From contig JAFSIQ010000049.1 in the NCBI GenBank assembly GCA_017439675.1, positions 1-43,504 on the forward strand: a DNA stretch of 43,504 bases. The letters run 5' to 3'. The stretch comes from Lachnospiraceae bacterium (GTDB taxonomy: Bacteria > Bacillota > Clostridia > Lachnospirales > Lachnospiraceae). A program made the position numbers and the translations under genes. The notes beneath the pieces were generated by a model that had not been told where the DNA came from, did not search any database, and worked only from the letters and a program-made list of their open reading frames with translations. This document shows, in pieces, positions 1 to 43,504 of this stretch (the first letter of the stretch is position 1; each line of letters begins with the position of its first letter).

Positions 1-13
1 AAACTCTCATATT
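1..13 (-). rRNA. 16S rRNA gene, 5' end only
   Basis: Read on the minus strand, the first bases end in AATATGAGAGTTT, the conserved start of bacterial 16S rRNA (normally continuing GATCCTGGCTCAG). The gene runs out of the window to the left, so only the first dozen or so bases are present and the exact mature 5' end cannot be fixed. The tRNA-Ser genes and a strong promoter upstream, in the same direction, support an rRNA operon. Confidence 0.8.
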
Positions 14-181
14 AAAGTTTAATTCTGTTCATGATTACATTTCTGGCTAATCAATCCCTTTTACTGTTTGGATCGTTTTACTAAACGTTCTCTTGAAAAT
101 CTTTTAGAATTTTCAGGGTTGTTTTGTTGTTTAATCATCATTCAGTTTTCATTGTTCGCTCTTGCGCTTTGGTAAAATAAA
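14..181 (-). other. rRNA operon leader between tRNA-Ser(GGA) and 16S rRNA
   Basis: This spacer holds no ORF. On the minus strand it has a boxA-like tract (GAACAATGAAAACTGAAT) shortly after the tRNA and, further on, a 7-bp inverted repeat TGAAAAT / ATTTTCA at 94-115 with an 8-base loop, which could be part of a 16S processing or antitermination structure. The boxA match is imperfect, so this role is inferred from position. Confidence 0.5.
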
Positions 182-270
182 CGGAGAAGGAGGGATTTGA
201 ACCCTCGCGCCGCTATTAACGACCTACTCCCTTTCCAGGGGAGCCCCTTCAGCCGCTTGGGTACTTCTCC
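182..270 (-). tRNA. tRNA-Ser (anticodon GGA)
   Basis: The reverse complement folds as an 89-base serine tRNA: acceptor stem GGAGAAG / CTTCTCC, anticodon stem CTCCC / GGGAG with loop CTGGAAA (anticodon GGA), a long variable arm typical of tRNA-Ser, and a GGTTCAAATCC T-arm. The discriminator is G and no CCA is encoded. It reads UCC/UCU codons and lies between tRNA-Ser(UGA) and 16S rRNA. Confidence 0.95.
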
Positions 271-317
271 AAGCCGCAAGTAAATATGTTCTTAAATTGT
301 GTTAAACATAAGAACAG

Positions 318-403
318 CGGAGAGGGTGGGATTCGAACCCACGTGCCCTTGCGGACAAACGGTTTTCAAGACCGCCTCGTTATGACCACTTCGATACCTC
401 TCC
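318..403 (-). tRNA. tRNA-Ser (anticodon UGA)
   Basis: The reverse complement folds as an 86-base serine tRNA with acceptor stem GGAGAGG / CCTCTCC, anticodon loop CTTGAAA (anticodon TGA), a long variable arm and a GGTTCGAATCC T-arm; CCA is not encoded. It reads UCA and related codons. It is the first gene behind the promoter at 436-464 and is 47 bases from tRNA-Ser(GGA). Confidence 0.95.
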
Positions 404-435
404 GTGTATCTGACTTCTCGTCAGCGACATTGACT

Positions 436-464
436 ATATTATCATTTTCTTTTTTCCATGTCAA
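436..464 (-). promoter_or_regulatory. Strong sigma-A promoter for tRNA-Ser/rRNA operon
   Basis: On the minus strand, -35 TTGACA (459-464), a 17-base spacer and -10 TAATAT (436-441) lie about 33 bases upstream of tRNA-Ser(UGA). This is nearly a perfect vegetative promoter, as expected for stable RNA. No clear terminator separates it from ispD, so read-through from ispD is also possible. Confidence 0.85.
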
Positions 465-494
465 CATCTTTTTTCACTTTTTTTTAAAAAGTTT

Positions 495-1199
495 TTAGAC
501 CCGTTTCAACAACACTTTTGCCACCAACAAATCCTCCGGTGTAGTGATTTTTATGTTACAATAATCCCCTTGTATCAGTTTGGTTTTTACATTCATATAT
601 CGCTCCATAATCATAGTGTCATCGGTAATATCTGTTGATTCTTCTTTCTCCATACGGGAATACGCTTCTATAATATCATTATAGACAAAGCTTTGTGGAG
701 TCTGAATCTGCCACAAGCGATTTCTTGGCGGTGTACTGACGCCATACAATTGATCATCTACTAATTTAATAGTGTCCTTCGCAGGAACTGCTGCGGTACA
801 TGCTCCACATTTTATCACTTCTATTATAGAACGTTCTATTACTTCTATACTTAGGCACGGTCTTGCACCGTCATGAATCAGCACATATTTCGCGTCGGTT
901 GCTGCTTGTAAACCATTCCTGACAGACCAATAACGTTCCGTACCACCTGCAACTATACATTTGACCTTGCAAAGGCCATATTGTTCTACAATATTTTCTC
1001 TACAATAAGAAATATCATTTTGACTTGTGACCAAAATGATATCATCTACCGAGCTTTTCTCAAAGCTTTTGAGAGAATAGTATAATACCGGCTTCCCATC
1101 TAAATCCATATATTGTTTCGGCACATCTGATTGCATTCGTCTTCCTGTTCCAGCAGCCAATACAATTGCCGTGACATGTCCTCTTTTCACTGTACACAT
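495..1199 (-). CDS. ispD: 2-C-methyl-D-erythritol 4-phosphate cytidylyltransferase
   Basis: IspD transfers CMP from CTP to methylerythritol phosphate in the MEP isoprenoid pathway. At 234 residues it has the family length. The N-terminal AIVLAAGTGRRM nucleotide loop (residues 11-22), LIHDGARP, the AAVPAKDTIK segment and the QTPQSF motif are all visible. The start has AGGAG unusually close to the ATG at 1199; GTG at codon 4 is an alternative. It is the last gene before the tRNA/rRNA promoter and lies 88 bases downstream of tsaD. No strong terminator hairpin follows. Confidence 0.95.
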   Translation of the reverse strand: MCTVKRGHVTAIVLAAGTGRRMQSDVPKQYMDLDGKPVLYYSLKSFEKSSVDDIILVTSQNDISYCRENIVEQYGLCKVKCIVAGGTERYWSVRNGLQAATDAKYVLIHDGARPCLSIEVIERSIIEVIKCGACTAAVPAKDTIKLVDDQLYGVSTPPRNRLWQIQTPQSFVYNDIIEAYSRMEKEESTDITDDTMIMERYMNVKTKLIQGDYCNIKITTPEDLLVAKVLLKRV

Positions 1200-1287
1200 T
1201 TCTCCTTATTACATCAGAATTCCAACTACTCTTTATACTGCTTGTATATGAATTAAAAACGTGCTTAATATATTTGAACGCAATATC

Positions 1288-2316
1288 CTATAGCACTCTC
1301 TGTCCAATTTTCAGATTCGGCACCGCATTTAAATCCAAACCATGCCGAACACCTTTTTCATATGCATAGAAACCTGCCACACCTATCATAGCAGCATTAT
1401 CCGTACAGTATAGCGGAGAAGGATGATAAAATGCAATCCCCTCCTTTTCACAGGCCTCTTTCAGACTTTCTCTCAGGGAGGAATTGGATGCAACCCCACC
1501 AGCTACTGCCAACTTACTCATGCCCATTTCCTTTGTCGCCTTGATTGCGTGTGTGGTCAACACATCAATCACCGCATACTGAAAGGACGCCGCTATATCC
1601 GCAGTATTTACTTCTATCTGTTTCATTTCACATTGGTTCAAATAGTTCAGCACAGCAGACTTCAAGCCGCTGAAGCTAAAATCATATTCATTCCCGTCCA
1701 CTTTGGCGCGCGGAAATGAAATTGCATTTTTATCCCCCTCTTTCGCAAGAGCATCTACCTTTGGTCCACCAGGATATCCCAATCCAATGGCTCTTGCAAC
1801 CTTATCAAACGCTTCTCCTGCAGCATCATCCCTGGTTCTTCCTACAATTTCAAATTGGTCATAATCTAACACCTTGACCAAATGGGTATGTCCACCTGAA
1901 ACAACGAGACACATAAATGGTGGCTCCAAGTCCAAATTTTCAATATAATTGGCCGCGATATGTCCTTCGATGTGGTGTACACCTACTAATGGTTTATTTG
2001 TCGCATAAGCAATCGCCTTCGCTTCCGCAACCCCCACCAATAATGCACCTACCAGACCTGGTCCATAGGTAACTGCAATGGCGTCTATTTCCTCTAATGT
2101 CTTATCCGCCTCTCGCAACGCCTCTTCAATCACCTGGTTGATTTTTTCAATATGTTTGCGAGATGCTATTTCTGGTACAACACCACCATACAATTTGTGC
2201 AATTCAATTTGAGAAAATATAATATTAGAACAAACCTCTCTTCCATTTTTAATGACTGCTGCTGCCGTCTCATCACAGGAAGATTCGATTGCTAATATGT
2301 ATGTGTCCTTATTCAT
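1288..2316 (-). CDS. tsaD: tRNA N6-adenosine threonylcarbamoyltransferase TsaD
   Basis: TsaD is the catalytic subunit that moves threonylcarbamoyl from the AMP adduct to A37 of ANN-decoding tRNAs, working with TsaB and TsaE. It is a 342-residue ASKHA-fold protein with the N-terminal [11 protein letters not shown] motif, metal-binding HIEGH (residues 115-119), SGGHTHLV and the late [11 protein letters not shown] and DNAAMIG motifs. Its ATG directly abuts the TAG of the upstream membrane protein gene, so translation is probably coupled. tsaB and tsaE lie a few genes upstream on the same strand, giving the whole TsaBDE machine in one neighbourhood. Confidence 0.97.
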
Positions 2317-2925
2317 CTATTCTGCATCTCCTTCTTCAGTTACCGTTTGCTGTTGTTTCACCTGCCAGCCAAGTATTTTCCATCTACCTTCAGAGTCCTT
2401 GCGTAAAATATACTCTTCATCTACAGAAGCGCTAGCACCATCAATGGTCAGTGCCAATGTCACTTGCATTTTTGCATACTCGATTCCATTTTCCGTATTA
2501 TACTCAATCTGACTTGCCTCCGAAAGTGTATAACTTACTATTTTTTGCTTATTAACCTCATAGAGCGTCATTTCATCCTTCAGCGCCTGTAACTGTTCCG
2601 TCGGAGAGTTCAATTCAAGCAGTTCATCATCATACAATGCCCGAATTTTCTGATTCATGGTAAAAATCTCGTCCTCTGTTCCCTCCTTAATAAACTCATC
2701 ACTGTACACATATTTCAAATATCGACAATGCATCTTTGTTGTCTCGCGAACAGTTTTCGGATAGTTTTCCACCATATCATAATTAAGGAGTATTTCTTTT
2801 TCCGAATTTCGGTCGACGCTTTCTCTATCTGGAGCCTTATTATTCAAATAGATGAAATAGCCAAGCGCAACGATTGCCACTAAGAAAATCATCAACGTAA
2901 ATGTCTTATTTCCGTTCTTTTTCAT
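2317..2925 (-). CDS. Membrane-anchored protein of unknown function
   Basis: This 202-residue protein has a short basic N-terminus and one hydrophobic segment (about residues 9-27), then an acidic, charged soluble domain that should face outside. No catalytic motif is visible. The C-terminal half (from about residue 130) has an alternating beta pattern ending in GRWKILGWQVKQQ, similar in style to NTF2-like or SnoaL-like extracytoplasmic domains, but I cannot assign a family. Its ATG overlaps the rnz stop by 4 bases (ATGA) and its stop abuts tsaD, so it is firmly inside this operon. Confidence 0.8.
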   Translation of the reverse strand: MKKNGNKTFTLMIFLVAIVALGYFIYLNNKAPDRESVDRNSEKEILLNYDMVENYPKTVRETTKMHCRYLKYVYSDEFIKEGTEDEIFTMNQKIRALYDDELLELNSPTEQLQALKDEMTLYEVNKQKIVSYTLSEASQIEYNTENGIEYAKMQVTLALTIDGASASVDEEYILRKDSEGRWKILGWQVKQQQTVTEEGDAE

Positions 2926-3839
2926 ACATCTTCCTCCTTGAATAGCAATGTAGTATTGCGTCTATCCTTTGCCACTATCGTACGAGGGAAAATTGCTCTC
3001 ACTTTATCCTCATAATCCTGCGGACGAACCAAAGATGGAGAATAGTGAGTCAACCACATTTCCTCCACCTGCGCTTTCTTTGCCAGTTCAGCCGCCTCAT
3101 AAAAGGTCATATGTTTATGCTCCTTCGCCTTTTCCTCCTTATCCGGCTCTCCATACATGCCTTCACAAATAAACAAATCCGAACCCACGGCGTTTTCTAC
3201 GATACTCTTCGTCGGACGAGTGTCGGTACAGTAGGTTAACTTGATTCCCTTGCGCGGTGCCCCCAACACCATATGTGGTGTAAATACCTTACCATCCACC
3301 TCCAACGTTTCCCCTTTTTGCAGACGACTCCAACACTGCATCGGAACCTCCAATTCCTTTGCCTTATTCACATCGAACCGACCAGCTCTGTCCAATTCAA
3401 AGCTATATCCGTAGCAGGTAATATTGTGATTCACTCGAAAGGCATTGATTCGTAAGCCATTAAATGTAAAGCTTTCCTGTTCTTCTTCCAACTCAATAAA
3501 TTCAATTGGGAATGGTAATTCTGGAGCTATCATCCGAAGAGCATTTACAATTTTCTCCAATCGCTTAGGTCCTATCATGGTAACTGGTTCTGTACGTTCT
3601 GCATTTCCCAGGGTCAACAAAAGTCCCGGAAGACCGCTGATATGATCTGCGTGAAAATGGGTGAAACAAATCACATCAACCGGCTTCACGCTCCATCCTT
3701 GTTGTTTGATAGAAACCTGCGTCCCTTCACCACAATCAACCAACACACTCATTCCATTATAGCGAAGCATCAACGACGTTAACGCCCTATGTGGCAACGG
3801 CATCATTCCACCAGTGCCCAGCAAACATACATCTACCAT
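2922..3839 (-). CDS. rnz: Ribonuclease Z (tRNA 3' endonuclease)
   Basis: RNase Z cuts the 3' trailer from tRNA precursors lacking an encoded CCA; the two tRNAs in this window lack CCA. It is a metallo-beta-lactamase-fold protein with the HFHADH zinc motif (residues 61-66), LVDCGEGTQ, the TDTRPT segment and a late LTHYSPS histidine. I chose ATG 3839 (MVDVCLLGTGG), preceded by an AGAGG-rich site. The frame is open further upstream to 3983, but that would overlap the zinc-ribbon gene and adds sequence atypical for the family. The resulting 305 residues match the usual length. Confidence 0.95.
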   Translation of the reverse strand: MVDVCLLGTGGMMPLPHRALTSLMLRYNGMSVLVDCGEGTQVSIKQQGWSVKPVDVICFTHFHADHISGLPGLLLTLGNAERTEPVTMIGPKRLEKIVNALRMIAPELPFPIEFIELEEEQESFTFNGLRINAFRVNHNITCYGYSFELDRAGRFDVNKAKELEVPMQCWSRLQKGETLEVDGKVFTPHMVLGAPRKGIKLTYCTDTRPTKSIVENAVGSDLFICEGMYGEPDKEEKAKEHKHMTFYEAAELAKKAQVEEMWLTHYSPSLVRPQDYEDKVRAIFPRTIVAKDRRNTTLLFKEEDV

Positions 3840-3856
3840 CCTCTTCCCTCTTTCTT

Positions 3857-4084
3857 CTATAATAATTCTGTGGTATCCTTCCACTTGGACGGAATTGCAA
3901 ACTGCTTTTCCAACTGTTTGACACAAGATTCGCACAGAATAAATTCCTGTGTTCTTCCATCCTTCCCTGAAAAATACCCCCATTTTTTATTCACATAGAG
4001 AAAGTCCTCCATCACCACTTCCCCTTGTGCCTTTAACTCTTTTCCACATTTATTGCATAATATTGGTCTTAAGAAATCTGTCAT
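3857..4084 (-). CDS. Small zinc-ribbon-like protein
   Basis: This protein of about 75 residues carries two CxxC pairs, LCNKCGKEL near the N-terminus and LCESCVKQL near the middle, spaced as in a zinc ribbon. The rest resembles no family I can name. Two in-frame ATGs exist (4090 and 4084); AAGGAG is 1 base from the first and 7 from the second, so 4084 is the likely start. It is 17 bases upstream of rnz and probably cotranscribed with it. A nucleic-acid or protein-binding role is possible, but nothing here shows it. Confidence 0.75.
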   Translation of the reverse strand: MTDFLRPILCNKCGKELKAQGEVVMEDFLYVNKKWGYFSGKDGRTQEFILCESCVKQLEKQFAIPSKWKDTTELL

Positions 4085-4183
4085 TGTCATTCTCCTTCGT
4101 AATTCACAATTTAAACATAGTTAACTATCTAACAGCAATATAGTATACTAGTCTTTCTGTGAATTCTAGTGGTAAAACTTCCC

Positions 4184-4627
4184 TTACAAAGATTTCTCCA
4201 TAATCACCGCATCCTCTTTCGGATTGCTATAGTAGTCTCTCCGTTTGGTGACAAAGCAAAACCCATTTTTCTCATACAGGGCAATTGCTACCCGGTTACT
4301 CTCCCTGACTTCTAAAAGCATGCGACCTCCCTTTTCTTGCTTAGCTCTTATAAGAAGAGTGTCCAACAATTGCTGTGCAATCCCCCGCTTGCGATATTTC
4401 TCTAAAACAGCTATATTCAAAAGTTCTGCCTCATCCACAATAATCATTATCCCTGCAAAGCCCACAATGCAATCTTTCTCTGTGTCTCTTGCCACATAAT
4501 ATATATTATCAGAATACTTCAACGTGTCACGAAATCCATCCGCAGACCACGCTTCTGGCAAAGATTGCTTTGCAATATTCGCTACCTCTTCACAATCCTC
4601 ATATTGTAACACAGACAACTCTATCAT
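4184..4627 (-). CDS. rimI: Ribosomal-protein-S18-alanine N-acetyltransferase
   Basis: A 147-residue GNAT acetyltransferase with the acetyl-CoA loop KYRKRGIAQQLL, the LEVRESNRVAIALYEKNGF motif and a C-terminal RRDYYSNPKEDAVIMEK segment typical of RimI. RimI acetylates the N-terminal alanine of ribosomal protein S18. Its start overlaps the tsaB stop by 4 bases (ATGA), the common tsaE-tsaB-rimI arrangement of Firmicutes. GNAT specificity cannot be proven from sequence, but the context supports it. Confidence 0.92.
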   Translation of the reverse strand: MIELSVLQYEDCEEVANIAKQSLPEAWSADGFRDTLKYSDNIYYVARDTEKDCIVGFAGIMIIVDEAELLNIAVLEKYRKRGIAQQLLDTLLIRAKQEKGGRMLLEVRESNRVAIALYEKNGFCFVTKRRDYYSNPKEDAVIMEKSL

Positions 4628-5331
4628 GCTTCCGCTTCCTTTTCCATGCGCTCACGTTCTGCCTGAGACAGGCGAAGATAATCCGGTTCAAATTCCGATG
4701 CTGTCACAAAAATCCCCTGTCTAAAGTACTCTATTGCCCTAACACCAACCGCACCTGCTCTTTGCTTATTTAAATGTGCTGGTGCAAACATATATGGCAC
4801 CGTCATTTTTTCTGCAATCACTTCTCTGTATACTGGAACACCATCCCCCAAGAAAACCACATTCTTTCCAATTAAGTTAAGCGCTTCTATGATTTCCTCG
4901 ATTCCAACTGGAGTCTGTTCTTTTACAACCTGCAAAGCACCATTTTGAAATGAATAAATGCCGGTATATACCTGATTCCTTCTGGCATCCATCAACGGAC
5001 AAACCAGCGCATCCGTCTCGTAGAGATTCATCGCCAATCCTTCCACTGTAGGCACACCTACAATCGGTTTGTCAAGTGCCAATCCCAATCCCTTTACTGT
5101 AGCAGAACCGATGCGCAATCCGGTAAATGAGCCCGGTCCCTTTGCCACTGCAATAGCATCAATGCTACTCAAATCTGTATCTGTCATCCGCACAATCTCA
5201 TCCAACATTGGCAGTAAGGTTTGTGAATGTGTCTTTTTGTAATTCATTGTGTATTCCGCAATTAGATTATCATCCTCTAAGAGAGCAACTGATGCAACCA
5301 ATCCGGAACTGTCAATTGCTAGTATCTTCAT
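4624..5331 (-). CDS. tsaB: tRNA threonylcarbamoyladenosine biosynthesis protein TsaB
   Basis: TsaB is the non-catalytic ASKHA partner that holds TsaD and TsaE in the t6A complex. The 235-residue protein begins MKILAIDSSGLVASVALLED and has the KGPGSFTGLRIG motif, both diagnostic. It lacks the HxxxH metal site seen in TsaD, as expected. It sits 29 bases after tsaE and overlaps rimI by 4 bases. A GGAAGGG site lies about 9 bases upstream of the ATG. Confidence 0.95.
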   Translation of the reverse strand: MKILAIDSSGLVASVALLEDDNLIAEYTMNYKKTHSQTLLPMLDEIVRMTDTDLSSIDAIAVAKGPGSFTGLRIGSATVKGLGLALDKPIVGVPTVEGLAMNLYETDALVCPLMDARRNQVYTGIYSFQNGALQVVKEQTPVGIEEIIEALNLIGKNVVFLGDGVPVYREVIAEKMTVPYMFAPAHLNKQRAGAVGVRAIEYFRQGIFVTASEFEPDYLRLSQAERERMEKEAEA

Positions 5332-5360
5332 AATACTATACCCTTCCTATACTCCTTCTA

Positions 5361-5780
5361 TTATTCAACTCGTATTCGTCGATAGTCAAATCCCTTTTCT
5401 AAATCCTTCTCAATTGTCACCATAATGTATTGTTCTGGCAAAATGTCAGCAATTAAATTCGCCCATTCAATCAGACAAACTCCAGTTCCATATATCATAT
5501 CCGAAAAACCCACTTCTTCCATCTCCTCTGGGTCATCAATGCGATACACATCAAAATGGTACAGCGGAATGCGACCATCTTCATATTCTTGCACAATAGT
5601 AAAGGTTGGACTATTCACACTCTCTTCAATTCCAAGCCCTTTGGCAAAACCTTGAGAGAACAATGTCTTTCCGACACCCAAATCACCATTCAGGCAAAAC
5701 ACATCTCCCGCCTTTGCCTGTTCCGCTAGTTGTTTTGCAATATCAAAAGTTTCCTTAGGGCTAAAACTATTATAAACCAT
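5361..5780 (-). CDS. tsaE: tRNA threonylcarbamoyladenosine biosynthesis ATPase TsaE
   Basis: TsaE is the small ATPase that drives turnover of the TsaBD complex. At 139 residues it has Walker A GDLGVGKT (residues 32-39), the SPTFTIVQEY segment, HFDVYR and the conserved LIEWANLI motif near residue 105. AGGAGG precedes ATG 5780. It heads the tsaE-tsaB-rimI unit and lies 9 bases after the YcxB-like gene. Confidence 0.96.
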   Translation of the reverse strand: MVYNSFSPKETFDIAKQLAEQAKAGDVFCLNGDLGVGKTLFSQGFAKGLGIEESVNSPTFTIVQEYEDGRIPLYHFDVYRIDDPEEMEEVGFSDMIYGTGVCLIEWANLIADILPEQYIMVTIEKDLEKGFDYRRIRVE

Positions 5781-5789
5781 GTCCGCCTC

Positions 5790-6341
5790 CTAGTTGTTTT
5801 GTGACGTCATTTTCTTTCCCAGACGCTTTATGCGACTATTTAACACAGCATCCGTATCCTTGGTGTATTCTAAAATCAACGCTCTCATCGCATCTTCTTG
5901 TCCACCCATCATACTCTTCGGAAATATGAAGGAATGAATCCGGCTACTGTACACCAAAAACTGGGATTGAGTTTCCACAATTTTCATCAGCTTATCCCAA
6001 CCAATAGACTGACTTTGCTCGTTCTGAGAAACGGTAATACCATTCTCATCTACACGATAATTCAAAGGCTGTTGATATGCCTTATTTCTCTTTACCTGTA
6101 GTTTCACACGACTAAGTGCCATCAACGGCTCCAACACGGTAAACCACAAACCTAGTATAATAAAAATCGTTTTTGTCCTGTCATCTATCTCACTGAAATT
6201 GACAACAAGGATTACGAGTGCCGCAATCGACACGATAAGTCCGAACCTACCAGAAAACCCATTATATACATGGTACAGTGTATACTTGTATACCTCTTTC
6301 ACCGTCATTTGTACAGAAAACTCTATTCCTTTCTGATTCAT
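5790..6341 (-). CDS. YcxB-like membrane protein
   Basis: A 183-residue protein with two hydrophobic helices (about residues 34-50 and 58-75) followed by a cytoplasmic beta-rich domain. The pattern NYRVDENGITVS, then SIGWDKLMKIVETQSQFLVYSS and FIFPKSMM matches the YcxB-like family, whose function is not established. The gene lies 9 bases upstream of tsaE, so it may be cotranscribed with it. A palindrome sits in its leader (6377-6391). Confidence 0.75.
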   Translation of the reverse strand: MNQKGIEFSVQMTVKEVYKYTLYHVYNGFSGRFGLIVSIAALVILVVNFSEIDDRTKTIFIILGLWFTVLEPLMALSRVKLQVKRNKAYQQPLNYRVDENGITVSQNEQSQSIGWDKLMKIVETQSQFLVYSSRIHSFIFPKSMMGGQEDAMRALILEYTKDTDAVLNSRIKRLGKKMTSQNN

Positions 6342-6376
6342 GCCTACACCTCTCTTATTGACTCATCCAAATTGTG

Positions 6377-6391
6377 GTTCTTATTAAGAAC
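6377..6391. repeat. Perfect 15-base palindrome in YcxB-like gene leader
   Basis: GTTCTTA-T-TAAGAAC lies between tex and the YcxB-like gene, about 36 bases upstream of that gene's start. No T-run follows on either strand, so it does not look like a terminator. It could be an operator, but there is no clear promoter to place it against. Confidence 0.5.
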
Positions 6392-6414
6392 AAATCATGC
6401 TTTCCTCAATCAAT

Positions 6415-8559
6415 CTATACAATCATAGACAGCTGGATTCGCTTTCTATCCAAATCCACACTCAACACTTTCACCTCTACCACATCACCAACACTGACAA
6501 CCTCCAATGGATGCTTGATGAATTTCTTATTGGTAACCTGAGAAATGTGAACCAAGCCGTCCTGATGTACTCCTATATCCACAAAGGCACCGAAATCAAT
6601 CACATTACGGACTGTTCCCTTTAATATCATGCCCTCTGCCAAATCCTTCATCTCTAATACATCAGTGCGAAGAATCGGCTTCGGCATCTCATCTCTCGGA
6701 TCACGCGCAGGCTTTTCTAATTCCTTAATGATATCATCCAAAGTCACTTCTCCGATTCCCAAATCAGTTGCCAGCTGAGCACGATTCTTTGTCAACAAAG
6801 ACAAGCCCATCAAGCCCTGATTCGTGATGTCTTGTAGGGAATAACCAAGTTTTTTCAATAAATTAGTAGCCGCCTCATAGCTTTCCGGATGCACACTAGT
6901 CGCATCTAGCGGATTCTTTCCGCCCTGAATTCTCATAAATCCGGCACACTGTTCAAATGCCTTAGGTCCTAACTTAGCCACTTTCAAAAGCTGTTTTCTA
7001 TCTGTAAACTTACCATTTTCCTCACGGTAAGACACAATATTCTTTGCAATTACCTTGGTAATTCCGGATACATATTCTAATAAGGATGCAGAAGCAGTAT
7101 TCAAATCCACACCAACCTTATTAACGCAATCCTCTACCACACCAGTCAAAGCCTCCCCTAATTTCTTCTGGTTCATATCATGCTGATACTGACCCACACC
7201 GATAGACTTTGGATCAATCTTAACAAGCTCTGCAAGAGGGTCCTGCAATCTTCTTGCGATAGATGCAGCACTACGCTGACCCACATCAAAATTTGGGAAC
7301 TCCTCCGTTGCTAGCTTACTCGCAGAATACACGGACGCACCAGCTTCATTTACAATAATGTATTGTACGTTTTCCGGAATTTCTTTCAACAATTCTACAA
7401 TAACCTGCTCCGATTCTCTAGATGCAGTACCATTACCTACTGAAATCAAAGTGATTCCATACTTTTTAATCAGTGCATGTACCGTCTTCTTTGCCTCTGC
7501 AATCTTCTTTTGTGGCTCGGTTGGATATACAACCACCGTATCCAAAACCTTACCCGTGGCATCTACAACTGCTAGCTTACAACCGGTACGGAACGCAGGA
7601 TCCCATCCAAGAACCACCTGACCTGCAATCGGTGGTTGCATCAATAGCTGCGTTAAGTTCTTGCCAAATACTGTAATCGCTCCATCCTCTGCCTTCTCAG
7701 TCAGGTCACTTCTGATTTCTCTCTCAATAGCTCCTGCAATCAATCGCTTATAGCTATCCTCTATGGTTGTCTTTAACAACTCTGTAGTATGCGGATTATT
7801 ATTTACAATAATCTTCTTTTCCAAGTATCTTAAAATCTTTTCCTCTGGTGCCACAATCTTAACCGATATAAATTTCTCCTTTTCACCACGGTTAATGGCA
7901 AGCACACGATATCCCGCCGCCTTTTTAATCGGCTCCTCAAAATCATAATACATCTCATATACAGACTTCGCTTCCGCATCCTTTGCACCTGTTACAAGCT
8001 TACCCTCTGCAACTGTAATATCTCTGATATAGGTTCTGTATTCTGCCTCATCAGAAATACTCTCAGCAATAATGTCCAATGCGCCTGCAATTGCTTCTTC
8101 CACTGTAATTACTTCTTTTTCCTCTGATAGATAGCTTTCCGCTTCCTGTTCAATTGAATTCCTGGTAGTCTGCAAATAGATAATATTAGCAAGACCTTCC
8201 AAGCCCTTCTCTTTTGCAATCGTTGCACGTGTTCTTCTCTTTTGTTTATATGGGCGATACAAGTCTTCCACTGCCACCAATGTCATTGCTTCACGAATCT
8301 GCTTTTCCAATTCCGGTGTCAACTTCTCCTGCTCGGCAATGCTAGCAATGACAGTTTCCTTTCTCTCCTCTAAATTCCTCAAATAGTTCAAGCGCTCATA
8401 TAAGTCACGCAAAACTTCATCGTTTAGGGAACCGGTTACCTCCTTACGATATCGAGCGATAAATGGTATCGTACAGCCCTCATCAATCAACTTGACCGTT
8501 GCCTCTACCTGACTCACCTTAATTCCTAATTCCTGTGCGATTACTTTTGCAATTTCCAT
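6415..8559 (-). CDS. tex: Transcription accessory RNA-binding protein Tex
   Basis: Tex is a large cytoplasmic nucleic-acid-binding protein linked to transcription and RNA turnover. The 714-residue product has the full layout: N-terminal helical region, a YqgF/RNase H-like core near residues 315-440 (VVLGWDPAFRTGCKLAVVD), helix-hairpin-helix repeats around 490-560 (LNTASASLLEYVSGI), and a C-terminal S1 domain from about residue 645 (GMILKGTVRNVIDFGAFVDIG). The length is typical and the frame is intact. Confidence 0.95.
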   Translation of the reverse strand: MEIAKVIAQELGIKVSQVEATVKLIDEGCTIPFIARYRKEVTGSLNDEVLRDLYERLNYLRNLEERKETVIASIAEQEKLTPELEKQIREAMTLVAVEDLYRPYKQKRRTRATIAKEKGLEGLANIIYLQTTRNSIEQEAESYLSEEKEVITVEEAIAGALDIIAESISDEAEYRTYIRDITVAEGKLVTGAKDAEAKSVYEMYYDFEEPIKKAAGYRVLAINRGEKEKFISVKIVAPEEKILRYLEKKIIVNNNPHTTELLKTTIEDSYKRLIAGAIEREIRSDLTEKAEDGAITVFGKNLTQLLMQPPIAGQVVLGWDPAFRTGCKLAVVDATGKVLDTVVVYPTEPQKKIAEAKKTVHALIKKYGITLISVGNGTASRESEQVIVELLKEIPENVQYIIVNEAGASVYSASKLATEEFPNFDVGQRSAASIARRLQDPLAELVKIDPKSIGVGQYQHDMNQKKLGEALTGVVEDCVNKVGVDLNTASASLLEYVSGITKVIAKNIVSYREENGKFTDRKQLLKVAKLGPKAFEQCAGFMRIQGGKNPLDATSVHPESYEAATNLLKKLGYSLQDITNQGLMGLSLLTKNRAQLATDLGIGEVTLDDIIKELEKPARDPRDEMPKPILRTDVLEMKDLAEGMILKGTVRNVIDFGAFVDIGVHQDGLVHISQVTNKKFIKHPLEVVSVGDVVEVKVLSVDLDRKRIQLSMIV

Positions 8560-8677
8560 GTTTCTAACCTCTGTCTTTCTATGTCTTCTTTCATTATTTT
8601 CGTTAAGACTTTAATAAGTCTTTCTCCCACACCATCACTTCACATAACAGATATCTCATTTTATAACCACTACCAAA

Positions 8678-9157
8678 TTATAATTGTAACTCCACCTTCT
8701 TAGCCTTTGATTCAAAAGCGCGATAGGTTACTCCAGCCATATTAAACATCATTTTCGATGCCATAGTAGACTCTGTATCCGCATACTTGTCTGACAAATA
8801 CACAATTTCTTTAATCCCACTTTGTATAATTGCCTTTGCGCACTCGTTACATGGGAACAGCGTAGAATAACAGGTAGCACCTGTCAAGGAACCTGCTCCA
8901 TAGTTCAAAATCGCATTCAACTCTGCGTGACACACAAAGAAATACTTGTTCTCTAATGGTTTTCCAACTCTACCCCATGGCATTGCATCATCATTACAAC
9001 CAGATGGCATTCCATTATATCCCACTGATAAAATTTTATTATTCGCATCTACAATACAAGCACCTACCTGTGTACTTGGATCCTTACTTCGCTCTGCTGA
9101 CAAAAGTGCAATCCCCATAAAATACTGATCCCAACTCAAATAATCTTCTCTCTTCAT
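8678..9157 (-). CDS. Deoxycytidylate (dCMP) deaminase
   Basis: This cytidine-deaminase-fold enzyme should convert dCMP to dUMP for thymidylate synthesis. Zinc ligands and the catalytic Glu are visible: HAE (residues 77-79) and PCNEC (102-106), with GYNGMPSGCNDD typical of the ComEB/dCMP group. The frame opens upstream to 9268, but GGGAGG 8 bases before ATG 9157 and family alignment favour the 159-residue form. It may be named comEB by homology, although a competence role is not implied. Confidence 0.92.
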   Translation of the reverse strand: MKREDYLSWDQYFMGIALLSAERSKDPSTQVGACIVDANNKILSVGYNGMPSGCNDDAMPWGRVGKPLENKYFFVCHAELNAILNYGAGSLTGATCYSTLFPCNECAKAIIQSGIKEIVYLSDKYADTESTMASKMMFNMAGVTYRAFESKAKKVELQL

Positions 9158-9310
9158 CTTGTGTACCTCCCATACAACATCATAGTAATCTAGTGCATTG
9201 CACAATAATACAATCTTAATAATACCACAAATACCCTCGTTGCGTAAACCTTGAAGATAAAAAATCAAACAAGGTTGCCAAATATATAGCCCGGCAAGAG
9301 ATTTTATAAC

Positions 9311-9343
9311 AAAAAGAAGAACCCCGCTTTCGCAAGATTCTTC
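9311..9343 (-). terminator. Rho-independent terminator after DUF1294 gene
   Basis: On the minus strand a 12-bp stem (9316-9327 with 9332-9343, including G-U pairs) closes a GAAA tetraloop and is followed by five T. It ends transcription of the DUF1294 gene before the dCMP deaminase gene. Confidence 0.88.
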
Positions 9344-9375
9344 GTACTTATCATTTTCTCTATACTATTCAACCA

Positions 9376-9648
9376 TTACGCAAACCATTTGATATAAACA
9401 AACAGCACTGTCGCAATATGTAGCATCAAGCATACTGGCACTAAAATCTGAAATTTAAGGTGTCTCGTCTTATGCCGAAAGATTTGCATGCCAACAAAAG
9501 CACCAATACTTCCACCAATAAATGTAAAGCCAAGCAACACCTTTTCTGGTGTTCGGCGTCCACCTACCATTGCCTTCAGCTTATCAATACCATACAAAAT
9601 ACAAGTAACAAGATTAATGACAATTATATACACAGCAATATATTGCAT
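9376..9648 (-). CDS. DUF1294 small membrane protein
   Basis: A 90-residue protein with an N-terminal hydrophobic helix (about 4-20), a central YGIDKLKAMVGGRRTPE motif, a GGSIGAFVGMQIFRHKTRH segment and a C-terminal helix (about 69-86). This pattern is diagnostic of DUF1294 membrane proteins, of unknown function. A strong AAAGGAGGG site precedes the ATG. Confidence 0.88.
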   Translation of the reverse strand: MQYIAVYIIVINLVTCILYGIDKLKAMVGGRRTPEKVLLGFTFIGGSIGAFVGMQIFRHKTRHLKFQILVPVCLMLHIATVLFVYIKWFA

Positions 9649-9725
9649 GAAGCCACCCTCCTTTCAATACTCATCCATCTATTGCGCTCAGCTCAGGGTT
9701 AAAATCATAACCATTCCGCGCCACA

Positions 9726-10859
9726 TTATGACCCATAATAGTACAGACTAATTGCATATACTTTATCGTCTGATAACATAATAGTGAAATAATAGTCATT
9801 TTCTGTTCCAGCAGTAATGCTATACCCTACATATCCATCCATATCATTCCGATTATACTGGATTCCTTCTAGGGCAGTTTCCACCTCTGTAGAACTCATA
9901 CCAAGACTAATGCCCTTAAAAACCGATGCGGATTCAATTGGTCGTTCTCCATAAGTATCAATATCAATGCTACTCACCGTTGCCTCTTTCACATCCTTAA
10001 TAGGTTGCTCCGTGTTATTCGTCACAGCCACATAAACTCCATTTTCCACACCATTCTTTGCAAGATAGATGATCTCTGTTGCATACGCCTCCAAGCCATT
10101 GTTCATAACATCATCATTATAGGAACTCACTTCATAGTATTTCAAAACATCACTTAGCTTGCAAGGAACTGTAATCTCATTCCCTTCAAGAATCACCTTG
10201 CCCGCCTCTGTGTCTGATACCACATCTGTGCCTTCATGCGTTTCCACAGATGGTTCAGAATAATCTTCTGAAGTAGAATCATCTACATCATCATTGAAAT
10301 CAAGATCTATATCCTGTCCTGAAGTGCTCTCATATCCCTGTTCAAATCCTTCCCAGAAACCCTCCTGTACCTCTTCATCCATAATCACAGCCACAAACAT
10401 AATAAGACCTATCATCAATCCAATGATAGAACAGATAAGTGCTGCAATCGTTTTTCCGTTTCTTCTTCCCTTTGCCAAGGCTACAATACTTAATATCAAA
10501 CCGACAAATCCAAAAAATCCATTACAACAACACATTACGAGTCCCAGAATACCAAACACCAAGGCTGTGATTTCCAATCCTTGTCCTTTCTTCTCCTGTT
10601 GTACTCCCACATCATGGTAGGTAGGTGCAGAATAAACTGAAGTTTCCGCTGTGGATGTGTGGTATGTATTCGCATCCGACTGTTCTGAAGTTGAATATGT
10701 CGCCTCACTAGACCAAGTCGGTGTAGAATATGTACTCTCGCCAGACCACAAATCCTCAGATGTACTTTGAGAATTATTCTGCGATTCCAAATAGGATTCT
10801 CCTATCTTAAATGTATCTTCATTTAACCCTGATGTATCAATTCCTTTTTTATCACTCAT
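9726..10859 (-). CDS. DUF4190-domain membrane protein
   Basis: About 377 residues. A Ser/Thr/Tyr-rich N-terminus (about residues 25-85, with repeated TYST-like units) leads to a DUF4190-type segment of hydrophobic helices (about 97-160) containing a CCC motif and ALAKGRRNGKTIAA. An acidic linker (160-215) precedes a soluble C-terminal domain, probably extracytoplasmic, ending in a repeated GMSS-type segment. ATG 10859 is chosen because GGAG lies 9 bases upstream; an earlier in-frame start (10886) has no good site. Function unknown. Confidence 0.78.
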   Translation of the reverse strand: MSDKKGIDTSGLNEDTFKIGESYLESQNNSQSTSEDLWSGESTYSTPTWSSEATYSTSEQSDANTYHTSTAETSVYSAPTYHDVGVQQEKKGQGLEITALVFGILGLVMCCCNGFFGFVGLILSIVALAKGRRNGKTIAALICSIIGLMIGLIMFVAVIMDEEVQEGFWEGFEQGYESTSGQDIDLDFNDDVDDSTSEDYSEPSVETHEGTDVVSDTEAGKVILEGNEITVPCKLSDVLKYYEVSSYNDDVMNNGLEAYATEIIYLAKNGVENGVYVAVTNNTEQPIKDVKEATVSSIDIDTYGERPIESASVFKGISLGMSSTEVETALEGIQYNRNDMDGYVGYSITAGTENDYYFTIMLSDDKVYAISLYYYGS

Positions 10860-10899
10860 TGAACAACACTCCTTTCCTTTTCTCACATTTATAATTCAG

Positions 10900-10932
10900 A
10901 AAAAGAGACATCTACGTTATCATAAATGTCTC
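10900..10932 (-). terminator. Rho-independent terminator after lysC
   Basis: On the minus strand GAGACAT (10926-10932) pairs with ATGTCTC (10905-10911) and is followed by TTTTT. It closes the secA-prfB-cheW-hom-apgM-lysC run before the DUF4190 gene. Confidence 0.75.
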
Positions 10933-10989
10933 CTTCTAATCTGCCTATCGCTTATGAATTGTATTCTGTCGCATTCTTCATTATTAGAA

Positions 10990-12192
10990 TTATTCACCTA
11001 ATCCAAACTTGTCATGGATTGCATTCATCGCTCTCTCTGCATGCTTCTCATCAATCAATACAGATACACGAATCTCAGATGTAGAAATCATCTTAATATT
11101 GATGCCTTGGTCATACAATGCTTCAAACATCTTAGCTGCCACACCCGCATTACTCATCATACCTGCACCAACGATAGAAACCTTAACTACATTCTTTTCT
11201 ACATCAAGCTTCTCGTACTCGTGGAAGTGTCTTTCGATAATCTCAACTGCCTCATCTGCATTGTCCACCTCAACAGTAAATGAAATATCCTTCGTACTGT
11301 CACGACCAACAGACTGTAAAATCATATCTACATTGATATTGTGTCTTGCTAAATGATTAAATAATCTAAACGCCACACCTGGCTCATCCTTCAATCCGAT
11401 TAACGCAACTCTTGCCGCATCCTTATCTGCTGCTACGCCACTAACAAGCATTTTCTCCATTCTTTTATCCTCCTTAACAATGGTACCCTCAGAATTATTC
11501 AAACTAGAACGCACAACCAACTGCACACCCTGTTTCTTTGCAAGTTCAACGGAACGATTGTGCAATACACCAGCTCCTAATGTCGCTAGTTCTAACATCT
11601 CGTCATATGTAATCTGGTCAAGCTTACGAGCACTTGGAACCTTACGTGGGTCTGCTGTATACACACCATCTACATCTGTGTAAATCTCACAGGCATCTGC
11701 ATTCAGTGCTGCCGCAAGAGCAACTGCTGTTGTATCAGAACCTCCACGTCCCAACGTTGTATAATCATCATACTTGTTGATACCCTGAAAACCTGTCACG
11801 ATAACAATCTTTCTCTGGTCCAACTCATTGCGAATTCTCTCACTATCAATTCTCTTAAGTCTTGCATTGCCATATACAGAGGTTGTGTGCATTGCCACTT
11901 GAAACGCATTCAATGAAATAGCAGGAACACCTAAGTTATTCATTACCATACTCATCAACGCAACTGACATCTGCTCACCAATTGTATAAAGCATATCCAT
12001 CTCGCGCTTTGGCGGATTGGGATTCATATCCTTCGCCATATCAATCAATTCGTCTGTGTACTTACCCATGGCTGACAAAACAACCACTACATCATTTCCC
12101 TTTTTGTAGTCCTCGATACATCTGTTTGCAACATTATACATTCTTTCCTTATTCGCAACAGAGGTACCACCAAACTTCTTTACGATTAACAT
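10990..12192 (-). CDS. lysC: Aspartate kinase
   Basis: Phosphorylates aspartate, the first step to lysine, threonine and methionine. The 400-residue protein has KKFGGTSVA at the N-terminus, a TLGRGGSDTTAVALAAAL nucleotide loop, YTDVDGVYTADPR, and two C-terminal ACT domains (from about residue 265) for amino-acid feedback. ATG 12192 (MLIVKKFGG) with GAGGAGG upstream is preferred over 12222. It ends the hom-apgM-lysC cluster and is followed by a terminator. Confidence 0.95.
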   Translation of the reverse strand: MLIVKKFGGTSVANKERMYNVANRCIEDYKKGNDVVVVLSAMGKYTDELIDMAKDMNPNPPKREMDMLYTIGEQMSVALMSMVMNNLGVPAISLNAFQVAMHTTSVYGNARLKRIDSERIRNELDQRKIVIVTGFQGINKYDDYTTLGRGGSDTTAVALAAALNADACEIYTDVDGVYTADPRKVPSARKLDQITYDEMLELATLGAGVLHNRSVELAKKQGVQLVVRSSLNNSEGTIVKEDKRMEKMLVSGVAADKDAARVALIGLKDEPGVAFRLFNHLARHNINVDMILQSVGRDSTKDISFTVEVDNADEAVEIIERHFHEYEKLDVEKNVVKVSIVGAGMMSNAGVAAKMFEALYDQGINIKMISTSEIRVSVLIDEKHAERAMNAIHDKFGLGE

Positions 12193-12235
12193 TTGATTAG
12201 TTTCCTCCTCATATTTAGTCACCTAGCATAATTTA

Positions 12236-13444
12236 CTACTTTTCAAACAAATGGTCAATCATTTCATGACCTTTTTCTATATAAACACCCGATTTCTTCG
12301 CATCCTTTTCATTATACAATAAGTCAGAATCCTTCTTATCCGTACTGTCATATAGTAAAAATGGTACCGGTTCGCCTACATGTGTCCGAATGCAAAGCGG
12401 TGTTGGATGGTCTGGCAGTACAAGCATGCGAAAATCCACACCCGCCTTTTCTAACTGCTCCTTGACAACCTTAATCACCTTTCCATCCAAATACTCAACC
12501 GCAAGCAACTTGCGTTCCAAGCTTCCCTGATGTCCCATTTCATCTGGTGCTTCCACATGAATATATGCAAAATCAAATCCGTCTTCACACAGTGCCTTAC
12601 AGGCAGCCATTGCTTTCCCCTCATAATTCGTATGAAGTCCACCATTGGCACCTTCCACTTCTATGTTGGTCATACCAGCTCCAACCGCAATTCCCTTAAG
12701 CAAATCCACAGCTGATATCATAACACCCTTCTTGCCATTCTTCTCTTCGAAATCAGAAAGTGCCGGTCTTGTTCCCGCCCCCCAGAACCAAATAGAATTA
12801 GCAGGGTTTAATCCCTTTTTCTTGCGTTCCACATTGATTGGGTGATTTGCCAGTATGCCATAACTCTTCTTCATCATGTCACAGAGAACCTTATCTTTCG
12901 GCAAATACCCACCGATAGTTTTTCCTAAAATGTCATGCGGAGGAGTAAGTGGTAACACCTGCCCCCTATCCCAAATCGTCAAATGGCGATAGCTTGTACC
13001 CACATAAAATTTATAATCCATATATTCCTTCTCCAACACATCACTGACTGCCTTTAACAACACGGCAGCATCCTCTGTTGAAATCTCTGAAGAACTATGG
13101 TCGATAATCGTCTTATCCTCATAAGCATCCTCTTCTTCACTCACCGTTACAATATTACAACGAAATGCAATGTCTGTAGTTTTCATATCCACGCCGATTG
13201 AAAGCGCTTCTAACGGTGAACGACCTGAATAATATATCTTTGGATCATAACCAATAACCGAAAGATTAGCAGTATCGCTCCCCGGACTCATTCCCTCCGG
13301 TACAGTTAGCACCATTCCAACCTCCGACTCCTTTGCCATAGCATCTAAAGTCGGTGTCTTTGCATGCTCTATTACAGTTTCATTGCCAATCTCTTCAATT
13401 GGATAATCTGCCATTCCATCGCCTAAAACAATTACATATTTCAT
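12236..13444 (-). CDS. ApgM-like phosphomutase, probable homoserine kinase
   Basis: A 402-residue alkaline-phosphatase-superfamily protein of the archaeal-type, cofactor-independent phosphoglycerate mutase family. The metal site residue in GDGMADYP (Asp9) and the catalytic Ser in PGSDTAN (Ser56) are visible, as are DHPTP and HVEAPDEMGHQG motifs. Bacterial members next to hom and lysC have been proposed as the homoserine kinase where thrB is missing (the TIGR02535 'proposed homoserine kinase' group). Here it lies exactly between hom (21-base gap) and lysC (43-base gap), which favours that role over glycolysis. The substrate is inferred from context. Confidence 0.85.
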   Translation of the reverse strand: MKYVIVLGDGMADYPIEEIGNETVIEHAKTPTLDAMAKESEVGMVLTVPEGMSPGSDTANLSVIGYDPKIYYSGRSPLEALSIGVDMKTTDIAFRCNIVTVSEEEDAYEDKTIIDHSSSEISTEDAAVLLKAVSDVLEKEYMDYKFYVGTSYRHLTIWDRGQVLPLTPPHDILGKTIGGYLPKDKVLCDMMKKSYGILANHPINVERKKKGLNPANSIWFWGAGTRPALSDFEEKNGKKGVMISAVDLLKGIAVGAGMTNIEVEGANGGLHTNYEGKAMAACKALCEDGFDFAYIHVEAPDEMGHQGSLERKLLAVEYLDGKVIKVVKEQLEKAGVDFRMLVLPDHPTPLCIRTHVGEPVPFLLYDSTDKKDSDLLYNEKDAKKSGVYIEKGHEMIDHLFEK

Positions 13445-13465
13445 ATATCTTCCCTTGTGCCTTTC

Positions 13466-14689
13466 CTAGAAGTCTACGCGGATCACGCTATATACATCAT
13501 CAAAATTCTTAATATGTTCTGCAAAATCACCTTCACAAATTGGCTCTGTAACAAATGCAAGTTCATCTACAATACCAGGTGCCTTAACATATAACACATT
13601 ACCAAATGCATTCTTAATGTCCATCATCTGATCATCATCTAGTCCCTTGTCCTTCATTCGGACAAAGAACTTATTCTTAAACTTTGCAAAATCACCCAAC
13701 TCCATCTCTTCTTCACTCCAAAGAGTCGCAATATTACTCTTCAAATACTTTGCTGCTTCTACCACATCAGATACCACTGCACTGGCAGTTGGAAGCTTTC
13801 CTGCTCCGCGACCATAGAACATAACATCATCTAACACATTACCATGTACAAAAATACCATTAAACACATCATTTACATGGAACAAAGGATGATTCTCACC
13901 AATCATCACAGGCGCCACCATAGAATAGAAGGTGTCACCATCCTTCTTGCTAGTTCCAAGAAGCTTGATAGAAGCCTTCATAGCCTTGGCATACTCAAAA
14001 TCCTTTGTTGTAATCTTTGTAATACCCTCTGTGTGAATATTTTCATAATTCACCTGATATCCAGTTACCAAAGAAGTCAAGATAGCAATCTTTCTACACG
14101 CATCATATCCCTCCACATCTGCTTCTGGATTGCGTTCTGCATATCCCTTCTCCTGCGCAACCTTCAACACATCTTCAAACGCAGAGCCCTTCTGTGCCAT
14201 CTCCGTAAGAATATAGTTTGTAGTACCATTTAAAATACCAGTAATTTCTGTAATGTCATCTGCTGTCAAAGAAGACTTTAATGGACGAATAATCGGAATA
14301 CCTCCACCTACAGCAGCCTCAAACAAAAAGTTAATATTGTTTTCCTCTGCAATTGCAATCAATTCTGCACCATGCTTCGCCACCAACTCTTTATTAGAGG
14401 TACACACACTCTTTCCAAGAAGCAATGCACGCTTTACGAATTTGTACGCCGGGTCTACACCACCCATCACCTCTACAACAATGTCAACCGTCGGATCGGT
14501 AACAATCACATCATAATCATGCACCAAAATCTTCTCAACCGGATCACCTGGGAAATCACGCAGGTCAAGTACATACTTGATGTTAATCTCTTGTCCTGCC
14601 TTCTTATTAATAATCTCTTGATTGGTACGAATTACTTCTACCACTCCAGAACCTACTGTACCGTATCCTAAAACTGCTATATTAACCAT
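13466..14689 (-). CDS. hom: Homoserine dehydrogenase
   Basis: Reduces aspartate semialdehyde to homoserine with NAD(P)H. The 407-residue protein has an N-terminal Rossmann motif GYGTVGSG (residues 8-15), the GGGIPIIRPLKSSL and LNGTTNYIL catalytic region, and a C-terminal ACT-like regulatory part. ATG 14689 with AAGGAGGAG upstream is a better start than 14707. Homoserine feeds both threonine and, via acetylation, the O-acetylhomoserine used by MetY at the other end of the window. Confidence 0.96.
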   Translation of the reverse strand: MVNIAVLGYGTVGSGVVEVIRTNQEIINKKAGQEINIKYVLDLRDFPGDPVEKILVHDYDVIVTDPTVDIVVEVMGGVDPAYKFVKRALLLGKSVCTSNKELVAKHGAELIAIAEENNINFLFEAAVGGGIPIIRPLKSSLTADDITEITGILNGTTNYILTEMAQKGSAFEDVLKVAQEKGYAERNPEADVEGYDACRKIAILTSLVTGYQVNYENIHTEGITKITTKDFEYAKAMKASIKLLGTSKKDGDTFYSMVAPVMIGENHPLFHVNDVFNGIFVHGNVLDDVMFYGRGAGKLPTASAVVSDVVEAAKYLKSNIATLWSEEEMELGDFAKFKNKFFVRMKDKGLDDDQMMDIKNAFGNVLYVKAPGIVDELAFVTEPICEGDFAEHIKNFDDVYSVIRVDF

Positions 14690-14719
14690 ATTCTCCTCCT
14701 TCTTCAACTAGCACCTTAA

Positions 14720-15184
14720 TTATTGATTTTCTTCTACTAATTGGCTCAATGCTTCTCTTGCCTCATCCGATAGCACCTTATCCACATTAATTGCAATCAC
14801 AATATCTTTTCCTATGTGTAATACTTTATCCATAAATGCCGTCTCATCATTTGACGCAACAAATGGCATCGCATTTATATTCTCTGCTCTCATCTCCTCA
14901 ATCTCTTCCACTGCATCTACCTCATAGGCGAGCATAGTTCCTGAGCTATTGGTGATAAGCAAGCTCTTCTCTGGATTGTCAATGCGCTTATTCATGCCAA
15001 AGCGTTCTCTCAAGCTATACACAGGAACAACCGTTCCACGCAAATTGATAATTCCGCTAATACCTTCCGGTGCATTAGGAACCGGAATAATTACATAGTC
15101 CTTTTCAATACCATTGATACACATCAAATTCATTCCATAGCGCTGGTCACCAAGTTGAAATACTACATACTTTAATTCTTCCAT
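14720..15184 (-). CDS. cheW: CheW-like chemotaxis coupling protein
   Basis: A 154-residue single CheW domain: YVVFQLGDQRYGMNLM at the start, IPVPNAPEGISGIINLRGTVVPVYSLRERF in the middle, and a GKDIVIAINVDKVLS end. CheW links chemoreceptors to CheA. It is isolated from other chemotaxis genes here, 5 bases after prfB and 30 bases before hom, so it is probably carried on the secA-prfB transcript. Confidence 0.9.
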   Translation of the reverse strand: MEELKYVVFQLGDQRYGMNLMCINGIEKDYVIIPVPNAPEGISGIINLRGTVVPVYSLRERFGMNKRIDNPEKSLLITNSSGTMLAYEVDAVEEIEEMRAENINAMPFVASNDETAFMDKVLHIGKDIVIAINVDKVLSDEAREALSQLVEENQ

Positions 15185-15189
15185 AGGCT

Positions 15190-16303
15190 CTACTCCTTAT
15201 TTAAACTAATCCACTTGAGATAAGCATTCATAAATGGTTCTACATTGCCGTCTAGCACTCCTCCCACATTGCTAATCTCAGCACCTGTACGGTTATCCTT
15301 TACCATTGTGTACGGTTGCATTACATAAGAACGAATCTGAGAACCAAACCCATTCTCCATCACATCACCTCGTATGTCATCCAACTTCTCCTGTGTTTCT
15401 TGTTGCTTTAACACATAAAGCTTAGACATTAACATTTTCATCGCTTTGTCCTTATTTTGGTGCTGCGACCTTTGATTCTGACACTGCACCACAATACCTG
15501 TTGGCAAGTGGGTAATACGAATCGCTGATGAGGTTTTGTTAATGTGCTGTCCACCCGCACCGCTAGCACGATATGTGTCAATTCGTAAATCCTCATCTTT
15601 AATCTCTATATTGATATCTTCATCAATATCTGGCATAACATCACAAGAGGAAAATGACGTCTGCCGCTTGCCCGCCGCATTAAATGGCGAGATACGCACC
15701 AAACGGTGCACACCTTTTTCAGACTTTAGATATCCATAAGCATTCTCGCCGTTCACCTGAATAGTTACTGACTTCACGCCAGCTTCCTCACCTTCTAAAT
15801 AATCCAAAACCTCTATATCATAACCCTTCTTTTCTGCCCATCTGGTGTACATGCGCATCAGCATACTAGTCCAGTCACAACTCTCGGTACCACCTGCACC
15901 AGCATGTAGTGTAATGACTGCATTTGCCTTATCAAATTCTCCAGATAACAGGGTTTGAATACGAAGTGTTTCGAAATGTTCTTTAAAATTCGCAAAAGTC
16001 TCTTCAATTTCAGGAACAAGACTTGCATCCTCTTCTTCATCCGCCATCTGAATTAACACTTCCACATCTTCATATTCATTGGCAACTCTTTCGTAATCCT
16101 CAAGTATACCCTTTAACAGTTTTACCGTTTTCATCACTTCGTTGGAGCGTTCCACGTCATTCCAAAAATCCGGTGCCTCCATGTCGGCTTCTAACTCTGC
16201 CACCTTATCTTTCTTGATAGGGATGTCAAAGTGAATCCCTCACTTCCTGCAATGGAGTTTTGTACTGAGCAAGCTCGAATTTGATTGCATCTGTCTCAAT
16301 CAC
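15190..16303 (-). CDS. prfB: Peptide chain release factor 2 (programmed +1 frameshift)
   Basis: RF2 releases peptides at UGA and UAA. The gene starts at GTG 16303, after GAGGTG, and reads 25 codons to CTT TGA C at 16231-16225; a +1 shift at CTT bypasses the in-frame UGA and continues in the long frame. With this join the protein is about 370 residues, and the SPF recognition motif (205-207) and catalytic GGQ (250-252) fall at the same numbers as in E. coli RF2, which supports both start and shift. It follows secA by 17 bases. The shift autoregulates RF2 level, as known for this gene. Confidence 0.95.
16225..16231 (-). promoter_or_regulatory. RF2 programmed frameshift site CTTTGAC
   Basis: CUU UGA C with an upstream purine-rich AGTGAGGG stretch, the conserved RF2 slip site. 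The UGA stop is in frame with the GTG start, and the +1 frame continues as Leu-Asp-Ile-Pro. Confidence 0.93.
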
Positions 16304-16320
16304 AGAATCACCTCTTTCCT

Positions 16321-18888
16321 CTATCTACCACAACATTGTTTATATTTCTTGCCACTTCCGCATGGACATGGGTCATTACGACCAATCTTTGCATCCTTAC
16401 GCTTTACCGGTTCTTTCACCGCAGAAGTATCCTTATTTGTTCCGGTAACCTTTGCTACCTCTTCACGCTCTACCTTCTGCTCTACACGGATACGCAACAT
16501 AGTCTTCACTGTATCTTCGCGAATTGCCGCTGTCATATCATTAAACATGTCAAATCCTACAAACTTATATTCCACAAGCGGATCTCTCTGTCCATAGGCA
16601 CGAAGACCAATACTTTGACGCATCTGGTCCATGTCGTCAATATGATCCATCCACTTTCTATCAATTACCTTTAAGAGAATAACTCGCTCCGCCTCACGAA
16701 TCATTTCAGCGTCTGGGAACTCTGTTTCCTTCTCCTCGTAAAGCTTATTTGCCGATTCCTTCACACGCTGAATTAAATCTTTCTTTTCCAGCTTCTTCTT
16801 CTCATCCTCTGTCAATTCAACAGCATCCAATGGGAAAATGTTCAATAACTCTTTGTTAAATGCTGCCATATCCCACTCAGAAGCTTCCATATCCTCAGAA
16901 ATATTACGGTTTACAATCTCCTCCGCAGTCTCGTTAATCATCTTAAAGATAACATCACGCATGTTTTCTCCATCCAGCACACGGCGACGTTCCTTATAGA
17001 TAACTTCACGTTGCTCATTCATAACCTGATCGTAATCCAACAAATTCTTACGAATACCAAAGTTATTATTCTCTATCTTCTTCTGTGCTTTCTCAATAAA
17101 GCTTGTAATAGTCTTATGGCGAATTTCTTCTCCTTCTGGAATATTCAATGCGCTATACATAGAAATGATTCTCTCGGAACCGAACAAACGCATCAAGTCG
17201 TCTTCCAAAGAAAGATAGAACTTTGACTGTCCCGGGTCACCCTGACGACCAGAACGACCTCTCAACTGGTTATCAATACGACGAGACTCATGACGCTCCG
17301 TACCAATGATACGAAGACCACCCAACTCCTTCACGCCATCACCGAGCTTAATATCCGTACCACGACCTGCCATGTTAGTTGCAATGGTAACTGCATTTCT
17401 CTGACCTGCTTGTGCTACAATTTCTGCTTCCATTTCATGAAACTTTGCATTCAACACCTTATGCGGAATATGCTTCTTTGTAAGAAGACGGCTCACCTCT
17501 TCAGAAGAGTCAATGGTAATCGTACCTACTAAAACAGGTTGTCCTCTATGGAAGCAATCACTAATATCCTCTACGATTGCATTTAATTTCTCCTTCTTGG
17601 TACAGAACATGGAATCATCCTCATCCACACGGGCAACCGGAAGATTGGTTGGAACCTCTACAACATCCATTCCATAAATCTCACGGAACTCTGTTTCCTC
17701 TGTCAATGCAGTACCGGTCATACCAGCTTTCTTTGCATACTTATTAAAGAAATTCTGGAAAGTAATGGTTGCAAGCGTCTTACTCTCTCTTTGTACCTTT
17801 ACATTTTCCTTTGCTTCAATCGCCTGATGCAATCCATCCGAAAAACGTCTGCCAGGCATAACACGTCCGGTAAACTCATCTACAATCAAAACCTCATTGT
17901 CTTGTACAATGTAATCCTTATCTCTAAACATCAAATTATGTGCACGAAGTGCCAATATAATATTATGCTGTATCTCTAAATGTTCTGCATCTGCCAAGTT
18001 TTCAATGTGGAAGAACTGCTCCACTTCCTTCACACCCTGTGCAGTAAGCATAACCTGCTTGTCCTTTTCATTTACAAGGAAATCGCCATCTTCTTCAATG
18101 TCTACACCCATAATAGCATCCATCTTAGACAGCTCACCATCACCTTGACCTCGCTTCATTCTACGAGCCAACAAATCACACATTCTGTACAATTCGGTAG
18201 ACTTGCCACTCTGTCCAGAAATAATAAGCGGTGTTCTCGCCTCGTCGATTAAAACAGAGTCAACCTCATCCACGATAGCATAGTGAAGGGAACGTTGAAC
18301 CAACTGTTCCTTATATATAACCATGTTATCTCTCAAATAATCAAAGCCTAATTCATTGTTGGTAACATATGTAATATCACAGTTATATGCCTCTCTTCTT
18401 TCTTCTTTATCGTAGCTGTTAAGTATTACACCAACCTTTAGACCTAAAAACTCATGAATCTGACCCATCCACTCCGCATCACGCTTTGCAAGATAGTCAT
18501 TAACTGTTACAATATGAACACCTTTTCCCTCTAACGCATTCAAGTACGCCGGCAACGTAGAAACCAAGGTCTTACCTTCACCGGTACGCATCTCTGGTAT
18601 TCTTCCTTGATGCAGTAAAATACCACCCATCAACTGAACTCGATAATGCTTCATGCCTAATGTTCTCACAGAAGCTTCACGAACAACAGCAAATGCTTCT
18701 ACTAGCAAGTCATCCAACGTCTCACCCTCTGCCAGACGTCGTTTAAACTCCTGCGTCTTCTCCCGCAACTGTGTATCGCTCAACGCCTGCATGCTCTCAT
18801 CCAAAGCTTCAATCTTATCCACTAATGGCGTAATCCTTTTTATCTCTTTATCACTATGTGTTCCAAACATCTTCTCGAAAATACTCAT
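16321..18888 (-). CDS. secA: Preprotein translocase ATPase SecA
   Basis: The motor of the Sec export pathway. At 855 residues it has Walker A MRTGEGKT (residues 100-107), the [18 protein letters not shown]-type motif, [11 protein letters not shown] and [29 protein letters not shown] in shortened form, and a C-terminal zinc tail [16 protein letters not shown] that binds SecB or lipids in relatives. The frame is intact. GGAGAG lies upstream of ATG 18888. It heads a collinear run into prfB, cheW, hom, apgM-like and lysC. Confidence 0.97.
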
Positions 18889-18952
18889 GCCACTCTCTCC
18901 TAATTTAGATTTAAAGATAATAATACGGATAACATTCTAACACCATTCCCCT

Positions 18953-18986
18953 AAAAAGTAAAGGGTTGCCATAACAGGCAACCCTT
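18953..18986 (-). terminator. Rho-independent terminator after hpf
   Basis: AAGGGTTGCC (18961-18970) pairs perfectly with GGCAACCCTT (18977-18986) around a 6-base loop. On the minus strand it is followed by TACTTTTT. It separates hpf from secA. Confidence 0.9.
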
Positions 18987-19004
18987 AAAAATTCCTTATG
19001 AAGA

Positions 19005-19532
19005 CTAACACTCCGGCTCAATTAAACCGTATGTATTACCCTTTCTCTTGTATACTACATTCACTTCATCTGTCTCAGAATTGCGGAATACAAAGAAACT
19101 ATGTCCTAACAAATCCATCTGCACACAAGCTTCTTCTGGATCCATCGGCTTAACCGCAAACTTCTTAGTACGAATAATACTAATCTCATCATCATCCGGA
19201 ATATCTTCCTCCATAAATGACTTCTGGAAGAATGCTGCACTCTGTGCTTGATCAACTAATTTCTTCTTATGACGTGAAATCTGACGTTCAATTACTTCTG
19301 TTACTAAATCGATTGAAACATACATGTCATCACTAACCTGTTCCGCACGAATTATATTACCCTTAATCGGGATTGTAACCTCCATCTTCTGTCTGTCTTT
19401 TTCCACAGAAAATGTCACCTGAACTTCTGTATCTTCATTAAAATATTTCTCAAGTCTGTCTAATTTCTCATACACTGCTGATCTTAAACCATCTGTCACC
19501 TCAATATTCTTGCCACTAATTATGTACTTCAT
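19005..19532 (-). CDS. hpf: Ribosome hibernation promoting factor, long form
   Basis: A 175-residue long-form HPF (RaiA/YfiA family) that forms inactive 100S ribosome dimers in stationary phase. The N-terminal domain starts MKYIISGKNIEVTDGLRSAV, with a helix carrying the VIERQISRHKKKL segment. After an acidic linker, the C-terminal dimerisation domain begins IIRTKKFAVKPMDPEEACVQMDLLGH, typical of Firmicutes. It has its own promoter at 19647-19674 and its own terminator, giving a leader of about 108 bases. Confidence 0.96.
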   Translation of the reverse strand: MKYIISGKNIEVTDGLRSAVYEKLDRLEKYFNEDTEVQVTFSVEKDRQKMEVTIPIKGNIIRAEQVSDDMYVSIDLVTEVIERQISRHKKKLVDQAQSAAFFQKSFMEEDIPDDDEISIIRTKKFAVKPMDPEEACVQMDLLGHSFFVFRNSETDEVNVVYKRKGNTYGLIEPEC

Positions 19533-19646
19533 AATCTGTCAACTCCTTCTCGTCTTATTACAGCTAGTCTTGTCCCCATCTCCCACAAAAAGCTTAATCT
19601 TGCAGACATCATCACTGCACTTTTCGTATCAACCAACTGTAAAAGT

Positions 19647-19674
19647 ATTATACCACATCTAGTATTTTTTTCAA
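19647..19674 (-). promoter_or_regulatory. Promoter of hpf
   Basis: On the minus strand -35 TTGAAA (19669-19674), 16-base spacer and -10 TATAAT (19647-19652) with an extended TGG just before the -10. Transcription should start near 19640. Confidence 0.75.
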
Positions 19675-19867
19675 CGCTTTACCAGAAAATATTTTAGAAT
19701 TTTCCAATATTTTACACAAAATAGTCTGTCAATTCAAATTGCTTTTCTACTTTTTTCGACATTTCATTTGTCAATTCTTTTTTCAAAATAGTTTTTTTTC
19801 GTCATTTCATCCAAAACAAACATTCGATTTCCACCCCCTTTTTCCCCACATTTTCCATCCCTATTTT

Positions 19868-19885
19868 TGTGGATAATGTGGATAA
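19868..19885 (-). promoter_or_regulatory. Two adjacent perfect DnaA boxes
   Basis: Read on minus, TTATCCACA occurs twice head-to-tail with no gap (19877-19885 and 19868-19876). Both match the DnaA box consensus TTATNCACA exactly. One-mismatch relatives (such as TTTTGCACA near 19930 and ATATCCACA at 20167) flank it. dnaA is not in this window, so this is not the usual dnaA-linked origin. Confidence 0.65.
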
Positions 19886-20069
19886 CTCTGTTTATAAGTC
19901 CATTTTTCAAGGTTTTTTTCAAAAAAACAATGTGCAAAACCAGATTTCATAATCACTTTACATAATCTTTTTTCTTCAAAAAAGGAATTTACATAAAATT
20001 TTTTTGTGCATTTTTACAGTTTTACAGTTTCTGTTTGCAATTAAAATAATGTGAAAATTTAAATTGGGC

Positions 20070-20113
20070 AAAAAAATTGTGTGGCAACTCTATATCTAGC
20101 GTCACCACACAAT
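20070..20113 (-). terminator. Rho-independent terminator after carD-like gene
   Basis: Arms 20076-20088 and 20101-20113 pair over 13 bp (two G-U pairs) around a 12-base loop; on minus the stem runs into seven T. It ends the amylase-carD transcript. Confidence 0.88.
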
Positions 20114-20180
20114 ATGTTTTTACTTTGTTCATCCCACACACAGGGTACTGTTACATGCACTTCCCTATATCCACACAGTT

Positions 20181-20486
20181 TTAGCCCTTATGCGTTAACA
20201 CATACTGTATTTCTCGCTTCTGCTGTGGCGTCAAACTTGCCTGTTCACCCTTTGACAACTGTTCCGCCTCTTCAAAAGAAATCAATGTACGCAATTGCAC
20301 CTGATGATTTTCCACCGGAATATAAGAAACCTTTTTCTTATCTTCTACCGAACGCAATCCATAATACATAACCCCATCACCATTCTTTGCAGAAAGCTTC
20401 GTCAGTTCTGCCACCTGGCAGACACCTAAGGTCTCGCTGAAAATAATATCCTTTTTCTCAAACACACTTTCCACCTTCTTTCCCAC
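20181..20486 (-). CDS. Short CarD-like RNA polymerase-binding protein
   Basis: About 94-101 residues. The pattern FEKKDIIFSETLGVCQV, VMYYGLRSVEDKKKVSYIPVEN and VQLRTLISFEEAEQL matches the CarD/CdnL/TRCF RNA-polymerase interaction domain. Most CarD proteins are near 160 residues with a helical DNA-binding part; here only about 30 residues follow, so the second domain is short or missing. The open frame begins at GTG 20486, 3 bases after the amylase stop, but GTG 20465 (VFEKKD) has AAGGTGG just upstream and matches the usual N-terminus; either could be used. Confidence 0.75.
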   Translation of the reverse strand: MGKKVESVFEKKDIIFSETLGVCQVAELTKLSAKNGDGVMYYGLRSVEDKKKVSYIPVENHQVQLRTLISFEEAEQLSKGEQASLTPQQKREIQYVLTHKG

Positions 20487-20489
20487 AAG

Positions 20490-21800
20490 CTATCGTTCCA
20501 TCTTCCAAAAGGCCGCAGAGTATGGCAGTAGCTCACTTCCTCCACCAAAATCATGTTCCTTTCCAGTAATCAAATCCACTGCCATTCCGCATCCTGCATC
20601 AAAATGCGCAGTATATGGCTGGTCGGACGCATTGATCGCTACCAATACGCGTTCCCCTTCACAAGCTCGCTCAAAAATACACTGATGATTTGTAAGCACC
20701 ACCGAACGGAAGCCACCATAATTCAAAGCCTTACTATTCTTCTTTGCCGCAGAAAGCTTTGCAATCCACTCGCCCAACTCGTTGTATACTGGTTCCTCAA
20801 AGGAAACACGAAGTGCAGGATCTCCCTCGCTCTTATGAGCCTTTGCACCCCATTCACTTCCGTAGTACACACATGGTGTCCCTGGCATGCCAAAGGTCAT
20901 GGCATATATGAGTGGCAAATGTTCCTCATTTGTCAAATTACTAGCAATACGGGAAACATCATGATTGTCCACAAAACACAGTAAATGTTTCCCCTTATAC
21001 AAGGTCCAATTTTCTGGTCCGAATTGTCTTGCCAAAGAATGGCAAATTTCAAACATATTCATAGAATTAAAGCTAGAGAACAAGCCCTTATAGCATTCAT
21101 AGTTGGTAACCGCATGACACATTTCGTCATTCATCCACTGATTATAATCTCCATGCAACGTTTCTCCTACAATATAAAATTCCTCCTTCAAGGAATCTGC
21201 ATGTCGGCGTAAACGTCTTAGGAAATCCTTGTCTAAACAATACGCTACATCCAGTCGCAAACCATCAATGTCATATTCCTCCACCCAGCTTTTCACTGCC
21301 GCGAAAATGTGTTGGAGCACATCTTCGTTTCGAAGATTCAACTTCACCAAATCATAGTTCCCCTCCCAGCCTTCATACCAAAGACCATCGTTATAATGAG
21401 AATTGCCACCAAAATCAATATAAAACCAATCACGATAGCGAGAACCCTCTCGGTTCGCCAACACATCCTGAAATGCGAAGAACCCTCGTCCCACATGGTT
21501 AAACACACCATCAAGAACCACCTTGATTCCTGCTCTATGTAGTTCTTCACACACTTTCTTAAAATCATCATTAGTTCCCAACCGACAATCAATTTTAAAG
21601 TAATCCCTTGTATTGTATCCGTGGGTATCTGATTCAAACACTGGCGAAAAGTAAATTGCATTCGCTCCTAACTTCTCAATATGCGGAATCCAATCAATCA
21701 CCTTTAAAATTCTCGACTCCTGTACACCATCATTTTCGAACGGTGCCCCGCAAAATCCCAATGGGTATATCTGATAAAACACGCTTTCATAAGCCCACAT
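20490..21800 (-). CDS. GH13 alpha-amylase family glycosidase
   Basis: A 436-residue intracellular (no signal peptide) GH13 enzyme, likely acting on maltodextrins or glycogen-derived oligosaccharides. The four conserved regions are visible: DGVFNHVG (97-104), GLRLDVA with nucleophile Asp184, VGETLHGD with acid/base Glu213, and FVDNHD with Asp278. AGGAGG precedes ATG 21800. It has a promoter and a candidate operator upstream and is followed 3 bases later by the CarD-like gene. Confidence 0.92.
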   Translation of the reverse strand: MWAYESVFYQIYPLGFCGAPFENDGVQESRILKVIDWIPHIEKLGANAIYFSPVFESDTHGYNTRDYFKIDCRLGTNDDFKKVCEELHRAGIKVVLDGVFNHVGRGFFAFQDVLANREGSRYRDWFYIDFGGNSHYNDGLWYEGWEGNYDLVKLNLRNEDVLQHIFAAVKSWVEEYDIDGLRLDVAYCLDKDFLRRLRRHADSLKEEFYIVGETLHGDYNQWMNDEMCHAVTNYECYKGLFSSFNSMNMFEICHSLARQFGPENWTLYKGKHLLCFVDNHDVSRIASNLTNEEHLPLIYAMTFGMPGTPCVYYGSEWGAKAHKSEGDPALRVSFEEPVYNELGEWIAKLSAAKKNSKALNYGGFRSVVLTNHQCIFERACEGERVLVAINASDQPYTAHFDAGCGMAVDLITGKEHDFGGGSELLPYSAAFWKMER

Positions 21801-21837
21801 CCTAATGTCCTCCTAGCTTTGCCTATATAACGACTTC

Positions 21838-21854
21838 TTGCAAACATTTGACAA
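21838..21854. promoter_or_regulatory. Candidate LacI-family operator at amylase start site
   Basis: TTGCAAACATTTGACAA is an imperfect dyad (TTGCAAA / TTTGaCAA) overlapping the expected transcription start just after the -10. Its core GCAAAC-ATTTG resembles operators of MalR/CcpA-type repressors, which fits a maltodextrin enzyme. One inserted base breaks symmetry, so this is tentative. Confidence 0.4.
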
Positions 21855-21856
21855 GT

Positions 21857-21885
21857 ATTGTACCACATCTTGTGGTTTTTCGCAA
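21857..21885 (-). promoter_or_regulatory. Promoter of amylase-carD unit
   Basis: On minus, -35 TTGCGA (21880-21885), 17-base spacer, -10 TACAAT (21857-21862) with extended TGG. The block AGATGTGGTACAATACTT is shared, with one change, with the hpf promoter. Confidence 0.65.
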
Positions 21886-21953
21886 ATCAACCACTTCTCA
21901 TCCAAAGACAATCAAGTAAATAGTTTACCAATTACGTATTTGTATACGCAAAC

Positions 21954-21991
21954 AGGAGCGGAAGCTCAATCATCTGCACATTTCCACTCCT
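21954..21991 (-). terminator. Hairpin after polysaccharide deacetylase gene
   Basis: AGGAGCGGAA (21954-21963) pairs with TTCCACTCCT (21982-21991) over 10 bp with one G-U or mismatch depending on strand. On minus it is followed only by GTTTG, so termination would be weak, but it is the only hairpin after the gene. Confidence 0.4.
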
Positions 21992-21998
21992 ACTATAC

Positions 21999-22940
21999 TC
22001 ACTTTACTCCACCATACGCTTTATGAAGCTCCAATTCTTTTCCTTTATATTCCGCCATTTCACTGACAGAAACCACCTCATATCCCATTTCCTTTAGACG
22101 AGGAAGAAGCAATTCTACCGCTTCCGCAGTAGAAGCATAAATATCGTGCATCAAAATGATATCACCATCATCAAGATTCGCTATAATATTGTCAACAATA
22201 GTCTGAGCATCACGACTATCCCAATCTTCCGTATCTAAATCCCACAAAACAACTGGTTGCTCCAATTGCTCCAACACCGAACCATTATATGCTCCGTATG
22301 GTGGTCGAATCACCGTTGCAATGTCACCTGTTGCAGCCTTAACCGCACGATTTACCTTATCAACCTCCTGCTCCACCTCACTAGAATCTAATTTTGTCAA
22401 ATTAGCATGACTATAAGTGTGGTTTCCAATCTCATTACCCGACATTGCAATTGCCCGTAAAGTCTGTGGATAGGATTCTGCATTGGTTCCTACCACAAAA
22501 AATGTTGCACGGGCACCATTTGTAGCTAGAGCATCTAAAATACGCGCAGTGTACTCCGGATTCGGTCCATCATCAAAAGTCAGTGCCACCATAGGCATAT
22601 TCGCGTCTACTTTGCGCGGTATTATTTCTCCAAAATCCCGAAAATGATAATGCGTCAAAAAGCTTCCGTAATTTTGCACAACAGCTTCATCTAAAGATTC
22701 ATTGACATATTCCATACCTTTGTTCACTACACTTTTGTTAACAAGATTATAATACCAACTCCGAAAATCATTTCCTTGTGCGATTTCTGCCATAGAGATA
22801 CAACACAAAGTGACAACCAAAACAAAACCGATATAAAGGTTCTTCTCCTCACCAAAGGTTTGCACCAAAAATCGCCATGTATTTAATAAGCAGTTTTTCC
22901 CTTTTTGAAGGGCATCTTTCATCTTTATCTTATCGTTCAT
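21999..22940 (-). CDS. Membrane-anchored polysaccharide deacetylase
   Basis: A 313-residue protein with an N-terminal cytoplasmic stretch, one transmembrane helix (about 35-52) and an outer NodB domain. All five NodB motifs are visible: TFDDGPNP (Asp123, Asp124), GNHTYSH (His174, His178), RPPYG (212-216), DTEDW and ILMHD (His265). It probably removes acetyl groups from peptidoglycan or another surface glycan. The RBS is modest (GGAAGGAT). It follows the cell-wall amidase gene, 136 bases downstream of it. Confidence 0.92.
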   Translation of the reverse strand: MNDKIKMKDALQKGKNCLLNTWRFLVQTFGEEKNLYIGFVLVVTLCCISMAEIAQGNDFRSWYYNLVNKSVVNKGMEYVNESLDEAVVQNYGSFLTHYHFRDFGEIIPRKVDANMPMVALTFDDGPNPEYTARILDALATNGARATFFVVGTNAESYPQTLRAIAMSGNEIGNHTYSHANLTKLDSSEVEQEVDKVNRAVKAATGDIATVIRPPYGAYNGSVLEQLEQPVVLWDLDTEDWDSRDAQTIVDNIIANLDDGDIILMHDIYASTAEAVELLLPRLKEMGYEVVSVSEMAEYKGKELELHKAYGGVK

Positions 22941-23076
22941 CTATTGAAATATCCTTCCGTAACTTTACTATAGTAGGCATGATTATGTAAACCCACTAAA
23001 AGTATATCACACACAAAAAAAAATTCTATGCTTTTTTTTAATTAAATTCTTAAAATTATTGGTAATCTACATTAAA

Positions 23077-23880
23077 CTACAGACTCACAATCAATGTGTC
23101 ATACCCTTTCGCCGACAATTCTCTCTCTAAGGATCTAGCATCTTCCAAGGAAGCTTCCTGACCAACCACTACAGCAAAATATCCCTTTTCATCTCTGATT
23201 TCTGCCACATAGTCTTGTTCTATGAGCGCCTCTAGCAAATACTGTGCGTTTTCATATCGGCGAAACAATCCTACTTGAACACCAAACATGTGACCATTTC
23301 TACCCATCATATTGTTCTGCACTCCACTCGTAGTATTTGCATGTGTTCCGCCCACTGTGTTTTCAATACCTTGAGCAATGGCGTTTGCCATCGCCTGAAA
23401 ATTCTCGTCAAAAATTGTATTATCCTCATCAGAGTTAATAAATCCTGCCTCAACCAACAATGCAGGCATCGCGGTGCGACGAAGCACTGCCAAATCTTTT
23501 CGCTCTTCCACATTGATATTATTAAATCCCACCTGTTCCAGTTCTGTGTTAATATTTCTCGCCATCTGTCCTATCACACCACTGTCATTGTATACCAAGG
23601 TCTGTACTCCGTTATATTGATTTGGTTGTGCTCCAGAATTTCTATGGATTGAAACAAAAAAATCTCCGCCACTTTGGTTTCCAATTCGAGCCTTGTCAAC
23701 CGGTCTCTGATAGATATCTGTCGTTCGGGTGTATACTACTGGAAATCCCATTGCCTCTAACTGTTCACCCACTGCCAAGGCAAGTCGAAGCGTATCGTCC
23801 TTTTCTCTTCTTCCCTGATATGACGCCCCCGCATCAAACCCACCGTGACCAGCATCCAATATAATCGTCGGTTTTACCAT
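23077..23880 (-). CDS. N-acetylmuramoyl-L-alanine amidase with SPOR domain
   Basis: A 267-residue Amidase_3 zinc enzyme that cleaves the bond between MurNAc and the stem peptide. Zinc ligands and catalytic Glu are visible: DAGHGG (His12), Glu26, SIHRN (His79) and LVEAGF (Glu144). A C-terminal SPOR-type peptidoglycan-binding domain spans about 197-267 (MFGVQVGLFRRYENAQ). There is no signal peptide, as in CwlC of B. subtilis, which is made in the mother cell and freed at lysis, so a late-sporulation role is possible. Start 23880 is chosen for its GAGG site; an upstream frame extends to 23922. Confidence 0.9.
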   Translation of the reverse strand: MVKPTIILDAGHGGFDAGASYQGRREKDDTLRLALAVGEQLEAMGFPVVYTRTTDIYQRPVDKARIGNQSGGDFFVSIHRNSGAQPNQYNGVQTLVYNDSGVIGQMARNINTELEQVGFNNINVEERKDLAVLRRTAMPALLVEAGFINSDEDNTIFDENFQAMANAIAQGIENTVGGTHANTTSGVQNNMMGRNGHMFGVQVGLFRRYENAQYLLEALIEQDYVAEIRDEKGYFAVVVGQEASLEDARSLERELSAKGYDTLIVSL

Positions 23881-23914
23881 AACCTCATTCCTCTCTTCCA
23901 AACAAATTATCAAT

Positions 23915-23958
23915 GGCATCATTTGTGCCCATCCATAGATTACGCACTAAATGATGCC
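23915..23958 (-). promoter_or_regulatory. Strong stem-loop in amidase gene leader
   Basis: GGCATCATTTGTGC (23915-23928) pairs with GCAC-T-AAATGATGCC (23944-23958) over 14 bp with one bulged T and a 15-base loop. No T-run follows on minus, so it is not a standard terminator. It lies 34 bases upstream of the amidase ATG, probably at or near the mRNA 5' end. Confidence 0.6.
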
Positions 23959-24048
23959 ACCTAACTCCATAATATGTCGTTATTGCTGATTTGTTCCTGT
24001 TTTTCACGAGGTTATTGCAATCTTACGCAAACTCACAATCGTAAAATT

Positions 24049-25356
24049 TTATCTAATATTCAAACCATTCTTTCCCATGGTCTTTGCTTCATACATGGCC
24101 TTGTCCGCCTTTTCAAAAACACGTTCTATCTTATCATCATACTTCCATTCCACAACTCCGGCGCAGAATTTTATCTTGTTCTGAACTCGTGCCAAACGCC
24201 TACGCACCTCTGCTAAAGCAATGTTTTTGGTAAGTAAAATGAATTCATCCCCACCAAAACGACCAATAACACAATCTTCACCAAAGCATTCCACTAAAGA
24301 CCCTGCAAAATCCTTAATTACCACATCACCATATTGATGACCAAACTGGTCATTAATATTCTTAAAATCATCTAAATCTAATACAACAAAATAAAACTTA
24401 GAAAATGGGGCCTGAGCAACATATTCTTTCATCTTATCAAATGCCACATCCTTATGATAAACAGAAGTCAAACCATCGCGCTCTGCACGTTGACTCATAC
24501 GTTCTTTCTCCATCTTCGAATCATGAATATCTCTAATGCGACCAAGAACACTTCCGATTCGTCCGGTGTTATCCCTTACACTTTTGTAGTAGGTAACATG
24601 CCAACGATATCCACCTCCAGAAACCGTAGACAAATATTCAATACTACCTTCCATTTCCTGCTGACACGCTGCGATTAATGTCTGAGTAAATACTTCAATA
24701 TGGTCACTGTGCACCATGGGAAATTGTTTCAAGTATTGCTGATAATGCTCAACTTCCTTCCGTTTTCGATTATTCGGCATATTATAGGAAAAAATCATCT
24801 TATCCTTTACCGGAAAATACTCAAACAAAATCCCTTGAGCAGTGGCCTCCAACATACGATACCTTTCTTCTTGAATTGCCAGTTCTGTATTTGCGCGTTG
24901 CAACATCATCAACTGCTCGTCCTTCTCTTTATCCACTGTAATATCATTCAATATTGCCAAAAATACTGGACGTTCCAATGCCTTGATTTCTACCGGAATT
25001 CCCTTTACATGAAACCAACCTATCTCTCCATTCTGACGGGTACTGCGAAACTCATAATCTAACATCTGCTTATTGGAAATGGTCTCTAATATATGCAAAT
25101 ATAGCGCATCCACATCTTGCGAGACCACCGTAGACAAAACGTCATCATATCGTTTCTTGTACTCCTCTTTGGTACATCCCAAACACTCAAAATACGCATC
25201 ATTGACATACAAAGCATGAATATGATTCCCTACCTCAAACAATCCAATTCCTGCCTTAACATGCTCTAACAGTTTCAGCAAAATATCCTTAGTATCATTT
25301 CCCAAACCATCCAAACGTCTGTGGTCTGTGATATCATATGTACTCCATTCTTTCAT
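24049..25356 (-). CDS. PAS-GGDEF diguanylate cyclase
   Basis: A 435-residue soluble protein. A PAS domain (about 30-140) is followed by a second PAS-like domain (about 165-285, with GRIRDIHDSK linker), a short coiled linker, and a C-terminal GGDEF domain with intact GGDEF (368-372) and the LDLDDFKNINDQFGHQYGD substrate region. It should make cyclic di-GMP. No RxxD inhibitory site is seen before GGDEF. ATG 25356 after AAAGGGG is preferred to GTG 25365. The gene is 14 bases after the YgjP-type gene. Confidence 0.92.
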   Translation of the reverse strand: MKEWSTYDITDHRRLDGLGNDTKDILLKLLEHVKAGIGLFEVGNHIHALYVNDAYFECLGCTKEEYKKRYDDVLSTVVSQDVDALYLHILETISNKQMLDYEFRSTRQNGEIGWFHVKGIPVEIKALERPVFLAILNDITVDKEKDEQLMMLQRANTELAIQEERYRMLEATAQGILFEYFPVKDKMIFSYNMPNNRKRKEVEHYQQYLKQFPMVHSDHIEVFTQTLIAACQQEMEGSIEYLSTVSGGGYRWHVTYYKSVRDNTGRIGSVLGRIRDIHDSKMEKERMSQRAERDGLTSVYHKDVAFDKMKEYVAQAPFSKFYFVVLDLDDFKNINDQFGHQYGDVVIKDFAGSLVECFGEDCVIGRFGGDEFILLTKNIALAEVRRRLARVQNKIKFCAGVVEWKYDDKIERVFEKADKAMYEAKTMGKNGLNIR

Positions 25357-25370
25357 GGAAAACACCCCTT

Positions 25371-25940
25371 TCAGTAACGACTTCCATTCTCCTTAAGCCA
25401 CCTTCGATACTCCTTATAATTCGGTATAATCTCTTCTACCACCTTCCAAAATTGCGGAGAATGATTCATTTCAAGCAAATGACACAATTCATGAACTACA
25501 ACATAATCCCGCACCGCTTCTGGCATCAGAATCAACTTCCAATTATAAGAAATGGTTCCCTTCGAACTACAACTCCCCCATCTTGTTCTCTGGCTACCAA
25601 TTCGAATTTTATTATAGGTTACTCCAAGCTTCCCAGCAAAAAATTCTGTTCTTCCTGTAAGAACCATTCTCGCTTTTTCCCGAAGTTCATATATTTCTTT
25701 ATCACTTCTGCAAACTCTCAGTTCACTATCCTTTTGCATGCGTTTTGCATGCTTATAAATCCAAAAAATCCGCTGGTTGATAAAACGCACAATCTCGCGC
25801 TCTGGCATGCGAATTGGTGCTTTAATCCACAACTGCAACTCCTGTGTAACCTGCAACGTCAAAGTCTTACGCTTCCCCCGTTCTAATATCACAGGTAGTC
25901 TTAACTCCTCAATTTCTAAAACCTCCGGAATCAAATTCAT
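25371..25940 (-). CDS. YgjP/SprT-type zinc metallopeptidase
   Basis: A 189-residue protein of the YgjP-like (DUF45) metallopeptidase family. The HELCH zinc motif, the preceding RTRWGSCSSKGTISYNWKL segment and the following PQFWKVVEEIIPNYKEYRRWL are the usual hallmarks. Substrate unknown. It lies 25 bases after degV and 14 bases before the cyclase gene. Confidence 0.9.
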   Translation of the reverse strand: MNLIPEVLEIEELRLPVILERGKRKTLTLQVTQELQLWIKAPIRMPEREIVRFINQRIFWIYKHAKRMQKDSELRVCRSDKEIYELREKARMVLTGRTEFFAGKLGVTYNKIRIGSQRTRWGSCSSKGTISYNWKLILMPEAVRDYVVVHELCHLLEMNHSPQFWKVVEEIIPNYKEYRRWLKENGSRY

Positions 25941-25965
25941 TATTCACACCTCTGCCGGAAACATT

Positions 25966-26841
25966 CTAGTCTTCTAAAAACTGCACACCAGCACCTACCA
26001 TTCCTGGTCCTAGATAAATCCCTAAAGCCCCTTGTACTGTTGCCGGAATCAATCTCACATGCTCTGGAAACGCTTCCTTAATCTTGATTTCCAAAGAATC
26101 TCGTTCCTCTCGAACACCACCATCTGCAATCATAAGATTATATCTCTTTCCAACGTGTTCCGGTGCATGAATCAAATCACCCACCAAGGATAGTAATTTC
26201 TTCTCTACTAATTTACGTCCACGCACCTTGGCGGCAGTACAAATGATACCTTCTTCATCAAATGTGAGAATTGGCTTAATATTAAGTGCAGTCCCCACTA
26301 AAGCAGTTGTTTTTCCGATACGTCCACCCTTTTGTAAATATTCCAGAGTATCAATACAAAAAAATACAAATGTTGTCTTGCAAAGTCCATCTACCTTCTT
26401 ACAAATTTCTTCAAATTCCATTCCTTCCTCTCGCCAAATCGATGCCTGTATCGCCATAACTCCATGCCCAATACTACCATTCAAGGAATTAACAACATAC
26501 ACATCCATTCCGGAATCCTCTGCCGCCAATCTCACATGATTCACAGAACCAGAAATTCCACCAGAAATCATGATAACGATTACTTTCTCATAACCCATCT
26601 GCTTCAATTCCTCAAACATTCCCTCAATCGTCTCCCCACTCGGAGTACTCGTCTTCGGAATTTCTGTCTTAAGCCTTTCATAAATATCGTCCGCGGTAAT
26701 ATCCACACTGTCCCTATATTCTCCATCCTCACATCTCACCATCAATGGCAACATATGAATATTATATTGTTCTCTCTGCTCCTTTGACAAATCTGCACAA
26801 GAGTCCGTCACAATCGCTATCTTGTTCTGTGTTATTTCCAT
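25966..26841 (-). CDS. DegV family fatty-acid-binding protein
   Basis: A 291-residue DegV protein: IAIVTDSCADLS at the N-terminus, the KTSTPSGETIEGMFEEL segment, VVNSLNGSIGHG, and KPILTFDEEG. Characterised relatives (FakB) bind fatty acids and present them to FakA kinase; no fakA is visible here. It heads a three-gene unit with YgjP and the cyclase. AAAGGAT precedes the ATG. Confidence 0.92.
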   Translation of the reverse strand: MEITQNKIAIVTDSCADLSKEQREQYNIHMLPLMVRCEDGEYRDSVDITADDIYERLKTEIPKTSTPSGETIEGMFEELKQMGYEKVIVIMISGGISGSVNHVRLAAEDSGMDVYVVNSLNGSIGHGVMAIQASIWREEGMEFEEICKKVDGLCKTTFVFFCIDTLEYLQKGGRIGKTTALVGTALNIKPILTFDEEGIICTAAKVRGRKLVEKKLLSLVGDLIHAPEHVGKRYNLMIADGGVREERDSLEIKIKEAFPEHVRLIPATVQGALGIYLGPGMVGAGVQFLED

Positions 26842-26926
26842 GCGCGTATATCCTTTCTACACAATCTAATCTTTACCAAATATTCCTGCATTGCTATAGT
26901 AAAAACTCTCTTTTCCCTATCAGAAC

Positions 26927-26935
26927 AGTATACCA
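26927..26935 (-). promoter_or_regulatory. Extended -10 promoter upstream of degV
   Basis: On minus, TGG-TATACT forms an extended -10 about 86 bases upstream of the DegV ATG. A good -35 is not visible. Confidence 0.4.
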
Positions 26936-26970
26936 TTTCCTTCCATATTTTACCACAAGAAGTTATATGC

Positions 26971-28338
26971 TTAGGATGCCTCCCCTGCCAACCTTTTGAA
27001 ATGTTTTCGACTCACCACAAAATAGCAAATCACATGGCACACAAAGGTTATAATCCATGTCACCGGATAAGAAAGGTACAAAACCTGTGTTGTGTGATAA
27101 GGCTCCATTTGAAAAATGGTAAAAATCCAAACGAGGCGCAACCCACAAGCCCCCAACAAAGAAACAATCATTGGCATAATGGAATGTCCCAATCCCCTCA
27201 ATACACCTACCATAACATCCATAAGACCACACAGGAAATACAGACTGCATATCATTCGCAAACGCACCATACCCTCTGCTATCACATCGACTTCACCAGA
27301 ATAAAACCCTAATAAGTTTTCGCCAAACAAAACAGCAAGACCACCCAAAACAACACCTGTTACGGTAACACATATCAAAACTCGAACCACAATTTTCTTG
27401 ATTCGCTCTGTCTTCCCGGCTCCTACATTTTGTCCCACAAAAGAAACTGCTGCTTGATGAAATGCATTCATCGCCATATACACAAAGCCTTCCACACTGG
27501 CCGCTGCCGCATTGCCCGCCATAACAATAGAACCAAAAGAATTAACAGATGATTGTATCACCACATTCGACAGAGAAAAGACAGTACCCTGCAAACCTGC
27601 TGGCAAACCAATCCGCAATATCCTTCCAATATAACGCCCATGTAAGCGGATATCCTTCAACACCAACCGATAGGCACCACACTCCTTCACAAGACATCGA
27701 ACCACCAAAATAGCAGACACACACTGAGAAATTACTGTTGCCACTCCAACACCTGCCACATTCATGTCACACACCAACACAAAAAACAGATTCATAACTA
27801 CATTTAACGCACCAGCAATTAACAAATAGTATAGGGGACGCTTGGTATCTCCCACCGCACGTAAAATCGCACTACAAAAGTTATACACCATAGTAGCTAG
27901 CATACCCATAAAATAAATACGCAAATACACCGTTGCCAATCCCAAAACATTATCTGGCGTTTGCATCCACACCAATATCTGTTCTACAAAAATGACACCG
28001 AACACCGTAAGCACTACTCCACTGATTAAGCTTAACGCTATAGCTGTATGCACCACATCATGCAAGTGTTTGTCCTCTTTTGCACCATAATAACGAGCCA
28101 CCAAAACATTGGCTCCAATAGACAAACCCATAAATAAATTGGTAAGTAGATTAATCAGCGAACTGGTAGAACCCACCGCTGCAAGAGAATCCTCTCCACA
28201 GAAATACCCCACCACGATTACATCCACCGCATTGAAGAACAACTGCAAAATACTAGAACACATCAATGGGATGGCAAATCGTAATAGTTTGGGAAATATA
28301 GAACCGTTACACATATCGATTGCATATGTTTTTGACAT
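26971..28338 (-). CDS. MATE family multidrug efflux transporter
   Basis: A 455-residue membrane protein with about 12 hydrophobic helices and the MATE pattern: FAIPLMCSSILQLFFNAVDVIVVGYF in helix 1 (split here), GLSIGANVLVARYYGAKE, and a second half with SFVGQNVGAGK. It should export cationic compounds using an ion gradient. AGAGGTG precedes the ATG. The gene follows the Nudix gene by 34 bases. Confidence 0.93.
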   Translation of the reverse strand: MSKTYAIDMCNGSIFPKLLRFAIPLMCSSILQLFFNAVDVIVVGYFCGEDSLAAVGSTSSLINLLTNLFMGLSIGANVLVARYYGAKEDKHLHDVVHTAIALSLISGVVLTVFGVIFVEQILVWMQTPDNVLGLATVYLRIYFMGMLATMVYNFCSAILRAVGDTKRPLYYLLIAGALNVVMNLFFVLVCDMNVAGVGVATVISQCVSAILVVRCLVKECGAYRLVLKDIRLHGRYIGRILRIGLPAGLQGTVFSLSNVVIQSSVNSFGSIVMAGNAAAASVEGFVYMAMNAFHQAAVSFVGQNVGAGKTERIKKIVVRVLICVTVTGVVLGGLAVLFGENLLGFYSGEVDVIAEGMVRLRMICSLYFLCGLMDVMVGVLRGLGHSIMPMIVSLLGACGLRLVWIFTIFQMEPYHTTQVLYLSYPVTWIITFVCHVICYFVVSRKHFKRLAGEAS

Positions 28339-28372
28339 ATAATCACCTCTTTATAGGTTGGTAAAGCTGCAC

Positions 28373-28873
28373 TTACGCGAACACCTGCTTGATGCTGTCG
28401 TAATGTAGGAAAATTCCCTGTTCCGCAAATGCTTGAATCTCCTCTACAGTAGCCAACATAAATCCATCTGTCTCCGCCTCCTGTGGCTTCACATCACACT
28501 CTTCAAAATCCATGACAAAACGATAGATGTCCACAAAATAATTATCTCCTTCTCCCGGATTTTCACGCTTATAGGAAAACATATATCCTCCCTGTGCACC
28601 AGAAACATCCAAACCGGTTTCCTCTAACACCTCACGCTTTACCGCCTCTTCTGAGGTCTCACCTGCCATAACAGCACCCCCAGACACTTCCCACCAACCA
28701 GGAGCCCATGCTTTGGTCATTACGCGCTTTGTAATCAGGTATCTTCTATCCGGTCTGCAAACCACCCCCAGCACTGTCAAATGGTACTCGCCATCCTGTA
28801 AGCACCAATCATTTCGTTTCATGGTTCTTCCTGTCGGTTTCTTATCTTTATCATAAATATCCCATAATTCCAT
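28373..28873 (-). CDS. Nudix hydrolase
   Basis: A 166-residue Nudix protein. The Nudix box GX5EX7REUXEEXGU is complete at residues 66-88. The start MELWDIYDKDKKPTGRTMKR resembles the IPP-isomerase-like/YfcD group, whose substrates vary. ATG 28873 with GAGG 9 bases upstream fits the family start; the frame opens further up to 28954. Probably cotranscribed with the MATE gene. Confidence 0.9.
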   Translation of the reverse strand: MELWDIYDKDKKPTGRTMKRNDWCLQDGEYHLTVLGVVCRPDRRYLITKRVMTKAWAPGWWEVSGGAVMAGETSEEAVKREVLEETGLDVSGAQGGYMFSYKRENPGEGDNYFVDIYRFVMDFEECDVKPQEAETDGFMLATVEEIQAFAEQGIFLHYDSIKQVFA

Positions 28874-28961
28874 TGTCTTTATCCTCATTTTCACTTGTTT
28901 TATTATTGAAGTAATTATACAATCTAGACAATGCATGCTGCCTATATCATACAATCTATTG

Positions 28962-29582
28962 TCAACGCATTATAGCATACACTTTCTTGCGCTCCATTGT
29001 CAACATACAAACATGCAAAATTGCCATTGCAACCTTAGAACAGATTCCTACTATATACTTGCAATCCTCCTCTACGGAATGATGTCCACGCCGAATATAA
29101 TTGCGATGTTCCTCTCTCAAAAACGCAGAGATATCTTCTACCGATTGAAAGCGTTCCATATTCTGTAACTGGAGATTCTTCTTCCACGTCTGCAATGTCT
29201 TCTCATCAAAATTCCGAATATATGCACGAAGCTTATGCTTCAATTCCCCTTCATACACACAGTGCTCCGCCATAGTACCCGAATACTCCTTGTTGTGCGG
29301 ATAAGTAAAATAATCTGCAATATAATGCACTACCTCTCCAAGCTTCTCAAAGTACATAGTGGACAGTTCCGTCAAACTATCATACCCATGTGTCAGCTTA
29401 TAAATCCCCTTTTCCACAAGAGCAAATGTTTCATTGATCTCATGACGTTTCGTCAGGAAAGATGGTTTAAAGTCCGGCATAACACTACCTACATAAAATG
29501 CCTTTCTATGTTTGTCAAAATGTGGCACATCGGAAACATTAACAATGTGCTTTGCCAGTGAAATGTGTGATTTCTTACGCAT
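28962..29582 (-). CDS. Zinc-dependent phospholipase C family protein
   Basis: A 206-residue protein matching the Zn-dependent PLC/nuclease-like fold: HISLAKH near the N-terminus, GSVMPDF, RHEINETF, and LGEVVHYIADYFTYPHN supply likely metal ligands. There is no signal peptide, so unlike secreted PLCs it should be cytoplasmic, and its substrate is unknown. AGGAGG precedes the ATG. Confidence 0.8.
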   Translation of the reverse strand: MRKKSHISLAKHIVNVSDVPHFDKHRKAFYVGSVMPDFKPSFLTKRHEINETFALVEKGIYKLTHGYDSLTELSTMYFEKLGEVVHYIADYFTYPHNKEYSGTMAEHCVYEGELKHKLRAYIRNFDEKTLQTWKKNLQLQNMERFQSVEDISAFLREEHRNYIRRGHHSVEEDCKYIVGICSKVAMAILHVCMLTMERKKVYAIMR

Positions 29583-29683
29583 GGTAACCTCCTCGTTCCT
29601 GCATACATGTCCTTTCGTTTCTCTTCTACTCTATACTCCTACTTTGTCTTATTCACCCGTTGTGCCTATTTTAATCTGTCTTA

Positions 29684-30649
29684 TCATTTATCATCATAGC
29701 TGTCCAAAAAGTGATGCTTTATTCCCTTTTCCTTGTAAGCAATCACTGTGCTTAAATTCACATTTTCTACACTTCGGAAAATGTTCATCTCTATCACATC
29801 ACTTTTCTCTGACAGTTCTTTAATCAACTGCTTAACCTCTGCCCGTTTCGACTCCATTTCCCCAGTGGCACACTGCTCAGTAAAGCGACACGCACATTGC
29901 AAAAATGTGAGTAAATTATAATCTCTCCAGTGAATGATATCGTCCTCCCGAACCAAATACAATGGACGAATCAGCTCCATCCCTTCGAAATTAGTACTGT
30001 GCAACTTCGGCATCATAGTTTGAATCTGTCCACCATAAAGCATCCCCATCACAATGGTTTCAATCACATCATCAAAATGATGCCCTAACGCAATCTTGTT
30101 GCAACCAAGCTTCTGCGCATTACTATAGAGATACCCTCTGCGCATTCTAGCGCAGAGATAACACGGTGAACCTCCAATATCATCCTTGGCAACAGTATTA
30201 AAAATATCCGTCTCAAATATGTGAATCGGTACACCTAGAAACTTTGCATTCTCTTCTATCTGCATGCGATTTTCCTCATTGTATCCAGGGTCCATAGCAA
30301 GAAACTCCACCTCGAAATTCTTCTTGCCATGGCGTTCTAATTCCTGAAACAGCTTTGCCAATAACATAGAATCCTTGCCACCCGAAATACAAACCGCAAT
30401 TCGGTCACCATCTTGAATCATTTCGTATTCATTGATTGCCTTTACAAATTTGCGCCAGATTTCCTTGCGGAAACGCTTGACAATACTACGTTCCACATAT
30501 CGTTCATCCACCACAACTTCTTCACCCTCTAAAATTTTAATACGCTTATTTGCATCCCTAGAAACTGTATTATCAATTTCTGTACACAATTCTGCCTTGT
30601 CTAACTTTTTGCTTTCTGTAATATTATCTGCGTTCTTTTCCATATTCAT
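29684..30649 (-). CDS. TtcA-like tRNA thiolase (PP-loop ATPase)
   Basis: A 321-residue PP-loop protein with SGGKDS (89-94) and a CYLC pair (Cys163, Cys166), plus FLQCAC further on, as in TtcA-family enzymes that carry an iron-sulfur cluster and 2-thiolate C32 of tRNA. The N-terminal 50 residues are charged and not conserved. Two ATGs (30649, 30643) are possible behind AAGGAT. Bacterial relatives differ in target, so the exact nucleotide is not certain. Confidence 0.85.
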   Translation of the reverse strand: MNMEKNADNITESKKLDKAELCTEIDNTVSRDANKRIKILEGEEVVVDERYVERSIVKRFRKEIWRKFVKAINEYEMIQDGDRIAVCISGGKDSMLLAKLFQELERHGKKNFEVEFLAMDPGYNEENRMQIEENAKFLGVPIHIFETDIFNTVAKDDIGGSPCYLCARMRRGYLYSNAQKLGCNKIALGHHFDDVIETIVMGMLYGGQIQTMMPKLHSTNFEGMELIRPLYLVREDDIIHWRDYNLLTFLQCACRFTEQCATGEMESKRAEVKQLIKELSEKSDVIEMNIFRSVENVNLSTVIAYKEKGIKHHFLDSYDDK

Positions 30650-30728
30650 TCTATCCTTAAATTTTCAATTGCGTTATCATTTTTATGATGCTTTATTTAT
30701 CAATCTTCACCTGTATCTCGACAATCCG

Positions 30729-31415
30729 TTACTTTTCAACCAAAGCAATATCCTTCACGACCTCAGAAGCAATAACCAAACCAACTACGGACGGTACAAA
30801 TGCAATAGAACCTGGTGGTGTGCATTTCTTAATTGGTTCTTCCTTGGAATATACAACCTTCAGCTTCTTCACACCACGCTTCTTCAATTCTCGGCGCATT
30901 ACTTTTGCCAAAGGGCAAACAGAGGTTTTATAAATATCTGCCACTTCAAAATCTGCCGGATTCAACTTATTGCCAGCACCCATGCTGCTGATGATTGGCA
31001 CATTACAGGCTTTCGCCTGCATCACAAGCTCTATCTTGGCAGTGACCGTGTCCACCGCATCTACAACGTAATCATACTGTGTAAAGTCAAATTGGGCTGC
31101 AGTTTCCGGAAGATAAAAACAACAGTGTGTTGTCACTTTGCAATCTGGATTAATTTGCATAATCCGCTCTTTCATGGCATCCACCTTGAACTTGCCAAGG
31201 GTAGTCTTTGTTGCAATAATCTGACGATTCAAATTCGACTCACAAACCGTGTCACTGTCAATCAAATCCACGGCTCCAACGCCACTTCGAACCAAGGCTT
31301 CCACCACATATCCACCTACACCACCAATTCCAAACACTGCAACTCTGGCACTTTCAAGCCTCTTCATTGCAGTTTCACCTATCAATATTTCTGTCCTTGA
31401 AAATTGTTCCTTCAT
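30729..31415 (-). CDS. tcdA: tRNA threonylcarbamoyladenosine dehydratase TcdA
   Basis: A 228-residue ThiF/E1-like enzyme that cyclises t6A to ct6A in tRNA. It starts with FSRTEILIGETAMKRLE, has the nucleotide loop GIGGVGGYVVEAL, the SNLNRQIIA motif and DAVDTVTAKIEL, all typical of TcdA/CsdL. This links functionally to tsaB, tsaD and tsaE elsewhere in the window. It lies just upstream of the TtcA-like gene on the same strand. Confidence 0.92.
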   Translation of the reverse strand: MKEQFSRTEILIGETAMKRLESARVAVFGIGGVGGYVVEALVRSGVGAVDLIDSDTVCESNLNRQIIATKTTLGKFKVDAMKERIMQINPDCKVTTHCCFYLPETAAQFDFTQYDYVVDAVDTVTAKIELVMQAKACNVPIISSMGAGNKLNPADFEVADIYKTSVCPLAKVMRRELKKRGVKKLKVVYSKEEPIKKCTPPGSIAFVPSVVGLVIASEVVKDIALVEK

Positions 31416-31453
31416 GCAAAATACCCTCTCACGAAACTACTCTTTGTATCACG

Positions 31454-31487
31454 AACAAAATCACCGGTGTTTTAGCACATCCGATGA
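31454..31487 (-). terminator. Probable terminator after HD-GYP-like gene
   Basis: On minus TCATCGG (31481-31487) pairs with CCGGTGA (31461-31467) with one G-U pair, a 13-base loop, and TTTTGTT following. It isolates the HD-GYP-like gene from tcdA. Confidence 0.6.
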
Positions 31488-31519
31488 CTTTGTTATCTTC
31501 ATTTCACTATATTCTTATC

Positions 31520-32560
31520 CTATAACATCTCCTCAATAAAAATGGTACGTTCTTTTCCCAAATCTACAATCTTATCCTCTGTAATCGGACGGTTCACTCG
31601 GTTATAATATATCTTCACAATTGGTCTTGGTCCCTCGTTCTTTCGAATGTTAGAAACAATTCCCACTTCTTGCGTGGAAAGGCGAACCATAACTCCCAAT
31701 GGATAAATCGGAATATTATTAACAAATGCCCTCACCACTTCCGGGTCATAGTAAATACCACTGGTACCATATAATTCCTCAATCGCCATATAAGGAGGAA
31801 TATTCATATAGGTAACAGAAGAGGAATATTGGGCACAAACATTAACAATACGTGCCACTAAAGGAATCTCCTCACCTGCAATTCCTTTTGGATATCCCGA
31901 GCCATCCCATCGCTCATGATGATATAGTATACAATTGGCCACCACTCTGGGAATATTCTTCTGCAATGCAAAATAATAACCATAGGTTGGATGCTCTCTC
32001 CAAAGCTTTTCTTGTTGCGGATTAAAGGTTTCCTCGTTCATCAATGTAGGCATTTCAGCCACACCAATATTGTGTAACAATCCGCCAATCATCGCCGTTA
32101 CAATCTGGTCTGTTGCCAGTCCCATACAACCTGCCACCAAGCTACTCAATACACTGGTATATATACTATGGTCATATAACTTCTTCTTATTGATGATTCG
32201 AAGTTCTACCATAAAGGATAACACTTCTTCACTCTGCGCAACCTTCTTAATCAACGTTTCCAAGGTTGCTGCAACCTTCACTACATTATCATTCTTATTC
32301 GCTTCTGGTCGTTTTGGCGATGTACTACGGAGAATGGTAATGAAATCCTCCACCAAATCCTCTGCCATCTTGTCATTCGGCGAGACAAACAGTGTATTGG
32401 GATCTGCCACATCCACTTCTTCAAAACCTAATTCCTTCAATTTCTGAATATTACGGATACTCAGCGGCGTACCAGATTTCAGCAAGCAATTATCACCGTG
32501 GAAAATAGCCTGCTCCAAAACCATACCAGGTTTCAATTTCACAACACTGATCAAACTCAT
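31520..32560 (-). CDS. HD-GYP-like protein with altered metal site
   Basis: A 346-residue protein. Residues 1-120 form an N-terminal domain, and about 125-300 align with HD-GYP cyclic-di-GMP phosphodiesterases. His131 and the HHERWDGSGYP motif (214-224) are kept, but the central LHDIGK is LHNIGV (His163-Asn164), and the later conserved vaD is VCA (241-243). With two metal ligands changed it is probably inactive or works with altered chemistry. ATG 32560 after AAAGGAG is preferred to 32614. Confidence 0.88.
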   Translation of the reverse strand: MSLISVVKLKPGMVLEQAIFHGDNCLLKSGTPLSIRNIQKLKELGFEEVDVADPNTLFVSPNDKMAEDLVEDFITILRSTSPKRPEANKNDNVVKVAATLETLIKKVAQSEEVLSFMVELRIINKKKLYDHSIYTSVLSSLVAGCMGLATDQIVTAMIGGLLHNIGVAEMPTLMNEETFNPQQEKLWREHPTYGYYFALQKNIPRVVANCILYHHERWDGSGYPKGIAGEEIPLVARIVNVCAQYSSSVTYMNIPPYMAIEELYGTSGIYYDPEVVRAFVNNIPIYPLGVMVRLSTQEVGIVSNIRKNEGPRPIVKIYYNRVNRPITEDKIVDLGKERTIFIEEML

Positions 32561-32604
32561 AACCCCTTCTCCTTTGTTTGTTACCATTGTATTCCCTAAC
32601 CTCA

Positions 32605-32610
32605 AGTATA
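32605..32610 (-). promoter_or_regulatory. Extended -10 upstream of HD-GYP-like gene
   Basis: On minus TGA-TATACT forms an extended -10 about 45 bases upstream of the ATG. No good -35 is seen. Confidence 0.4.
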
Positions 32611-32681
32611 TCATAATTCTCTTCGTCTTACTTACCGAATATACACTTCCTTTTACAACATAATAAACAAAGAAAAAACGA

Positions 32682-33617
32682 CTAATTTTGAAACAATGGT
32701 GTAGACAAATAACGGTCTCCGGAATCCGGTAGCAACACTACAATGTTCTTCCCTGCATTTTCTGGTCTCTTTGCTAGGATAGTGGCCGCTTTTAATGCCG
32801 CCCCAGAAGAAATGCCAACCAAAATTCCTTCACTCCGTGCAAACGCTCTCCCTTCCGTAAAAGCATCCTCATTGTTTACTGTAATTATTTCATCATAGAT
32901 TTCTGTATTCAAAATCTCAGGCACAAATCCTGCACCAATTCCTTGAAGCTTGTGTGGCCCCGGCTGACCGCCAGACAGCACCGAACTGTCCGCCGGTTCC
33001 ATTGCAACAATTTTAATATCGGGATTCTTTGATTTCAAATACTCTCCAACACCAGTAATGGTTCCACCCGTACCCACACCTGCCACAAAAATATCAACCG
33101 TTCCATCGGTCTGCTCCCAGATTTCAGGTCCAGTGGAGTTAAAATGAGCAGCCGAGTTGGCAGGATTTACAAACTGACCGAGAATGACAGCACCTGGAAT
33201 ACTGCTTTTCAATTCCTCTGCCTTTTCAATCGCTCCCTTCATACCCTTGGCACCTTCCGTCAGTACAAGGTCTGCACCATACGCCGCAAGCATGGTTCTT
33301 CTCTCTATGCTCATAGTTTCTGGCAAGGTGAGAATAGCCTTATAACCTCTTGCGGCAGCCACCGCCGCCAAACCAATTCCGGTATTACCAGAGGTCGGCT
33401 CAATAATGGTTGCTCCCAGCTTTAGGATACCTTTTTCTTCTGCATCCTTAATCATGGATAACGCCGCTCTGTCCTTCACAGAACCTGCCGGATTTAAGTA
33501 TTCTAACTTTGCAAAGACGGTCGCATGTTCCACGCCAGCCACTTTGCTGTAATTATTTAACCTAAGTAGCGGAGTATTTCCAATCAACTCCAAAGCACTT
33601 TCTTTGATATTTCCCAT
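32682..33617 (-). CDS. cysK: Cysteine synthase (O-acetylserine sulfhydrylase)
   Basis: A 311-residue PLP enzyme making cysteine from O-acetylserine and sulfide. NPAGSVKDR holds the PLP lysine (Lys48), TSGNTG (75-80) binds phosphate or substrate, and GTGGTITG and a C-terminal [11 protein letters not shown] complete the family pattern. ATG 33617 follows GGAG. It has its own promoter, a palindrome in that promoter, and further upstream an element shared with metY. It follows lysR on the same strand but beyond a terminator. Confidence 0.96.
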
Positions 33618-33673
33618 TGCTTTCTTCTCCTTTACTATCATGTTTATATTATACTAACATCGATATGTTCTTG

Positions 33674-33702
33674 ATTATAAAACTCAAAATTTTGAAGTGC
33701 AA
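33674..33702 (-). promoter_or_regulatory. cysK promoter with palindrome in spacer
   Basis: On minus -35 TTGCAC (33697-33702), 17-base spacer, -10 TATAAT (33674-33679). The perfect 12-base palindrome TCAAAATTTTGA (33684-33695) fills the spacer, where a bound repressor would block polymerase. Confidence 0.75.
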
Positions 33703-33728
33703 CCCATTTTCCTAAGAATTCCCATACC

Positions 33729-33769
33729 AAAAAATACTGCCAGCCATAGTTTGTTCCTATTGCTGACAG
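33729..33769 (-). terminator. Terminator after lysR, overlapping the shared element
   Basis: On minus CTGTCAGC (33762-33769) pairs with GCTGGCAG (33737-33744), with an inner ATAG/CTAT stem, followed by TATTTTTT. It lies 83 bases after lysR. Its inner part coincides with the element described at 33739-33763. Confidence 0.75.
33739..33763 (-). promoter_or_regulatory. Candidate LysR-type site upstream of cysK
   Basis: On minus this reads GC-A-ATAG-(7)-CTATGGCTGGC, identical at 17 aligned, ungapped positions to the element at 37866-37890. The ATAG/CTAT dyad has the T-N11-A form of LysR-family sites. It is centred about 86 bases upstream of the expected cysK start. Confidence 0.55.
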
Positions 33770-33851
33770 TTTTCATTACATATTACATCAAATTCCGTTG
33801 ATTCATCTATGATTTCAATTATCCACCCCATACTATATTATCCCTTTTATT

Positions 33852-34763
33852 CTAACTCAGTACACTATCCTTGTACTTAGCAATCTCCTCCAGATACTTC
33901 TGGCCTAGCGGACTAATCGCCACACCTTTTCTGGCAATATAGCCAATCGTCATAACCTCCTCGGAATCCAGCTTCACTGCGCAATATTCATTCCCGTTCA
34001 AATCCTCGCAAATAATACCAGAGCATAGGGTGTAGCCATTAAGGCCCACCATTAAATTCAACATAGTAGCCCGGTCATTGGCTTTAATCAACTGCTTGTA
34101 TTCATAAGTACTTAACACCTCTTCTGCAAAATAGAAGGAGTTATTGTTTCCCTGGTCAAAGGATAGACACGGATAATCCTGTAACTCTTGCAGAGTGATT
34201 ACTTTTTTCTTCGCCAACGGATGACTTTTTGCAATATATACATAGATGTGGCAGTTCAAAATTTCATGGAATTCCAAATCCCGTTCCTTGAACATTTTCT
34301 CTAGTACCTTACGATTGAAATCATTAACATATAAAATTCCAATTTCACTTTTGAAACTGCTGACATCCTCAATTACATCATGGGTTCTGGATTCCCGCAC
34401 CGCAAACTCGTACTCATCCATACCGAACTGCTTCACCATCTCCATAAATGCATTCACCGCGAAGGTATAATGTTGCATAGAAACACTGAATTTCTTCTTA
34501 ATAGTGGTCTGGTCTATGTACTTTGATTCCATCAATTCATACTGCTCCACAATCTGTCTTGCATAACCGATGAATTCCTCTCCCTCCGGAGTAAGCGAAA
34601 TCCCACGATTGGTTCTTCGAAACAACTCCATTCCTATCTCTGTTTCCAACTCCTTGATCGACGCCGAAAGACTTGGCTGAGCGATAAAAAGGCTTCTTGC
34701 TGCTTCACTCATAGAGCCGGAATTGGCAACTGTAATTACATATCTAAGCTGGGTAAGTGTCAT
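33852..34763 (-). CDS. LysR family transcriptional regulator
   Basis: A 303-residue LysR protein: N-terminal winged helix-turn-helix (residues 1-60, MTLTQLRYVITVANSGSMSE then AARSLFIAQPSLSASIKELE) and a C-terminal effector-binding domain. It lies between cysK and the DegV-kinase pair with metY divergent beyond, so a role in sulfur amino-acid control is likely, with O-acetylserine or O-acetylhomoserine as plausible effectors. It is 39 bases after the DegV gene with no terminator between, so it is probably in the kinase operon. GGAGGG precedes the ATG. Confidence 0.92.
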   Translation of the reverse strand: MTLTQLRYVITVANSGSMSEAARSLFIAQPSLSASIKELETEIGMELFRRTNRGISLTPEGEEFIGYARQIVEQYELMESKYIDQTTIKKKFSVSMQHYTFAVNAFMEMVKQFGMDEYEFAVRESRTHDVIEDVSSFKSEIGILYVNDFNRKVLEKMFKERDLEFHEILNCHIYVYIAKSHPLAKKKVITLQELQDYPCLSFDQGNNNSFYFAEEVLSTYEYKQLIKANDRATMLNLMVGLNGYTLCSGIICEDLNGNEYCAVKLDSEEVMTIGYIARKGVAISPLGQKYLEEIAKYKDSVLS

Positions 34764-34802
34764 AGCGTCCCTCCATTGTATAGTAATTTTCTTCTAACGT
34801 TT

Positions 34803-35654
34803 TTACTTCGTATAAAACATAAGACCAACACTTCCCAAACCCACATTACAAAGATTGGTGGCGGATACATCCTGCATATATACATGCTTCCACTCTATTT
34901 TCTCAGTAGCTTCACGATATACCAACTCCCTCAATTCTTCCGAATCGCTTAGAACTGTAATAAAAAGCACATCCTCGCAAATAGCCTTTCTATTCCGAAA
35001 TATTTGTCTTATATATTTCTTAACATAATACTCTCTCGTGCCTAGGCACACCCCTCTAACCTTCATTGCGCCGTTCTTAAGCTTTATAATTGGCTTAATA
35101 TGAAAGATATCTAACAGATTGGAAATTGTCTGATTCACCCTCTTGTTATTTGCTATATACTGAGTTGTTTTCAACACACAACTGCAGCTTATCCTTTTCT
35201 TCGCCTTATGCAGTTCATCAACAATCACATTTGGCTCAGAATGCGTTCTTGCCATTTCGACTGCCTTTAATACAAGAAGCCCTATCCCGTGAGAAATCGA
35301 ACCAGAATCCACCACAAACACATGCTCCATATCCTGGGCCGCCACAACTGCGTGATTATACGCTTCGCTTATCTTTCGCGAAACACATATGTGAATAATT
35401 GCCTCGTCCTCATTTTTAGTCAACTCCATAAAATGATTTCTGTAGTCCTCAATCGCGGCAGGCACGCTAGAAACCTTCACATCATCCTGTTTCAAATAAT
35501 CATACATGGATGAAAAATCAACCTCTGTATAGTCCTGAAAACGCACGTCCTTCATCTCAATGTAAAATGGCAACATTCGGATTGAATATTCTTCTACTAA
35601 GCTTTCTGGCAAATCGCATATGCAGTCAGCTGATATGATTATATTATTATTCAT
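34803..35654 (-). CDS. DegV family protein coupled to hybrid kinase
   Basis: A 283-residue DegV-like protein: IIISADCICDLPESLVEEY, then DVKVSSVPAAIEDYRNHF, VVDSGSISHGIGLLVLKA and HIKPIIKLKNG. It is diverged from the first DegV of the window. Its ATG overlaps the stop of the hybrid kinase gene by 4 bases (ATGA), so the two are translated together. A lipid-linked sensing partner of the kinase is one possibility; nothing direct shows it. Confidence 0.88.
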   Translation of the reverse strand: MNNNIIISADCICDLPESLVEEYSIRMLPFYIEMKDVRFQDYTEVDFSSMYDYLKQDDVKVSSVPAAIEDYRNHFMELTKNEDEAIIHICVSRKISEAYNHAVVAAQDMEHVFVVDSGSISHGIGLLVLKAVEMARTHSEPNVIVDELHKAKKRISCSCVLKTTQYIANNKRVNQTISNLLDIFHIKPIIKLKNGAMKVRGVCLGTREYYVKKYIRQIFRNRKAICEDVLFITVLSDSEELRELVYREATEKIEWKHVYMQDVSATNLCNVGLGSVGLMFYTK

Positions 35655-37753
35655 TCATCATACTCCTCTTTGTTGATTATCAAATCCTTAGGTAACCATT
35701 TTAACAGCATTTCCTTTAAACCATCCGATTGTATTGGCTTGGACATAAAATCCTGAAACCCTTCTTCCATGAACAACTGTCTTGCATCCCCTGCCACATT
35801 TGCTGTCAGCGCAACAATCGGCATTGTTTCAACATAATCCCTTTGCAACAAACAAATATTGTGATGGGTTTCGATACCATCCATTTCCGGCATCATATGA
35901 TCCATAAATACAAGGTCATACTTCATCTGCTTAATCATTTCAATTGCTTCCATACCATTCATAGCCGTATCTACCTGTACTTCATATGGCTTCAAATGTC
36001 CCTCCATCACCTTCAAATTCAACAAGTTATCATCCACCACCAGTATTCGAGCCCCTCGTGCAGCAAATGTAGCCGGAAGCTTTCTTTTTTTCAAATAACG
36101 CTGGTGCTGATTGATGAAATCACTAAAATTTCTGGTATAAAATGGTTTGTAAATGCATTGAATGTTACCACCGACAGAAACTGGAGCCATCCGTTCTTGA
36201 ACCACAGCCAAATGATAGGATTTGGAAAGCGCATCATAATAACCGCGGTCAGCTAAGTACTCGTCCTTCCCAATAATAATGTGTGTATATGTACCATTTG
36301 AAAGACAATTTTTGAATTGTTCAAGGCTATGACAAACTTGACCTGACGCATTCCATTTTCGAATCACAGACTTAAAGGAATGATAATAGGATTCTCCGAT
36401 AAAATCAGGCACTTCCTCCACATGATAATATAGTATCCGAATAGTTTTAGAACGCCCCACTGTGACAATCGGCGTTTCATCTATAACTCTTTGAGGTATT
36501 ATTATCTTAAACTCTGTTCCCTTACCATATTCGCTCTTTACCCGTATCACACCATTCATAAGTGTTACTAATCTCTTCGTAATTGGAAGTCCTAGTCCTG
36601 TCCCTTCTACTGAACGATTCTTTTTGATATCCACCCTTCTATAGGTATCGAATATTTTGCCGATGTATTCTTTTTGTATTCCAATACCACTATCCTTCAC
36701 CGAAACCGCAAGATTAATACCATAGGTTTCTTTTCTACCGGTAAGTGTTAACAAAAATCCTCCTTTTTCTGTATATTTTAACGCATTGGTCAAAAGATTA
36801 ATGATAATCTGCTTGATTCTAACCTCATCACCATAAAGTAAATTGGGAATATCCGGGTCACAATCCACAACAAATTCAAGATCCTTATCACCCATCCTAG
36901 CAGTTGTCATATACATTACATCTTCTAGTACGTCAGACAATTTGTATTCGCTACATTGCAACTCCATCTTCCCCGATTCAACCTTAGAAAAATCTAATAA
37001 ATTATTAATAATATTCATTAAACCTTTACTAGAGCGGTATATATTTTCACTATTATCCCTTACAAGGCTAGATAAATCCTCATTCATATTCAGCTCACAC
37101 AAACCCATAATTGCGTTCATTGGCGTACGAATCTCATGAGACATATCAGCAAGAAACTCACTTTTGGAGCGATTGGCATCATCCGCTTTTCTTATGAGTT
37201 CCTTTTGTTCTTCTTCAAACCGGTCAATTCGGATAAAGATAACGAGTGACATAATCAAAAATGCCCAGTAGATAATTGGGAAACGAATTCTATAATCCTC
37301 TGAATATTGATATCCAAGACGATGCAACGGTGTCAACATATAAAGGGGGATGGATACTCCTATGAGAAAGCTCAGAATCCCCCCATAATAAAGGTTGATT
37401 AGTGCCATTCCGCCTACTGGCACAAAAAGTAACCACATGATACTAACGCCACCAACACCACCTTGATACATGAAAAACATCATCAATACATATATGGAGG
37501 ATACCACAAACCATGATAGCATTTTGGGAGATTTAATCCTTGCAAACAAAAGCATAGTCACTATCATAGTCACCGCAATGATAGCATTTACAACACCCAT
37601 AATGATATCTGACTTAATAAAACATACCGCACTCATAATTAGAGCATATATACTAATAAGCGAAAATGCTGTATATAGTCCGCTCTGATTCACGACCTTG
37701 CTTTTCTCGCGCACATGTGAAATATATTCTAATACTCTATTAACCTTCGACAT
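35651..37753 (-). CDS. Membrane hybrid histidine kinase
   Basis: A 700-residue sensor kinase. Residues about 27-175 hold roughly six membrane helices with little outside sequence. A HisKA domain has MSHEIRTPMN (His206), followed by an ATPase domain with N box Asn323, DSGIGI (354-359) and GTGLGL (384-389). Residues 435-555 look like a receiver that lost its phosphate-accepting Asp (HIIIGKDE) but kept the late Lys (YKPF). The final receiver (568-690) is intact with Asp618. ATG 37753 after GGGGTGGG is used; the frame opens to 37858. No output gene other than LysR lies nearby. Confidence 0.93.
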   Translation of the reverse strand: MSKVNRVLEYISHVREKSKVVNQSGLYTAFSLISIYALIMSAVCFIKSDIIMGVVNAIIAVTMIVTMLLFARIKSPKMLSWFVVSSIYVLMMFFMYQGGVGGVSIMWLLFVPVGGMALINLYYGGILSFLIGVSIPLYMLTPLHRLGYQYSEDYRIRFPIIYWAFLIMSLVIFIRIDRFEEEQKELIRKADDANRSKSEFLADMSHEIRTPMNAIMGLCELNMNEDLSSLVRDNSENIYRSSKGLMNIINNLLDFSKVESGKMELQCSEYKLSDVLEDVMYMTTARMGDKDLEFVVDCDPDIPNLLYGDEVRIKQIIINLLTNALKYTEKGGFLLTLTGRKETYGINLAVSVKDSGIGIQKEYIGKIFDTYRRVDIKKNRSVEGTGLGLPITKRLVTLMNGVIRVKSEYGKGTEFKIIIPQRVIDETPIVTVGRSKTIRILYYHVEEVPDFIGESYYHSFKSVIRKWNASGQVCHSLEQFKNCLSNGTYTHIIIGKDEYLADRGYYDALSKSYHLAVVQERMAPVSVGGNIQCIYKPFYTRNFSDFINQHQRYLKKRKLPATFAARGARILVVDDNLLNLKVMEGHLKPYEVQVDTAMNGMEAIEMIKQMKYDLVFMDHMMPEMDGIETHHNICLLQRDYVETMPIVALTANVAGDARQLFMEEGFQDFMSKPIQSDGLKEMLLKWLPKDLIINKEEYDE

Positions 37754-37822
37754 ATTCCCACCCCACTTCGGGTAATTTATCCATTTCTTATGCAATAACA
37801 AAGTGTAAATAATTACCTTTTT

Positions 37823-37851
37823 ATTATATTCTTGTGTGAATAGAATAGCAA
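37823..37851 (-). promoter_or_regulatory. Promoter of kinase-DegV-lysR operon
   Basis: On minus -35 TTGCTA (37846-37851), 17-base spacer, -10 TATAAT (37823-37828). The shared element at 37866-37890 lies just upstream, centred about 62 bases before the expected start. Confidence 0.65.
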
Positions 37852-37865
37852 GATGCAATTATTTT

Positions 37866-37890
37866 GCTATAGATTTTGCCTATGGCTGGC
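37866..37890 (+). promoter_or_regulatory. Candidate LysR-type site between metY and kinase operon
   Basis: GC-T-ATAG-(7)-CTATGGCTGGC, with dyad CTATAG / CTATGG, lies between divergent promoters at about -60 from both expected starts. It matches the cysK upstream element at 17 positions with a wholly different 7-base centre. Unlike the cysK copy it has no flanking stem that would make it a terminator. Confidence 0.6.
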
Positions 37891-37900
37891 TACTGTTTTT

Positions 37901-37929
37901 TTGTACTTTTCTTTTATGGAGAATAATTA
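37901..37929 (+). promoter_or_regulatory. Promoter of metY
   Basis: -35 TTGTAC (37901-37906), 17-base spacer, -10 TAATTA (37924-37929). Start expected near 37936, giving a leader of about 60 bases. No SAM riboswitch or T-box is visible in it. Confidence 0.6.
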
Positions 37930-37997
37930 TATACTTACACCATGCAAAAGAACTATAAAACACACATATCAAAGCTAAGAAAGTGAGGAAAATAAAC

Positions 37998-39275
37998 ATG
38001 ACAAGTAATACAGGAACAAAATGTATCCAGGAGGGATGGAAACCTTCTGAGGGTGAACCAAGACAGCTTCCTATTTATCAGAGTACTACATTTAAGTATG
38101 ACACAAGCGATACCATGGGACAGTTGTTCGACTTAGAGAGAGAAGGTTACTTCTACACTCGTTTGCAGAACCCAACTAACGATGCGGTTGCTGCAAAGAT
38201 TTGCGCACTAGAAGGCGGTGTGGCTGCAATGCTTACTTCTTCTGGTCAGGCAGCTAACTTCTATGCCATTTTCAACATTTGTGAGGCGGGCGATCATTTC
38301 ATCACATCCTCTTCTATCTACGGAGGAACATACAACTTATTCGGTGTAACCATGAAGAAAATGGGAATCGAGTGTACATTTGTAGACCAGACTCTTCCAG
38401 CAGAGGAATTAGAAAAGTATTTCAAACCAAACACAAAGGCTGTTTTTGGTGAGACAATTACAAACCCAACGGTATCCATTTTTGACTTTGAGAAATTCGC
38501 AAAGCTTGCACACGATCATGGTGTACCATTAATTGTTGATAATACATTTGCAACCCCTGTAAACTGTAGACCATTTGAGTGGGGCGCAGACATCGTAACA
38601 CACTCTACTACCAAATACATGGATGGTCACGCAGTGGGCGTTGGCGGTTGTATCGTAGACAGTGGTAACTTTGACTGGATGGCACATGCCGAAAAATTCC
38701 CAGGGCTTACTACACCAGATGAGTCTTACCACGGAATCACATATGCTGAAAGATTTGGAAAAGGTGCTTACATTACAAAGGCAACTGCACAGCTTATGAG
38801 AGACTTAGGTTCTATCCAATCACCACAGAATGCATTCTACTTAAATCTCGGATTGGAGACCTTACATCTTAGAATGAAGCAGCACTGCGAAAATGCTTTA
38901 GCAGTTGCGAAATACTTGAAAGCAAATGACAAGGTAGCATGGGTACATTACGCAGACCTTGAAGGTGACGAGTACAACGAGCTTGCAAAGAAATATATGC
39001 CAAACGGAACCTGTGGTGTATTGGCATTTGGTATTAAAGGTGGTCGTGAGGCTTCCATCAAGTTCATGGACAGCTTGAAGTTTGCTTCCATCGTAACCCA
39101 CGTTGCAGATGCAAAAACTTGCTTGTTACATCCTGCAAGCCACACACATCGTCAGATGAGTGAGGAACAGTTAATTGAAGCTGGCGTTGCTCCAGATTTG
39201 ATTCGTTTGTCTGTAGGAATTGAAAATGTGGAAGACTTGATTGCCGACTTAGAACAGGCATTTGCACAAGTATAA
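37998..39275 (+). CDS. metY: O-acetylhomoserine sulfhydrylase
   Basis: A 425-residue Cys/Met-metabolism PLP enzyme that makes homocysteine from O-acetylhomoserine and sulfide. PLP lysine is Lys206 in [25 protein letters not shown] and [11 protein letters not shown] are family motifs, and the C-terminal LRLSVGIE-type segment ([14 protein letters not shown]) is present. ATG 37998 follows GAGG by 9 bases; GTG 37983 would include that site within the protein. It is the only complete plus-strand gene and ends in a strong terminator. Confidence 0.95.
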
Positions 39276-39307
39276 TATTGGAGATAAACTCATTTCATGT
39301 GAACAAC

Positions 39308-39347
39308 AAGGGCTATGGAATCCAATCATTCCATAGCCCTTTTCTTT
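39308..39347 (+). terminator. Rho-independent terminator after metY
   Basis: A perfect 14-bp stem (39308-39321 with 39328-39341), 6-base loop, then TTCTTT. It lies between convergent metY and the LRR protein gene and may also stop transcription from the minus strand, where TTGTTGTT follows. Confidence 0.92.
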
Positions 39348-39364
39348 GTACTAGTTTTTTTGTA

Positions 39365-41545
39365 TTATATTTTCTTAAATCTAGCATTGTTACTTACGCC
39401 ACGTTTTTTCATCATCTTCTTATAATCTTTATATTTTTTCTTTGGCACCTTGATTGTAGCATTTGACTTAATGCCCTTCCATGCATTTTTTCCAATCTTG
39501 CTAGCTTTTAGTTTCTTAGACTGAATTGTAATAGTCTTCAGCTTTTTACACTTATAGAATGCATTGGCTCCAATGGTTTCGATATTACTACCAATCGTAA
39601 GCTTCTTTATATACTTGTTATTCTTAAATGCACTCTTGGCAATGCTTGTTACTTTGTAGGTCACTCCATCCACTGTAATAGTTGACGGAATTGTCACTGT
39701 CGATTTCTTATCGCTAACCGGTTTTACATACTGAACTGTCGCTCCTGTGACATCCCCAGTTGTTTCATTCAGCTTACCAGTCGCTGTTACCTTGTAGACA
39801 GCTATCTTTTTGGTATCTTTGAACTGATCACCCTTTTGTTTCATATCTGGATTCACAATCAGTATAGCTATTTTATATTCCTGACTATAACCTCCACAGC
39901 TCACCTTACAAGTATAGCTGTAAGTTCCCATTGTTTTACCTGTAGGAACAAAATAGCTGGCTGCGGTTTCCCCAGCAATTTCTGATTCATTCTCATACCA
40001 TTTGTATGTAATCGTTTCTGTTCCAAGCGTCGGAACAACCGAAACTGATAGTTCTGTTTTCTCTGAATAACCCAACTCATAGTGAATCTTCCTTTCACTT
40101 ACATTTGATATAAATGGTACATAACCACATTCACAGGCATCATTACCACCTGGGTAGGTGTGGGCTACCTTTTCCGTCCCACCACAGACTTCGCAAACAA
40201 ACCAATGACTCTCTGTATCATATCTAAGTGCGCTTTTTCCATGTGACACACACGTTACTTCTATATCTGCATTATCCAAACCTTTAATGGAAGTCACTTT
40301 CTTACCATAGATTTCATTCAAAAGCGTCAACTCTGTTATCTCTTCTGGATATCTCTCTACTGTAAAGCTCACATCCCCATTCTCTTGTACTTCATAAGTA
40401 ACAAGCATCTCCACATCGCAAACCATATCAAAGGTCATAAATTCATCTTCTCCATTCTTCCATTGGTCTATCAACTGCGACGGACAATATACAGTCAGAG
40501 ATGAATTGTCTTCCCCTAACTGTAGACCGATCATATCCGTCACACTATCTGGTATAACTAAAGATTCTAGCGCCTTACATCCATAGAAAGCACTACCACC
40601 AACGCTGGTGACGCTTTGAGGTATCGTAACACTTTGCAGATTGCTACAGTTCTGAAATACATAGTTACCAATATTGGTCAAATTATTCGAAAAATCCACG
40701 CTAGTAAGTCCAGTGCAACCATCGAACACGCCCGTATCAAGCATTGTTACACTGTCCGGTATAGTCACACTGGTTAACTGCGTACAATTATAGAAAGCAT
40801 AATCATCTATTTTCGTCACGCCATTCAAAACCTGAAATTCACCTGACGCTTTAGGTGCCACCATCAAAACAGTCTTTTCTTTGTTATACAACACATTATC
40901 TTCCACTACATAATTGGGATTGTCCGCATCCACTATAATATCAAGCTTATTGCAACCGCCGAACGCATTTCCACCAATACTTGTCACATTCTTCGATATA
41001 GAAATGTTCGTCAAATTCTTACATCTAGCAAATGCAGATATGCCAATATTCGTCACTCCATCTGGTATGGTCACAGTTTCTAGACTACTACAATCAAAAA
41101 AGGTTGATGTGTCGATGCTTGTCACCCCAGTTGGAATCACTATTGACTTCAAATTACTACAGCTGTCAAACGCAGCACCGCCAATACTTGTCACTCCAGT
41201 TGGCAAATCGAGACTTGCCAAACTGCTACAATTATTAAATGCAAAATCTCCTATACTGGTTATAGTAGCTGGCAATTGTACACTTGTCAGGCTACGACAG
41301 TATGAAAATGCATTGTTCCCAAGCCCAGTTACTGTATATGACACATCTTCCACTATTACGGTAGAGGGAATTGCAACTGTTGTCACACTTCCATCGCAAT
41401 CAGAGACCGTTGCTGTCCGATTCTCTGCATCAAGATTATAAACCACTCCGTTGCTATCTGTATATTCCGTTGCCATTACGTATTCCGCCGGCAGAAACAC
41501 TACACAGATTGCCATTGTCAAAATTGTAAATATCCTTCTTTTCAT
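39365..41545 (-). CDS. BspA-like leucine-rich-repeat surface protein
   Basis: A 726-residue secreted protein with a signal peptide (cleavage likely after residue 25). About ten LRR_5 (BspA/TpLRR) units, with the pattern TSIGxxAFxxCxxLxSVxIP, span about 65-345. A middle region (about 370-570) has a CxxC...CECG zinc-like segment and an Ig-like stretch, and a C-terminal LRR_5 block (about 600-726) ends in basic KKKYKDYKKMMKKRG. No LPXTG motif or membrane anchor is seen. Such proteins are often adhesins. A terminator-like hairpin sits in its leader. Confidence 0.88.
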   Translation of the reverse strand: MKRRIFTILTMAICVVFLPAEYVMATEYTDSNGVVYNLDAENRTATVSDCDGSVTTVAIPSTVIVEDVSYTVTGLGNNAFSYCRSLTSVQLPATITSIGDFAFNNCSSLASLDLPTGVTSIGGAAFDSCSNLKSIVIPTGVTSIDTSTFFDCSSLETVTIPDGVTNIGISAFARCKNLTNISISKNVTSIGGNAFGGCNKLDIIVDADNPNYVVEDNVLYNKEKTVLMVAPKASGEFQVLNGVTKIDDYAFYNCTQLTSVTIPDSVTMLDTGVFDGCTGLTSVDFSNNLTNIGNYVFQNCSNLQSVTIPQSVTSVGGSAFYGCKALESLVIPDSVTDMIGLQLGEDNSSLTVYCPSQLIDQWKNGEDEFMTFDMVCDVEMLVTYEVQENGDVSFTVERYPEEITELTLLNEIYGKKVTSIKGLDNADIEVTCVSHGKSALRYDTESHWFVCEVCGGTEKVAHTYPGGNDACECGYVPFISNVSERKIHYELGYSEKTELSVSVVPTLGTETITYKWYENESEIAGETAASYFVPTGKTMGTYSYTCKVSCGGYSQEYKIAILIVNPDMKQKGDQFKDTKKIAVYKVTATGKLNETTGDVTGATVQYVKPVSDKKSTVTIPSTITVDGVTYKVTSIAKSAFKNNKYIKKLTIGSNIETIGANAFYKCKKLKTITIQSKKLKASKIGKNAWKGIKSNATIKVPKKKYKDYKKMMKKRGVSNNARFKKI

Positions 41546-41562
41546 ATCAAACTCTCCTTCCT

Positions 41563-41616
41563 CTCAAAAAAACAACAAAACCTAGCAATCACGAATCTTA
41601 TTCCATGACTACTAGG
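41563..41616 (-). terminator. Terminator-like hairpin in LRR protein gene leader
   Basis: A 15-bp stem with several G-U pairs on minus (41602-41616 with 41581-41595), 6-base loop, then TTTTGTTGTTTTTTT. It ends only 17 bases before the ATG, leaving no room for a promoter after it, so the LRR gene must be transcribed through it. It could also end the esterase gene transcript. Confidence 0.75.
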
Positions 41617-41683
41617 TATCTATCTCACTAAACAACATTTTGGTACTTTCCCATTGGCATACACCTCATTTCATATATGCCAT

Positions 41684-41713
41684 ATTATATCATAGTCATT
41701 ATTTTTTTGTCTA
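41684..41713 (-). promoter_or_regulatory. Promoter of LRR surface protein gene
   Basis: On minus -35 TAGACA (41708-41713), 18-base spacer, -10 TATAAT (41684-41689). Transcript start expected near 41677, giving a leader of about 130 bases that contains the terminator-like hairpin. Confidence 0.6.
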
Positions 41714-41739
41714 TGATATCACAGTTAAGATGAAATATT

Positions 41740-43020
41740 TTATTGATAATCCCACACCTCAATCGGTGTTGCTTCATACACAAAAATCATTCCGTCATAT
41801 AGCTGGCTCGGCGGTATACGAAGCTGATAGGAGGTCTTCACAAACTTCATTAGGAAAGAATAGGATTCTCCCAAACTTCCGGTTGGCATATTGCTATCTA
41901 GTAATGCCGACAATTCTTCTGACTTTTGTGCCTCATCAAAATCCAAATAGTATTGATTATTCTCCATATCACCTACTATTTTAGCAATTGGATCATCAGA
42001 ACAAAACTTGTAATCCTCTCTCGCCTCTTTGGTTGCGATACTACAATTGGTCTTGTAAAAATCAGTTCCAATCACATAATAGCTTTCTCCAAACTCCTCC
42101 GCAAGGTAGGAACCCATATTAGTATAGGCACTATTCACCACTCTAGCCACATGTCCGTTATGTCCGGCTATCATAAGCCTGGTACCATATACATTCTCTT
42201 CTCGGTCTAAAATCCATTTCACATTTTCTGCCATATATTGGTCACGCAAATCTGCATAACTCTGATAACCACTGCTTGCATCATGCAGGCCCAGATGCTG
42301 CAAAAGACAGGTCGCAGATTGTAAAGCATACGCATAAGTTTCCTCGTCTGTCATCTTAATATAGACATCTCTTTGCGACTCCATGTCAGCAATCATCTCC
42401 TCTACCAATTCCTTTAATGCAGTCACACTTTCCGAAGAGAGGGAACCATCTCCTGTACCATATCCTTCATTCCATCGTTTTGCATAATCAGTTCCTTTTT
42501 CCTTTGCAACCACATCATAGAAAGACTGAATGCGTTCTCTTGCAGCTTCATTTCTTTGCATATCAAAGCCATAAAATCTGACCTTGTCATCCTCCTTCGC
42601 ACCTTGGTTATAATCATGCATCCATTGCACAAGCTCTAACATTTCATCTGTTCGATAAATTTCAAATCCTAGGTTTTTCACTGCATTTTCTGCAGTTCCT
42701 ATATCATGCACGATATAATCATTGGCTATCATGCAGCTACCAAAATCACCCTCTATAGCGAAAGCGCGCACATCGGTGGTTTCCACTAAATGTACAAAAA
42801 CATCTAGCTTCAATTCCTGAAACTCTTTGTTTCCGTGGGTTGCTTCCCCTAATGCCACAACTCGCACTTCATCCGATAATGTGATATCTTCTACATCCTT
42901 TGCGTAGCTTGAAAAATCCTTTATTTCATCCTCTGCACTACAGCCCGTAAGAAGGGATGCGCCAAGCGTCATCATCATTCCCGCTGCCAGAACTCTTTTC
43001 ACCAAATCATGCTTTCTCAT
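41740..43020 (-). CDS. Erythromycin-esterase-family lipoprotein
   Basis: A 426-residue protein of the erythromycin esterase (Ere) family. Residues corresponding to the catalytic set of EreA/EreB are visible: GEATHG (Glu59, His62), Glu90 in AIEGDFG, and GHNGH (His287). It has a lipoprotein signal with LLTGC (Cys27), so it should be exported and anchored to the outer face of the membrane, unlike cytoplasmic resistance enzymes. Family members often act on unknown esters, so resistance is not implied. The ribosome site is weak. Confidence 0.85.
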   Translation of the reverse strand: MRKHDLVKRVLAAGMMMTLGASLLTGCSAEDEIKDFSSYAKDVEDITLSDEVRVVALGEATHGNKEFQELKLDVFVHLVETTDVRAFAIEGDFGSCMIANDYIVHDIGTAENAVKNLGFEIYRTDEMLELVQWMHDYNQGAKEDDKVRFYGFDMQRNEAARERIQSFYDVVAKEKGTDYAKRWNEGYGTGDGSLSSESVTALKELVEEMIADMESQRDVYIKMTDEETYAYALQSATCLLQHLGLHDASSGYQSYADLRDQYMAENVKWILDREENVYGTRLMIAGHNGHVARVVNSAYTNMGSYLAEEFGESYYVIGTDFYKTNCSIATKEAREDYKFCSDDPIAKIVGDMENNQYYLDFDEAQKSEELSALLDSNMPTGSLGESYSFLMKFVKTSYQLRIPPSQLYDGMIFVYEATPIEVWDYQ

Positions 43021-43138
43021 TCTTACTCTCGTCTTACGACGTTCCTTTCTTTTTTGTTTTTTATTTGTTGTTTTGTTTCTTTGTTATGTGTTTATTCTAG
43101 CCCAAGAAAGAGGAAGAAACCATTTCTTTAACTTACAA

Positions 43139-43162
43139 AAACCTTACAGTGTTGTAAGGTTT
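43139..43162. repeat. Perfect 10-bp inverted repeat
   Basis: AAACCTTACA-GTGT-TGTAAGGTTT. On minus it is followed by TTG, so it could be a weak terminator, but no minus-strand gene lies before it. It resembles MerR-type operators in form, although no promoter elements frame it as expected. Confidence 0.5.
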
Positions 43163-43177
43163 CGATGTTACTGTTTA

Positions 43178-43206
43178 TTGTGGGGACTATTCCATTGTGT
43201 TATAAT
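43178..43206 (+). promoter_or_regulatory. Promoter of short transcript
   Basis: -35 TTGTGG (43178-43183), 17-base spacer, -10 TATAAT (43201-43206). Start expected near 43213. Confidence 0.55.
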
Positions 43207-43212
43207 CTATGA

Positions 43213-43308
43213 GGAATCAATTGGAAATGAACTCTTGAAAAAATGAAAGCAACTGAAGATTTGAATTTTCTGTTGTCTTAAAGGCGGATATTTTATTCCG
43301 TCTTTTTC
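43213..43308 (+). ncRNA. Candidate ~95-base small RNA or attenuated leader
   Basis: The segment between the promoter at 43178-43206 and the hairpin at 43280-43305 would yield a short RNA. The hairpin pairs AAAGGCGGA with TCCGTCTTT (one G-U) around 8 bases and is followed by TTC. It matches no RNA family I know. It could be an independent small RNA or a leader of the MarR-like gene. Confidence 0.3.
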
Positions 43309-43322
43309 TATTGACAAAAGAT

Positions 43323-43360
43323 AGGTAATGTGTTACCTTAAATAAGGTAATATATTACCC
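43323..43360. promoter_or_regulatory. Tandem operators before MarR-like gene
   Basis: Two palindromes, AGGTAA-TGTG-TTACCT (43323-43338) and AGGTAA-TATA-TTACCC (43345-43360), have centres 22 bases apart, two DNA turns. They cover the -10 region after TTGACA (43311-43316) and precede GGAGG. They are probably the autoregulatory sites of the downstream regulator. Confidence 0.7.
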
Positions 43361-43373
43361 ATTGGAGGACGTA

Positions 43374-43504
43374 ATGAATTTAAAGGAAGTAATTAGAAGT
43401 GATAAAGTGAATTTTACAGGCATTGAATCATCCTATTTTCTGTTGGGATTGCTAAGTGCCTTTGAGAACAGATTTCAGGCAATGGCGGACAGTACTATGA
43501 AAGA
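43374..43504 (+). CDS. MarR-like transcriptional regulator (5' part)
   Basis: Only the first 43 codons are present before the window ends. TTGGAGG precedes ATG by about 5-9 bases. The segment FLLGLLSAFENRFQAMADSTMK resembles the first helix of MarR-family regulators in Clostridia that sit next to exporter genes. The tandem palindromes upstream fit an autorepressing MarR protein. The DNA-binding domain is outside the window, so the family call rests on a short stretch. Confidence 0.6.
   Translation, partial: MNLKEVIRSDKVNFTGIESSYFLLGLLSAFENRFQAMADSTMK

What the first reader, a model, noticed from the sequence alone, without database searches (positions are those of the whole stretch)
33739..37890. 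Shared dyad element links cysK, metY and the kinase-DegV-LysR operon
The element GC-N-ATAG-N7-CTATGGCTGGC occurs at 33739-33763 (minus, upstream of cysK) and 37866-37890 (plus, between metY and the kinase operon). Seventeen positions match without gaps while all seven central bases differ, the pattern of a protein-bound dyad. It has the T-N11-A form of LysR-family sites, and a LysR gene lies between the two copies. At the second site it is about 60 bases upstream of both divergent start points. I infer one regulon: cysteine and homocysteine synthesis plus autoregulation. Caveat: the cysK copy is inside the lysR terminator hairpin, so part of the match could be structural.
Basis: partly seen in the sequence, partly recalled or inferred. 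Interest (0 to 1): 0.75.

Follow-up and report, generated by a model that had tools for sequence, protein, structure and literature searches.

The report
Methionine regulator's operators beside lysR
Two copies of a palindromic DNA switch flank a regulator gene in a gut bacterium; relatives carry the same switch in front of methionine genes, and one copy here also looks like the regulator gene's own transcription stop signal.

Summary
In detail: both 25-base copies exist as described, and they are the only perfect matches to their shared core in the held 2.0 Mb, 70% complete genome. Relatives show what they are. A 67-bp module (ATAG-N7-CTATARCYRGC, a T-rich stretch, and a promoter at fixed distance, dyad centre near -66) lies in 47 of 80 named loci of this LysR family; five Markov-shuffled sets had none. 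Downstream are metN, metQ-like, metE, metF and metY-like genes, sometimes cysK or lysR itself. The core arms resemble the streptococcal MET-box of MtaR/MetR/CmhR; the inner bases do not. The metY copy fits the whole module (40.0 bits). The cysK copy has a strong operator half (31.7 bits), but its promoter is 20 bp too far and the three nearest relatives lack it. It also folds as a lysR terminator hairpin. Such overlap recurs: 23 of 63 tandem sites pair at 8 or more of 10 flank positions, with covariation and a stronger T-tract. LysR binding, activation and any effect on cysK are inferred.

The parts
37866..37890 (+). operator copy upstream of metY (core ATAG-N7-CTAT 37869-37883)
   Evidence: best full-module score of the window, 40.0 bits; present upstream of metY in G018, G003 and G008
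37869..37935 (+). 67-bp operator-promoter module of metY; -35-like CTTTTC 37906-37911, -10 TATACT 37930-37935
33739..33763 (-). operator copy between lysR and cysK
   Evidence: operator half 31.7 bits; absent in three sister genomes
33736..33770 (-). hairpin with the operator in its stem and loop, followed by a T-run (about 33727-33735): proposed lysR terminator
   Evidence: family covariation; T-tract. The generic terminator scan did not list it; the stem has one internal mismatch
33674..33702 (-). predicted cysK promoter TTGCAC-17-TATAAT, 66 bp from CTAT to the -10 instead of 46
   Evidence: read; weak -35, not listed by the scans
37823..37851 (-). predicted promoter of the kinase-degV-lysR genes (TTGCTA-17-TATAAT)
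33852..34763 (-). lysR, proposed regulator
   Evidence: HTH_1 and LysR_substrate over Pfam gathering scores
32682..33641 (-). cysK, cysteine synthase A (start at 33617 is likely)
   Evidence: TIGR01139 448.5 bits, over cut-off
37998..39275 (+). metY, O-acetylhomoserine/O-acetylserine sulfhydrylase
   Evidence: TIGR01326 587.8 bits, over cut-off
34803..35654 (-). degV-family gene between lysR and the metY site
   Evidence: TIGR00762 over cut-off
35651..37753 (-). hybrid histidine kinase
   Evidence: HisKA, HATPase_c, Response_reg; 700-aa frame

Best explanation
The element is the operator of the LysR-type protein encoded between the copies, a MET-box-like regulator of methionine and cysteine supply. 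A LysR tetramer would hold the dyad (centre near -66) with one dimer and the T-rich stretch beside the -35 with the other, and activate metY when sulfur amino acids run short; in relatives it would do the same for metN, metQ, metE and metF. At the cysK copy the operator sequence is built into the lysR terminator hairpin, so one stretch of DNA ends the lysR transcript and is a good binding site upstream of cysK. Shown by computation: sequences, conservation, promoter spacing, gene context, hairpin covariation. Inferred: which protein binds, activation, the effector (O-acetylhomoserine, O-acetylserine or homocysteine), termination, and any effect on cysK or the kinase genes.
For: Module in 47 of 80 named LysR loci against 0 in five Markov sets. 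46 hits in 32 of 60 genomes against 10 reversed-control hits, 30 of the 46 before met or cysK genes. Both window copies score well with a matrix built without the window. metY copy kept in the three sister genomes. The module precedes lysR itself in 6 named loci. No SAM riboswitch at gathering score in the window or in 40 related loci. LysR homologs at 47-53% identity in three further classes keep TATAG-N7-CTATA beside methionine or cysteine genes. Hairpin covariation and T-tract.
Against: 33 of 80 named loci have no module near lysR. metY orthologs of 63-76% identity lack it in 26 of 26. cysK copy absent in three sisters and without the standard promoter. No further copy in the incomplete own genome. 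No binding data. Divergent sites are not significantly worse paired than tandem ones (p 0.33). The generic scan lists no terminator there.
Confidence: 0.75

Rival explanations
1. Only the metY copy is an operator; the cysK copy is just the lysR terminator, either by drift or as a relic of an older lysR-target junction, and does not control cysK.
For: In G008 the hairpin and T-run at the same place survive while the ATAG/CTAT core is lost; three sisters lack the operator at cysK; no standard promoter (full score -1.0).
Against: The operator half scores 31.7 bits, above the median (28.8) of the matrix's own sites, more than a hairpin needs. Operators stand in 3 of 12 other lysR-cysK junctions, and L208 repeats the window spacing (67 against 66 bp to the -10).
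Confidence: 0.4
2. A different regulator, such as another LysR paralog, binds the dyad.
For: Relatives hold LysR paralogs of 45-60% identity, and some sites lie beside those paralogs (G005:C14, G014:C27, G010:C88).
Against: The two perfect copies in the genome lie 0.1 kb and 3.1 kb from this lysR; sites sit beside its orthologs in many genera.
Confidence: 0.12
3. The match is chance or a shared hairpin artefact without a role.
For: The pattern was defined from the two copies, so chance figures for it are post hoc.
Against: Independent matrix, fixed promoter spacing and gene context in relatives.
Confidence: 0.03

Closest known systems
Streptococcal MET-box regulon of MtaR / MetR / CmhR (LysR family)
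   Same: LysR-type gene; 17-bp dyad TATAG-N7-CTATA; targets in methionine uptake and synthesis (metQ, metE/metEF, metB); proposed activation (passages of PMC2627894 and PMC5359408)
   Different: Inner bases TTTnAAA are not kept in the window copies; extended right arm CTATRRCYRGC, T-stretch and fixed 67-bp spacing; Lachnospiraceae; operator often inside the terminator of the preceding gene. Orthology to MtaR was not tested.
CmbR/CysR and HomR, streptococcal LysR regulators of cysteine and methionine genes
   Same: LysR family, overlapping targets (passages of PMC3616900)
   Different: Their binding motifs were not compared here.
CymR-type (Rrf2) control of cysK
   Same: Also controls cysteine genes in Firmicutes (recalled)
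   Different: Several relatives' cysK promoters show a CCTA...TAGGAA dyad by eye instead of this operator; calling it a CymR box is from memory.
S-box (SAM) riboswitch control of methionine genes in Clostridia
   Same: Same target genes (stated in a passage of PMC5359408)
   Different: RNA control; no SAM riboswitch at gathering score in the window or the 40 related loci scanned.

Membership tests
LysR-type transcriptional regulator | HTH_1 and LysR_substrate domains | tested here: met
   both over Pfam gathering scores
LysR-type transcriptional regulator | T-N11-A dyad near -65 of a target promoter | tested here: met
   sequence; centre about -66 at metY and the same spacing in the module of relatives. 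Start points are predicted
MtaR/MetR/CmhR MET-box regulon | arms TATAG and CTATA | tested here: met
   metY copy 9 of 10, cysK copy 8 of 10 letters (read against the consensus)
MtaR/MetR/CmhR MET-box regulon | inner bases TTTnAAA | tested here: not met
   metY copy 2 of 6, cysK copy 3 of 6; so I claim that it works like this system, not that it is a member
MtaR/MetR/CmhR MET-box regulon | sites upstream of methionine uptake and synthesis genes | tested here: met
   in relatives; metY in the window
MtaR/MetR/CmhR MET-box regulon | regulator orthologous to MtaR | not tested
   no streptococcal MtaR sequence was fetched
MtaR/MetR/CmhR MET-box regulon | protein binds the box and activates | not testable with these tools
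   needs a bench test
intrinsic terminator (cysK copy) | stable stem-loop followed by a U-run downstream of a gene | tested here: met
   (z -4.74) and T-run, but the generic scan listed none
intrinsic terminator (cysK copy) | transcripts end there | not testable with these tools
   needs 3' end mapping

The most novel reading that the evidence does not exclude
Operator and terminator are one element: the regulator's operator is the intrinsic terminator of the regulator's own gene, so that bound LysR both activates the next gene and changes how often the lysR transcript ends there. Covarying stems keep this coupling in Lachnospiraceae, and similar hairpins occur after LysR genes on Roseburia and Priestia plasmids.
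Probability: 0.25. Interest if true: 0.72.

Novelty: new variant of a known kind. Interest (0 to 1): 0.5.

Why it matters
Methionine genes of Clostridia are usually said to be under S-box riboswitches (passage of PMC5359408). Here many Lachnospiraceae appear to use a MET-box-like LysR with a precise 67-bp operator-promoter module, so regulons can be predicted genome by genome. The repeated fusion of operator and terminator raises a testable question: how one compact stretch of DNA serves a protein and an RNA at once.

Tried and rejected
Further copies in the own genome with 1-2 mismatches: at the level of the reversed control. SAM riboswitch as the real control element: none at gathering score in the window, in 20 chosen site-bearing or lysR loci (one c-di-GMP-II, one fluoride riboswitch) or in 20 of the 30 metY loci (two T-boxes, one GA-cis). 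The idea that only tandem sites carry hairpins: not supported (63 tandem, 11 divergent; p 0.33 for pairing, 0.07 for energy; 3 of 11 divergent sites also pair at 8 or more of 10). cysK as a general target: rejected, 5 of 45 others. metY as a general target: rejected, 0 of 26 orthologs of 63-76% identity. No structure prediction was run.

Papers: search listings only (0 papers; 0 papers); passages of PMC5359408, PMC3616900 and PMC2627894 and of PMC7857596 (no occurrence of LysR). The listings showed no paper whose title or abstract start describes this regulon in Lachnospiraceae or a LysR operator fused with a terminator; subscription papers are mostly not held.

Full report
Setting. The window is contig C38 of a 1.99 Mb, 70% complete draft genome. 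The closest of the 80 named LysR loci kept is from a goat-colon Lachnospiraceae draft genome (L200, 94% identity), so I take the organism to be Lachnospiraceae (inference). Genes: cysK, lysR, degV and a hybrid kinase on the minus strand, metY on the plus strand.

Observation. Both copies are present exactly as stated and are the only perfect ones in the held genome.

What it is. Of 60 genomes (own included) 27 hold a LysR of at least 63% identity. The DNA beside 31 LysR genes of relatives and the window's showed ATAG-N7-CTAT next to lysR repeatedly, often with 22 bp from CTAT to the -35 and 46 bp to the -10. A fixed 67-bp pattern with up to one mismatch gave 46 hits in 32 of 60 genomes, against 10 hits of the reversed pattern. 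Downstream genes: metN 15, metE or MetE-like 8, metY 4 (one is the window), cysK 2, metF 1; the other 16 have other, unclear or no genes, among them an Rrf2-family gene in G022. Ten products were checked with NCBIfam (the two MetN are below that model's cut-off); the rest were read from their N-termini.

Independent test. 47 of 80 have a site of at least 16 bits; five Markov-shuffled sets (one strand scanned, count doubled) have none even at 10 bits. At 14 bits there are 48 sites in 47 loci, and 33 loci have none. By regex and reading, I count: metN 17, metY-like 12, MetQ-like 6, lysR itself 6, SGNH-hydrolase-like 2, cysK 1, cystine-permease-like 1, unassigned 3. Only three of these products were scanned with NCBIfam and matched (one MetN, one MetQ-like, one permease, all below their closest models' cut-offs). 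L200, L201, L202 and L244 have the contig lengths of genomes already in the first set (G008, G023, G017, G002).

Consensus. From 71 sites, without the window and without the metY sites of G018, G003 and G008 (two other sites of G003 are in): ATAG..AaAacCTATAAC.AGc..tAttTTTTatGTATTataCa, then TATA.T at positions 62-67. The window metY site scores 40.0 for the full module (operator half 24.1). The cysK copy scores 31.7 for positions 1-34; the median of the matrix's own sites is 28.8, and the highest score in 40 Markov windows is 14.7. Its full score is -1.0, because the cysK promoter (TTGCAC-17-TATAAT) lies 66 bp from CTAT, not 46. Twenty bp is close to two helical turns, so action from the same face remains possible (inference).

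Conservation. metY copy: present in G018 and G003, and in G008 with the -10 shifted by one base; absent in 26 of 26 metY orthologs of 63-76% identity; metY-like paralogs of 45-49% identity have it in 6 of 9 regions, though those sites had helped to build the matrix. cysK copy: absent at the orthologous cysK of the same three sisters, present in 5 of 45 other cysK upstream regions (three of the five had helped to build the matrix, and two lack the standard promoter) and, counting the window, in 4 of 13 lysR-cysK tandem junctions. L208 repeats the window layout, with 67 bp to the -10. So both window sites are specific to a small lineage, in a regulon whose core elsewhere is methionine uptake and methionine synthase.

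Operator and terminator in one. The cysK copy folds to -18.3 kcal/mol (z -4.74) and is followed by a T-run; the metY copy does not stand out. The generic scan lists no terminator in 33500-38100; the stem has one internal mismatch. Of 76 distinct sites, 63 follow a gene on the same strand, 11 are divergent and 2 lacked context, by simple ORF calls. Of the 63, 23 pair at 8 or more of 10 flank positions. Mean pairing is 6.57 against 5.38 when right arms are dealt anew (largest of 1000: 5.81). Pair by pair: 115 cells changed on both sides against 60.6 shuffled (largest slid version 77); covariation 0.264 against 0.143 (largest slid 0.199). Relatedness can inflate the shuffle comparison. The 23 hairpin formers have a stronger T-tract than the 36 sites with at most 6 pairs: 6.74 against 4.36 T in 8, p 9e-7. 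In 13 of the 63 the operator overlaps the stop codon of the preceding gene, by ORF length mostly lysR; in 12 of these the stop is the TAG of ATAG. Against the idea: divergent sites are not significantly worse paired (p 0.33; mean 6.18 against 5.15 dealt anew, largest 6.27).

Breadth. Four of the 12 listed plasmid hits (3336 records matched) were opened. Roseburia 831b (53%): ATAGTTTCAAACTAT in a hairpin with T-run at the LysR stop. Priestia (52%): upstream of a transporter closest to a cysteine/O-acetylserine exporter model, below cut-off. Rhodococcus (48%): LysR divergent from mesX and methionine synthase. Selenomonas (47.5%): upstream of a MetE-like gene over cut-off. TATAG-N7-CTATA matches at 8, 10, 9 and 10 of 10 positions; Markov maxima were 9, 9, 8 and 9, so the Roseburia score alone is not remarkable.

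Known kind. The arms resemble the streptococcal MET-box TATAGTTTnAAACTATA of MtaR/MetR/CmhR (passages); the inner bases of the window copies do not. It works like that system; membership is not claimed, because orthology was not tested and the full consensus is not met. The closest solved structures are generic LysR proteins of at most 62.6 bits.

Verdict. Observation confirmed, interpretation partly supported: a well-supported LysR operator at metY, and before cysK an operator sequence fused with the proposed lysR terminator, whose effect on cysK is uncertain.

Noticed in passing
34803-37753: The degV and hybrid kinase genes stand between lysR and the metY site here; neither was seen in the other fetched loci (degV at E <= 1e-20, kinase over 40% identity), so they look like a lineage-specific insertion. 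In G018 and G008 lysR and metY are direct divergent neighbours.
   Followed up: partly
L207 1325-1954, L232, L188 1492-2124: The module precedes a gene that reads like an SGNH hydrolase (GDSN motif by eye); the L207 product matched no NCBIfam model at 1e-15. Its link to methionine is unexplained.
   Followed up: partly
L187 1621-2085 (G022): The module precedes an Rrf2-family gene close to, but below cut-off for, IscR and CymR: possible hierarchy between methionine and cysteine regulators.
   Followed up: no
L307 1304-4427, L308 3501-5654: The LysR family with its dyad sits beside mesX-methionine synthase in Rhodococcus and a MetE-like gene in Selenomonas; the paper on these synthases holds no mention of LysR.
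   Followed up: partly
33617: The cysK start is likely the inner ATG at 33617 (MGNIKES, behind an AGGAG), as in relatives, not 33641.
   Followed up: no
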